A stretch of DNA of 64,000 bases from Bryopsis sp. KO-2023 (lineage: Eukaryota; Chlorophyta; Ulvophyceae; Bryopsidales; Bryopsidaceae), in NCBI GenBank assembly GCA_030272585.1, contig BSYQ01000008.1, positions 2,604,001-2,668,000 on the forward strand. Reading direction: 5' to 3'. The first letter of the stretch is position 1; the number at the start of each line of letters is the position of its first letter. The notes below the pieces were generated by a model. It made no database searches, was not told the DNA's origin, and worked only from the letters and a program-made list of their open reading frames with translations. The position numbers and the translations under genes were made by a program. This document shows positions 1 through 64,000 of the stretch, piece by piece.

Positions 1-2997
1 GGTGCTTTGGCCGACAAAAAGAAAATGTCTCTGGGGACGAAACCGGTGACCTTGAGGAGATTCTGGACGAACGGGACTTCGCATGTGTTTGCTGCGTCTG
101 ACCGGCCGACGGTTATTTACGGAGCTAACAAGAAGCTGTTGTATTCTAACCTGAACGAGGATGATGTGAGTGGTGAAAATGCAAATCTTTTAGTGAAACA
201 GTGGGGGTATTGCTTTGGGAAATTTAGTACGATTTTTGCAAATAAGAATCGATGTTTGTTCTTCTATGGTACATTTACTGATGGCACTGTATATCCATCA
301 ACGCAACTACCTAGCATAGAAGCCGATTTATGTATGGTTTCACAGGTTAATTTCCTTGGATCGTTCAATTCCGCGAGTTTCCCCGACAGTCTGGCTCTAG
401 CCAAGGAGGGGTCCCTGACCATCGGCAGCATTGACGAGATTCAAAAGCTGCACATAAGGTCGGTGCCTCTCGGCGAACAGCCCAGGAGAATATGCCATCA
501 GCCAGAAACTAAATCCTTGGGAGTCCTGGTGTGTGGAATTGGTACGTAGCGTCGTTATCTGTTGGGGTTGAATGCCAGCATCAAACTCTCATATGACAAA
601 AGTACTGCTTCAAGTTTTTGATACGAAAAACGAAAGGGAATATTGTTGTGTTCCACAAAACAAATCCTACCCCTCTCCAACTCATGCCATCTATAGACTG
701 TTTGTGATTTGTTTATTTTTTTTCCGGGGCCTAACGGCCAAGAGTGTTGGTTTGCACAGGCGAACGTCCCCAAAACTCGTTGAGAATATTCAATCAAGAA
801 ACTTTCGAGGTGATGGACACTTTGCCTCTCGACACCAACGAGGAGGGCTTGAGCATTCTCTCCACCAGCTTTGCAAACGACCCCAACGTTTATTTCGTGG
901 TGGGGACGGCTTATGTGGTGCCCTCCGAAGAGGACCCCACTCGAGGCAGGATCCTGGTCATTCATTTCATCAAAGGCAAAGCGGTGGTGGTGGCGGAGCG
1001 AGAAGTGATGGGGGCCACATTCACTCTGAATGAAATGCAGGTTCAGACGGATAAAAATTCTTATGTGGGGATGTTGTTCTTGTATGTGGGATTCGGTAAT
1101 GGTTATTTTTATTTTATTTTATCTATTTATTTATTTATATCTGTATTTTTTTCAAGGTTTGTTTCTCTTTGCTTAACACTTGAAAGCAGAAGAAACAGAA
1201 GCAAGGAAAAAAGAATTAGGGTTCCTAGTGTGATGGAAAATAAAGTTACATGCACTGGCGTATATTTTTTGAACGGATACTGCCAAAATATCATACAGAC
1301 TCTTTCGTGTCTTTTTCTCTTATTTAGAACGCGTTTTTCTAAAATCTTTTCTGTTGAAACAGTGGGTTTTTTTCCCATCTTTTTGTTTAACCGATCCCAG
1401 AGCTGACAAATGTATTTCACAGTTTCACAGAGAAATTCTTTTTTTCTTTCTTTCTTTTTTTTTTCTATTTTCTGACGAATGGATGGTGTGCAGGGGAGGT
1501 TGCTGACGAGTGTTAATTGCAAAGTACACATAATGGAGTGGAGAACAACGGAGGATTTCCAAAAAGAATTGGTCACCACTTGCACAAATCACGGCCACAT
1601 TATGGCACTCTATGTTGCAGCGAGAGGAGATTTCATTATCGTGGGTAAGGCCAGCAAAAAAAAAACCCACAAAAAACAAAACTCATGCAATTCCTCAAAA
1701 TTTTGGGGAACAAAATTTGTCAAAGATTTGAGGGGTCATTTCCAAAATCATTGCACTCATTCTGATGATTTTTTTCTCTTCTTCTTAATTTCCATGGGTT
1801 TGTGTAATTTTCGTGTGCAGGTGACCTTATGCGAAGTATGGTATTGTTATTGTACAAGCCTGCAGAATGTCAGCTGGAGGAAAGGGCTCGACATTACCCG
1901 CCCAATTGGATGACCGCAGTCACAGTTTTGGACGATGATGTGTTTTTGGGAGCAGAAAACAATTGCAATATCTTTACTGTCAAGCGAAACAGCGATTCTG
2001 CTGTCGAAGAAGAACAAGCCAGACTCTCGGTAAGGAAACCAAAAAGTTAATGTGAAGTAGGGATGTTTATATATACATACATATATATCTTTAGAATTGG
2101 AGGGCATGCACAAAGTCACTTCTATCGATATTGGAACGATTGACAAGATTTGAATTTTTGTTTTTTTTTTACAATTTTTGTTTTTTTTTACGATTTTTGT
2201 TTTTATTTGCGATTTTTTTTATTTATTTTTTAATGGTGCTGACTCCATCGTGCATCTGTGTATTCATGTCCATTTTCCTTGACTTTGAAAAATATTACTG
2301 ATTTCGTTCGAATGCTGGCTGCCACTACAGACTGTGGGAGAGTTCCACATTGCGGATGTGATCAATCAGTTTCGACATGGCTCTCTGGTCATGCGATCGG
2401 CAGATTCAGAGTTTGGCAAGGTGCCCACGGTTTTGTTTGCAACCGTCGGGGGCATGCTGGGGGTGATCGCATCCCTCCCCCAGAAACTATATTTACATCT
2501 GGAGAAGGTGGAGGAGGCTATGCGAAAGGTCAGCCACCATTCAAGCTTTCCTCATATCAGATTCTTTTCACAACCCTTCGAGAAATATCCCCCAAAAAAG
2601 CTAGTTCTCGATATTGTGCATTTGAGCCAATTTTCTGCGTTTGCATATGTTAGTTTGAATCTGCATTTACATATGTTAGTTTGAATCTGCATTTTGTAGC
2701 TGTTTGCTTGAATCTGCGATGGTGCACCTGATTTTACATGCAATTCTGATGTGGTGTTTTGGGGTTGCTCGATGTATATCAAAGGTCGTCAAAGGCGTCG
2801 GGGGCCTGTCGCACAAACAGCACAGGCGATTCACCAACGAGCGTCGTAACGTAGAAGCGCACAATTTCGTGGATGGTGATTTGATAGAGGCGTTTTTGGA
2901 TTTGAACCGGGAAAAGATGGACGAGGTGGCGGCGCTGGTCGACGTCCCGACTGAAGATCTTTGCAAGACGATAGAGGAATTGAGTAGATTGCACTAG
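1..2997 (+). CDS. DDB1: DNA damage-binding protein 1 (DDB1), C-terminal part, 5' end outside window
   Basis: DDB1 is the adaptor of CUL4 ubiquitin ligases and a partner in UV-damage recognition in the nucleus. The window opens inside the gene. Exons with matching phases are 1-165, 346-541, 760-1040, 1494-1644, 1821-2029, 2331-2528 and 2785-2997, giving 470 residues. They align with about residues 650 to the end of the roughly 1140-residue family. Landmarks are SDRPTVIYGANKKL, the repeat-edge motif IDEIQKLHIRSVPL, GRILVIHF, NPNWMTAV-like YPPNWMTAV, FLGAEN, and the C-terminal helical signature FVDGDLIEAFLDLNREKM ending in EELSRLH. These cover the end of propeller A, propeller C and the C-terminal helices. 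The first visible ATG codons are internal, not the start. The intron at 166-345 stays open for a few codons, so it could be missed. The identity is secure; single splice sites are read by eye. Confidence 0.92.
2643..2694. repeat. Two-copy tandem repeat in DDB1 intron
   Basis: Two adjacent copies of a unit of about 26 bp containing catatgttagtttgaatctg lie in the intron between exons 2331-2528 and 2785-2997. A partial third copy (cttgaatctgcg) follows near 2708-2719. Confidence 0.6.
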
Positions 2998-3862
2998 GCA
3001 TAATGAAACGTAGGAGGGGGGGGGGGAAGGGGGGGAGAAGGGGGGGAGAGGGGGGCGGCTTCAGGATAAAGGCAGGTTGTAGTTGTTGATTGGGCGGTTC
3101 GCACGCAAATGTCCCATGTAATGAATACTATGCTGAACTTGTAAAGATGGTGGACTGGAAAGATGCAGAGGAGGTTGCCCACAGATGTTTGAGAGAATAT
3201 CAACCCAATGCTCACGAAGCACCCCACAGAAATCTGTTGAAAAGCCAAGACAGTCCAAACAAGCGAAAATGTTGAATGACAAAACATGGGTTACAGTTGG
3301 TTATTTGGTATTCCAGAATGCAGCCTCTTACTAACCAAGTCTCACACTTGTTCATTACATTTCATCTGGATGTTTCCTGACATCCTTTCCTTTCTACTTT
3401 CTAGCCATATCTACTGCCAGTTCACAATAACCTACAGTTCACTGCTTTTTATCAAGAAAACCTATTCTACCATTCTAACTCCACTTAAAACTCCCCCTGG
3501 CACACCGCTGCCGATTAAGACCTCTTTTCTTCCTACATAATACTCCAACTCAAGTTTTCTCTCTGGGTGGGGTGGGATGGTAACGAAAAAGAAACAGAAT
3601 TGTTGATTTCTGTTTTCTTACTGTTTAAAACAGTTTCCATACCTTGTTCCACCTAAGCATTTGCTGACTAATCTTTCATCCCTGACATCTGGCTACACCG
3701 ACATGAACCCCTGTAACCTGCTTTAACTTTCTTCATCAGTTGAAGCTTGCAATCTTGGCGATGGTGACGTCTTCCTGGATGCTACAAGATTGGATAACAC
3801 ACACCTCTTCCACAATTGCGCCCTGATTTCATTTTCTGACCGCTACTCACACCCGGGCAACG
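2998..3862. other. Intergenic spacer with G-rich tract
   Basis: This is the spacer between the DDB1 stop codon and the NSRP1 start. Positions 3013-3057 form a run of guanine blocks (runs of 6 to 11 G separated by short A-containing gaps) just after DDB1, probably in its 3' untranslated region. It could form a G-quadruplex in the transcript. The rest, including short open frames near 3090-3275, shows nothing recognisable. Confidence 0.6.
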
Positions 3863-6121
3863 ATGTCGGAAAAGAAAATGTTGGTGGGTTACAAGGGGGT
3901 GAAGTACGGCTTGCAATCGAGGCCTGCTGCGACACAACAGAAAAAAAGCAGAAGCGCTCTAGCTGCGTTTGGTGGGGATTCCTCGTCGGACGAGGAGGAT
4001 GTAGCGACGCAAGTGGCCCGACATCAAGCCAAAAACTTGAAGGACGGCAAGGTGTGCAGTTCTTGCCCATAATCCATCGTTGAATACAATATAGGGAAAG
4101 GACATCAAATATTTAAATATTTAAATATTTAATTTTTGGTCTAGCTCCAACAAAGTAGTGGAAGACATCCCCATGTGTTGATATGAAACAGAAATAGAGA
4201 CGGGTAGACAGTTTTGTGTTGGATTTTGTAGTTGAAAATTCTTCTGAACCTCAGTAATATATAAACACAGAAGGTTTTGTATTTAAAAATTCTTCTGAAC
4301 CTCAGTAATATATAAACACAGAAGGTTTTTCTAACACGCAAAAGAAAATGAATGATGAAACGTTGGCCAGACACAAAATTAGAGCAGCATGAAATGGTGA
4401 AAAAATTGAAATGCATGAGACAGAGAAACACAATGAAAAGATACAATGGAGGCAATGATGTCTTTTTTTTTTGTGGTGGGGGGGGGTAGCCAATGCTCAT
4501 TTTTACATGGGCTGTAGGTCGCAGCAGAACATGCAGCGGCTTTGGCAGAGGACCCGTCTGTCTACGACTATGATGGAGTGTACAATGAAATGCATGCAGC
4601 CAGGGAGGAACCCAAGAAGGTGGAAAAAATAGTAAAGAAACCCAAGTATATCGCGGCTCTCTTGGAAACAGCGGCTCGTCGAAACAAGGAGCAGGATGTG
4701 GTGTATGACAGACGCATGGTAAATTATGGACAGGGGAACATGGGTGTGTGTGTGTTAATGGTTGTTTATTACAGGTCTTTTTTAACCCTAAGGCCATATC
4801 GAAGACCGACATTGGACCATTTGTCATTGTAATGTCACATCCAAAAAAAACACCCCCCCCAGCACCACGAAAAAAGGCCCCAGCAGTCGAAAAACAGGGG
4901 GTGTGCATGTACATTTGCATGTGAATTTGCATGTGCATGTGCATTTGCATGTGTATTTGGATGACAACTTCAACATGCATTTTGATTTGCATGGACCACT
5001 TCAAAGAATTGTTAAGGGTTCGACAGATTTGAGTCGGGCATTTGGACGTGTTCAAAGACTGAACTGTATCGTCAAACATATCTGAAATAGTGGTGGTGTT
5101 CGAAGATTTTTTTTTTTTCATTCATGTGGAAATTTGATGCAGATCAAGGACAGAAAGAAGGAGGACCACTTGTTTGGGGACAAAGAAGTCTTCGTGACAT
5201 CTGCATACAAGAAAAAGCTCCAGGAGGAAAAATTATGGCTTGAAGAACAAAAGCGAAAGTGAGGATCCCTAAGACTCTAGTTCATATCAGCACAGTAATT
5301 AGTAGATTCGATACTGGCCCATATTTTTTCAGTATTGAGTGCATCTATTTTCTGGAGAGTTTTCCAGCCCTATATTCACAGAAGCACAGGATGTCTGTCT
5401 GACCTGGACATCCCCAGGTCAGACCCTTCAATTCCACTTGAAAATTAACTTTGTTGTATTTTCAAGTTTAAATATGCATCTCAGTCTTGCTGTTTGTGGC
5501 GCTGTCAATGGCTCAGTGGGTCTCTGGAAAAAAAAAAATACTTGAAAAAAAAATTGAAAAATTATGAAAAAAAAAGGAAAGTGAAATTTGCATCCTGTGC
5601 TATGTAGGGAGGCGCTGGAGGAAAAATCTGATGTCACGAAGAGGAAGGACTTACGGGAGTTCTATCAAAATCTGTACTGCAGCAACCATGGTTTCGGGGA
5701 GGACCGTAGCAGTGCTGTAGAAAGCCCCACAAATAGCCCTGTCAGACCAAAAGTGGAGGAAGAGGAAGTCGCTCCGGGCTTTCCTGATGAGGTCAAGAAA
5801 GAGGTGGAGGATATGGAGGCTGACGTACAACTTCCTACAACTGATTTCCTGAGTGAATACGACCGTCTGAGAATGGGTGCCGAAGAAAAGAGGGCTGCAG
5901 TTCATAGTGGAGACCCAGGTGATGGAGGTAACTCTGGTGTTCCGGTGGGTTCTGATGCTGGAGAGGGCAGTGACGCAACACAGACGAAAGAGCCAGCACT
6001 ACCAACTTCCGAAGCAGCGACAGAGCCTGTCCAAAAACCCACTCAGAGAAGAAATGCAGAAGATGTGGTGGCAGCCGCAAGGGCTAGATACTTGGCTCGA
6101 AAAAAGAAAGGTCCAGGATAA
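3863..6121 (+). CDS. NSRP1: Nuclear speckle splicing regulatory protein 1 homologue
   Basis: Homologue of NSRP1/CCDC55, a nuclear-speckle protein that influences alternative splice-site choice. Exons 3863-4051, 4518-4718, 5143-5258 and 5608-6121 join in phase and encode 339 residues. The family core is clear in order: KYGL near the N-terminus, an acidic serine stretch (DSSSDEED), LAEDPSVYDYDGVYNEM, KPKYIAALLETA, the highly conserved DKEVFVTSAYKKKLQ, and DVTKRKDLREFYQNL. The C-terminal third is acidic and low in complexity, ending in a basic ARYLARKKKGPG tail like the basic ends of metazoan members. The start was chosen because MSEKKMLVGYKGVKYGL matches the family N-terminus in length. The intron acceptor at 4517 restores VAAEHAAALAEDPS in frame. 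Introns 1 and 2 carry tandem repeats. Confidence 0.87.
4221..4323. repeat. Two-copy tandem repeat of about 52 bp in NSRP1 intron 1
   Basis: Two nearly identical units at 4221-4272 and 4273-4323 share cttctgaacctcagtaatat followed by ataaacacagaa. They differ by a few bases and one indel. Confidence 0.75.
4902..5000. repeat. Degenerate tandem repeat of a CATTTGCATGTG unit in NSRP1 intron 2
   Basis: The intron carries many copies of ttgcatgtg and gtgcatgtg in a row, with unit length near 12 bp and sequence decay towards the right end. No coding signal is associated with it. Confidence 0.6.
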
Positions 6122-7095
6122 TATCCCTGGCGGGGGGGGGTGTTTGCAAGGATTGTACTCCAATCAACTTGACTTCTGTAACAAGAGATGCAGCGCAACA
6201 AAGAAAATCCCAAAGTGATGGTATTATAAGAACACAATGCGATTGAGCTACATTCGCATAAGGGTCGGTTCTGGATGTGTCGACACAATTCCAATGGGGA
6301 TGTTCAAAAGGGAAAAGGGAAAAATATGTCTGCTGAAAGCATAATATCGCTGTGAAAACAGTGAGGACATTTCTTACAACGTGATCCCACTTTTAGTGTT
6401 CATGGCCGGTCTGTCGATATTGAATGAGGCAAAACATCACCCTCTCCCTCAACAGGCTGAGCCAGAATCAAGAAATTCAACATGCTGCAGTTGCCCTGAA
6501 ATCGCTGTCTGGGTATAGATATATGCCCCATCAAATTTCAGGCTCTAATCTTTTTCTTTTTCTCTTTGGTTTTTCCTATTTTTCCCTCTCTCTCCCTTCT
6601 GAATCCCAACTTCGCAAAAAAAAGAGTGACACGCAACATCACCCAGACACCCAAACATTTCATCCCCGAATAATAACCCCTTAGCTTTGAATAGGGAACA
6701 TATCCCTCTTATTCCATGATCAACAGTAGATCCTTTGGACTACCCCAATTCACTCTATTGACCAGATTTCTTTTTTTCCCCAATCGATGTAAGGATATCT
6801 TGTCTTTCTAAAAAAAGAAGAAAAAAAATCTACCTTCCTGAGTACAACTCGCTTTTCCATTCCATTTTCGCTCATTTCGATTAATGAAGTTCTAAAACTT
6901 TTTGCTGGATCATGCATTCTCTTGGCACAATCACAAGGAGTCATTCTCTTGCGGAAGGGACGATTTCCAACACAGCAGATCATCGTACAAAAGCAGAAAG
7001 ACCCCCCCACACACAATTTCACGTAAAAATATTCGGAGCTGAACTCCACACCCAACAGTGCATTGCTCCAGAAGCAGAAAATTTCACCTGGCATT
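6122..7095. other. Convergent intergenic spacer
   Basis: This lies between the 3' ends of NSRP1 (+) and the trypsin-fold gene (-). It contains homopolymer runs and short open frames without protein-like composition. No gene is supported. Confidence 0.5.
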
Positions 7096-10061
7096 CTACA
7101 GGTTATCTTTTTCTGCAATTATCCACCCTGTGAAATCGCTCACTCTGGTGAATACATCGGGCCGCCTTCTGTTACCACACGCAACTTTTTCGGTGGTGAT
7201 TCCAACGATAATATCATTTTCGGCTTTCCCACCCGTCCGAATCAGAGGTCCCCCATCATCCCCTTCAAAACAACAGAAAGACGCCGTCAATACTAAATCA
7301 AATATCTTGAAATGATCTAAAGTAAGCTGAAGAGTTCGCCAATGGTATAGAGTTGTGCAATGGATATCCTTCAATTTGGCCGGTTGCTTCATGAACGTTA
7401 TTTCAATTGCGATTGAGCAAATGCGTTTCTCCTGGGGTTTCACCCGAATTATAAAGTTGAATTAAGAAAGCTAGGAAAGAACTGACATCCACCCCTGATA
7501 CAAAAAAAAATTCTCATAACTCACCAAGACAAGGTCCCCTTCCCTCCATCCCAGCACAAAACTCCGTCGAAGGAATTCTTTTCATCATAGCCCTGGCGCA
7601 CCTCCTCCGATTCACGACCGGCATATACACTTCCTGCAGTTTCTCTGCAAAAGCGGAAAACCTCGAAATGCGGCCCCAGCCAAGGGAAATAAACCTCTCG
7701 GAAGAATCCAAATTCAGATCTCCTTGTCCCATGTATCTCACTGTTGTTGCACTGCTGGGGGCACTGGCCAATTTCACTAGAGCGATGTTATTTCCTCCAC
7801 CGCCGCGTCGATATTGGGGATGCATTTTGACCTTTTCCACAGCAATGGATTGTGCATACTCCCTGCTGCCCTGGAATGAAAGGAAATCAGAGAATTTTTC
7901 ATGGTACAAAAAAAACTGCGTTTTTCAGCAAGCAACCATAAAAATTAAGGGAAAATCTTGCAAGCTTAATGCAAAATGGCAGGGGTAATGCTCCGGTCAT
8001 AAAAGTGATGGCCTGTACATTTTTTGTGGGAAATGTTGAGAATGGAACAGCTTTTTTTATACAGTGATTCTGCGGCTGCAGTGGATTGAACGGCTAAGAA
8101 TTTACAGCAGATCTAATAAATTTATTGCAAGCAAAAATGTAAAACAAGAAAGAACAATTCGGCTCAATAATAAAACTGCAATACTAATTTCGGGGGCAGC
8201 GATGCACTGCACTTGTCATAGACAGAACGAAACCTGAATTCCTGAAGGGTGACTCGTGAATTAAACTTGCATATCTTTCTGTTTTCTTAAAGAATGGGCC
8301 CTTCAGTCCTAGTTGCAAAACTCGAACATCCAAAATGCATCGATCAGACCAGTGCTGCAGCTGGAATTCAAACCTCGTATCGAAAAAACTTCACAGACAT
8401 CTTGTTGATGCTGACTTTTCTGGCATCGACGCAATGGGCTGCAGTCAGGAGGATCTTTGGAGCGATGAGGGTTGCTGTGCAATGGTGTGCCGACTTCAAC
8501 ACCAATGACGCGAGATAAGGAAACCTGAAAGCTCCGTTTTTGGCGACAGGGGATCCAGCCACTCCATACTTGTCAACTGTAATTGGAGGAAATAAAAAAA
8601 ACAAAGAGCAAAACAGGAGTCATGCATTTTTACATATGGTAGAAAATTAAAGTTGAGTTTGTTGCTTTAGAAGACGAAAAAAAAAAGAGTGAGACATTAT
8701 TTGGGGAGGTAAGCACAAAAAGAGTGATACGGTTTTTACGGAGGTACGGATTGTTGTTAATTTTTTGTGTGCCAAGTCTTGCAGTGAAAAAAAAAATGCA
8801 ACCTTGTCCTTTTTTCTTTTGTGGGGGTGAAATATCCAAGGAGAAAAGCAGTCTATTCTCTGGATCTCCCTTGTCTAATTTTACAGCTGCAGATTTTATT
8901 CTTCGCTCGAACCAGCTTGCTGGTCTCCTGTTGCTTACATTCATTTTTTTTTTCAAACTCCCTTTACTTTACACAGCCAACTCGCAACATTCCTCCTCAC
9001 CAAAAATAAATCTTAATGAAACCACCTCAACTTTCCCCCAAAAAAAACAATTCCTCCAAAACAAGAATTCTCAGCTGGTGCGACCATCCATTCAATCAAA
9101 TCAAATCAGTCACCACTGGTTTTTCACCAGTTTGACCATCCAGTTTATTGAAAACCCAATAACCCCCTATACACACACCTCTCTCTCTCTTTTTTTTTTC
9201 TCTCTCCCCTCCCCTCCCCTGTCAAATAAAATATTAGTAATCAATTGGTTAATACTTGAAAAAGTCCTACCGTTTTCCGAAACCCATGCAAAGAGACAAT
9301 GGGTTCGTATCAGGGGTATCTATACATGGGTTCCATCTGGACAGTATTTCGAATTCTTTATCGCTTGGGGTTTTTTTACCAGTAGAAAGATACTCTTCCA
9401 GCTCCTCTGACACACCAGTAAAACCTGCAGGAGGCTTGAATCCAGCCGGGGCAGGCTCCAGTTTGAAATCGTATGGTTTGTTTCCCTTCGGAGCTTCTTC
9501 CGGTTGCAAGCTGGGTGGTGCCGGAGGGGCGTGGTCATCTGTCTTTGTCGAAAAATCTGGCCCTGGAGAGCTTTTTTCCTTGCCAAATCAGAAAACACAA
9601 AAAAACATTAAACACTGCCTCCACTCGAAAAAAATGAATAAAACTCAGTGAAATCAGACAGGAAAACGCTGCCAGCAAAACTCTGGTGGTGGGGTCTGAC
9701 GTTCCACAGTTTTTCTTTCTGACGATTCTACTGTGAATGAAACACACGCACAAGTGCAGACCATCATCCCTCAGAGAAATTGAACTTCTCAGGATTCAGC
9801 AGCTCTTGCTTTCGTGTTTCAGAAATCAGATTTAATTCACACCAATGCGAGTGCTGCCCTCACCTCATTTTCCTCAGGTTGACTTGGCGGTGTCTGTGGG
9901 GTTGGCTTTGGTGGGGCAGCACCGTCGGCCGGCACTCCCAGTTGTGGGGCAATCTCTGATAAGAATTTGTCCTTCGAGCTGAACCGATCAGCATCACCCA
10001 TGCGGCTCGCAGCAACCAACAGCACCGCCAGAATCGTCCATGTGGACGTCCAAGACACCAT
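7096..10061 (-). CDS. Secreted trypsin-fold protein with degenerate catalytic triad (pseudoprotease)
   Basis: S1-family (chymotrypsin fold) protein entering the secretory pathway. Exon 1 (10061-9864) encodes MVSWTSTWTILAVLLVAAS, a signal peptide, then a proline-rich stretch. Exon 2 (9578-9271) continues a Pro/Glu-rich pro-region. The exon ending at 8576 carries the histidine block LLTAAHCVD. Exon 7870-7525 carries GNNIALVKL, GWGRI and FCAGMEGRGPCLG. Exon 7262-7096 carries GDDGGPLI, PDVFTRVSDFTGWI and the stop. Known family ligands are His57, Asp102, Ser195 and Asp189. Here His is kept, Asp102 is Asn (codon aac), Ser195 is Asp (codon gat) and Asp189 is Gly. The usual IVGG N-terminus reads YGVAGSP with no Arg before it. 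It is therefore probably non-proteolytic. Exon 2 and the exon starting at 8576 do not join in phase with the obvious sites, so a small exon at about 8600-9270 may be missing. An alternative ATG at 10109 would lengthen the signal peptide. Confidence 0.82.
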
Positions 10062-13000
10062 GCCGCCGCCTGTCTCCGAAGAACTTTTGCTTCTTTTCTT
10101 TTTTTTCAACTTTTTGTCCCACCCTAATCAAGGAATCAACGACCCGCCTCTAGGTCGAATGCTGCGTTGGTCCCTCCTCTTTTTTCCTTTTCACGAACGA
10201 TAGTTGGCTCAAAGTTGCGCGTTTCTTGTTGTTTTGGTTAGCAGGCACCTGGCTTTTTTGTTTTTTTAGGTTTTTCGTTTTGTCAGGATGCACAGAAAGT
10301 CGAGGGATTCATCGACAGCAAAGCTTTTTCTTTGTGGAAAAATGGAGGGAATTGATGCATTCAGTGCTGCAGCTGGCGGCACTGGCGGTCATGTCAACTG
10401 GAGCCGAAATCTTATTCCGAGGTATTCAGCGTGAGTGAATGAAGGGCGGCTTCTTAAGAAGCTTCGCGTGCTGTGGTGGTTTGATTCGCAAAGGAAAAGG
10501 TCTGAAATACGTGTGGATTGAAAGGTTCTTCTGGTCGGCCAAAGTACTCAAGCTGCTTTCCGGCGGCGCTCAAACTCCAAGATTTGTATTTCCTGTCTGA
10601 GCCAGAAAGGCGCTGGGGATAGTGTTTTCAGTTCAAAACACAGGGCAAAAACACACAAGGAGCAAATGAAACTTCGCCAATTTTGGGGGTGTTGCAATAA
10701 GTTTTTATTCCTGACCGTCGAACTTTGTTTAAAGACTCTCTGTTTTTTATACGTTAAAGAACCGAAGTCACTCTTATCATCATCTTCAAACATACTTTTA
10801 CAACAGTCCAGCGAGTTGAACAGGCCATATTTTCTTCTTTGGGCTCTTTTTTTTTTTTACCCCTCACTCTTTTTCGTCTCGATCAGAAAAGTAAACAAAA
10901 TTTTAATGTCTTTTTGTATCCCCACTATTTTTTTTTTTGTCTCAAAACCCAACTTCTATGGTACAAGTCGCGACCTCAAATCAGCCCCCACCCCTCCAAG
11001 AAAAAGAAAAAAAAAACCTCCAACGGAAATGAAACGAAAACACACTCCGATTAGACCTCATCAGGACCAAAACACTGAATCCCGCATCCAAAACTTACCA
11101 CTCGGAAAATTCAAAATCAAACCCACCAAAAACCTAGCAAAGACAACAACATCTGCCATTCTCCAGTTTCTTTTTCCCCATCCCTCCTCCCCCCCAAAAA
11201 ACACCCCCCGCTGTTCGTTAAAAAAGAAAATCGAACATCAAATACATGCAAAACGGTGACCGCCGCTTTTGAAACCATTTTTTTTGGAAGAAACTAGATT
11301 TCGTCGAGTTTTTTCCTCTCTCTCTCCCTTTTTCTGGTCCCTGTACAACCCACAAGAAAAAGAAAGAAAAGCCTGCATCCCATTTGCAATCCATTGGTAA
11401 GCAAATATATCTTTTTCCAACCTGCTATATTATTTCCTTTACTCCACTCCTGTTGGGCAACTATAAGAAACACACCCATATCAATCTTCCTGCCGTTTAG
11501 CGTTTTTTTTTTCTGTTTTTTTTTTCTGACCGAATACTTTTTGCTGATATACATGAAATATATATATATATCTCTTTTGTTACTGCATGCCCCCTATTTC
11601 CAAAACAAAATATTTTCTTTTTTTTCGAATTAACTTTACATTAGGGCATGCAAATTTCCCTCCCAAAAAAAAGACCTGCTAAGCCCCACCCAACTGCAAA
11701 ATAAAATCAAGGAACTATACCGTTTTTTGATTTTCAAACGTTGCTGGTTTGTTTCTTTTTTTTTTGTAAATCTTTTGCCTCCCTCTTTTTTTCCGTGTCC
11801 GTTTTTTTTCCTCCCATGTGGGAAATCCAATACTCAATTCCCCCCATACTGAAAAAAAAAAATACGAAAAATACAATATTGATACAGAGACATAGATGTT
11901 TGCCAAATATACACCATCACCCAGACTCCCCCCCCCCCCAAAAAAAAAAAAAGAGGAGAAAAAAAATGTGGAATAAGAAAGTACCACCTGAAATTTAGTT
12001 TCCTTTTTTTTTCCTTTTCCTCATCGTCTCGCCCCCCCCCCAAAAAAGAAAAACAAAAAAAACACCAATTTCGTATTTAATAAAAAAAAAGCAAAAAACC
12101 TAAAATTTCACATCGGTACAAAAACAAAAAAAAAGTTAGAGAGATAATGATATAAAAAAAAAACGGCAAAAGAAACAACAAAAAAACGCCCTGAAAACTT
12201 CTTCTCACTTCACCGACAGAACAAACAAAACAAGAATATTGGCAAGAATCTGCCCTTTTTCCCCCAACCCCCCCCCTCCCTTACGTTATTCCTTTAAAGG
12301 AGCTCTCTTTCTTGGAAGCATGAAAAAACATACGGACCACGATATCGGGGCACAGAAAAAGAAAAACAATTTTCTTTCTTTCCTTCTCTCATATTTCTTG
12401 GCATATTCTTTCTGTTTTTTTCCCCCCTTCTTTTTCCATATTTTTCTTTTTTCTTTTTGAAACACCACACATTTTCTCCCACCCCTTGGACCCCCCTCTC
12501 AATCAATGTTCCATTCCAACTACAGAAAACATTGATATCACAACAAAAAAGTGAGTTTTTTTTTTTCTTTGGCCCTTTTTTTTTTGGCCCTTTCATTCTT
12601 TTTTTCTCTCTCTCTCTTCCTCTCCATATTTCACAACAGAAAATTAAGAAGAAGAAAAAAAAAACACTCTGCGAAAAATCCTTTGTCTTTCACATCAAAT
12701 CTCAACCCCTTTTTCCCCCAGTTCCCCCCCCCCCACCAAAACCCCCCTTTTCACAAACAAAAAAAACGATACATACATAAGTCATAATCCACAATAACCC
12801 CAGGCCATCTTGAGGCCGTTTTACACATTCCATTTTGTCTCTCGAAATTTCATGAATTCGCATTTTTTTTTTTCGTCTTTTCCTTTTCTGTTTTTTTTTT
12901 TTTGCCTCTTTTATTATTTGATTGGATCAAGTTTTCCTCCCCAAAACTGCGACTGTCGGGGAAAAGAAGAGAAAAAGGAAAATATAGCATGCACTATATC

Positions 13001-13422
13001 AACACTCCCTAGAGTACATTTCCATGGGAAGGCCTTCCACTCAGCAATGCTTGCCTTGTGTATTTCAATATTGAAAATGACCTAAACCCACAGCAAAAAA
13101 ATGATCGATTTTGACTGGATATATTGGTTTGGAGATGCCAGTCTGTATGTAATTGATATCTTGAATATCCAGTCAGACATAGATATATGTGCACACCCTG
13201 TCAGTCACTCTGCTACTTCTTTTTTCTTTCTTTTTCCCCTCCTCCTTTCCTTTTTCACCCCTTTTCCAGCAAAAGTCGCTGGTTGAAATGGATCCAACCA
13301 GAAAAAAAAACTTGAAAAAACCTGCGAATTCCGCAATCTGAAATCGAAATTTCGATGTCGACGTGTCAATCCTTGTCATATTTTTTTTCTTTCAGCTTCT
13401 CTCTCTCTCTTTTCCTTTTTTT
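10062..13422. other. Long low-complexity spacer
   Basis: About 3.4 kb between the 5' end of the trypsin-fold gene and the 3' end of the PIN-domain gene. From roughly 10,840 to 13,420 the plus strand is dominated by runs of T, A and C with frequent pyrimidine tracts. Long open frames there are compositional artefacts of lysine- or phenylalanine-rich runs. The first 400 bp would hold the promoter of the trypsin-fold gene, but I recognise no specific element. No gene is supported. Confidence 0.55.
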
Positions 13423-16400
13423 TCAAATCGTGACGACCGGACGCTGGCTTTCCTTTCCTCTTTCGAAAGCATCCAGTAGGACTCTGTGGAATGTCTTGAA
13501 CTCGAGCTCATTCTGCGGGGGAACGCCTTCGGCATTTTCGCCGATTGGATCCGTACCCTCGAGCTTGAAGTTCGCAGGAATCTGGCGGTCCAGCACCATG
13601 CTCAGCAGCTCCCCACCAGTGAAAGGTCCACACACATTTCCCTGACCTTCCGTATCGATTTCCCATCGAAGCAAGGTATACCAGTGCCTGTGTCCGCCCA
13701 ACGCCGAAGAGACGAGCTTGATATTTCCCACGAGATGGGCGAAAGATCGCTCCTCCGGAATCGAGGAGGAGCTCTCCGTGGTGGTGTCGATTTTTTCGCC
13801 GTTCTTGTAGCACTCGCTCGTCGAAGAAGAGGCAGACCCATTGTCGGTTTCCCTTTCTTTGCATAATGATGTAGCCACCGATTCAAGGTGGGTTTGGCTT
13901 TCTTCCCTCCCTGTTTGGTCGTTTCTGTCATGTTGTTGTCGATCTAGGTCCATAGCCTTGACCCAAACCAAAAAAAAAAAACGACACTCATCCAGAGATT
14001 TGCCTAAAGACAGCACTTTTAGCAGCAGTTTTCCACCATACATTTTGGAATTACGGGGAGGGGAGGGGAGGGGGGGGGGGGAGGAATGTTCCACACAATA
14101 TCATATACACAGGCGAAAAAATAAAATAAAAATCCCTAAAGGCTAATCTGGGGTTCCTCACTTTCTTTTTTTCGTTTTCCTGCCCCGAGCTGCATACATC
14201 GGCCAGGATTTCCCCATAGGTCTTAAAGTCTGTCACGTCAAGGGGCCCCTCTGCCCCTTGGTCTACAGCAACCAGCCTGTCGTCTTTGGCCAACTTATTG
14301 TTGATGGCCCACTCCAAAACGGCTTTGGATTCGTAAGGCCCTTCCACCACTCCCTCGTTCCATCTGTACCAATCTCGAGGATTCAAAAGCGCTCTCTTGA
14401 TCGTCTCAGAATCCTGCATCCATCCTTTTATTGCAAACTCGCTGGGCTGCCCTCCCTGTCGCACAAAAACAGGGAAATGCGTGTGGAAAATGTATTGGCT
14501 CCATTGCACATAAGCCAAAAGTCAGACAATGACACAGAAGTGCCAGGAATCTGACTTTTCGAAGCGGTAGCTGCAGCATGCCAGTTTGAATTTCATCAAT
14601 GTTTATCTCTCTACTTTTCTAAAAAGAAAAAAAAAAAACTTTCTGTTTTTTTCCCAGCCAAATACCAATGCTTCTTTCCCAAACCAGATCTCCATTTGCT
14701 TTTTTGCAGCCACCGCACATTTCTTTTTCCCTTCCATTAAAAAAAAAAACAAAACAATAACAAAAATAAAATAATCAACTCACATGCAGATATGCCCCCA
14801 ACAAAAACATTTCGAATGAAGCGAGCTCGTCCTCCAACAAATTCGCTGCCCTTGTTCCAGCCATTCCCAGTCCTCGTGCCAGCAGCGAATTTTCGCACAG
14901 CCTCCCCAGCCACGCCAGGGCCAAAAAGTCAGACACTCGCTGGTGGAAAAATTCCTCCCATTGCAACTGCGAATCGCCCAGCAGCTTGTGCAGCAAGCCA
15001 GATTTGGAGAGCAACTCTTCAAAGACCGAATTTGACGCCGACAGGTCCCCATTTTCCAATTTCATGTTTTCCTTGTCAGGAGAGTCTTCCCTGTCATTGT
15101 TGTCACCTAAGGGAAATATAATTCTAAAATAAAATAATTTCTAATACAACATAATAAAACGAAACCTCGGTCCATACTGGTGGGCCTATATCGATTCACC
15201 GCCTTGGTGAGGTAACGAATTTGAAAAAAAAAGTGGTACAGCCCCCCCCCCCCAGTCGTGTCAAAAAGAAAATTAAATAAATAAATAAATAAAAATAGAG
15301 TGACAATTAAAATGCTTTTAACGCGCCCACCTGAGGATTGGAGCTCCTGTGACGTGCTGTCGGAAGCCTCCCAAACGGAGTGAGTGACTTGGGCCTTGTT
15401 AGCTTTGTTGTGCCTACCCCTGACCCACTGTTGTTTTCTTCCGGCAGCCGGAGGAGGAGGCGGCCCTTTACACTTTCCTTTAGCTTTAGCCTTGTATCGT
15501 TTTTTTCGGGCGTTTTTGCATGCAGCTGCTTTCAAAACCTGGTCGACAATCCACGAACAGTTCGGAGAAAGCCACAAAACTTCTGCTATTTTTCCCCCGC
15601 TCGAGAGAATCATGCATTTTTTTTCGAAAAATTAACATGAAGACCGACAGCGACATGATTTTTTTTTCCAATTACTGGCAAAAAAACCCGGGAAAGCACA
15701 AATGTACCGACCTGCTCCTTGAACACATCTGCCAACGCCATGGATTCACAATAAGCTGTCAATAGTTCAACATCGCTGTTGGGAACTTCTCCCGACCCCA
15801 AAGCTCGGACTCCGATCACTTGAGCCCTCAATTTCAGCATGTGGTCATCCGTCAGAAGCAAAACCGCCCCCCTTCTCTTTTCCATGTCAACCTCCTGTCC
15901 GAAGTAAAGGCAAGTTTGTAAGACCTTGTCGTCGTTAGAATCCAGCGACAGCAGCCGCCCCCATCGTTGCGATTCCTTGAATTCCTGGAGAGTTTCGAAC
16001 CTGAAATTCAACACCAGAGAGAGAAAAACAAAAGAAATAAAAAATTAGACCCGAAAAACCAGATCAGGCTTCCTCGTTTGTCCGAGTCGCTTTCTGTTTT
16101 CAAATGTTTATTGCGTTGAGCTTTGTAGCTCCATATGGGCTTCACACCAACCACCAAAAAGAAAAACACGTTTCTGGTTTCCCCGTGAAATGATCCAATA
16201 TCACACAATTCCTCCTCAACTGTTTTGTTTTTTGTGGAGCTTTCTTCTTGCATAGTCAGGTGGGCAGCACATGGTTGGTTCGACTCTACCTGTCTTCTTT
16301 CCCCCCTTGGTCCCTTGTGTGTGGTGTTTGTGTGTATTACGTGTGTTGTGAAATTTCAGTGACTCCCTGAGAAATGACCATCCTTTGCCCCTGCTTTCCA

Positions 16401-16924
16401 TTCCATTCTTTTTTTTAAAGCAAAAACGAAATCCTTCCCTTTTTTTTGTCGCTTTCCCCTTGTCGCTTTTTTTTTTCCCCTTTTGGCTTGAAGTTACACT
16501 CTCTCTCGACAAACCGCATTCTTTCTTTCTATATTTTCCTTCTCTCTCTGTCTCTTTTTTCAACCTTTTTTTTTTCATAAAATATTTTCAGGGGATGAGT
16601 TGCTGCTAAATCCAACACCTGAAAAGAGGGTCATACTGGAACTCCAGGAGATGATCCACGATCATGCTGGTTCGATATTTGTATTCCTTCAGTTTGTCCA
16701 TCTCACAGAGCACTATCCAAGGAATCACCACGACAGGTTGCAGCCTCTGCCCCGTTTTCCAGTCCGTGCACTCCGGCGTAGATTTCAAATTGTTCACCAA
16801 GCCATGGTAGTTGGAGATCAAAGCACTGGTGTCGGCCACAAAATATATGCAATCTCGAGGACACTTTTCGATCCCTGGGCCATGTCGGAGGGTGGTTGTG
16901 AGCACCCCTGGCTTCCCGCCAGAC
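13423..16924 (-). CDS. Swt1-like PIN-domain endoribonuclease with two GYF-like modules (5' exon unresolved)
   Basis: Probable nuclear RNA-surveillance endonuclease of the Swt1 type. Exons on the minus strand, all in phase, are 16924-16619, 16000-15708, 15585-15331, 15106-14784, 14455-14162 and 13956-13423, about 668 residues. The PIN domain occupies the first two exons, with acidic residues at YFVADTSALI, VIPWIVLCEMDKLKE, LDSNDDKVLQTC and LLLTDDHML, so the metal-binding set looks intact. A basic stretch rich in Lys and Pro follows, then a helical region. Next comes a GYF-like module (WYRWNEGVVEGPYESKAV) and, after a Ser/Thr-rich linker, a second one (WYTLLRWEIDTEG with CGPFTGGELLSMVL). GYF domains bind proline-rich peptides. 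The first exon shown begins inside a codon, so at least one upstream exon beyond 16925 is missing. The Swt1 assignment rests on the PIN motifs; the C-terminal GYF pair is inferred from motif spacing. Confidence 0.8.
14055..14083 (+). repeat. G-rich tract in PIN-gene intron
   Basis: Blocks gggg-a-gggg-a-gggg-a followed by a run of 12 G on the plus strand. This is the C-rich strand of the minus-strand transcript, in the intron 13957-14161. The DNA strand has the four G-runs needed for a quadruplex. Confidence 0.65.
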
Positions 16925-19410
16925 CTGGAGCGAGGTTGGGAAAAAAGGAACAATCAGCAAACAAAAAGCAAAAAAACAAAAAACGAAACAGCACGATTGC
17001 TGCGAACTAGAATCGAGGAGCTGCCCATTGGGCAGCGGAGTTCAATTGTAGGGTTTTCTTTTTTTTCTTTTTTGTTGTTCCTGGTGGGGATGTTGAATGT
17101 TTCGAAATATCACTGATGCATATTCACCCTGCCTGACAGGTTTTTGTTCAGAAACCCTTGTTTCGGGAAAAAACAGGCAGCCACTCTTAATAACATTTCC
17201 TCAGCCACTGCCCAGTTCTTTTTTCTTATCATATATGGCCCGTTTCTTTGTACTAGGTGCGGGTACTCCGCAGACAGAGCGCCAGCACTTCAGTCGGACG
17301 ACACGTGACCCTTGGTTTATTTGTGAGGATGCGTCATGTTCCAACAAGATTCTGAAAACCGGGTTTGGACCGGCCGCAAGCGGTCAAGACATACCTGCTA
17401 TTGTACTTTTGCTTCTTCTGATTACGTCCCATCACATTTCTGAGGCACAAACCAATGTGAAAAACGTCAGTGCATGTTTTTGATATTTCTGAGTAGGGGG
17501 TTCGATGAAAGGGCTGTTCGCCTTATTGGTTGGGGGCTGTCTTTGCTGTGTTCGTCGCGAGGAGAAACGAAACTCCGGAAAGGGTTTTTCCTTCCATTGA
17601 ATTAAGGTACATCGATGACGTCTAAAAACGGCAGCAACCTTTTCGCAGTTTGCAACACGCCCTGAAGTTTGTTAATAAGACTATGGGGCCTGAACAAGCT
17701 GGATTCATTGCTTGCTCCCAGCAAAGTTAAAGTTTTTTGAGTGGGGTTTCTGCGGAAAAAACATGGTGGGTTGGGAGAGGGGCAAACATGATCCGTGACC
17801 TAGGATCCGATGCGAAACGGTCATAGAGACGTCAGGTGTGAGCGGCGTCACAATCGCGTTTCGAAACGAGCGGTTCGCAGGAAAGTGGTGCGGCTAGTGC
17901 TGGAAGAAACACCAAAGCAACCTCCATAACGCAGCCAGAAACACCAACTTTTTGACACCGTTATTCCTGGCCAAACCCCCACACAGAATAGGAAGTACAG
18001 GGCTCACCGGTGCTCTTATGTCCCTCCTTGCTCCTTATCTCAAAAAAAAAGACAATCACAAAGTTGCAGGGTCGCCCTGAAAGCACCAACAGATCGCCTC
18101 CAGATTCGTATAATTTGTCATCCCAGCGCAGCCAGAACGAACGCATTTGGAATCCAGCAAGCCACTCCCCCTGGAATTGGCCAACCTTTGTTTCAATGAA
18201 AGAATCAAATTCTATCATGGTGAGCAGCAGTGTATTTTCAAAATTTGCCTAGCAGTTTTTTGGGCCTTTAAAGGGCCACATGCACCCGAAGTTTGATATC
18301 ACAGGGATCACATCCATGAAATATTCTACAGAGCTCACAACCAGCGTATTTTTTTTTTCAATTAGCCAACCCCAAAGTGACCCTAAATTCTGCTGTTTCA
18401 TCTGCTCGTGGCCCTTTTATGGGCCCAATTTTTTTGAAAAAATGAGAATGTGGCCCCTGGAGGTTACAAGGTTTCGAACACAAGATTGATTTCTCTGGGG
18501 AGTTCTGTCTGCTAAAGACAAATTTTTAGACAAAAAATACACTGGTTGCGGCCAACAATAACATAATTCATTAGCATTAACTAATAAAGCAATACAACAC
18601 ATTTCCATGAGAAAGTTTACCTCTGTGAAACACTTCAACATCAAAAAAAATTGATTAGTTCAACAATTTGGTGTGTGTGTTTTCCTGTGAAAATCTATGA
18701 AAGGGTATTGTGAAGAGAGAAGAAAAGGCTTTGCAACTTTTACTGATTCACTGAATTCACTGGCAGTGAGCGACTCGCACAACTCCAGCCAGCATGACAT
18801 GCTATGCATTAAGTACATTGGCAATGCTATCCCAAAAGCACCACTTCCACTATCAAGTTTCTGACTGAGCATCCTTTACATTGGCCATTAATGTGTTTTC
18901 TTTTTGTTGGACCATCGACGGCCGAAGCCCTTTTTGAAAATACCACAACACAATCCATCACGCTCTTCCACATCCAACACACAGGGAAAGAGAACAGCTC
19001 CCATCACGGTCGGTCCAAATGTAAGGTGCGTTGATACCACTCACAGACGTGGTTCAACATATAGGCTTTCCACCGCTTTTCAAGTGGATTCCGCCCTCAT
19101 GTTCACTTCTCCACGAAGGAGATGAACGATACTCGTGTGTATGCCCGAAATTATACAAGATCCTCTGGTTGGTGTTCCATTTGCTGCTGCCCCACATCAT
19201 GACGAGAGTGGAGCCACGAACGCTGTGCTAGTAGCAGAAGCACTGCGGTACCGACGATCCCAAGGGGAAAATCAGGAGATTGTGGTTGGGGTCGAAAGAA
19301 GCCCCGCTTCGCAGCCCATTGTTTGCGCACCTGTCCAAAACATAGACACAGTTCATAATACCGATAGGCACATTTCTCAGAGAAAAATTCCAACATCAAT
19401 TCGACTCTTC
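16925..19410. other. Unresolved spacer
   Basis: This stretch should contain the 5' exon of the PIN-domain gene, but I could not identify it. A minus-strand open frame at 17961-18218 and a plus-strand one at 17097-17483 have mixed composition but no recognisable motif. The left arm of an inverted repeat lies at 18238-18346. Confidence 0.4.
18238..18346 (+). repeat. Left arm of long inverted repeat
   Basis: Positions 18262-18302 are a perfect 41-bp reverse complement of 20941-20981. The match extends with small differences on both sides. The core starts with the palindrome gggcctttaaagggcc and continues cacatgcacccgaagtttga. Confidence 0.85.
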
Positions 19411-20627
19411 TCACCCTGGGGCATCCCAGCAGCACGAGTACTCTTCAACTGTGGTGCAAACTGGGATCTGGGAGCCGCCCGTGGTCGAGGAGGATTCAGC
19501 TCCAGCACTTCCGTCGCCGCTTGTCGTTGGAACTGGGTCGTCGATCGCACCGACGTTGACGTTGATCGCGGTGGAGGTTCCCTCCACGTCGACTCCGCAC
19601 TCGGAGTCCGCACTCAGTTCGCCTGTGCAGAAAACACTCGTTTTTTCAAAATGCCGAATGAATGCGTGGATACAGTCTATGTTTAGACCAACACGAAACC
19701 ACCAAACCTGTGCAAACTTCTGAAGTCGCAATCGCCAACGCCTCAGCGATGGCCGTTGTTGCAGAAAGAACAAATTCGGATCGGAATGCTTCGGCTGCCC
19801 CGCTGCCTTCGACACAGGCCTCGGTACTACCTTCCGCAGCGGCTTGAGCGAATCCCACTGCGATGGCGGTCAGGTCTCCCATACACACCGCGCTCGAAGC
19901 GCCGCCAGCTGCAACTGCAACCGCTCGAGCGAAAGCTTCTGCATAGGCAGTTGCAAAAGAATCTCCGCGGGCTACGCTGAAACCGCATCCGAAACCTTGA
20001 CCGTCACACGACACCTGCACCAGCCGAGTAGAAGATCAATGCACGAAAAAAGATGAGGGAAAATTGGGCGAGGTGTGACACTGGAGCTTATCTTGGCTGT
20101 ACCTACCTTTGCCAACGCCTCAAAATACACTGACGCCACGGCAGTCGCTGCCGCCGTTGCTGCGGCTTCCGCCGTCACGGGACTACAGAGGTCAGTTGTT
20201 AGGATCTCCTTCACTTCGCTCTCGAGTTTGGATTCTGCGAATGCAAGAGACTGTGGACACAGCAAAGTCCAAAAGTCTTTCAGCGACTTTATCTGGGCAT
20301 TTTCTGAGCAAGTTGGGAACAGCACCATAAGGCGCTCACAACAAGATGAACAAAATTCTCACGTTGCAACTCGCTCCGGCCCAGCCCTTGCACGATCCTG
20401 ATTTCACCACGAGGCTCACCGAGCCAAAGACCTGGCAAGAAGTGGTTGAGGTCTGGTAGAGGCGTCGACCTGAACAAACTCATGCGAATGTGAGGTGTTG
20501 CCCAAAGCAAGAAAACGACAACTTACGCCCACATCCCGCGAGAAACACATGTGCCCCAACCTGCCAAAGCTGGCGGCAGCGCCCCGAGTGCGAGGAAGGC
20601 CAAAAACATAGCAGCGTTCATCGTCAT
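19411..20627 (-). CDS. Secreted alanine-rich protein, unknown function
   Basis: I do not recognise the family. The proposed start at 20627 encodes MTMNAAMFLAFLALGA, a signal peptide ending near PALAG, and exon 1 stops at 20527 before a strong GTAAGT donor. A middle exon ending near 20107 (LAK before GTAGGT) contains TAEAAATAAATAVASVYFEA. Exon 20014-19708 reads VSCDGQGFGCGFSVARG followed by long alternating Ala stretches (AYAEAFARAVAVAAGGAS) with spaced cysteines. The last exon 19622-19411 is Ser/Thr/Gly-rich with several cysteines and ends in YSCCWDAPG. The joins 20014-19708 and 19622-19411 agree in phase. I could not join exon 1 to the middle exon cleanly, so an exon is missing or mis-set. 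The composition suggests a structural extracellular or wall protein, which is inference. The gene is flanked by the arms of an inverted repeat. Confidence 0.58.
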
Positions 20628-20714
20628 TGTGAAAAGAAAAAGTCCTGACAAAACAGTCGGTTGAGAGTAGGAAGTACGCACGCACAGAGAGAACACACCA
20701 GTTGTTACTTGACG
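20628..20714. promoter_or_regulatory. Short divergent spacer between two signal-peptide starts
   Basis: Only 87 bp separate the start of the minus-strand Ala-rich gene from the plus-strand ORF at 20715. If both are real they share one promoter. No known element was recognised in it. Confidence 0.3.
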
Positions 20715-20843
20715 ATGTTCGGGAAACAACTGGTATTAATACTGTTGGTTGCAACTTTCTCTGTCCTGTGTGAGTCACGCTCAACCGCCGGCAGGCCGCT
20801 GCACTCACACGAGCAGTACCGTGACAATGTGGCCCCGACATAA
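20715..20843 (+). CDS. Short ORF or first exon encoding a signal peptide
   Basis: MFGKQLVLILLVATFSVLC is a textbook signal peptide. The frame stays open for 42 residues. A strong GTGAGT donor occurs at 20770 just after the peptide, so this may be the first exon of a longer secreted protein whose other exons I could not place. Joining straight to the DUF302 exon at 22491 fails in phase. It may also be a chance ORF. Confidence 0.35.
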   Translation: MFGKQLVLILLVATFSVLCESRSTAGRPLHSHEQYRDNVAPT

Positions 20844-20887
20844 ATTATACAAATTGCAGGGTGTCGAGCAAAAATCTGATTCGTCTG

Positions 20888-21061
20888 TGTTGGTTGTGAG
20901 TTCTGTGGAATCATCAATTTTTTTCATGGATGTACCCCCAGTGATATCAAACTTCGGGTGCATGTGGCCCTTTAAAGGCCCGAAATTTCGTGGCCTAAAA
21001 ATTAATATTGAAAAATCTTTTTGGCCCTTTTGTGGCCAAAAAAACTGCTTGGCAATTTTAA
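20888..21061 (-). repeat. Right arm of long inverted repeat
   Basis: Reverse complement of the arm at 18238-18346. It shares the perfect 41-bp core and both flanks, but carries about 55 extra bases containing a second GGCC-rich palindrome (ggcccttttgtggcc). Three TACTGT units follow immediately outside, at about 21066-21085. Confidence 0.85.
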
Positions 21062-22490
21062 AAAAATACTGTTACTGTTACTGTTAAAACGTGCTTATCT
21101 TCTTTTTTATAAAAAAAGTTAGCAATTACTAGAAATTCGTAGGTTGGTTTTTTCCACCATGTATGGAAGGTGAATATTTGATAGTCATTCTTTAACACCC
21201 AAGGTGTTTGTATAATGGTCTGCAATTGGTACGTTCATGAATGGAGGGCTTGACCCGTTAGAGCCGCATTGGACTGTACTGAGTACGGTACTGTATTGAG
21301 TACAGTACTGTGGCGTGCATTGGTACTATGGAGGTATTTTTGTACTGGGAAAAAATTAGTGAGGTGTGTATAGTTGAGGGAGTGTGGGGTATACGTTGGC
21401 AGAACGTTCAACAGCGCTTCATATTTGGCCTTCTCTTGCTGTGTTGCAATTATTGGGTTGAAGGACGCAGTTTGAATTGCACAAGGTGTGCTGCAAGGCT
21501 GAGCAATTTCAATCAATCTTTTAATTACAAGGCACCCTCCAGTTTTCGGTGGTAGTGGTGTCGCATCAAAAGCAGAAGAGTATTTTAAGTTCGACGTGCG
21601 TTTTCTGGTTCATTCCTCCCAGAAAAAGACCGCCGCCGCGGATCTGTGCCTTTTCAACTTCTGTTTCTTCCTCGACAACGATTTTGAAAGCTACCGGGGT
21701 GAAGTCGGCATAAAGATGTCTGGTGGGTTGGGCTTGCCAAAAGCATCTGGTCGTGGCGGGATGTGTACCGATTGATTTTGGGTGGCGGATGCGATGCAGG
21801 TGTGCGGTTATTCCTGCTGGTTCTCCTCTCCTTAGTGGCACTTTCGATAGGGCATCGGCACCACCACTGCCCATGCGATGAATGCATCGATGACGTCAAA
21901 AAACAGTGAGTAGCCCTCTCCTGAGAATCTTTGTTGCACCACCATCCAACATTTGCATGTTCTTCCACACAAAAACGTACGGACACTACTTCACAACCTT
22001 GAGAAGTTGTTTCGTGTTACAGGACGATCATTTACTTCTTAATATGGGGGGGGGTTGCATTTGTTTCGAAACAGAGAAACAAAGGGATGGTTTCCTTTAA
22101 AGGGATGGTTTCAGCTTTGCCAATGCTTGCATGAAATTGCCTTGAGACAGGACCAATGAGGGGTCATCCATCCCTTCTGCAAAAGGGATTAAAAATAAAG
22201 AACCAAATTAGTCAACTCTGCTCTTTAACAAAATGTTAAAACGATTCCCCCCGTCTAGTTTCGAAAAAGGGGATAAGGGGGGGGGGGGAAGGGGTAAACG
22301 CGAAACAACTTATCAACTTCACAAGGCCTAAGCTTACTCTCAGTTCGTGGTTCCTTGGCTAGTTCATACCTCGACTAAACAGCGGCTATATGTGCAAGCA
22401 AAGAGTCGCGGACAGATTTGGGTCTGTGTGAACATTTCTGTAAAACAAACACCAATTGGACCTCGACTAAACTACCAATTCCTACGCAGC
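21062..22490. other. Unassigned spacer
   Basis: Contains the TACTGT triplet next to the repeat arm, a nested GTAC palindrome at 21273-21311, a minus-strand open frame at 21566-21874 with no recognised motif, and a G-run near 22277-22289. It should hold the 5' part of the DUF302 gene, which I could not identify. Confidence 0.4.
21273..21311. repeat. GTAC-rich nested palindrome
   Basis: Arms actgtact (21273-21280) and agtacagt (21299-21306) are exact reverse complements. The loop itself contains gtacggtac. It could fold as a hairpin; no function is evident. Confidence 0.45.
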
Positions 22491-23000
22491 TGCGAAGATG
22501 ATCTCCACAAAGAACTCACCGTCACCGAGACTCAGCGAACGGTTGCCGAAGTGATGGACACCTTAGTGGAGCTTTTGGAAGATCAGGACGCTTATCCTGG
22601 TTTCAATGTCGCTGCACGAATCAACCACGGAAAAGCTGCAGAAACGGCAGGATTGGATTTGCATCCCACTGAGGTTCTGATTTTTGGCAACCCCAAGGCA
22701 GGGACTAAGCTGATGCAAGACACGCCATCGATAGCTTTAGACTTGCCACTGAAAATCATAGCCTGGAGGGATCAAGGAGATAACACGAAAGTGGGATACC
22801 ACAATCCTGTCTATCTGGCTACCCATCACTGTGTGAGATCAGGTACGATTCCCACACCACAAGCGGCAATGGAAGTGCGGCATGACGCACTTCCAAACTT
22901 GATCAACTATTGTCAGTGTGCTCGACTCGAGCACACCGGCATTCGGAATGAATATGAGTTTTTTTTCCAAATAAATGTGATGTGTGCATTGATCAATTGA
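22491..23000 (+). CDS. DUF302-domain protein (5' exon not found)
   Basis: The frame contains the DUF302 signature: TVAEVMDTLVELLED, FNVAARINHGKAAETAGL, TEVLIFGNPKAGTKLMQ, IALDLPLKIIAW, and a final GYHNPVYLATHHCV. DUF302 is a small domain common in bacteria and found in some eukaryotes; its biochemical role is not established. The exon probably begins after the acceptor ending at 22490, as there is no in-frame ATG before residue 20 of the domain region. A donor-like GTACGA near 22842 follows the domain, so the last residues up to the stop at 23000 may be intronic. A possible further exon (IDQLIEAKGAVLREA) begins near 22991. Confidence 0.7.
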   Translation, partial: CEDDLHKELTVTETQRTVAEVMDTLVELLEDQDAYPGFNVAARINHGKAAETAGLDLHPTEVLIFGNPKAGTKLMQDTPSIALDLPLKIIAWRDQGDNTKVGYHNPVYLATHHCVRSGTIPTPQAAMEVRHDALPNLINYCQCARLEHTGIRNEYEFFFQINVMCALIN

Positions 23001-23427
23001 TCGAAGCCAAGGGGGCAGTATTGAGAGAAGCTCTGTTGGTGCAGATTTTACTGAGCTCCTGTGCAACATGGCTGGATTGCTTGAAAATCTTGTCCAATTG
23101 GCAACTGCTGAATGATCGGCGGTCAAGATGAGAAAGAATTGAATATTGTCAAATTCGAATTCAGCAATTTTGATGGGAAGGAGGGGTTCGATTCTTGAGT
23201 CAACATGCTAGATAGCGCTATGATATATCATCCAAGTAAAAACAACATAAATCTCCCCTGTGTTTGCCAATAACCTCCAAAAAAGCGTAGACCACGTGAT
23301 TCTAAAGGGTCCCTCTCTAGCCGGCGGCTCCTACGGACATCTGCCTCCGTGCAATTGCAATGCACCCCACAACTTCAAATACCCTGCCCCCCCACCTCCC
23401 TCATATTATTCCTTAGATGATGATGCA

Positions 23428-24237
23428 CTATATATCATATATCTCAACCATATCCTCGATCGCTGCGTTGCACGTCGGACACACATCGTCCTCTTCATCC
23501 TCGTCTGGACCTGACGGCCATTCTGCACAATCTCGACACATGCATCGGTGGCCACAAGGTACACATGCATGGGTGGAAATCCCCTCCAGACAAATGGAGC
23601 ATGTGAGATTGTAGATGTTTTCGTTCTCCTTGTTTGTGTTGTGCCATCGACGAATGGAGTCCTGAAAAAAAACATAGTCTTCAACAGTGAGATATCCAAA
23701 TTTGGTCTCGTCGAGATGGTGGGGTCCGGGGTGTGGGACTAGCCTTTTTGAGTCTCACAGGGGTTGGGGGTAAATGCGACCAGCTCGAAGCTTACACAGC
23801 TCAAAAACGACAATCCCCCAAAAGAAGTCGTCAGTAACTGATGACGTATTGGCCCTTCGTGGGGAATCCATTCACTTTGGGTGTTCTCTCACCGGTGTAC
23901 TTGGATATCGTGGCGAGTGTTGAGTATTTCTGTTGCTAATTTGTGGGGACGCATCGGTTTCTTCTGAATTCGCATCGTGCCGTCTGGATTGCGAGGCTAG
24001 AAATGCTTCGAACTCTTCCAAAAGGTCCGCGTGGGTTCTCAATGTCGTCCTTACGGACCCCAGAATCCAGGGAGCATCCCCCCCTCTCTCGTAGTACACT
24101 CTCAACAGCTGCAGGAAATCCGCATAGCGGGGCCGTGACAGCCGCGTGCGAACGCGGGCAACGAAGTTCAGCGCGCTTTGCATCTCTGCAGGAAATGCAC
24201 CATTTGGTAGCCTTCGGTTCCGAACGATAGAAGCCAT
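23428..24237 (-). CDS. Small PAH domain plus RING finger protein
   Basis: Two exons, 24237-23893 and 23661-23428, join in phase 0 to give 192 residues. Residues about 20-80 form a paired amphipathic helix like those of Sin3 corepressors: SALNFVARVRTRLSRPRYADFL, YYERGGDAPWILGSV, and HADLLEEFEAFL. A polar linker follows. The second exon encodes a C3HC4-type RING: CSICLEGISTHACVPCGH, then CMCRDC and, after an acidic insert, CPTC. PAH domains bind short helical peptides of transcription regulators, and RING fingers usually recruit E2 ubiquitin enzymes. A nuclear ubiquitin-ligase role is inferred only. The start ATG at 24237 is the first in frame and gives a compact N-terminus. The RING exon has no ATG of its own and is easily missed. 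Confidence 0.82.
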
Positions 24238-25167
24238 TCTTGATGATTGGATAGAGCCCAGGTCTCAGTCAAAGCGATCGTCGTTTCTGACGTCTGGGAT
24301 ATATGACGGTTGTCAACTGTCCCGAATATCGCTCGAGCCCCTTTTGTTCATTTGTCATTGCTGGAGGGCTCTCAGGCAGCATCCCAAATGTTTTCGTTTT
24401 CACATAATGAGGCTCAGGAACGGAACCACCAAATTAGACGCGCCCCCGCAACACCTCTCCAAAAAAAAAACGGCGTCGCGGAGAACGACGGCGGCCGTTT
24501 CCTGGCATCTGAAAAAACAAGGAGAAAACTGAATTCGTACTGTGACAGGGAAAACATGCCACGCTCTGACAGACTATGTGAATCGAATCCAGGCGGCGAC
24601 GGAGATCCTGCGTCTGGGTCTCCTGTGTTAGTTGAAAGTCCACGAAATGAGAACTCAGAACAAACTTGCTAGTCGCCAGTTCGTCGTTTTCCGCTCATTA
24701 ATCAAGAAGCATTGGTATTAACCAACGCAAAATAATATAGAAAAAATTGTCCAACCCTTTCCCCCAGTGATGCTTGTCGTGTCCATGGCACAAGGGCAAA
24801 AGCTCAAATGTGGTTTCGTATGTGGTACGTCTTTTTACAATGACAGAAACCACCATGAAACAAGCATGAAGAAGATGAATAGCATTCAGTTTCCGTTGCT
24901 GGCCAAACGCGAGACAGGAATTCCGTTGACGGCCGGCCGCCACCTTTCACGGCGCTGCCTTGGATGTTCAGCATCAGAAGCTTGTCGATTTTGAAACGTA
25001 GTTGAGAATCAAATCCTAAAGCCTCGTCTATCCAACCAAAACCGACAAAAAAAAGAATCCCGTGTTCCTCCGTCTATCAAAAACCCTACCAATCGACAAG
25101 AGGCCCATCAACAACTGAGGGACAAAAACTTTATGATCTGTTGATAAAGAATCACCGTTTCCTTAGA
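24238..25167. other. Divergent spacer
   Basis: Lies between the PAH-RING gene (-) and the coiled-coil/EF-hand gene (+), so it should hold both promoters. An open frame at 24310-24672 (+) is polar and repetitive without a recognisable domain; I do not call it. Confidence 0.4.
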
Positions 25168-26867
25168 ATGGCAGAAGAGTTCGTTGCGGACCCCCCTTCG
25201 ACGCCTGGGTCGACCGGGCTCCAGCATTCCGAAGTCGGAGAGTCAACGTCAACGTACTCATATCGGGACATAGCTGCTTCAATCCTCTTGGAAAAAAGGG
25301 CAAGAAAACAAGTCGAGGATGATACAGTCCGTCTGTACAATCGGGTTCGACAGCTCGAAAAGGAGGAAGAGAAAGCACAGAAGCGAATCAAAGAAACTAA
25401 GGCTAAGGCAGATGAAATCACGGAACTCCGTCTGCGCAATGAACAAAAAATTGTTGAAAGGGAAAAAAGAACAAAACGGTTGGAAGAAAGGCTGGAAAAA
25501 CAAAGGTGAGACAAGGGGAAGAGCAACTGCCCTTGTTAGGAACAGTTCTGCATAAATCAAGGGCTCAAGTCGGTCCCTTTGAAAGTGCGTAATGAAATCA
25601 CATGAGACTGAGCTTGAAGGTGCTTTTTTGGCTGCAGGGAGGACAATTTCAAGTTGAAACAGGAGAGTAAGGCGGCGAGAGTGAGGAAAGAAATCACTGT
25701 TTTGGAATCGAAGCAAAATGTCGTTCAACGAACAAAAGGCGAGCGTGCCAAGATAGAGCGATTGGTTGCCGAGGATCGTTTCTTGTCCAGGAGAAAGGCT
25801 CTCCAACAAAAAGAGACCGTTCGAAGGTCCCAACAGTTGGCTGAACAAAAGATTCAGCAACAGAGGACGGCACGATTGCAAATGGTGAGGCAAAGGCTAG
25901 AAAACACTGTTAAAAACTCGATACTTTCCACAGCTAGAAGTCACCTTCTGAGAATTTGAGACTGTTGGAAAACGTCTTTCTATGAGCTTAAGTTTTCACC
26001 ATCAGCCACTCAGATATGCCTGGATTCTGTTGAGAGTGCATCACATGGGCTTTGGTTGACTTCTTCCAGGTCGTGTGCAGGCCCATGATGAGTATGATCG
26101 CAGACTTCGTGAGGAAGTGGAGAGCAGATTCAAAAAAGAAAAAGAGCTGGAGAACTTGGTGAGTGTGATTCAACTGCTGTGTACCCCACAGGAGTTTCTC
26201 AAAAGCCACAACTGAACCTTTGTCTTGTCCCACTCCCAGGTGCGCCTTGAGCTGGATCTTATTGAAAGGTTGAAGGCAAGTCAAGACGCGCAGTGTCTGG
26301 CATATAAACAGCTTGATGCCGCCCTACAGTTAGGCAAAACGTGAGTAAAGTTCCTTCTTTTGAGAGGGAATGAGTTTCATTCACGAGCGTATTTGGTTCC
26401 TCCACTATACGAAAGGGTGTGGTGACTTTTTGCACCTGTTTTGATCAGATCAACAAGAAGCAAGTCAGCCCAGCAGCAAAGAATGACCACTGTTGGGAAG
26501 CCAAAACCAGAAAATGGGGAGCCCACGGACCAGGAGGTTGCTCAGATATTTGCAAACTACGATTCGCAAGGCTCTGGCTACGTCGAGACTCTTCACATCC
26601 ACTGTAGGTTAATTTACAATACTAAATAAAAAACTTCCAATTGCAACATTTCCCAGGCTTTCTGTGCTCTGTTCACTGGGAAAATGGCAACAGAAAAAAA
26701 TGAAATGGATGCTAAGATTTTTTTGTTTTTGTTTTTCCACAGCTCTCCTCTCAGACTTGAAAACCAGTTTAAAACCACAGCAGTTATCTCTCGCCATTTC
26801 TCAGCTCGACCCCAAGGCGTCGGGGAAGGTATCCTTCGGAGAGTTCCTGCTGTGGTGGAAAGGTTGA
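25168..26867 (+). CDS. Coiled-coil protein with C-terminal EF-hand pair
   Basis: Not recognised as a named family. Exons 25168-25505, 25638-25884, 26081-26158, 26240-26340, 26449-26603 and 26743-26867 join in phase and encode 347 residues. Residues about 45-250 are strongly charged heptad-like helix (ILLEKRARKQVEDDTVRLYN; RQLEKEEEKAQKRIKETK). The C-terminus holds two EF-hand-like loops: DSQGSGYVETLH, which lacks the final acidic ligand, and DPKASGKVSFGE, which keeps it, followed by FLLWWKG. A calcium-responsive scaffold role is inference. Given the neighbouring ciliary gene CFAP74 (convergent, only 296 bp apart), a flagellar role is possible but unsupported by sequence. The first ATG in frame after an upstream non-ATG stretch was chosen as start. 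Confidence 0.77.
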
Positions 26868-27163
26868 AAGATGCAACATTGTTTTTTCTGAACGAATTTT
26901 TGAATAGAAAGTTTTGTTGAATTGTTTGATCCATTGGGTTCATCGAAAGGCGGTTCATTGTTGGGATGTATTCTCTTGCCGTCGGGGATAGTGTTTTTTT
27001 GGTAGGAGGCCTGTGAATGCGATTCATTCGAAGGATATGCTGCACCCACAAGATTAAACCCGCTGTCCAGCATGAAGGCTCTTTTATTTCAGCTAAAGAC
27101 AGAACGCTCACCAGACAGACAACGTTTTTGTCAAAACCAGTTACACGCTTTCATCATAAATCC

Positions 27164-30100
27164 TCAGACCGTCTCTTCTTTTTCCGTTGGCCTGGGATCA
27201 AACATTACTGACACCGTAATCTTGATTCTAACCCCTTCAGCAAATGGCAACGTGGGAGTGCCCCCCTTCAACATACCCACCAAATCGAAACTGACAAGCT
27301 GTGGATAGTGCAGTCTCGATATCGTGTTGTTGAAAGCTGCATCTGGAGCAGTGAATTTAAACGTCACGGGTTTCAGATCCCCAGCTGATGCTTGGATTTT
27401 AAGGGTATCCACCGTCCATCCTTGGCTCAACAGTTGGGGGTCAGGGCTCGAAAAAACGAGCTCTGCAGGGGACCCCGTCTTCTCCTTCTCGTTTTTCAAA
27501 CTTCCAACGCGAATAACGCCAGCCGCGGTTTCTCCACATCGAACCTGCCCCAAACAAGTGCAACCGCATTTCATACCTCAACACACACAATCAATCAATC
27601 AATCACTAATTACATTTGAGAGGCAGCCGCCGCCGACCACCTATTTCAAAGACACACATCAATCTTGTTGACTCGCCCCTGATCAAAGCGTTGCGTTGAG
27701 ATCGAAAATTGTGAGGGCGATTTGAGCTTCTTACAGTTTCTTTGAGGTGGAGTTTGTAGTGGAGACCATCGCTGGTAATCTCTTGGTCTATTTTGCCCTG
27801 TCGAGGATCATCGGCTCCCACTATGAAGGCTCCTGACGACCAGCAATATCCCTGGGAAAAGAACAAGCCTTAGAACAGCCCACCCATTCAGATTAGCTGG
27901 ACGCAGCTGGATCTTGCAGGACTGCAAAACGCAATAAGTCCCAATAATCTGGCAAAGCTTCGAAGTTTAAGAATCCAAAGGACAATTTGTGTCCACCCAT
28001 TCTATCAACTCTATTTTCAAAACAAGGTGTTTTGATCTCAGTTTCAGTTTCAGTTTCAGTTTCAGCTTGACTACCAAAACTTTCATGTTCTGCTAGTTTT
28101 CTGCCACAAGTTTACTCAAAGGTACAGACAAGGACACACCTGACATAACAATTATTCTCCCATAAATAATTAAAGATAACTTCAAAAAGAAAACCCTATT
28201 CTCCAACCTGGAGCAGCTGCTCCTGATTCTATAGTGGCCAAACCCAACTACTGAAAATAAATATTTGATCTCAATCAAGCCTCACGAAACATTTCGCACT
28301 GCACAGTTCCGAGATAGTTCGCAGCATTAAGCAAAAGTTTGCTACAAAATCTTTGCTCCTTGTTGACTTTGATATAGTTTATTTCTATCAACTTGCGTAC
28401 TTTTGGAGTGTTTTCAGTAATACCCAACTCTCCCTTTAAAAAGCACCTTGACAGGTATACTCGTTCCGAATTCCTGACCAGCGGGCTTCACTTCGATATC
28501 ATCAACATAGGCAGGTCCCTGACTTAAAGGAGAAAAGATCACTTTCACTTCGCGACTCTCGTCGGGCTCCAACGTGCCTTCGCTTGGCCGACACGTGAAC
28601 ACCAATCTTGAGCCGTCCTCAGCCGTTTTTTTGGATGCTTTGGGTCCGACAGAAAATCTCACAGGAAATTCTCGAGGGTTGAACAGTTGAATGCACCTCT
28701 CCGATTGACAGAGGGGACTCAGGTGTCCCATGTCAAGTCCACCCTCCAGTATTTCCTCTGGAGTCACCTAGAGACAGGGATCGGCTGTTGAGAGGAATAC
28801 CCCCCTATGATTTCAATAGACAAAAAAGTATGTATATGTGTTGAAAGCGATATTGAGAATTCACAGCAGCTATTCGTCTGTGTAGCGAATCACCATACCT
28901 TGATCTCTGGAGAAAACCCTTGACCTTGCAGTTTCAGCCTTAGTCTGGACCTTTCAGTTCCCAGAACCAGGATCTCCTGGCACGGTTCACTGGCAGTCGG
29001 CCAAAACTGGAGGCTCAACTTTAAACACTGCCCGGCTTCTATCGTTCGCAGGGCATTGACGATTCTGAACCACAGCAATGTCCCTCAACAATATGACACT
29101 TCCACGCGTGCAGATATACAGGTCAAGATTGGGTGGAGACGGGACCGAGTCTGGCCCTTTCAAAGCCTCGGTTTAGGATATATTATTTTCATACCTCCCC
29201 ACAATATCTGACTCAATAATGCATCACCACTCCACCTGGATTCTTCTTGAAAAAAGTAAAAAGAACAGACCTGAACGAACCATGAGGATCCAGAGGTTCC
29301 ATTTTCAACTCGGCACTGCAGTCTCCAACATTCTTCACGATCACTGTGTGGGTTGCGTGGTCACCAACCGAAACAGATCCGAAATCTGTTGTATAGTTGC
29401 TCTTGGACAACGTAGATACGTCTCCACCCTCCAGCTTGAGCTCTTCATCAACAGTGCACGTCGATATTTGCAGCTGAATCGCCTGCATCTTCTGATAACG
29501 AATCTCAACGAGTCGAAAACGAGAATAAAGCTCCCGAAAATTGAATTCATCAGGACTAGCAACAACACAAACCAGAAGAAAAAAAGCTTTTTCGTTCCAG
29601 GAAAATTTTTGTTGGCAAAACCATTGCACCTGTATCTCCTCGCCTTCATTGCTGTACATGCAAGGAATTTTCCAAGTTTGAACATCGGGGAAAACATCTG
29701 CCGCGACGCCAGATGACCTGGCGTTCCCATCCTGTTCGAGTTTTGGTTCCAGTTCGCCTTCCTGTTGATCTTGTTGGTCATCGTTGCTTTGCTCAGGCGT
29801 CGCATCCACATTCGGTTCAGGGCATTGCTCGTGGACTGAATGAAAACGATGCAATATAGTGTCAGTTAACTCTGGATCAAGACCTCCGTCCAGCAGATAT
29901 GGACAAAGAAGCCTGCAGAAAAGGCAACCCCCCACACACGTTACAGAGAATTCACCACTTGATAGAGTGTCACTGTGAGAGTTTGTTTGGGGACTACGAC
30001 GCGCGCAAGCAAGCGAATTTCTTGCCACTTCTGCATTTCTCCTTTTTTGTGAAAGATTGCTGTTTACTGACTGGGAGTGATAGGGCCCAACTACCTGACA

Positions 30101-33100
30101 CAGGTGCATGGTCCACTTGGATCCCAACTGATTCATCAGCTGCTAACACGCCCGCCGCCGGACTGAGCGCCAAGTTGGAATCTTGGGACACCACGAGTTG
30201 CCATTTTTTCGCCGCCACTCCGACATTGCGGAGAACCGTCGTGCTAGTGGATACATCCCCGACAGCTGTGCTAGGCATTTGGATATGATTGTGCGAAAAC
30301 ACGAGATCGGTGGCCAATCCTCGCGCTATGCAGGGGACTGCGAATGTTCGGTCCATGAGCGTTTGGCACTTGAGGCTGAACGAGCGCTTGTGCGGTGTAG
30401 AGGGCTGGTAGAAAACTTCGATCGTGAAACTGTTGAATGGAAGGATTGTGCCGAAGCGATTGTTCATCCTGACCCCTTTGGGAAGCGAGGGAAAACCTGT
30501 TGGGAGAACCGAGCAGATGTTGGTATTTGACGGCGTCCATCTTGGGATCTGTTTTGGCAGGTGCAGTTTCTGTCTGGCCCAAAGACCAGGGAGCCGCCTC
30601 ACCAAATTGATGTGGAAGGGCGGAGTTGTTTCGAATTGTGAGAGTGGCGGCTGCCTGTTCGTTCAGGATACAATCTCCGAAATCAATCGCTGGGGGTTCA
30701 AACACCAGGTCGCCCGTGGTCACGCTGAATTTTAAAACGAACTCCAAAGGAAGAGCTTGATTCGTGACTTGAACCTGGGCAAACAGATTCGATGGGGAAA
30801 AACTTTAGTACTACAAAAAACTGCAAGGATTTCTGCATGAAAGCCAACATTGTGCGTGCAAGAAGATTGCCACAGGTATCCATTTTGGTTTTGAACATCT
30901 ACTTCATGCGTTTATCTTGGTGATTTACTGAACATTATAATGCAGAATTGTTTCTGTTTCCAGTTTTATTTCAATTAGTTTCTATCTTTTTCTGAAAGGT
31001 TTACCTTCATGGGGATTTCCATCGAGCCATTTTCATCTCCAATTTGAAATTTGCTCAAGTTTTGAAGTATGGTTTCTTGTGGCCTAAAATCAATGTGGAA
31101 AATGCAGTCCTCTCCAGGTTGACAGAAACCCATATCAGGACTGAAATCGAAAAACTCTGAAGCTGCCTGCCTTTTCATCAGTCTCAACTGTGCAGACACT
31201 CACCAATCAAATTTTGCATTTTCTTTTTTTTAGCTGCTGCTATGCGAAAGCAGGGGCAATATCAAAGTGAGAATTACAGTCCCAATAACACATTTTCATA
31301 AAATAGACTGCTCAAGGAACAAGAAGCAGCAGCTAGATTAGGGATTCGTTAACATTGGATGTGAAATAAACCAAATTTGTCACGACAGACAAGCAGAAAA
31401 ACAAATTGAAAAAAAGACAAACAATAATAGAAACAAAATGATTATTTTTAAGAGAATCGGTCGATAAAATAAAAAAAAAATAATAACACTTCAGAAGCTC
31501 AGAAAAAAAAGTATAATTTCGTCGACCATGAATTAATTATTATGTTTAAAGAACATTCTAAAAACTTTCGACTCGCAGGGGCTCCTTGATAAATTCAATG
31601 CAATATTTTATGATTCAACCATTGGCTTTCTTCAATCACGGCCAATGTTTTTTGTTTCCTGTATTTTTTTTCATTCTTCGAAAAGCTTAGCTCCACTCAC
31701 TTTCATGGCGACCTTCCCTGAGTTTCTGACGACCAGCTCATCCCTGTAGTGCTCACCAAAAACACAGCACCCAAAATCCAAGGTCTTTCGTTCTATGGAA
31801 ACTGGCAGAGGATTTCCGGTCGCGAATAAATGAATGCATTCCGAAGGAACCTCATAGCTGGGGGAATTCACGGCCCGAGACTCCAAAATCAAATCGGTGC
31901 TGAAATCACCTTCCCTAAAGGAATTAAAAAAAAGCAAACACAATCAACAACTCAAACGAAATCATATGCACCTGAGAGGCCAAAAAAAAAGACAAGAATA
32001 CGTGGATCCAAAATGCGAGTCCTAATTCACCCTTTTGACTCTGAATGTGAACACGAAAAAGCCACCTGACTGCCTGGTAGTGCAAAGAGATTTTCACGCT
32101 TTCAAATCCTTTCAGAAATTTAGCCACGGGTCCGACAGTGAAACCAGCTTCGTGCTTGAGTACTGACAGCCCGCTTTCTTCATTGAGCTGCTCGTTACTA
32201 AATCCAATGGCAACATCCTGCATTACATTAAGAACTGCTCAATCCATCAAGTGAGGGAAAAAAAAAACGCAAATGCAAATGAAAGGTGGTGGGGGGAGGG
32301 GGGTGTTTTCACTTTTATGTAGGAAGGATTGCTGGGGGCTTATACATCACCGATGTGGATAATGGCAGCACCATGTGAGGTTTCTGGATTTGATGTATTG
32401 CATTTGCAACCAAAGATAAGACGAAAAGGGAGTGTAAACAGGCTCTTCAAGTAGAGCGTTTAAATTTTTTTATTTGGGGAATTAAACTTAATCATTGCGG
32501 GAAAAAAAAAGCAAACAAACATGAAATTACATAGTGGAGAAAAATGCCATTTGTTCATCACACTGCAACAAAAAGATACGTAATTTTTTCACAATGTTTT
32601 GAGGATTCAAAAAATGAAAAATGAAAAGATAAGTAATTTTTTTTCTCTCAAAAGAAACACTGCCTTTCAGGATTCTCACCCCATGCTTTTCATTTGAAAA
32701 TCGAACATCCAGTGCGACATCGAGACATCCATGATTTTTCAAAGTCAGGCTTTTTTGAAATCCTTCACCCAGCGTCACTGCTCCGAAGTCGATCGTTTCA
32801 GAACTCAATTCCAAAACTGCCTTTTTCGTTCGACACACTACTGGGATCGAGATCGGGCCCGAGTCTGACATCAGGGGGATGCATGTGTCCAGATCTTTCT
32901 CAACCTGTCGACATTCATTCGAAAGAAAAAAGGTGCTCGTTTTTTTGGTCCAACCTTGCTGAAAAAAACCTCAAAAAAAACTCTGTTTCTTTGGAGGGGC
33001 TCACACCCTGTGATTTGTAACAATGTATATATACTTTCTAAAAAGTCTCAACTGCTTTTATCGAGTATAATTGGAATTAAAATTATGTACCTGGGGGGTG

Positions 33101-36100
33101 AATTTGACCATGACGTCGCTCGTCATTCCCGGGGAAACGAATCCAGGGAGCTTGTACTCGATGTCAAATAGAGTCCTGAATTCGAGTGGAATCTCCAGCA
33201 CCTGTCCTTCATTTTCGAGCGAAAAAAAGAATAACACCATATGAAATCACGCTCAGGAATATGACCGAAAAAGAATTGCCAGCAGCAATAACAAATACAT
33301 ATAGTCCATTTTTGGTCAAAAAAATCAGCTCCAAAAAAGTATGCAGTTGTGAAAGGAATTTGGTGTACTTCGTTTTTCCATACACAATCTTCAGCAAGTG
33401 ATTTGTTTTTAATGGGGAGTATTCAGGAATCGTTACTTCCCAGGCACATCCGTAAAGAGAATCTCCAGACATTTTGCTTAAAAATGGAAGGTGAATTTTG
33501 TTGGACAGACCTTAAAAGTAGCTCTGCCGAGGGAAACGTTGGTGAGCGTGACTTTTGTGGTGTGGGTTTTCCCAACTTCAAAATCTTTGAAAAACACCAC
33601 CATCGGTGAAGTGGAAAACGTGTTGCCCTCGAATTTACGTCCACTTACAACCTTCACCACCACAACTGATTGAAGAAAATATGGATATCTGATCAGGTGT
33701 GTGTGCACCTATATTGATATCATTTTGAAAAAGTAATTTCCTTGAAATCATCTCAGATTTGAAGGTGGGGGAGGGGTGGGCCAAGTCCGTTTTTTTTTCC
33801 TTCTTTTCCCAACCGTTTCTCGTTGATTTCATTTAACAAATGATTATTTTTTTATTATTTTTTTGGGTTTGATCTTCTTGTAAATTCATAGACTGATGAC
33901 ATGCAAAATGTTTTGGGAAAAAAATAAAAAAATAAGACAGGCAAGAAAAATAGTGCGGAAGAGAATGACAGAAAATACAACAGCAAAACAAGATATCAAC
34001 TAATATACATGTATCTTTTTTTTTTTCAAGAAAAATCCCCCGTTTCATATATTTGTCCAATTCCTTTTTCCAGCTCTCCTCCACTACAAAATTTATGCCC
34101 CAAAACACAATGCCTTTGGTCAGTTTTCTCGTTGTTGAATTTTTTTTTCACCTGTGGTTGAGTCATACTGGCTTTGTGCTTTTCTTTGGCTCTTCGAAGA
34201 GAATCTTGCTCAAACACGGTCAAATTAACCTTGCGCAACGAATTTTCATCCTTGCTGGTGGATTTTTTCCCCTTTTCTTTCCAAGTTGCCTGAAACTCTG
34301 GGACCGCATACACCAGATCATCATTCTCCAAATCAGGTGACCCTTTTGTTGTTCTTTTGCTGGATGCATCCCCTTGTACTTCTTTCCTGTTGATCAACAA
34401 TTCAAACAATCCAATCGATCAAGTATTGGTGAAAAAACTCGTTTACTCTGCCAGTCTGACAGAGTCAAAAAGCGAAACGACAGAATGTGCTGCAAAATAA
34501 GAGAAGCAGGGCGTTATGGTATCTGTCCGAAAGAAGAAACGGAAAATCCTTACCCTCTTGGAAGGAGTTCAGGTATTGACCTTGCATCTGGATATTTTTC
34601 AGAAAACTTCTCCACCAGGAATTTGCCAGATTTTGCTTTTCCAGTTCCAAACGCACGAGTTTTTGCCGTGGAAAATTCAGACGAAAAAACTTCTTCATTT
34701 CCTCCAGTTGGATTCAGGACAGACGTCTGATGGAGCCCCCCCCCCCGAAAAAAAAGAAAATAATAAAAATAATTCAATCAGTCACAGGACAATTCCTTTT
34801 GCTTCCTTTTTTATTTTTACTTTTTTTATTCTTATTTTTTATTTTCTATAAAACGATTAACCATAGAAATAAAAACAAGGAGTGTGAAAAAAGAGAAAAG
34901 AAAGAACGAAAACAAACCGAAATCGGTTTTCAGATCTTTTTGTTTGCTTTTTTTCCTGTTTTCAAATCAGCTTATCAAAGATAGAGAAAAAACACAATAG
35001 TGTGGTGCACAATTAAAAAAAAAAAAAAAAGTCTCAAAACCTTTGACATGGTATGAGACAGCAAGTATTCTTGGACTTTCTCTTGTTTCGAAAGGATGCC
35101 CATATCTCTTTGGAATCGTTGAACCGCTGCCCTGTGTTGCTCCTCTTTTGTTTTGTTTTGAAATTCCACTTCCTCCTCTTTGAAAATCCTGACAGCCAGA
35201 TCGGCTTCTTGCTGTTCAATGTTTTCTTTTATTTTGGCGATGTCTTTCTCATGCCCCTGTATACACCCCCCCCAAAAAAAATAAAATAAAAAAATAAATA
35301 AAATAAATAAATAAATAAAAATAAATAAATAAATAAATAGATAAAAATGCAGTAGTATAATAAGTAAAGAATTGAACATAATGACGATGATGGTTCACAG
35401 AACATTATCTGACTCGTTTTATAGTTCCACATGGACCATTCAGCATTCATGCAATACAATTGAGAAAAAAACAAAAAGAAAACCCAACATATAATAATGT
35501 CCATTATGCAACAGCGAGCTGCAGCCTTCCCAAAAAACTTCTGTGAAAATTGAATCAGAAACGGTCATTTTCATGAAGTAAGGCACATGTTCTGTAAAAA
35601 CAAATGGATGGTTGGATTTTTGATGGATTTTTGATGGATTTTTTTTTTTTTTCCTCGATGGATTTTTGTCTATGTTGTATGTTTTAAAACCTTTTGAATT
35701 TCTCTCTTCCTGTAAACTTCGTAAGGATTTTGACCATCAGAAAGAATTTTGTCGAACTCTTCCTTCTGCAGCTTCTCCAGCAGTTTTTTCTCCTCCCTGT
35801 TTTTTCATGTTCCAAATTGTCTTACCCGAAGAAGTTGAAGGGAAAAAAAGCAAACACAGCAAAACAGAAAGATAGAAAAAAAACCCAAACAAATCGGGGC
35901 ATCACCTACCGAATTTTTTCCGAATTTTTTGCCAGAGCCCCTCGGGATTTGTTGATATTATTTTTCAGATGTTGAACTGCATGTTGTCTGTTTTCCTTCG
36001 ATTTCGCCAGTTCTTTCCGTCCGATTTCTGACACTTCTTTCATGTGCTGGAACCCTTCCTTTAACCGTCTCTGACTTTCACCAGTGACCTCACGAGCAAC

Positions 36101-37123
36101 CCTGATTCAGAAGCATCAAATCTGTTGATTTTTTCTTCCAAAATAGGCCATGAGCGGCCTACATGGGGCTTTAAAATAACAATGATATTAACACATAAAC
36201 CTGGTCAATCACTCATTTGCACAGTTGTATAGACCACATGAGACTTTCAACCTCAATGCACGAACGTGTCTGGAAAACAGAGCCACAAAAAAAGGAGTAG
36301 CAGAAAAAAAAAGCCAAATTTCAGTATTACCTCATGGCCGTTTTGATTCTATCCTTGACTTCCATTTCGGCATTCTCTTGAAGCTCATTTTCTTGGTGTG
36401 CGCGTATGTTCCTGAATTTATTTATCCTGCATTCTCTCGCCTTCAAGTTTTTGCCCTTTTTCGCCAAACTGACATCCTTTGTGACCTCCATGTAATTTCC
36501 GTCTTCGTTTTCAAGTTCCAATCCATTCACCTGTTTTCGAAGAATCGCAGCAAAAAAAATTATACAACACAAAACAACAAAACACTGGCGGGCAATATCG
36601 TGAAACTAGTCGGCCTCCAATGAAATCGAATCGTAGCATTTCAATATTGAATTAACAACAAAAATCAAAATGCTGCTATGGCAACACCAGGAAAAAGCTC
36701 TGTACAGAAAAAAATTCACAACAATGACCGATCCACCTCACATATCCACCTTTTTTCAGATAACCAAACCAGAAGAAATGAGAAACAGGAAAGAAGGTGT
36801 GAAACGAAAGAACACAAGATAAATATTCTGCATCATCCAGCTACTCCAGTCAGTTGTGAGATGTTCCCTTTGTATAGACGTCATTCTTGACGTCATGGGT
36901 GACGTCTATCTTCATTGTCGTCAAAAACTCTTGTTTCAAGTTTCTTTTTCGAAGGAGGATGGGAACGAGACGCAAATAGGAGGAGAATATCGTTTTCATT
37001 AAAATAACCAAAATTCGGATGGGAGTCCTGTGAAACCTGCGATTGTTTTTGGGTTGTTCCGATCTCCTCAGCCGTTCTCCAGATTTCCTCCAACGCTGTT
37101 TCTGGAATAGCGCTGGGGTTCAT
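27164..37123 (-). CDS. CFAP74: Cilia- and flagella-associated protein 74
   Basis: Component of the ciliary central apparatus. The N-terminal third is coiled coil (exons including 36530-36331 and 36101-35910, plus segments near 35.7, 35.1, 34.6 and 34.1 kb). It is followed by many HYDIN-like ASH/MSP immunoglobulin modules. The module start GRKFEGNTFSTSPMVV with FFKDFEVGKTHTTKVTLTN (about 33,700-33,500) matches the CFAP74 family closely. Further modules contain IDFGAVTLGEGFQKSLTLKN, LDFGCCVFGEHYRDELVVRN and IDFGDCILNEQAAATLTIRN. The 3' exons 29064-28899, 28767-28429, 27851-27735 and 27544-27164 join in phase and include the family motif CWSSGAFIVG. The start at 37123 (MNPSAIPETALEEIW) is the best candidate first exon, but its donor is unclear, so the 5' end is provisional. 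Introns carry simple repeats and a GACGTC triplet. Confidence 0.88.
28039..28065 (+). repeat. TTTCAG hexanucleotide repeat
   Basis: Four to five consecutive units of tttcag in the CFAP74 intron 27852-28428. No flanking direct repeat was seen, unlike the TTTCTG insertions further right. Confidence 0.7.
35274..35348 (+). repeat. AAAT-type tetranucleotide repeat
   Basis: An imperfect array of aaat units in a CFAP74 intron. Read on the minus strand it gives Tyr/Phe/Ile-rich open frames that are not real genes. Confidence 0.75.
36874..36909. promoter_or_regulatory. Three GACGTC palindromes at 12-bp spacing (CRE-like)
   Basis: GACGTC occurs at 36877-36882, 36889-36894 and 36901-36906. The centre one is a full TGACGTCA, the bZIP/CREB core. 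The outer two sit in a perfect 10-bp inverted repeat (atagacgtca and tgacgtctat). It lies just downstream of the proposed first CFAP74 exon, in intron 1 or in the promoter if that exon is wrong. Confidence 0.5.
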
Positions 37124-37895
37124 CGTGGACGTTTGAAGGCACCTGCTGCCAAGAAAAATTTCTCCGCAAGCAGGGAGGTGGGTGTTTTTTGTTGGGGGCT
37201 TCCAAGTGTGATGCTCTGATTTCTCATTATCTCTCTGTTCGGGAAAACATGCTGATTATGGATTTTCCAATTAGTTTCATTTCGGTTGAGACGGGTCTGG
37301 TACGGATCCTGTGCCAGCGATACACTTGTTTTTTTCGAGATCAGGGCTTGGGGAGGGTTTCTTTGGGGCCATCACAATCATACGTCCATTCTCTGCAAGT
37401 GTTGCTGATCAACCAATATGATTGGAAAGCCCCATTCGAACCCTGCTGCCATCCTCAGCTCGGCGCTCAACTCGCTGTTGAACCTCTGACCCTGGTGGCA
37501 TAATTCTAGTTGCCACTTGTTCTAGCAGCCTTCTCCATAAACTGTGCAGAGGCCACCCCCAATAATTTAATCGACTTCATCCTAGAGATGGCCATCAATC
37601 AGCAAGCCTGCCCCTTTCAACACTAACGGCACTTATACTGATGATGGACCGACACATGGATTCACGTTTTTGCAATTCCTTTTTGGCTTCGTTCTTTGAC
37701 TAGGTTGATTTACTTTCACCACTGATTACACCACCTATCCTCCTCCATCGACAAAGGCAAAACCGCCAAATGGACAACTACGACACGGAACCTCCAGGAA
37801 TCCAATGCAGCCCCCAAAACCCCCCCAAGCAAGAGAGAGAGAGAGTCCACCCCAAACTCAATCGAAGATGCAAACAAAAATCTGAATTAAAGGAT
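37124..37895. other. Spacer between CFAP74 start and eL31 stop
   Basis: Should contain the CFAP74 promoter and the eL31 3' untranslated region. A plus-strand frame at 37189-37503 begins without ATG and has no recognised motif. Confidence 0.4.
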
Positions 37896-39753
37896 CTATT
37901 CATCATCCAACACATCCACACCCTTCCCCTTGGTGGTCTGATCTTCTGCAACCGTGACGAAAGAGTACATCTCCTCCTACAGCAACAACCGACCACCGAC
38001 AGATTAGCAATTTCCCATTGGAAAAAAATAAAAAAATAATACACATATATATATATACATACGTAAAATAAAATATGAACACTGGGTTCTCCATGCAAGC
38101 ACAAAAATTTATTCCCGACTGAAGAAAATACCCCCCCCCCAAAAAAAAACAACAACTATACACCCACATGGTTCCGACAAATTATCAGATTCGTGGTGAC
38201 GGAATGGGATCAGTTTAGAAAGAAAAATAATTGGCCTTTTGCGTATCATGTCTCGCGAAACCAAACTCTTAGTACAACCCCCAGATTAAAACATTTAAAT
38301 TCAAATTAGGCGGTGCCCCACAATTTGCACCAAAGCTTTTCCCTTTTTGGATACCCCAAAAGATAGACATCCTTCATATATGGTCTGGTGGATTTTGTAT
38401 ATATATATGGATAGGGAGCATTCACCCAAATCACGAACTGGTCTTAAGACTCCCTATACGTATGAGGGTTGCTCAAAAAAAAAAATTGTGCAAGTTCTGT
38501 GATTACGGACAATGAGTTTCCTGAAAGCCTCACCCCATCGAATTCAGAGAAGTAGAAAAATTAAGGATCTTATTTTCTCACAAATATGAAATTTTGATTC
38601 AGTATTTTTTTCCTCTGTGAAAAAGCAAAGACCAAAATTCTTGGAGTGCGACTGATTGACTTTTCACTGGCCACTGTTTCACCGAAATATTTATCGAATC
38701 AACATCAAAACAACTCTTTTTTTTTTTTTTTTTATGCATAGCAGTCAGAAGGAAATAGTTTTCACCCGACTCCACAAACCGCCCGACTAAAAACTCGATC
38801 AATATCTCTCTCTATAAATAGATTGAACGGATCTCTTCTCCTACGAAGACAGTGCCATTCATTCTGATCATTAACAAATTTTGCGACCAACCTTAGCATC
38901 TTCATCATCATTTCTTCGTCTGGAGATGACCAATCTGAGTCTGAATGGAATCTTGCGGATACCCTGAGAAAGGGAAAAAAAATAAAATAAATAATGAAAC
39001 AAAACTCTCAACCCTTTCAAACTATTCCCCCCCCCCCATCTTTCATCATCTGTTTTTTTTTTTTCGTTCGCTTTCTTTGTTAGGAGGCCTCAAAAGAAAA
39101 CCACTTTGTCCAATCTTTTCCCGTGTTTCTGGGGAATCTTACTGTAAAACTCAGCCATAAAAAATCATTTTGCAATGGCAGAATGTCAGTAAGATGTTTT
39201 TTTCTGGAAGCCATATCCAGCCAAGTGGAAATATATGTATGAATATATCCAGCCATGGCGTCCCTGTATCTAGTAACTGGTTTTCACTCTCGACATAATG
39301 AACACAATCAAGCACTGCTGGTGAGTTCCCAAGCGAAGGAAAAAGCTTATAATTGCAGTTCTTATTTTTTCTTCGGGGAAAAAAAATATCCCAAAGGGAA
39401 AAAAAAATCAATGAACTACAACAAACCTTGACAAACAAAAAAGCACCAAGAAAAACCAACAGTCCATGACGACAACTACACTCTGAACGTGTGCTCAGAA
39501 AAAAAGGGGTATAAATGATGAAGAAAAAATAAAAAATAAAAAAAATTGAACCCATTACCTTGCTCCAGACGGCCTTGTTGAGTTTCACGTCCAGCCTGAC
39601 GTCGCTAGTGGCCATCTCCCTCTGGGCAAACTTCCTGATTTCCCGAATCGCACGTGGAGCGCGTCTCTTAAAAGTCGTCTTCTGCAGGAGCTTGTGCAAG
39701 TTGATCGTGTAGGCCCTCGATACGACCTCCTTTGGGCGCTTTTTGTCCACCAT
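37896..39753 (-). CDS. RPL31: 60S ribosomal protein eL31
   Basis: Cytosolic large-subunit ribosomal protein near the peptide exit tunnel. Exons 39753-39559, 38963-38892 and 37976-37896 join in phase 0 and give 115 residues, the normal family length. Exon 1 encodes [27 protein letters not shown] and [14 protein letters not shown]. Exon 2 encodes [11 protein letters not shown] and [10 protein letters not shown]. The 27-codon exon 3 encodes [10 protein letters not shown] and ends VDVLDDE. Exons 2 and 3 are too short to stand out as open frames and were found by family motif. Intron 2 is 915 bp. The exon-2 donor is the weaker GTTGGT. The gene is head-to-head with RBM22. Confidence 0.94.
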
Positions 39754-40214
39754 CTACAAACGAAAGAAACCGTGTAAGGATTGGATTCAAAAGCACTGAC
39801 ATCCTCAACCCCCTCTCTCGCTTGTTTCCTCCATTCCTTTTCCACCGAGTTGAGAAACCATTTTTTTTCACTTTTTACGTGAACAAGCGCCAAAATTCGC
39901 GCGTCTTTGCCGGAGTTTTCACCTTGATTAACCCACTCGGCCCTTAGCAATCAAAAAAGAGAACGCCTCCAATATCCGCCACCCCCAATTGCTCGTCTGG
40001 GTTGCCCAAGGACGATTCGATGCCAAACCCCTCAAGAAATTGCTGGCGGCGATTGACAGAGGTGATCCGATTCGGATCAAGGCCGTTTGGTGGTCTACCG
40101 CCAAAATGCTAGGATACGATTTTAGCCTGCGCTTTTCGTTTCGGAACCAAACCGTTGCTGGAAGGACGGCTCCACCGTTCTGCGTCAGATTTTTGATTTT
40201 GCGTGAGAGGGAGG
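39754..40214. promoter_or_regulatory. Shared divergent promoter region of RPL31 and RBM22
   Basis: 461 bp separate the two start codons on opposite strands. Both are housekeeping genes with matching expression demands, so a bidirectional promoter is plausible. No TATA box or named element was recognised. An open frame at 39989-40225 (+) overlaps this region and is not called. Confidence 0.4.
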
Positions 40215-43194
40215 ATGGCGCATAGGCTGCTTTACGATCCGGACAACGATGGATGGGAAAGGTCGGACTTTCCTATTGTTTGCGAAACCTGCCTCGGCCC
40301 GAATCCGTACGTGCGCATGCAAAGGGTGAGAGTTGCAGTCTGTGCGTTGGAGTGGATGGTAGCCACGTGTCGGCTTTTTTTTTGTGCGGTTTGTTTTGGG
40401 GGATGTTGGGGGTGGTTTGGTGCGGTTTTTTTCTTTTTCTTCAGTGTTCCTTGTTAAAAAAATTGGATTTTTGGCTGGTGCAGATAGAGTTTGGAGGAAC
40501 TTGTCATATTTCTGGAAGACCTTACACGGTTTTCAGGTGGCGCCCAGGAAATGATGCCAGGTGGGTTTCACAGAACACCCCTGTAGAGAAACATACATTT
40601 TGAAAATTCTTTGGGATTAAACAAATAGAATTTGAATGGAGTAAATGAATGGGAAAAGGACACCATTCTCTTCACTGAACGCTGAGCCATCATTTGTTTC
40701 AAGACTCATGGAAAAAAAAATCTTTCAAGAGAATGCACTGTGTACCCGAAAAAAAGAGAAATAAAAGTGATTATAACCGACAGGTATTCCAAATTCATGA
40801 CATCTGCTCATGTCCTTTACCAACTAGACAACCCATACCAATTTTTTTCTGTTGTGTTTTCAGATACAAGAAAACGATTGTCTGTCAGGAGGTGGCAAAG
40901 GCGAAGAATGTGTGCCAGGTGATACATGATGTTTCGAAATTACTGCTATTTTCTTGTCTTTCTGTGCAAAAATGTTGGACTTCAAGGAAATCATATTCAA
41001 TGGGTTCATTTTTGTAAATATCGCTTTTTATCTTCAACCATTTCAACAGAAGAAAGAGGAAGAAATACGTAGCACTTTTATACCGAACCCATTTGTAAAG
41101 GAGAAACTATGCTGGGAAAAACATGCAAGTCACAGGGCAATTTTTTTGGTTCCACAATGCATAATTTTGATCTTCAAGGGGGTTTGAGCTGTGGGTGCCC
41201 CTCTCCCCCCCCCCTCCAAAAAAAAGGGGAAAAAAAAACACCCACGTTGCAGTCATATTGAGAGTTTTTGTGGTGTGCAACGACGACATGGCAGGTTTGT
41301 TTGTTGGATTTGGATTATGGACTTCCGGTCCAAGTGAGGGACAGTGCAATGGGGGTGGAGAAGGACGATATCCCACAGAGCGACGTGAACAAAGAGTTCA
41401 AGCTGGATCAATTGGCAGAGTCTGGTGAGTTGGGCGCCCAATACACAAAAGGCCAACCTAACGACCTTATCCTCAAGCTGCAGAGAACCACACCCTACTA
41501 CAAGGTGGGTGCTTCCATTCGGTGTGTGGTGGATGTCAAATGGAACAGGGCCGGCATGTCTGCCATTTTAGGTTGTCCCATTGTCTGCAAAAGAGAAAAA
41601 ACTGTATGTAATAACAAGGCCACACATAATCTTTTCCCGATGGACATTTCCTGGATCTGAGGCTTGTTTGTGACTGACTGCTTAATTTTTTTTTCCGATG
41701 CCCAGAGAAATATGGCTCCTATTTGCTCGTTTTTCGTGAGGGGGATGTGCAACAGAGGGGCAGAATGTCCCTACAGACATGAGCTGCCCACCACTGGAGA
41801 ATTGGCGGAACAAAACATCAAGGACAGATATTATGGAATTAACGATCCGGTGGCCAGAAAGATGCTGAGAAGAGCCGGTGATATGCCCACTCTAATGCCA
41901 CCAGAAGACCAGTGAGTAAATACATTTGACCCAAAAACTACAAAAAAAAAGTTGAATGAATGAATGAATGAATGAAATCCCCTTGGTGGTTGTCCATCTC
42001 TTGGAGATCCAGGAGCTTGTTTTCATACTGATGTGTTGTGTGGGTGTGTGCGTGTTTTTCCCAGAACTATAAGCACTCTGTATGTTGGTGGCTTGACGCC
42101 GGAGATCAAGGAGGACGATTTGAAGGATAAGTTCTATGCGTTTGGGGAGCTCCAGAGCATCAAGGTCATCGAGCATCGAAACTGTGCTTTTGTGACATAC
42201 ACCACACGACAAGCGGCGGAGAAAGCTGCTGAAGAGATGGCAAACCGACTCATAGTGAAGGGCCATCGGTGCAAGCTCATGTGGGGAAGGCCTCAACAAC
42301 CTCGTCCCGAAGGTGCCCGTCAAAATCTCATCACCAACAACAAACTCGGCACGACAGAAAGCCAGGCCATAATGCCACCAAATATGCTTGGTTGATTTGG
42401 ATTGGTGCATCTGTTCTTTGGACTCTCCTTCGATCCACAAAGCAAATCCCCCCCTCTCTATTGTCAGGTAAATGATTCGGCCCCCTTTCCTTGGTTTGCG
42501 CAGTTGCTGACGAGGGGCCTTCCTCCCACCAAGCCGCTCGTCCCATGATGATGCCTCCACAAGTTCAAATGCAGATGGGGGCTGCACAGCCTTTCCAACC
42601 ATACGGACCCAATTACTTCAACCTGCCCCCAGCGGGCACCTCTGACCACCATGTCTATCCATCGATGGATCCATCTGCTATGGGCACCAAAATGTTGGCT
42701 CCAGGCCAACCTCCGAAAAGAAGAATTGACGGCGAGCCAATGGAGGATCCTTCAGGGAAAAAGCCTCGACATGATTTGCCACCCCCACCTGGTCCAGGGG
42801 GATTCGTCCCAATGCGGCCGATGCCTCCACCCCCAGGATACATGATGAGACCGCCACCACCAGGGCCTCGGCCTCCAATGGGTAGGGTTGGCGGCTGGCT
42901 CAATTGAATCAATTATGTGGGTTTCTTTTTTAATACGTACATACATTCATATATACATCATGCAGAGACGCTACAAGAACAAAAGGAATAGTTGTATTCA
43001 TTTTTTTTATTGTTTTTGCAGGATTTGTTCCTATGATGCCACACGGAGCCCCTGTCAGACCCCCTCCAATGAGACCTCCATCAAATATCCCTGCACCGCA
43101 ACCTCCACCCCCGAGGCCCCCTGCGAGCCAACCAAAAACTGACCCACAGCAGGCACCGCAACCTGAGCAAACAGAATCCATGCCAGCTTCTTGA
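40215..43194 (+). CDS. RBM22: Pre-mRNA-splicing factor RBM22 (yeast Slt11/Ecm2 type)
   Basis: Spliceosome component contacting U6 and the catalytic core in activated spliceosomes. Exons 40215-40325, 40484-40560, 40864-40918, 41295-41504, 41706-41911, 42065-42312, 42504-42881 and 43022-43194 join in phase and give 485 residues. Domains in order: an N-terminal zinc-binding region ([13 protein letters not shown]), [24 protein letters not shown], a CCCH finger ([19 protein letters not shown]), [13 protein letters not shown], an RRM ([25 protein letters not shown]), and a Pro/Met-rich tail containing YFNLPP. In the N-terminal region two half-motifs have each lost a cysteine: family CKIC reads CHIS and family CQTC reads CQEV. 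The donor at 42313 (GTGCCC) is weak but is the one that keeps the frame. Identity is certain. Confidence 0.95.
41954..41976 (+). repeat. TGAA tetranucleotide repeat
   Basis: Five to six tgaa units in the RBM22 intron 41912-42064. Confidence 0.7.
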
Positions 43195-43745
43195 GAGAGT
43201 GGATTGATTGAGGGGCCGGTTTTGAAAGGGGGCTTTGCTGTGGGTTGAAAGCCAACAAGAGAGAGGTTGTGTGGAAGTCAACTACTGCTTCTGTATTTGT
43301 TTAGACATTGTTTAGTTGGTAGGAATGAGGTGGTGAGGATTTGGGATGTAGGAGAGGTTATTGTGTTGTAGGGTTGCCAAAGTGATGACGGTCTTGAGAT
43401 GTGTGGATGTGACGTTGGGTTGAAACAAAAATGCTTCGGAACGAGTGCAGAGATTTTGGTGGATTTCTATTCCGTTTGTCCCCTCCCCACCCTTGGGTGT
43501 CATACCTCAGGCTCGACTTGAGCATTATCTTTGGAGATGTGCTACATACATCTCCATGCCTCATCCCTCCAGTAAATTCAAGGATTAATCTACTGGACCA
43601 GCAATGTCCCCAACAACTGCTGATAAACATTCGAAAGGGGTGGTACGTAGCGATTGTTTGAGAATGACGTGAAAACAAGAAACTAGTTACGACATGGAAA
43701 AAAAGAGCAAATACATACAAGTGTTGTGGTAAAAATTATAGAAGA

Positions 43746-43996
43746 GGGCGATTGTCTGTCGAATTTATTTTGCTGGCTCCGGTTTTGTAGACCAAAGGGA
43801 GTCGAACCCTTCCACGTTCCAAAAGTCTAATTTTTTGCCTTTGTGCCGAGACGCGCATGCGCAGAAACGGCCTGGCAAAAATAGTACCGTGGGAGCATCC
43901 CTAAGGAGTCCCTCATCGCGACAGCGTCGCAAAGTGCCAGAGACGCAGTCGGATGACGCCGATCACCTGGATGATCGAGATCAAACGCCGGTCAGG
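43746..43996 (+). CDS. Possible isolated exon, unknown
   Basis: One frame is open from a stop near 43743 to a consensus GTAAGT donor at 43997. Its end is polar (SRQRRKVPETQSDDADHLDD) and looks protein-like. It has no ATG and no confident partner exon, although a frame near 44180-44280 (EIDALRTFHDLVKRKLP) is also protein-like. It could be a relic of a gene or transposon. Confidence 0.25.
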
Positions 43997-44684
43997 TAAG
44001 TATGATACGGAGTGAAAAGTCTCCCCCCCAATCAATAAGAACTTTTGCCAAGCTGCTTCATTTGGTTTTTCTTTGGAACTTGTGGAGCCCCTATGTCAGA
44101 CTTTGGAAAACTGATGAATCAATCAATCAACCAAATTGCTTTGCGGTGAGACGAAGGACGGAGAATATGTGCTCGCCATGACCAGAGGGAGATCGACGCA
44201 TTGAGGACCTTCCATGACCTGGTCAAACGAAAGCTGCCCACTTGTCGAAACAAAATAAATAGCTATATGTTACGTTCGTAGAACCTTCTGTTTTGGGAGA
44301 TCCCAACGGCGACGATCGGTATGCCTGCTTGTACTTCGTTACCAGAGAGCTGCCTTGTGCAGCTGCCTAGTAAGAAACTGTATTTTGTTGCATCTGATGG
44401 AGGTCAGCTTAGAAACACTCTATTGGTGAAACAGGGAGACTGGTTGAGTTTTGTGGATACATAAAAGTTCAATTTATAGTAAACAGGTTGAAATGCTTTA
44501 CAAAGCTTGATAGGTTGTTTCATGCGATGGGAAAAGACTTGATAAGTTGTTTCCTGTTGCAGGATGATCTTTCTTTTTTTTTTTTTTTTTGGGGGGGGGG
44601 GGCGGGGGGTTAAAGGATTTGTTTCTTAAGCAAAGAATTTCTTGTAAATTGAACCAAGTTCACCAATTCTGCGACACATTTTTT

Positions 44685-45417
44685 TTACAAGTTATGACGT
44701 TTCGGAAAAAGATGAGAGGGGGGGTGGGGTGGTGATATTAATGTATGGTAGATATTTACGCCGGATGAGTCTTTGCAACATTTCTTGGAACTTGTTATCT
44801 GAGGCTCATGTGTGGGTGTGGAGCTAAGAATTCGCTCCAGCCACCCAAATTCATCGACTGGTTTTTCATCAAACAATTATGTAGGCTTTATTGCAGCGTC
44901 TGATTCAACGCCACTGTTGTATCGGTCGAATAAAACTCCAGCGCCAGCTAGCATTCGAATGAGCTTTTTGTCAAATATTTCTGGCAATGAATTTTCGAAG
45001 ACTGAAACCACTCGGGGAGGGAATCAGCCTGGAATTGGTTGGGCATCTCTGCCCTTGGAAACGCTGTACAGCACATTTTTGGCCAGACATGATTGGTGTT
45101 AGATCGGGTGGAATCTGAAACATGCGCGAAGTATGCGTATGGTTAGGATGTGGTTCTGGTTAGCTGGACAGGCTTCAAATACTATCATGTCAGACTGGGT
45201 CGGGGATATCATTCAATCCAACAATCATTGTAACAACATCGTGGTCGCTTGAGGGGCAGTCACCTGTGACTATATTTTCGTTTTCTGCCGCCAAGGTTTT
45301 ACACTCGGGGGTAGTTTTCCAAATTTTTTTACCTTCTTTTTTGAGACTTCTCAGCTTTTGGCTTGTATCATTCTTCAAGGGGGAAAGAGGAGAAAATTTG
45401 AGACAATCTTGGGACAT
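44685..45417 (-). pseudogene. Possible decayed gene, unknown family
   Basis: On the minus strand, 45417-45190 ends in DHDVVTMIVGLNDIPDPV before a stop. Further on, a frame reads FENSLPEIFDKKLIRMLAGA, LFDRYNSGVESDAAIKPT, then a stop codon, then FDEKPVDEFGWLERILS. The stretches look like protein but are interrupted by stops that are not at obvious introns. The VVTMIVGLND string loosely recalls SGNH hydrolases; that is a guess. Confidence 0.25.
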
Positions 45418-46275
45418 CGTTGAGCATTGACTCGATCCTCTCTTTGCTTCTCCCCTGTCCCAAACTGGAATTTCAGAAGTGAGAAACTACTGCTGTCAAT
45501 GAAGAAGAAAAAGCTCAGTATGGATGGATGGTACTATCCTTTCACAGGTCTCATCAACCTTCAGGGATTTCTAACTCCCCGTTTGCTCAACAAGGGACTG
45601 TTCGATTTCGGTCCAACGAAAGGCGATATTATGTATTTTATATAATGAAAATGAACATGACTACATGCGAAGATGCAGATTTCCGACAAGGAAAGGGTGA
45701 TCAAGATCGTAGGAAACTGCTGGAGACGAGCGAAAGGGACGAGTAACGGCCGAGGTGTTCTTTTCATCGCACTGTCTTGCCCAGATCGTCGTCCTCCCCC
45801 CAAAAGGACCAAAACGCAACTGGCGCTTTAAAATTTTGGTGTGGTTTGGTTTAAAATTTTGTTTTTCTGAAGCAGAAAAATTAGGTTCATTAGGTTAACG
45901 TCGAGCGTTAGATCGGCGGCGGGACTGGCGGCTTGCGGGAGACGCATGGTACCCAACACAAGGCTTTGCTCAAATCGTGCCGATCTTCCTAAGAATGGTC
46001 GACTCAAACAATAGAGGGTTGTTACTCCACTAGCTAGGGGAGGAAGGGTAGTACTGAGATCAGTGTGGTCCCGTCCATCTTACGCTTTTTGCATCGATCA
46101 TTGGGGTGTGAAAGGGGGCATAAATTTTGGAAAAAAAAAACTCCCTCGCCGTTCTTCTCCCAAGCACATGATCGGAGGCTACCTGTGATCATCCTTTTTT
46201 CTTTCTTTTTTCTCCAGTTCCAGATCTGCTGCCCATTCGTGTAATTTTCCTTTCAACCTATAAAGAAAAAACAGG

Positions 46276-48017
46276 ATGTCCATTTTGACCTGTGCCCCCA
46301 TCTTTGGCTGGTGTTTCCTATTTTTCATGCTGGTGGAGAGCCAGCAGGATTTGTTGAACGGGTGCAAATTGTTTGATTTGCTCGCCTACATCAAACCCTA
46401 CAACGTGAGCCAGGAAGCCATGTTGGTGGATCATTATTTTTCAGACTTTGAAAAAAACATCTCGATTGTGTATGCCCAACGGGGCTCTTGTCAAGAATAC
46501 ACCAAATGTGTGAGGGCATCGTCCTCGGCGTTTTCCACATGTTCGGTTTTCCAGACTATATCTGAATGCACGGGCAACACTGGTAAGAGTACTCCAATTC
46601 TCCAAAGAACTATTTTTTTTTCCAAAAAAGGGCACAAAATGTTTTTGAATGGATCCTCTGGCCCTATTCCTGATATGTTTTTTATTTCTTTTTTTTTTAT
46701 TTCTGGCTGTTTTCAGGAAGGGTTGTACCACATCCACAACAACATCATCCCCACTTTCTATTTATTTCCCCTCAAAATAAAATTTTGTCCATGAACACAC
46801 AAAAAAACACGTAGTACTGGAGAAACTGCGTGCCCCCTCCCCCTAAAGTTTCCCATTTTCAGGCCTACGTTTTGGTATGGTGCATCCAGGATGGCCTGCC
46901 TTCGTTTTTGAAAACTGCAAGGGTGATCGGTGCGAGTTGACCATGTCGCCCAATGCTACAAAGTGTCATTATGAGCAGTGGAGGAAGATACCAGCTGCGA
47001 TTGCTAAACCATGCACGCATGATTTGGACGACAACATGTTGTATTATCGACCGATGGGAAATCTTAATGCACTGAATGGGAGTCATTGTTTGCTACCATT
47101 GCCAAAGGGGTCAAAAATTTTCAAGCAGGTATTTATTTATTCTGTAAAATTGTACGTTTGTCTTATCTTAACTTGATTTGACTGTCAAAGGCAATTTGAC
47201 AGTCAATGTTAGGCTAAGAGGGACACCTCAAACAAACCAGAAATACAGGCCAATGTTTAAAGATATGTATTGAAGAAGGAGGCTCACTAACTGCTTGTTT
47301 TGCGGGCTAATTCTTTTTGGAAGACTCTCGGATCTTGTTTTTTTCTGTTAAAGTAGCATTTTATTTCCCTCAACTCATGTGAATGCAGATTGAGTGCAAA
47401 GGAAAAAAGAAGGATGAACCATACTATAAGTGGACATACGAGTTTTCCCATTCACTGTCCGAAGGCAATTACTCATGTTTGCTGCGGTCAAGGTAAACAT
47501 CATATTTTCATACAATTTTTGTGTAAGGTTTTTTTAATTCTCTTCTTTTGTTCATGTATGAATAAAAATAAAAATAAATAATTTTGGGAATTAAATCAAA
47601 CATCGTAGAGAAATTTGAAGGGTTCTTGAGAAGGAATTAGTTACAATTATCCATTTATTAATTATCCACACTCCGTTAAGAGTCTTAACATCCCTTGCTT
47701 TCTCACCACACTTACAATTTTTCCTGAACTATTTTTATGCATGCAGATGTGAACGGATGGAGCACCCCTTGGACTTCATTTGCATTTCTGGGAAAAATTC
47801 TGCCAATATTCTAAGAAGGGCTGCAAGCACACGAATGGCCATCGATATCTTAGCTGAAGCCAAAAACAAAACCGAAACCACAGAAAACGTTACGAAAAAA
47901 ATTGAAACCCGTGTCGCCTTGAAACCAGAAAACTCAGCAAAGTGGGAAAACCACCACTGTATTGTCACTTTCATTGGAAGCTTCTCCCTTACTTTGCTGG
48001 CTGTATTTTTTGCTTGA
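46276..48017 (+). CDS. Secreted, probably GPI-anchored cysteine-containing protein
   Basis: No family recognised. Exons 46276-46582, 46863-47128, 47389-47492 and 47747-48017 join in phase and encode 315 residues. The N-terminus MSILTCAPIFGWCFLFFMLV is a signal peptide. The body holds many cysteines (for example GSCQEYTKC, FENCKGDRC, ATKCHYEQW, GSHCLLPL, FICISG), consistent with disulfides. It also has several N-glycosylation sequons (NVS, NIS, NAT, NGS, NYS, NKT). The C-terminus is a short hydrophobic tail (CIVTFIGSFSLTLLAVFFA) with nothing after it, as expected for a GPI-anchor signal or a tail membrane segment. A cell-surface role is therefore likely. The start is the first ATG and gives the signal peptide directly. 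Confidence 0.78.
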
Positions 48018-49062
48018 TGTTTTCAGCACCATCTGTTGTGGGGGATTCTTGTTATTGGTTTCTTTGCTGAGGCCACGTTAACTGGGAAAAAAAAATCCAC
48101 TTTTCAGTTCTGTGTAAAATCAGTACCCAATTCATCTTTTGGGGACATTTGGGGGGGGGCTTGTTTTGCTGTTGGTTTTGGGGGGTTGCTTTGGCTGTTT
48201 TTTTTTCTTTCAAGCATTTGCATTTTTAGACATTTACAAGGTCAAAACACTTTCCAACAAGAAAATTGAAGAGACGTATCGAAGACTGAAATGACATTTT
48301 TTTCTTCTGATTGTCATTTGAAAAAAAAAAAAAAACTGGTGGTGGTGATTGGTGGTGGAAAAAAGTGCCATTATAGGACCTCATCCTATTTGTCAATTTG
48401 CAGTCAACTGATTTTAGATAGGATTTCTGTTTGCGTGAAGACAATACATATATGTTTTGCTGGAATCAAGAGGGTGGGTCGTTGTTGCTTGTACTGTGAT
48501 CAGGGCACACGTTGATTGCTTTTTTTTGTCAGTTTACTCCACAATTCGCTGAAACAGTACCAACAATTCATTCAATACTTTTCCAATGAAAGGAATTTGC
48601 GAATTTATTACTCGACCATCCATTTTTTTTTCCGTACCGGCGACAGTTGTGAATTAGGACATTCGGGCGAACAAAGACAAAGATTGTGAAGCCACCACCA
48701 GATTATGCAGGCAACAGAAAGGATACAATTATCTGTCAATCTCTTTCCTTTTTGACATTACAGTTCCCAGGTGTTTCACACTCCATCCCTTCTAGTCTAC
48801 CTACCTAACAGACACACACACACACAAGCCATGTCTGCACATCACCATTTCCTCTCTACCCAGCACTTATGTTGTTTGAACTCTTTCCAACACTTAACAA
48901 TCACTTTCTGAAGGTGGAATTCTTGATTCTCAGCCATTCAACACTCAAAACACCCCAGGTCCTCCACATTCTCTAAACCAGGAGCGAACACCAGCTTCTG
49001 ACCAACCTATATGTAATAAGTATCGTGCTGAATTCCAGACAAGGTACAAATTCGACAAAATT
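48018..49062. other. Convergent spacer
   Basis: Lies between two convergent 3' ends. It contains poly-A/T and a short CA repeat at about 48811-48824. No gene is seen. Confidence 0.5.
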
Positions 49063-51654
49063 CTACTCCGCTCCTCGGACTTCAGGCAACATCAATTTCA
49101 ACCACTCCGTAATTTCCCCTTTCCATCCATCGGGCAGTTTTCCCTTGCTCCTGAGTACCCATTTCAGCCACCAAAGAGCTTCCTTCCACTTGTACCGTTC
49201 GCCCGTCAAGCCCTCCAGCACCTGGGATATCCTTCTCGCTATGAACAAAACATTCCACCTGTGCACGCTGCAGCGCATGCTGCACAGGCCATCCAAAATT
49301 CCGGTATTCCCAACAGATTCATCGCCATACAGCAGAAGTTTCAAACATGACACTCGAATAGCCTCGTCGTTCGGAGCATTCAATATCTGTCGATAAAAAA
49401 ACAGCAGCAGCAACTGACGACATTTGTGGGGAAAACAAGCTTTCGATGGAAATCGCCACAGTTCCTGTTTTTTTTTTCCCCTTCCCAAAAGTGGTACACT
49501 TAATGGTAATTTTTTTCAAGTCCACCGCTTACGAATACATTCTCTCTGGAAAAAACTTGCATGTGGAAAACCTGTATTTCAGTTGTCTCATGTTAGCATG
49601 CAAAGAGTCCTGAACCGCAATATATTTCTTACATTATGTCTTAACTGTTTTTTTTGTTTTTTTTGAAAACCAGAGAACGGAGATGTTGAACAACAGTATG
49701 AACAGGTGTAAAGATACGTACCTGCAGCACATGTTCCGAAATGGGAATGATGTCTCTGTTGAGGGCAGCGATTATGTCCAAGTCTTCTTGAAACAAACGG
49801 AATAGGCCCTTGGCTACATGCATGAAAGTCTCGTCATTATCGGTGACATACTTCACCAAAAACGCCACCACGTCTGGACGACGCAACAGCACCGGGTGGA
49901 GGAAGCTGGCTGCAAAATGGGGCACAGGGACGAAAAGAGTGGTGATATCCGCAGGAAGGGAGGAAACCCCCTCCGAATTTTTGTGAGTGGCCAGCTGTTC
50001 CAAAGTCTACACAACAAACCAGCAAGGATATGGGTGAAAAATTCTGACCACCTAATCAATAAAACTTGAGCGAGAAAAGAGAGGAATTTTCAAAACTACT
50101 GAGCATAACAACAAAACTGGGGCACGCTTCAGGAAACAAACATCAACAAACTCTATATAAATATATAATTTCATTCATCGAATCGATAATGTGTGAGATA
50201 GGTGTCCTTACCCTGATAATGAAAACGTTGAGTTGAACCAACCGGTCATGGTAGTCCAGATGTCCCTTCCACACCATCGCCGAAAGCACTGTTGCAATTG
50301 CGCTCATCGTTTTCAGTGTTTTTTCCAAAAGTTTGCGGTCCCCTCGCCAGCAAAGCAGCATGGCGATGTTCAAAACGACCTCCACCACTTGCACGAAGTC
50401 CTCCGGAATCGTGACTGCTGCATCGAAGGCCACTTGCAAAAGTGCGTCTCCGAGAAATGCCACGGGGTACTGCTCGATGGGGGCAGAAGCCTAGGGAAAA
50501 ACAGCACCACAACCCATTTTGTACAGATGTATACGAACACCCAATGGTTTAATAATTCTTTGTTTTGGTCCCCGTTAGCTTTGCCATGCTTTTGTCGATG
50601 TGAAAACTTCTGAGATGAACTTTTGAAAAAAAGAAGGGGGCGAAGGTAAAGAACATGAACTATTTTTTTCTCACCCTTTCCTCCGACGGAATGGCATTCC
50701 AATTGTCGATTGTTTCCCTGAATTTGGCTTTCAGGCCCTGGCGCAATAAGCAAGCCTCTGGCAGCATTCGTTCATAGATTTCCCACGAAATGGTGATGTC
50801 AGGCCATTTCCGAAAAGCCCCCATCATATCCAAGAAGAAGTTGTATTCTGACTCCGTCATGAAGGATTTGCTCAAGGTCACCTTAAAAACCAAGCATTTT
50901 TCACAAACAGAAAACTGAATACAACTAATAAAAGTAAATATAAGATTTCCCACCACCACCACCAAAACAAGCGAGACACGAAAAGAAATAGGACGAAAGT
51001 TAAGAGCATGACTACAGCAGTCATATGATGAACTTGCCAACACCCGAACAGGTGGCCAAATACCTTGCCAGGCTCATCCTTAAGAGCGTTTCTCTCCACT
51101 CCGGACGGCAAGTCGCATCTCAACGGCACAGAGGGCAGGGTGTCAAACACTTCTGCGACGTCGCTGCCCTGCCCTAGGGTCGCCGGGCCGGAATCAACTC
51201 TTCTTTCCTTGGTTGGGGGATGGTCGTCAAAATCGTCACTCAGGAAAGCGTCGTTCATCACCTGCCACAGTCGCCTCTTCCGAGTCCCGGGCCTACGATC
51301 TCGAGAGTCAGGATTCGCCTCCGCGTTTGAATCTTCTTCCACTACCGTCAACAATTCGACCCTGTCGAAAATCCTGATCTCTCGTTCCAGCGAAGCCCTT
51401 TGGACGTCCAGAACCGCCCTGGCCTCGCAAAATTTCCTCCGTCTCTGTCGCAGGTTCTCTTCATCGCGCTCCAGCGCTTGCTCTCGTTGACGCAACACGA
51501 TTGCTTTGCTGACGAGCATCCTTTCCATACTCATCAGCGCCAGTTCCTTCATCATGAGCCTGGACTCGCGGTCCTTGGCGCTCTCCACCGGAAACGTCCC
51601 TCCCTGCGGAGCGGAGTGCCCCCCATCCCCTGCTATACCCGTCCCCGCTTGCAT
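49063..51654 (-). CDS. Unrecognised helical protein with N-terminal coiled coil
   Basis: No family recognised. Exons 51654-51064, 50881-50675, 50490-50212, 50006-49722 and 49386-49063 join in phase 0 throughout and encode 561 residues. Residues about 30-130 are a charged coiled coil (MKELALMSMERMLVSKAIV; RQREQALERDEENLRQRRRK). An acidic/basic linker follows with RDRRPGTRKRRL, a possible nuclear-localisation signal. Residues about 200-560 are predicted by pattern to be all-helical, with repeated helix pairs (VVEVVLNIAMLLCWRG, DVVAFLVKYVTD, ALWWLKWVLRSKGKLP), suggesting a HEAT-like solenoid. The ATG at 51654 was preferred; an in-frame upstream ATG at 51837 would add 61 Arg/Gly-rich residues. 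A scaffold or transport role is possible but not shown. Confidence 0.72.
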
Positions 51655-52157
51655 TTCCCTGCCTTCCCTCCACACACACTCCCGTATTTTTTTTCCTCGA
51701 AACACGCGCCCTCCGTCACCCGTCCGTCGAAGCCTCCCCCCTCGACCAACCAGCGTCTTCTGAGAATCGTTTCCGACAACAGATCTTTTCCACCACCCAA
51801 AGCAACCCACAACAACTCTTCGATACACACTTGCCAAACCTCTGTTGGCGCTCCCTCCAGTCTCGACCCCACAGCTGCTATTTCACAAACACACAGAACA
51901 CCAAACCACCTATTCGGAAGTATGTCCCACCAAAATTCCCTCCAGAAACGAACACCACCCCGACCTTGCGCCCTCTCAACCCACGGAGTTCGTCTTTTCA
52001 GCCGCGACCACGGCGCCAGTACCTCACCAGAAAGACGAGTGCTGACAGACTTTACGAAACTGTCGTACGACGTTTGTAAACGTGACACCTTGCCAGAAAG
52101 ATACTTTGGGCCGGACGTCCCACGCTCAGATGCTGCTTTGGTTGTTTGTTTGAAGGA
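51655..52157. promoter_or_regulatory. Divergent spacer between helical-protein gene and ABC1K gene
   Basis: About 500 bp separate opposite-strand starts. It is GC-richer than most spacers in the window and open in several frames on both strands, so an extended 5' coding part of either gene cannot be excluded. Confidence 0.3.
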
Positions 52158-55100
52158 ATGAGGCTAAGTTTTTTAAGCAGAGGTGCGTCAACGAACGGCA
52201 CGCTCCTCAATCGAGCGCCGTTGAAAGTCAATCCTTTGCCGAGATGTCTTGAACGGGTTCTAGCTCCCGCCAGCAAGGTGAATAGACGCGCTGCTAGATG
52301 GCCCCTAAACGTCGCAGCTCCAGGTAGCTTTTGGAAGTCCCGACTTGTGGGCCCCTGTTCTTTTATTGACCGCGAAAACTTTCACAACACCATAATTCAA
52401 TTACAACCAGAAGTTGAGTAGCTTTTCGTGTTGCCACCTGTATGCATGAAATATGAAACCAGGGTTTTGAAATGCATAATATGTGTGTCAGATTTGCAGT
52501 AACAAAATCTTGTGTCGACAACCGAATTTCAGGACAGTTTCTTTTTCCTTGCCTTGGTTGATACTTTTGTGTTTTTCTGTGTTTGTTTCAGATGCACCAT
52601 CTGTTGAGAAAGAACCTATAAAGTTACCAGAGCTTGTGAAAGTGGAGGGCCCACTGGTTGGAGAAGATGGGATCCCTCTGGTTTATGACAAGAAATTGTT
52701 GGAAGTGAGTTGAAGCAAGCCTCAGGGTGTTGGGAACACAGATCCTTTTTCTTTTGAAAGTGCCAGCATCTGCTTGACCTTGTGAGGATTTTTTTTTTTT
52801 TCTTTTCTCAGAAAGTATAAGGATCAAGATCTTTCAATAATGTATTCAATGTGTGTTTTCACAATAACTCACTGCAGATATTGGCAGATAAACCTCAGCA
52901 AACTGTATTCTGTGGGATGCATGTCAACCCGGTGGCCTTCCTCGGTGCATTCAGAATTGCGGAAATTTCTTTTTTTTTTTCCTCGCAGAGAAAAGAAAAG
53001 AATGTATATTCTATATGTATTTATTTTGCATATTATCTCGTGTTTTGTTGAAGTCCTTTTTCTGTTGCCCGATATTGTAGGAGTACTGGAACAAACGTCC
53101 AGGTCAAATGCAGCAGAGATGGACTTTTTTTTTATCCCTTTCTGTCCCATTTATTTCAAGACTTGTGCGAGACTACACGGCGGGGACACTCGTACAAAAC
53201 GAAGTCGAAATTGCTGAACGGGCAAGGTTGGGAAATACACAAATATAGATCTATGTCTGGAAATCATTCTCGGTTCACTCCTAGATGTTTGTTTTGGTAA
53301 CTGTTCAAAGCACATCTCAAAAACTGAAAGGATGCAAATCAGGCATTTTTGAGCTTATTGCTGTTTGGATCTTAGCATTTCACTTTTTTTTGGGGGGGGG
53401 GGGTTCAATTCTGTGTGGCGATGATAGGATCAACATGGAAAAGCTGGGCCCGACGTTTATTAAGCTGGGGCAAACAGTTTCTGTTCGACCTGACGTCTTG
53501 AGCGACGCCGTGAGAGGAGAGCTGCAGAAACTCCAGAACAACGTCGAAATATTTCCAACGGAGCTTGCAAGAGAAATCATCGAGGCAGAGTTGGGCCAGC
53601 CCCTGGACGAAATTTTTTCAGAGATTTCAGAAGAGCCTGTGGCAGCCGCTTCCCTCGCTCAGGTTTTTCAATGAAGCTCTTCGTTTTTTCTTTTATTGCT
53701 TTGTGTGTGTCGATTAAAAAAACTCGATCACTGAAGGGGAAACCAGCTGTCAAGAGAGTAATATTTTCGGTGTTCAATTCATTCAGTTTTCTTCGTATTT
53801 TTTTTTACCTGTTTTCAGTAGGTGTGCAAAACCCAGCGTGAGCCAATTTTCTGAGCGTGATTTTTCCCTGCCCTCCCCAACCTCCTTTGTATTTTTTCTT
53901 GTGAGCCAGGTGTACAAGGCTCGCCTGCGAAGCTCAGGAGAATACGTCGCAGTCAAAGTGCAAAGGCCAGCCGCCCTCGAAACGATTTCTCGAGATCTGT
54001 ATGTAATGCAGAGAGCAGCGGTGGTTTACCAGCAATTGGTGGACCGATGGACCGTCCAAAAAACTGACTATGTGGAGTTGCTGGACACCTGGGCGGAGGG
54101 CTTTTATCAAGAACTCGATTTCGAAAGGGAAGCTCGAAATCAAGCTAGGTTTGGGGATATAGTCGAAGACATGGATGGGATTTATGTTCCGAAGGTGCGC
54201 AAAGTTTCCCTTTGTTTCAGTTCTTTGTCATTATGGGCTGCTCATCAAACCCGCAAAAGTTCTTGAAGGAAGTTTTAAAGAAATTTCTGACAGGTTACAT
54301 CATCTATTGATTGCTTTCTAGTCGAATCTGCTTTTTCCTCCAGTTTTTGAAGCTTTGTTTGTGACCAGGTGTATATGGAGTATTCATCAAGACGCCTTTT
54401 GGTAACAGAATGGGTGGAGGGGACAAAGTTGACCCAATCATCTCCCGAAGAAATTCAAAGGCTCATCAAGATAGGGAAAGAATGCTACTTGAAACAGGCA
54501 AGCTTCTCAGCCAAAATTTTGTTGGACATGTATCGATTTCGATTTTGTTTCGATTTCGACATGTATGTCTGCATTGAATTAAAAAAAACCAAAAACCCAC
54601 TTCCATGAGTATTTGATGGGGGAGTTATGGGTGCCAATTGAATTCCCATCCCTGTTGTGTGTGTGTGTGTTTTTTGCAGCTCCTGGAAGTGGGTTTTTTT
54701 CACTGCGACCCCCACCCTGGTAATCTACTGAAAATGACAGACGAGAGCAAGGGTCAACTGTGTATCATCGATTTCGGGCTGGTGACTGAAGTTCCAGAAG
54801 ATGTCCGGGACGTCATGGTCAGAGCGACGATTCACTTGGCCAACAGGGACTTTTCTCAGTTGATTGACGATTTCGTGGAGCTGGGCTTCTTGCCAACGAA
54901 CATCGACAGAAACAAGGTATGCGTGGTGCATCCAATCATGACTGTGGTGGTCAAATGAAACAGAGATAATAAATTTGTTGCTTTTGTTGTATTTTCTCTC
55001 AGCTTCACAGACATGAAACGATCTGGTGTGTATGTGTCAGGTGGCGCCCCTTATGAAAACGATTCTGGAGCCTTATGTTGTCCAGGGGGGGGGTGCCAAG

Positions 55101-56276
55101 GGGTTCATCGAGAACGGAAACTTCCAGCAAATGACCAAAGATATGATCAGTGCCACCGTAGAGATTCCGTTTGCAATACCACCATACTTCTCTCTGCTGG
55201 GCAGGGCAATCGTCAGCTTGGAAGGGATCGCCCTGGTGGGGGACCCCGACTACCGAATGGTAAGGAAACCCTGCCCGGCACTCTCTGCTCAGAACTCTGG
55301 TGTGTGTCCCTCCTTTCCTGGCTTGGCGTAACGAAGTGTGATCTCGCTAGGTAATGGAGTCGTATCCCTACATTGCCAGGCGTTTGCTGAGGGACAACAA
55401 GGCATCCATGAACCTCGCGCTGACGGAGATCCTGTACAGCAAGGATGGAAAGTTCCGCCCTCAACGGCTGTCTGTGCTTCTGAACAGCGCTCTGGACAAC
55501 GCCGCCAACTCGTCCGCGTTCGTGGATTTCGATTCTATGCCCGAAGATAGTGCCAGTTTGGAGCGAATCATCGAATTGTTGTTGAGCGAGGACGGCGCGG
55601 GAGTGCGACAAACGTTGATCCAGGAGCTCTCCATGGCCCTTGATTTGGTGCTCCGTCAGGTGGGAACCCAAATCCACCTTAACCTTGGTGAACAGAGGTC
55701 ACCCTCTGCAAAGCGAACCGTTGGGTTACACGAAAAGGCCCGTTGAATGCAAGGAAATCTGTGTTGAATCGAACCAGACACGATTGGAAACGCTGACGAA
55801 AAGCCAACGCCGTGTTTTCGCAGGCCGGACGGCGGTTCTCTGACCAGGTTTTGTCCGTACTGGCGCCGCCGACACCACCCTTCCCGGTGCCCTCTTTCCT
55901 CGTGCCACCAAACCCTTTCAATTTCCCCCCCATCAAGACAGCGCAGACCCAAATTCTCGACGCTTTCGCCCCAACTTTGACGCCTGAGGAGGAGGTGTAC
56001 GTGCGGAGTTTGTTCGATCTGACCGCCACTCTCGCTGGCGTGGATCCCAAAGTTGTGGAGAATCTGACGCCAGAGGCTTTGCTGAAGTTGGCAACCCAGC
56101 CACCAGGACAGAACGATGGCTCGTCCTTTTCTGAGCTGCGAGATGTCGCTGGGCTTCTGGGGTCGTCTTCGGAGCAGGGGGAGCGCTTGAGGGAAATGGG
56201 GACGAGCATTTTTGAAAACGTCGCGCAAATGTACAACCAGAGGTTGAACGAGTTCGTTCAGAGGGCAGCGCGCTGA
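52158..56276 (+). CDS. ABC1/UbiB-type atypical kinase, plastid type
   Basis: Member of the ABC1K (ADCK/UbiB) family; plastid members act at plastoglobules in prenylquinone metabolism and stress response. Exons 52158-52323, 52592-52704, 53081-53226, 53428-53662, 53910-54194, 54369-54497, 54680-54916, 55041-55259, 55351-55659 and 55824-56276 join in phase and give 763 residues. Exon 1 is basic and Ser/Arg-rich without acidic residues until the end, like a transit peptide. Motifs in order: EYWNKRPGQM, LGPTFIKLGQTVSVRPDVL, AAASLAQVYKARL, VAVKVQRP, FYQELDFEREARNQ, TEWVEGTKL, FFHCDPHPGN, IIDFGLV, GGGAKGFIENGNFQQM and IALVGDPDYRM. The Ala-rich nucleotide loop, the KxGQ motif, the catalytic Asp/Asn and the DFG are kept. 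EYWNKRPG and the long C-terminal extension resemble ABC1K1/ABC1K3. One intron is GC-AG. Confidence 0.92.
54498..54679 (+). other. GC-AG intron in ABC1K gene
   Basis: Exon 54369-54497 ends in aaacag followed by gcaagc, and the next exon begins after tttttgcag at 54680. Both frame and family alignment (CYLKQ then LLEVGFFHCDPHPGN) require this junction, so the donor dinucleotide is GC. No GT nearby keeps the frame. Confidence 0.75.
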
Positions 56277-56842
56277 TACATAATCATGCTTTGCAGTGGA
56301 CGAGCTGTATACGAATTTGCTTTTACAGGGGATTTCATTGTTATTTACACTATTATTTATTCTTTGCTCGTGGCCAGTGGTCCTGTAGAGCGGGTGGATT
56401 TTAAATTGAGACGAATTGTTATTCATTTATGTGGTTTCGACGTGAATATTTGTGTGGCTGTTTGTCTCAAGTCTCCTCTCCCACCTGAATTGGGGCAAAA
56501 AAGTAAAAGAAACCAGCCCGGTTGAAGGCTGAGGTGTTTAATACATAATGGAAGGGTAAGATTGGTGATTGTCGAGTTTGGATGAGGATTTGGTTAAGCC
56601 ACCGAGCTTTGCTTCGTTTCCAGCAGTCAGTAAAATGTTCGTTCCCACAGTGAGACAGACAGCAAAGTCCAATCACTGGTGATCACTGGTGCTGCCAGAT
56701 GCAATTGGGACAGTGAGGGAGGAGCGCGAGCGTGTGATAGTTGCAACAACAACAATAATTACATCTTGCATGAGGGGCCACTCGCCCTTATCGCAACCAA
56801 TGTTCCAAACGATTAATCCAATAAAAAAATAATCCTTCAATG
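56277..56842. other. Convergent spacer
   Basis: Lies between the 3' ends of the ABC1K gene and the dUTPase gene. If the dUTPase has another 3' exon it should lie here; none is convincing. Confidence 0.4.
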
Positions 56843-57258
56843 TCAATACCCAAATGAATCAAACCCACTCGAATCTCTCACCATTGCTGATATAGTCTCC
56901 GCCACTGAAATCTCCGGGGTCGAAATTTCCCCAAACACCAATTGGGCAATCCTATCCCCTTTTCTGACCCAATAATCATTCCCAAAAAAAATGAAAAGAA
57001 CTACCTTAATGGGACCTCGATAGTCCGAATCAATAACTCCTGCCGTAACCACCATAGAATTACGAACGCACAACCCTGAGCGGCTCTTTAACCAACCATA
57101 AAGATTCGAAGGGATTGCTCTCGCTATCTTTGTTTCAATCACCGCTTTCCCCCATGACGGAACACAGCGATCTTCAATACTAGATATATCATAACCCGCT
57201 GACCCCATCGTAGCGCAGCTAGGAACACTAGCTTCAGACGACAAGAGCTTGACTTGAA
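56843..57258 (-). CDS. DUT: dUTP diphosphatase, 5' end incomplete
   Basis: Trimeric dUTPase hydrolyses dUTP to dUMP and pyrophosphate, keeping uracil out of DNA. The frame begins VQVKLLSSEASVPS, as family members do shortly after the start. It contains motif I (GSAGYDISS), motif II (YGWLKSRSGL), motif III (GVIDSDYRGPIKVVLF, with the catalytic Asp and the Tyr of the uracil pocket) and motif IV (KGDRIAQLV). Motif V, usually R..GGFGSTG, reads RDSSGFDSFGY before the stop. A donor-like GTGAGA lies just before it, so the true motif V may be in an unfound exon. The 5' boundary is taken at the acceptor AG (57259-57260). No ATG precedes the first stop at 57275-57277. A phase-compatible donor (GTGAGT) sits at 57364, bordering LINE-like sequence. 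Confidence 0.77.
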
Positions 57259-57365
57259 CTATTGGAATTGCTATTCAACAACAACGCCCTAGCCCTTAAA
57301 AGTGCTCTAAAAAGTCTTGCTACCCAGATTTAATCAACATCATAAAAAAGTCGCCTAAACTCACC

Positions 57366-57460
57366 CTTGTTTGTTTCTATTCGTTTCGTTGATTTGTTAA
57401 GGCGTTTTTTGGTGGGCGTTTGACTGTAGCTCTCGCTCTCTTTTTGGTTATAACAAGGAA
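57366..57460 (+). mobile_element. Relic of LINE subfamily-1 3' untranslated region
   Basis: Resembles the 3' UTR of the LINE copies at 59279-59375 and 60370-60480. It shares ttgtttgtttc, ggtgggcgtttgac, tagctctcgctctc (tagttttcgctctc in the intact copies) and tttttggtt. It is diverged and truncated, so older than the others. Confidence 0.6.
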
Positions 57461-57997
57461 ACAAGGATTACAAGTTGCGTAGTGCAAAAACCTCCATGTT
57501 GCAACGACATACATGGGTGAATCGTGTCCCAACGTTCGAAGCAAGGCAAAAGCCTCTGAATGTAATTGATAGTGAAGCTTGTGGGTGACGCAATAGTGGT
57601 CGGCTGTGTTGGTTGGATTCGTGATAACTTGCTGGCTAACGCAAGTATACTTGTGGGGTTTGTTGCTTTAGACAACTCTCTAGCTAGCGCGGTTGTGAAC
57701 GCTACTGGAACACTTGGTTGGATAAGTGATTGCGTCAGGCAAACACTTAGACACACACACACACAAACACACACACAAGCGGGAACACACCAATCCCACG
57801 AATCCCGAGTTCTTACAAAGTAAAAGATGTCAAAACAACGAGTGGGCCTCTTAAGTACCCCTAAGTATAGTACGCTGACGCATGCCCCAAACTCTGGGTC
57901 TAATCTGTCTTACTCGCGAACCCACATGCGTCAGCCACCCTCGGCTCTATCCCAAACTACCTCGTATAGCGCTAAAAGACTAACAGTAATCAACTCC
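57461..57997. other. Spacer with CA repeat and hairpin
   Basis: Contains an acac microsatellite at about 57751-57779 and a perfect 11-bp inverted repeat, gctgacgcatg at 57874-57884 and catgcgtcagc at 57925-57935, with a 40-base loop. Open frames over the CA repeat are not called. Confidence 0.5.
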
Positions 57998-58037
57998 TAA
58001 ATAAACAATTCTGTTTCTGTTTCTGTTAAATAAACAA
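57998..58037 (+). repeat. Short (TTTCTG)n insertion flanked by 11-bp direct repeats
   Basis: The sequence taaataaacaa at 57998-58008 is repeated exactly at 58027-58037. Between them lies ttctgtttctgtttctgt (18 bp), identical to the 3' tail repeat of LINE subfamily 1. It has the form of an insertion with a target-site duplication. Confidence 0.8.
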
Positions 58038-58039
58038 AA

Positions 58040-58957
58040 TCTCCTAAAACAAAAAAAGATTTCCAATGTCTCAGAAATCAGAGATCCCCAATTGAAAACT
58101 CGAGAAAGAGCCCAAATATCGAAACAATAAACCAAACACAAGAATCGGTCGCTTCCAACTCAGAAACCCAGATGTGACGGGACTTTGGTTGTGGTTGTGG
58201 TAGAACAACACGCCCGGTGAAACGATCGAATAAACTTACAAAATATCCAAGTCGAATGTATCTCAAACGACAAGACCCCATTTGTACTCGCTTCTCCCTA
58301 ATCCGGTACACAACTACCCAGGGTTACAACGATCCAAATTGATCTTCCCAAACTCCATAATTGGTAGGCCCAAACTAAGTAAATCACCCAATCTACTCAG
58401 CCCCACAATAAACCAATCCGCAAATAAACTCCACTAACCACTCGCCACTAAACCCCCGTTCGATCCACAATCTGTTACACCAGAGCGAGCGCCCAACAAA
58501 CAGAGCAAACAACAAAGAACACCAACGTCCCCATCAAGCAAATCATTCAAAACAACAAAAAACAAACACCACCAGTCGCTACAAGCCCACTACGAACGAG
58601 CGTCCAACCACTCCCTGCGCAAGGCGAGCGCCCGGCGAATATAAACAGCCACACGAACCTGCCCCGGACAATTGAACAAACGAAACAGAGAGCCACGACT
58701 CTCTTCCACGACCGAGGCCACACGCAACCGCGCATAAAGTGGACAAGCAAAAATAAAGTGCACCTCGTTTTCAGGCGTCGAAACCCCAGCGTCCAAACGA
58801 AACAGGCAATACCTCTCGTGCAAAGGCACGTCCCTGTCATTCAAGTCCACATCATCGATCTCCAAACCGTGGAGACGAGCCCGAAATCGCACCCAAGTCG
58901 TACGCAAACGCAGATCGGTAAAAGAAGACAGCGCGTTCGTATAACAAAACGTCGGTT
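58040..58957 (-). mobile_element. LINE copy B (subfamily 2), 3' half, split by copy A
   Basis: Minus-strand 5'-truncated LINE. It encodes the end of ORF2 from KPTFCYTNALSSF through WVRFRARLHGLEIDDVDL, a degenerate zinc-knuckle region (CLFRLDAG where other copies have CPFCLAAG) and the end ALRREWLDARS at 58590. The 3' UTR continues to about 58040. Its UTR matches the copy at 63829-64000 but has about 290 extra bases. The upstream half lies at 59599-59965, displaced by copy A. Confidence 0.82.
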
Positions 58958-59598
58958 TGACGGACGGTGTGGGTGCGTTTTCGTGCGCGTTTGCACGGTT
59001 TGGAGATCGACGTGGCGGATCTGCTACGGAGGGATGTGCCTTTGCACGAGCGTTTCTGTCCTTATTGTTTGTCGCAAGGCAACAGGACGGCTGAGAACGA
59101 GCGGCATTTCCTGTTCTTTTGTCCGTTGTATTCTGGTTTGCGTGTGGGATCAGTTGTGTCTGAATCGGGGTTTTCGTTGCGTCGTTTGTTCAATTTGCCG
59201 GGTCAGTATCGGGTGGCTGTTTACCTTCGTCGGGCGTTGGATTTTCGAGCTCAGTGGCTTGAGGCTCAGCCGTGACGTGGTTTTTGTTTGTTTGTTTTGT
59301 GTTTGTTTGTTTCGTTTTGTTTGTTGGTCGTTTGTGGTGGGCGTTTGACAGTAGTTTTCGCTCTCCTTTTGGTTGTTGCTTGGTGTTCCGGGTTTCTTTT
59401 TCTTGGGAACTTTTTTTGGCAATACTTTCTGATACATTGATTCCTTAGTGATGGGTCTCTCGTTGATTGTACTGGGGTTTTATTGGAGACTTCATCTTCT
59501 GTGGACTTTTGGACATGGCTGAGACATTGTATGTGGTTGCAACAGGGCGGATTGGCCCTTCGCAACATGTAATTTCTGTTTCTGTTTCTGTTTCTGTT
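58958..59598 (+). mobile_element. LINE copy A (subfamily 1), 5'-truncated, nested in copy B
   Basis: Plus-strand insertion containing the last 103 codons of ORF2 (WVRFRARLHGLEIDVADL to FRAQWLEAQP, stop at 59273-59275), the full 3' UTR and a terminal (TTTCTG)4 tail. The flanks share tttga (or gtttga), a 5-6 bp target-site duplication. Removing it makes the copy-B reading frame continuous (NRF joined to KPTF). Confidence 0.88.
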
Positions 59599-59965
59599 TG
59601 AACCGATTGTAATAAGGAACGATACGCGGATGACGAGAACGCAACTGACCCACAATGTCTGCCTTGTAGGCACGCGCCCAGGTCGCCACGTCCACCTCCA
59701 CAAATCCATCAAACTGTGGAACAAAGCGCCTCACCCTATCGCGAAACTGAACCCACCAAGAACGCCGAGAATCCGGCTGACCACGCAACCAGAACAGCAT
59801 CGCCCGCGTGGGATGCGACTCTTGCAGTTGCACGAGACGATTCCAAAACTTCAGCGCGTTCCGGTACAAATAAAACGTGACCGGCAAAACACCACACTCC
59901 AAATACACGAAACTCCTCAACGCCCTCGTCGGAAGACGTAACACCGATTTGAGGTAACGTTTGCT
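59599..59965 (-). mobile_element. LINE copy B (subfamily 2), upstream half
   Basis: Minus-strand ORF2 segment from KRYLKSVLRLPTRALRSF through NALKFWNRLVQLQ and RRFVPQFDGFVEVDVATWARA to HPRIVPYYNRF. It aligns throughout with copy C (KRVLRLPVRTLRNV and so on). The 5' end is truncated near 59965, where plus-strand ORF1 sequence of copy D starts. Confidence 0.85.
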
Positions 59966-60150
59966 GCGTTCCCCAGCGGAGTTGACAGGTTCTGCCGCTC
60001 TTGCTGACGTGTGTACTGGTACGGCTGGCACATCACATCCTGTTGCATCGAATACCTTGGTGGAGGGCTTTGCTCAAACTGAGCAAAGCAAGGAGATATC
60101 TTCTGCAGTGTTTGCTGATATGTGTACTCAGACAGATCGCAGTTCTCTAG
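59966..60150 (+). mobile_element. LINE copy D, ORF1 upstream fragment
   Basis: Open plus-strand frame with a duplicated motif (ALADVCTGTAG and VFADMCTQTDRS), interrupted at 60150 by copy C. The frame resumes in phase at about 62656 across a 4-bp tagt duplication. Confidence 0.6.
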
Positions 60151-60484
60151 TACCAAACAGAAACAGAAACAGGAACAGAAATTACATGTTGCGAAGGGCA
60201 AATCCGCCCTGTTGCAACCACATACAATGTCTCAGCCATGTCCAAAAGTCCAGAGAAGATGAAGTCTCCAATAAAACCCCAATACAATCAACGAGAGACC
60301 CATCACTAGGTTATTAATGTATCAGAAAGTATTGCCAAAAACGTTCCCAAGAAAAAGAAACCTGGAACACCAAGCAACAACCAAAAGGAGAGCGAAAACT
60401 ACTGTCAAACGCCCACCACAAACGACCAACGACCAACAAACGAAATCAAACAAACAAACACAAAACAAACGAATAAAAACCACG

Positions 60485-62641
60485 TCACGGCTGAGCCTCA
60501 AGCCACTGAGAGCGAAAATCCAACGCCCGACGAAGGTAAACGGCCACCCGATACTGACCCGGCAAATTGAATAAACGACGCAACAAACACCTCGATTCAG
60601 CCACAACCGATCCCGCACGCAAACCAGAATACAACGGACAAAAGAAAAGAAAATGCCGCTCGTTCTCAGCCGTCTTGTCGCCTTGCGACAAACAATAAGG
60701 ACAGAAACGCTCGTGCAAAGGCACGTCCCTCCGTTGCAGATCCGCCACATCGATCTCCAAACCGTGCAAACGCGCACGAAAACGCACCCACACCGTTCGC
60801 AGCCCGATGTCTTCGAAAGACGACAGCGCCCGCGAGTATCCAAACACCGGCTTGAACACGTTGTAAAACGCCACGATTCGAGGATGTCCCGAACGAAGAC
60901 GAGCCACGATGTCCGCCTTATACGCCGCAGTCCACGACGCAAGATCCACCTCTGCAGAACCATCGAAGCCAGGAGCGAATCGACGCACCATGTCCTTGAA
61001 CAATACCCACCAAGAGCGCTGAGAAACCGTGGCCTCCGATCGAAGCCAAACGATCAACTGACGAGCCGGATGGTCCACAGGCAAAGTCATCATGCGATTC
61101 CAGAATCGCACCGCGTTCTTGTTGAAGTAATAAAGGATCGGCAGAGCGCCCATCTCCAGGTACAAAACGTTACGAAGCGTCCTCACGGGCAGCCGCAACA
61201 CCCGCTTCAGAAAACGAACCTGCAAACCGTTGAACGCATCCTTGTGCGCCCGAGTCAAGAAAAAGCACCACACCGGCGCCGCATACTGAACCTTCCCCAA
61301 AACATACATGCGAAACAAAGCCAGAAGCGTCTTCGGATCGCGAAGCCCCAGATCCCCGGATCGAGCCAACAAACGCCCCACCGCCGCCTGTCCGTTTTGC
61401 AGAGTTCTGTCGATATGATCCCCAAACACATTCACGTTGCCCGGACCATCCTTGAACAAAACGCCCAGATATTTCATCGTAGATTGCAACTCCACATCCA
61501 CTCCGTTGAGAGACACAGTCGAGAGCCCCCGCGCATTCACTACCATCCCTTCCGTCTTCTCCAGATTCTGTTTCTGTTTCTGTTTCTCCAGATTCGTCTT
61601 CACTCCCCAGTCGCGCTCATACTGCCCCAGCACGTCGCCAACAGCCGAGACATCCTCCACCGACGAGCACGGCACCAGCGTGTCGTCCGCAAAGATGAGC
61701 GCCACAATGATCGCCAAGCCCAAAATAATGTGGCTGACCTGCGCCCCCTCCAGCAGCCGCGGAAGATTGTCATGGTATAACGTGAAGAGCAACGGACTGA
61801 ACGGACAGCCCTGGCGAACGCCCCTGCCGATTCCAAACGGCGCCGTGCACCCCTTGGTCCCACGAACCACCGCCGTGGAGTTCTCGTACATGAACTTCAG
61901 GAGAACGAAAAAAGGATCAGCCAGACCCAACCGCCGCAAGTGCAACCACAACCGCGAATGGCTAACGCTGTCGTACGCCTTCTCCAAATCCAGCGAGAGC
62001 AAAATCAGCAAAGCACCAGATCGCCGCGCCTTGTACAGCAAACCCCAAGTCACGAAAATCCACGTCGTCGTCTCGCAACCACGCCTGAATCCAGCTTGAG
62101 AGAGGTGTCGAATCGGATCCAGAAGAGGGGCCAACCGCTCCATCAACAAGTACACAAACACTTTGTACCATAAGGTACAAAGCATAATGGGCCGGTACCG
62201 GAACGGGTCCCCCTTAGAACCACGCCGCTTCCAGATGGGCCTGATGACGCCCAGAAGCCACCGTCGCGGCACGCGACGCTCAGCAAGACACCTGTTGAAC
62301 ATGGCCACCAGCAGCGGCCGCCAAGCGTCCGCCAAGCCTTGTCCCTTAAAGAAGGCAGGAGTCCACGAATCGGCGCCCCCACAGGTACGCAAATGCAGAC
62401 GCCCCAAAGCCGCCGCCACCTCGAATTCCGTAAAAGGTTCCACCAACGACGGATAAGACAAGCAATCTTCGTGAATCGAAACCCGAGGTGCCGGATCATC
62501 CCCATCCAGACCACGTTCCGCGAAGAAGTCCGCAAAATAACGTTCCCAAACAGCCACATCCACACCATCAGACGCACGCTGACCCTTCGGAAACAGAGCA
62601 CGATGAAACGCCCGAGAATCACTCGTGAACAGAGCCTGCAT
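60485..62641 (-). CDS. Non-LTR retrotransposon reverse transcriptase (ORF2, truncated)
   Basis: An uninterrupted frame of 718 residues. Its RT domain includes YRPIMLCTLWYKVF, LSLDLEKAYDSVSHSRLW with a catalytic Asp, GVRQGCPFSPLLFTLY and IFADDTLV with the catalytic Asp pair. After a thumb/connection region it ends in a zinc-knuckle block (CPYCLSQGDKTAENERH plus a later Cys) typical of zf-RVT retroelements. The apurinic-type endonuclease normally N-terminal to RT is absent through 5' truncation, so it cannot retrotranspose by itself. An in-frame 27-bp insertion (see 61557-61595) adds nine residues, giving a repeated NLEK around KQKQKQ. The absence of stops suggests recent insertion. The first ATG is probably just the first Met in the truncated frame. 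Confidence 0.9.
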   Translation of the reverse strand: MQALFTSDSRAFHRALFPKGQRASDGVDVAVWERYFADFFAERGLDGDDPAPRVSIHEDCLSYPSLVEPFTEFEVAAALGRLHLRTCGGADSWTPAFFKGQGLADAWRPLLVAMFNRCLAERRVPRRWLLGVIRPIWKRRGSKGDPFRYRPIMLCTLWYKVFVYLLMERLAPLLDPIRHLSQAGFRRGCETTTWIFVTWGLLYKARRSGALLILLSLDLEKAYDSVSHSRLWLHLRRLGLADPFFVLLKFMYENSTAVVRGTKGCTAPFGIGRGVRQGCPFSPLLFTLYHDNLPRLLEGAQVSHIILGLAIIVALIFADDTLVPCSSVEDVSAVGDVLGQYERDWGVKTNLEKQKQKQNLEKTEGMVVNARGLSTVSLNGVDVELQSTMKYLGVLFKDGPGNVNVFGDHIDRTLQNGQAAVGRLLARSGDLGLRDPKTLLALFRMYVLGKVQYAAPVWCFFLTRAHKDAFNGLQVRFLKRVLRLPVRTLRNVLYLEMGALPILYYFNKNAVRFWNRMMTLPVDHPARQLIVWLRSEATVSQRSWWVLFKDMVRRFAPGFDGSAEVDLASWTAAYKADIVARLRSGHPRIVAFYNVFKPVFGYSRALSSFEDIGLRTVWVRFRARLHGLEIDVADLQRRDVPLHERFCPYCLSQGDKTAENERHFLFFCPLYSGLRAGSVVAESRCLLRRLFNLPGQYRVAVYLRRALDFRSQWLEAQP
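61557..61595 (+). repeat. In-frame (TTTCTG)n insertion flanked by 12-bp direct repeats inside ORF2
   Basis: ttctccagattc occurs at 61557-61568 and again at 61584-61595, bracketing tgtttctgtttctgt. The 27-bp net gain keeps the ORF open. It has the same structure and the same core repeat as 57998-58037. Confidence 0.85.
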
Positions 62642-62655
62642 CCTGTCGCCATAAG

Positions 62656-63477
62656 ATAGTTGATTCTATCAGTCAGTTGGAGAAGAAATCGAATCTCCTG
62701 TTTGTTGGTGTACCTGATTCGGAGGCTGAACGGGGTCCTGCCATGCGCGACACAGTTGTTGTCATCTTGGATCGGCTTCAGGACGAGCTGATGGATTCCT
62801 CGACAGAGCGGTATTCCTCTCACGTCGCGTTCGTGACTCGTCTTGGTCGTTTCCGGGCTGGTGCTCGTCCGCGGCCTCTACTGGTGCGGTTTAAGACCGA
62901 TCTGATTCCATTGGCGTTGTGGGGAATGAAGAAGGACATCCGTTTGGCCATCTCTGCTGGCAGCTTGGCTGGTGTTCCTGCCGGTTTTGGCCTTCGACAC
63001 GATCTGACGGCTCGTCAGCGAGCGATTCGCCAACAGTTGATGCCGATTCCCCAGTTGGCGTTTAAGGAGAAGGATCGCCCTGACGCTCGTCTTGAGAGGG
63101 CGTTCTTCGATGATGAGCGTCTTTTTGTGGTGCCCAAGGTTGGCAGGCCACTCCCGGTCACGATCGATGGCCCGGATACCAGGTGGAGGGGTATGTTCGT
63201 GGATATGGCGGCTCTGACCGACATCCTTTTTGGGCCTGTGGGTGGACATCATGGTGGTCCTCCTCACCAGAACGGTTCTGCTCCATCGGGTTCGCGTGCT
63301 CATCAGGGACCTGTTGGTTCTGAGTTGGTTCCTTTTTCTCCAGCGCTTCAGATGGGTGGTGAATCACCACTGGTGATCCCATCACGATCGATGAATAGGG
63401 GTGCGGCCGACCGATATTCCTTCGTCTCGGAACGTGGAATCTTCGGTTGGCAACTGTGGGGAAGATGGCCTGTTTGA
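62656..63477 (+). CDS. LINE ORF1 protein (copy D), 5' part displaced by copy C
   Basis: RNA-binding ORF1 protein of L1-like retrotransposons. After a short coil (SISQLEKKSNLL) come the RRM-like start LLFVGVPDSE, the family block VTRLGRFRAGARPRPLLVRF, the helical region IRLAISAG, and HDLTARQRAIRQQLMP of the C-terminal domain. A Gly/Pro/Ser-rich tail ends at the stop 63475-63477. Its beginning lies at 59966-60150, beyond copy C. The tail GIFGWQLWGRWPV may result from the deletion that joins it to ORF2 remains. Confidence 0.8.
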   Translation: MVDSISQLEKKSNLLFVGVPDSEAERGPAMRDTVVVILDRLQDELMDSSTERYSSHVAFVTRLGRFRAGARPRPLLVRFKTDLIPLALWGMKKDIRLAISAGSLAGVPAGFGLRHDLTARQRAIRQQLMPIPQLAFKEKDRPDARLERAFFDDERLFVVPKVGRPLPVTIDGPDTRWRGMFVDMAALTDILFGPVGGHHGGPPHQNGSAPSGSRAHQGPVGSELVPFSPALQMGGESPLVIPSRSMNRGAADRYSFVSERGIFGWQLWGRWPV

Positions 63478-64000
63478 TTGAAGGCGCTGTCTTCTTTTAC
63501 GGATTTGGGTTTGCGTACGACTTGGGTGCGTTTTCGGGCTCGTCTTCACGGTTTGGAGATCGATGCTGTGGACTTGAGTGATAGAGACGTGCCTTTGAAC
63601 GAGAGGTATTGTCCGTTTTGTTTGGCCGCTGGGGTTTCGACGCCTGAAAACGAGGTGCATTTTCTTTTTGCTTGTCCGCTTTATGTGCGGTTGCGTGTGA
63701 ACTCGGTCGTGGAAGAGAGTCGTGGCTCTCTGTTTCGTTTGTTTAATTGTCCGGGGCAGGTTCGTGTGGCTGTTTATATTCGCCGGGCGCTCGCCTTGCG
63801 TAGGGAGTGGTTGGACGCTCGTTCGTAGTGGGCTTGTCGCGACTGGTGGTGTTTGTTTTTCGTTGTTCTGGATGTTTCGTTTGATGGGGAAGTTGGTGTT
63901 CTTTGTTGTTTGCTTTGTTTGTTGGGCGCTCGCTCTGGGTTTCTGAGTTGGAAGCGACCGATTCTTGTGTTTGGTTTTATGTTTTGACGTTTGGGCTCTT
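63478..64000 (+). mobile_element. LINE copy D, 3' end (subfamily 2), runs off window
   Basis: The last 116 codons of ORF2 (KALSSFTDLGLRTTWVRF, CPFCLAAGVSTPENEVHF and ending ALRREWLDARS at 63828), then 3' UTR matching copy B to the window end. The RT domain is missing: ORF1 is followed directly by the ORF2 C-terminus, so an internal deletion removed most of ORF2. Alternatively it is a separate 5'-truncated insertion. Confidence 0.85.

Follow-up and report, generated by a model that had tools for sequence, protein, structure and literature searches.

The locus and its two inserts

The window, i.e., the whole stretch of 64,000 nucleotides which was analysed, corresponds to C8:2604001-2668000 of a genome of 91 Mb in 28 contigs. 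It contains intron-containing genes and LINEs, a content of eukaryotic type, and its final 7 kb are filled by a nest of LINE pieces. At site 1, an insert of 18 bp, TTCTG(TTTCTG)2T (58009..58026, forward strand), stands between two exact copies of the 11 bp sequence TAAATAAACAA (57998..58008 and 58027..58037, forward strand). At site 2, an insert of 15 bp, TG(TTTCTG)2T (61569..61583, forward strand, antisense to the surrounding LINE), is enclosed by two exact copies of the 12 bp sequence TTCTCCAGATTC (61557..61568 and 61584..61595, forward strand); the first four bases of the right copy, TTCT, also extend the tail. The original prediction, which had described two (TTTCTG)n cores between perfect repeats of 11 and 12 bp at 57998-58037 and 61557-61595, was thus exact.

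Site 1 is located in sequence which matches, in antisense, the region of a LINE designated LINE-B between its reading frame and its tail; site 2 is located within copy C of a second LINE, LINE-A (60162..62656, reverse strand). Ordinary (TTTCTG)n tails are present nearby, one belonging to a LINE 3' end (59573..59599, forward strand) and a slightly interrupted one belonging to copy C itself (60155..60181, reverse strand). LINE-B has an open frame of 1094 amino acids with an APE-type endonuclease (PF03372) and a reverse transcriptase (PF00078), both above cut-offs. Copy C is 98% identical in DNA to a copy on C6, which it matches from 60162 to 62656 only, where the match stops; a domain search of its frame found the reverse transcriptase domain and no endonuclease domain. 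It is a 5'-truncated LINE copy, presumably inactive.

Insert 2 and its duplication together amount to 27 bp, or nine codons, some 35 residues after the FADD motif, and the frame remains open, reading TNLEKQKQKQNLEKTEG versus TNLEKTEG in the C6 relative. Since copy C is 5'-truncated and presumably inactive, the in-frame codons are most simply due to chance. An insert of 28 bp in a LINE-B copy on C10 is accompanied by a frame of 716 amino acids over the match, which is shorter than in 19 further LINE-B matches that span query residues 1-717 (772 to 1261 amino acids, eight of them 1094); this is what an insert of 28 bp predicts. The suggestion that such inserts add peptides to proteins is therefore not borne out, as the only in-frame case sits in a 5'-truncated LINE copy and the C10 insert goes with a shorter frame.

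Empty paralogous sites

Paralogous copies, rather than alleles or strains, served as empty sites. For site 2, exactly the 27 bp are absent from 10 of 10 other aligned copies, including the C6 copy, which is 99% identical in protein; this count leaves out the LINE-A copies on C4 and C10, which end near the site. The 5' truncation points of these two copies nearly coincide with site 2. For site 1, the motif AACAAAATCTCCTAAAA is uninterrupted by an insert at all 52 other places in the examined DNA, and the target is present once, as TAAATGAACAA in 51 copies and as TAAAGGAACAA in one. Compared with these 52 copies, TAAATAAACAA carries a private G-to-A change, found in the window only; it occurs in both flanks of site 1, so the duplication took in a base that only the window has.

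These observations bear on replication slippage, by which hexamer microsatellites would have grown in place between repeats that flank them by coincidence. The arrays are indeed short repeats, and TTCT in the empty site of C1:5760415 could have served as a seed. Under slippage, relatives should have a shorter array in the same position and the host sequence should not be duplicated; at the window sites, the empty copies of either locus contain no TTTCTG array, and 11-12 bp of host sequence including the private base have been duplicated, which slippage does not do. Moreover, graded LINE 3' ends stand before several arrays (see below). Slippage is accordingly regarded as a very improbable origin.

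A second explanation holds that the inserts are decayed remnants of longer LINE insertions, from which the body was later deleted so that tail and duplications were left. The LINE copies in the clusters are nested and rearranged, which speaks in its favor, but at many independent sites the deletion would need to have stopped precisely at the duplication, the repeats remain perfect, and no paralogue was seen with more of the LINE in that position (10 of 10 copies for site 2, 52 of 52 for site 1). Later deletion is hardly credible on this evidence.

Three further inserts could be compared with empty copies. At C10:1233260, the insert of 28 bp mentioned above consists of seven nucleotides of the LINE-B 3' end plus tail; the site is empty in 19 of 19 aligned copies and, in spite of these clean empty sites, no target-site duplication was found. 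An insert of 21 bp with a duplication of about TTCT is present at C1:5760415 (two of two aligned copies empty), and one of 26 bp with the duplication TGTAC at C8:2706864 (two copies empty), which recurs in a second C8 copy at C8:2680501. The duplications at the latter two loci are short, approximately 4-6 bp.

Direct repeats at short arrays and controls

Short-remnant arrays were defined as those with less than 25 nucleotides of LINE 3' end before the array. With enough flank available in 46 cases, 40 distinct arrays remained after those with shared flanks were dropped. As a null, the left and right flanks of these 40 were re-paired (1560 pairings): 0.19% of the pairings gave repeats of at least 10 bp, 0.13% reached 11 bp and none 12 bp. 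The repeat scored was the longest available, so that overlap with the tail was counted wherever present.

Direct repeats of at least 10 bp were found in 8 of 20 arrays inside LINE clusters, whose limits were set by eye from the same hits, versus 1 of 20 outside; the latter are a partial sample, beyond which lie 47 other listed places and four of the six from another listing. Some of the 12 in-cluster arrays without a 10 bp repeat are tails of ordinary copies which are interrupted or abut; interrupted ones are, e.g., C8:2664155 and C10:1257810. Among the outside arrays, three carry LINE 3' sequence (C1:4664765, C1:8262779 and C1:10004089) and two others have repeats of 7 bp. The sole outside array reaching 10 bp is one with LINE sequence; without it the comparison is 8/20 versus 0/19 (P = 0.002).

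As an unrelated control, 25 distinct arrays with periods of 5-8 were taken from the examined DNA. Only one of them, sited inside a degenerate larger repeat, has a repeat of at least 10 bp, compared with the 8 of 20 in-cluster arrays (P = 0.004). Four of the 25 reach 8 bp, which is above the re-pairing null and mostly due to repeats holding the array's own unit. In the examined DNA, a check of the kind proposed, a comparison of flanking repeats between (TTTCTG)n and other repeat arrays, revealed an excess inside the clusters.

LINE remnants of graded length

The nine arrays with repeats of at least 10 bp among the 40 contain a LINE-derived part of 0 to 24 nucleotides, and their repeats measure 10-17 bp including 1-4 bp common to the tail, or 8-14 bp excluding them. 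Between left repeat and tail there are 0 nucleotides at both window sites, 2 at C2:6395513, 5 at C2:6437123, 5-6 at C13:2166142, 9 at C1:4664765 (some 1 Mb away from the C1 cluster), 15 at C4:5220440, and 20 and 24 at C7:3228794 and C7:3241285, respectively, both of which hold rearranged remnants. The series continues into copies bearing 26-900 nucleotides of LINE, 11 of 38 junctions having repeats of at least 8 bp versus 1.35% of re-paired flanks; copies above 900 nucleotides were dropped from this set, since for these the reference yields no more than lower bounds.

All 76 examined places with the LINE-A 3' end CGCAACATGTAA continue with TTTCTG. Of the 79 with the LINE-B 3' end CGCAACTTGTAA, 26 continue with TTCTGTTT, 25 with TCCTTGTA, 24 with TCCTTGTT and 4 with others. 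At C1:5753233, a (TCCTTGTT)n tail with 4 nucleotides of LINE is flanked by a 10 bp repeat (2 bp common to the tail). It is one of four distinct arrays of the TCCTTGT type without a full LINE end; another, at C14:551154, has a repeat of 6 bp, and the remaining two lack any repeat of at least 5 bp. This one site suggests, thinly, that the scar tracks the tail rather than the hexamer.

Junction homology

At each of the nine sites whose repeats reach 10 bp, the right-hand repeat overlaps the array end by 1-4 nucleotides, so that the target begins with bases which extend the tail. The overlaps sum to 20 nucleotides (P = 3e-7 with a match probability of 0.25, 4e-5 with 0.33), and those of the 11 LINE-bearing sites to 21 nucleotides (P = 7e-7 and 8e-5, respectively). 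At the other end, the host bases next to the insert (AA for site 1, ATTC for site 2) fit the LINE-B unique-to-tail junction GTAATTCTG; a stop in the tail is therefore indistinguishable from one a few nucleotides beyond it.

Short homologies such as those present at the 5' junctions could also result from break repair, in which staggered breaks would have been filled, independently of the usual nicking by the LINE, either with captured scraps of cDNA from its tail or through polymerase-theta-like templated insertion. The insert at C10:1233260, which lacks a duplication, would be in keeping with such an event. Both the tail overlap of the right-hand repeat in all nine sites and the occurrence of the same features in LINE-bearing copies speak against it, however, and break repair appears unlikely, if somewhat less so than slippage or later deletion. 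All three explanations were ranked below retrotransposition.

Genomic distribution and early truncation

From the first 100 entries listed for (TTTCTG)3, 76 arrays on C1-C7 were obtained, of which 71 lie in seven LINE clusters, one per contig; two of the five outside carry LINE 3' sequence. The expectation that hexamers are seeded across the genome is not supported by this concentration. Among the matches listed, scored LINE matches group into a single cluster per contig on 13 contigs, and none was on C12; a few short LINE pieces occur on C1 outside clusters.

Less than 26 nucleotides of LINE are present in 9 of 49 distinct in-cluster junctions on C1-C7. The stop rate per nucleotide is 0.0071 below 26 nucleotides, 0.0037 for 26-59 and 0.0029 for 60-119. 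This early excess of about twofold is suggestive, although not proof, of an early block to reverse transcription. The firmer statement is that the resident LINE undergoes very early truncation, with tail-only products falling within that distribution.

Proposed mechanism

Both window sites are most probably (at about 0.9, judging from the sequences) minimal products of target-primed reverse transcription of the resident LINE, ending at or just past the tail. This reading is favored because of the empty paralogous sites, the private base in both duplications, the graded remnants, the LINE-like duplications and 3' microhomology, and the replicate with a second tail. The original proposal of target-primed reverse transcription which stopped within the RNA tail thus retains its core, as tail-only products are supported by the empty sites, the duplications and the graded series; its stop inside the tail does not stand as stated, as a stop at the boundary fits the AA and ATTC bases equally well.

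The steps would probably follow in this order. The LINE endonuclease would nick one target strand, and the nicked 3' end would anneal over one to four nucleotides to the LINE RNA at its (UUUCUG)n tail. The reverse transcriptase would then copy the tail and halt at or just past the boundary between tail and unique sequence, before a predicted 3' stem-loop, which may be the cause of stopping. The second strand would be cut roughly 8-17 bp off and the cDNA joined, often by short homology, so that tail and target-site duplication are left.

The predicted stem-loop closes five or six nucleotides before the tail at the 3' ends of LINE-A and LINE-B, with folding energies of -14.9 to -15.8 kcal/mol and z about -2 for three such ends; no covariation was seen in these, because the stems of the three are alike. 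A third LINE-like end (56735-56800 of the window) has a different predicted fold, with z of -1.33. It is conceivable, if rather doubtful, that a protein-bound 3' stem-loop acts as a gate: synthesis would start in the tail, a sizeable share of events would be resolved before or within the stem, and tail-only scars would be a regular by-product.

Relation to known elements

LINE insertion by target-primed reverse transcription involves an endonuclease and a reverse transcriptase, and yields a duplication of variable length, a tail at the 3' junction and, frequently, 5' truncation. The window sites resemble 5'-truncated insertions of this kind in the endonuclease and reverse transcriptase of the element, the variable duplication and the tail at the 3' junction, and differ in that truncation is at its limit, a hexamer tract being left with little or no LINE body. 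In a literature search by titles and openings of abstracts, which covered few of the subscription journals, no description of tail-only LINE insertions with a microsatellite tail was found. The scars are a variant of a known process, not a new process.

Two reports describe Zepp and Zepp-like LINEs of green algae as forming one nested cluster per chromosome, probably centromeric, in which copies are inserted into their own kind and mostly represented by 3' ends through 5' truncation (PMC3446292, PMC8226300). The resident LINE appears similar in its single cluster per contig, self-nesting and predominance of 3' ends, and differs in its tails of repeat units; the clusters have the Zepp layout. 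Stringent-type LINEs, among them UnaL2 with its TGTAA repeats and the L2 LINEs of zebrafish, are described in two other reports as having a 3' stem-loop and a tail of short repeats (PMC3747384, PMC4176376); compared with these descriptions, the resident LINE shares a predicted stem-loop just before the repeat tail and differs in the repeat units.

For a LINE with a poly(A) tail, tail-only products would be difficult to spot. Here they can be counted, thanks to the distinctive hexamer of the tail and to many near-identical paralogues which act as empty sites. Such counts estimate directly how frequently reverse transcription stops within its first few nucleotides, and they make the lower limit of 5' truncation in LINEs accessible to counting. 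Exact junctions also tie a class of short tandem repeats to a retrotransposon. If the stem-loop should indeed act as a gate, short repeat tracts would pepper the centromere-like clusters.

Tail units and unusual inserts

At 79 places in the sampled loci of the genome, the resident LINE type LINE-B carried an identical unique 3' end, followed by a tail unit which differed from place to place; the units were TTTCTG, TCCTTGTA and TCCTTGTT, with TCCTTG and TCCTTGAA occurring rarely. The 8-mer tail units of LINE-B resembled the adjoining CTTGTA and, judged from their sequence, look like products of template slippage. On the minus strand of the window, positions 56735-56800 held an additional LINE-like 3' end; its GGGC/GCCC core was similar, and its tail was TTATTG(TTG)n.

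Two of the minimal inserts, which consist of a (TTTCTG)n tail with little or no LINE sequence, had in common the internally repeated remnant ATGTAATTCGCAACATGTAA (C7:3228794 and C7:3241285); this appears as if derived from a single variant RNA or from a template jump. At C3:2755259, a head-to-head junction of two tails formed a TTTCTG/CAGAAA palindrome, which was found four times on C3, i.e., at this site and in three repeats of it. LINE-A copies on C4 and C10 had their 5' ends at most about 15 nt from the position which the second tail-only insert occupies in the LINE-A copy of the window (61557-61595).

Arrangement of LINE clusters

The part of the LINE cluster in the window, as delimited by scored LINE matches, extended from about 56700 to 64000. 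It is adjoined by a gene with introns (53500-56276), presumably encoding an ABC1/UbiB-like kinase. Among the matches listed, all scored LINE matches on contigs C1-C11, C13 and C14 were contained in a single nested cluster on each. This arrangement resembles that of the probable centromeres of green algae bearing the LINE Zepp (PMC3446292, PMC8226300).
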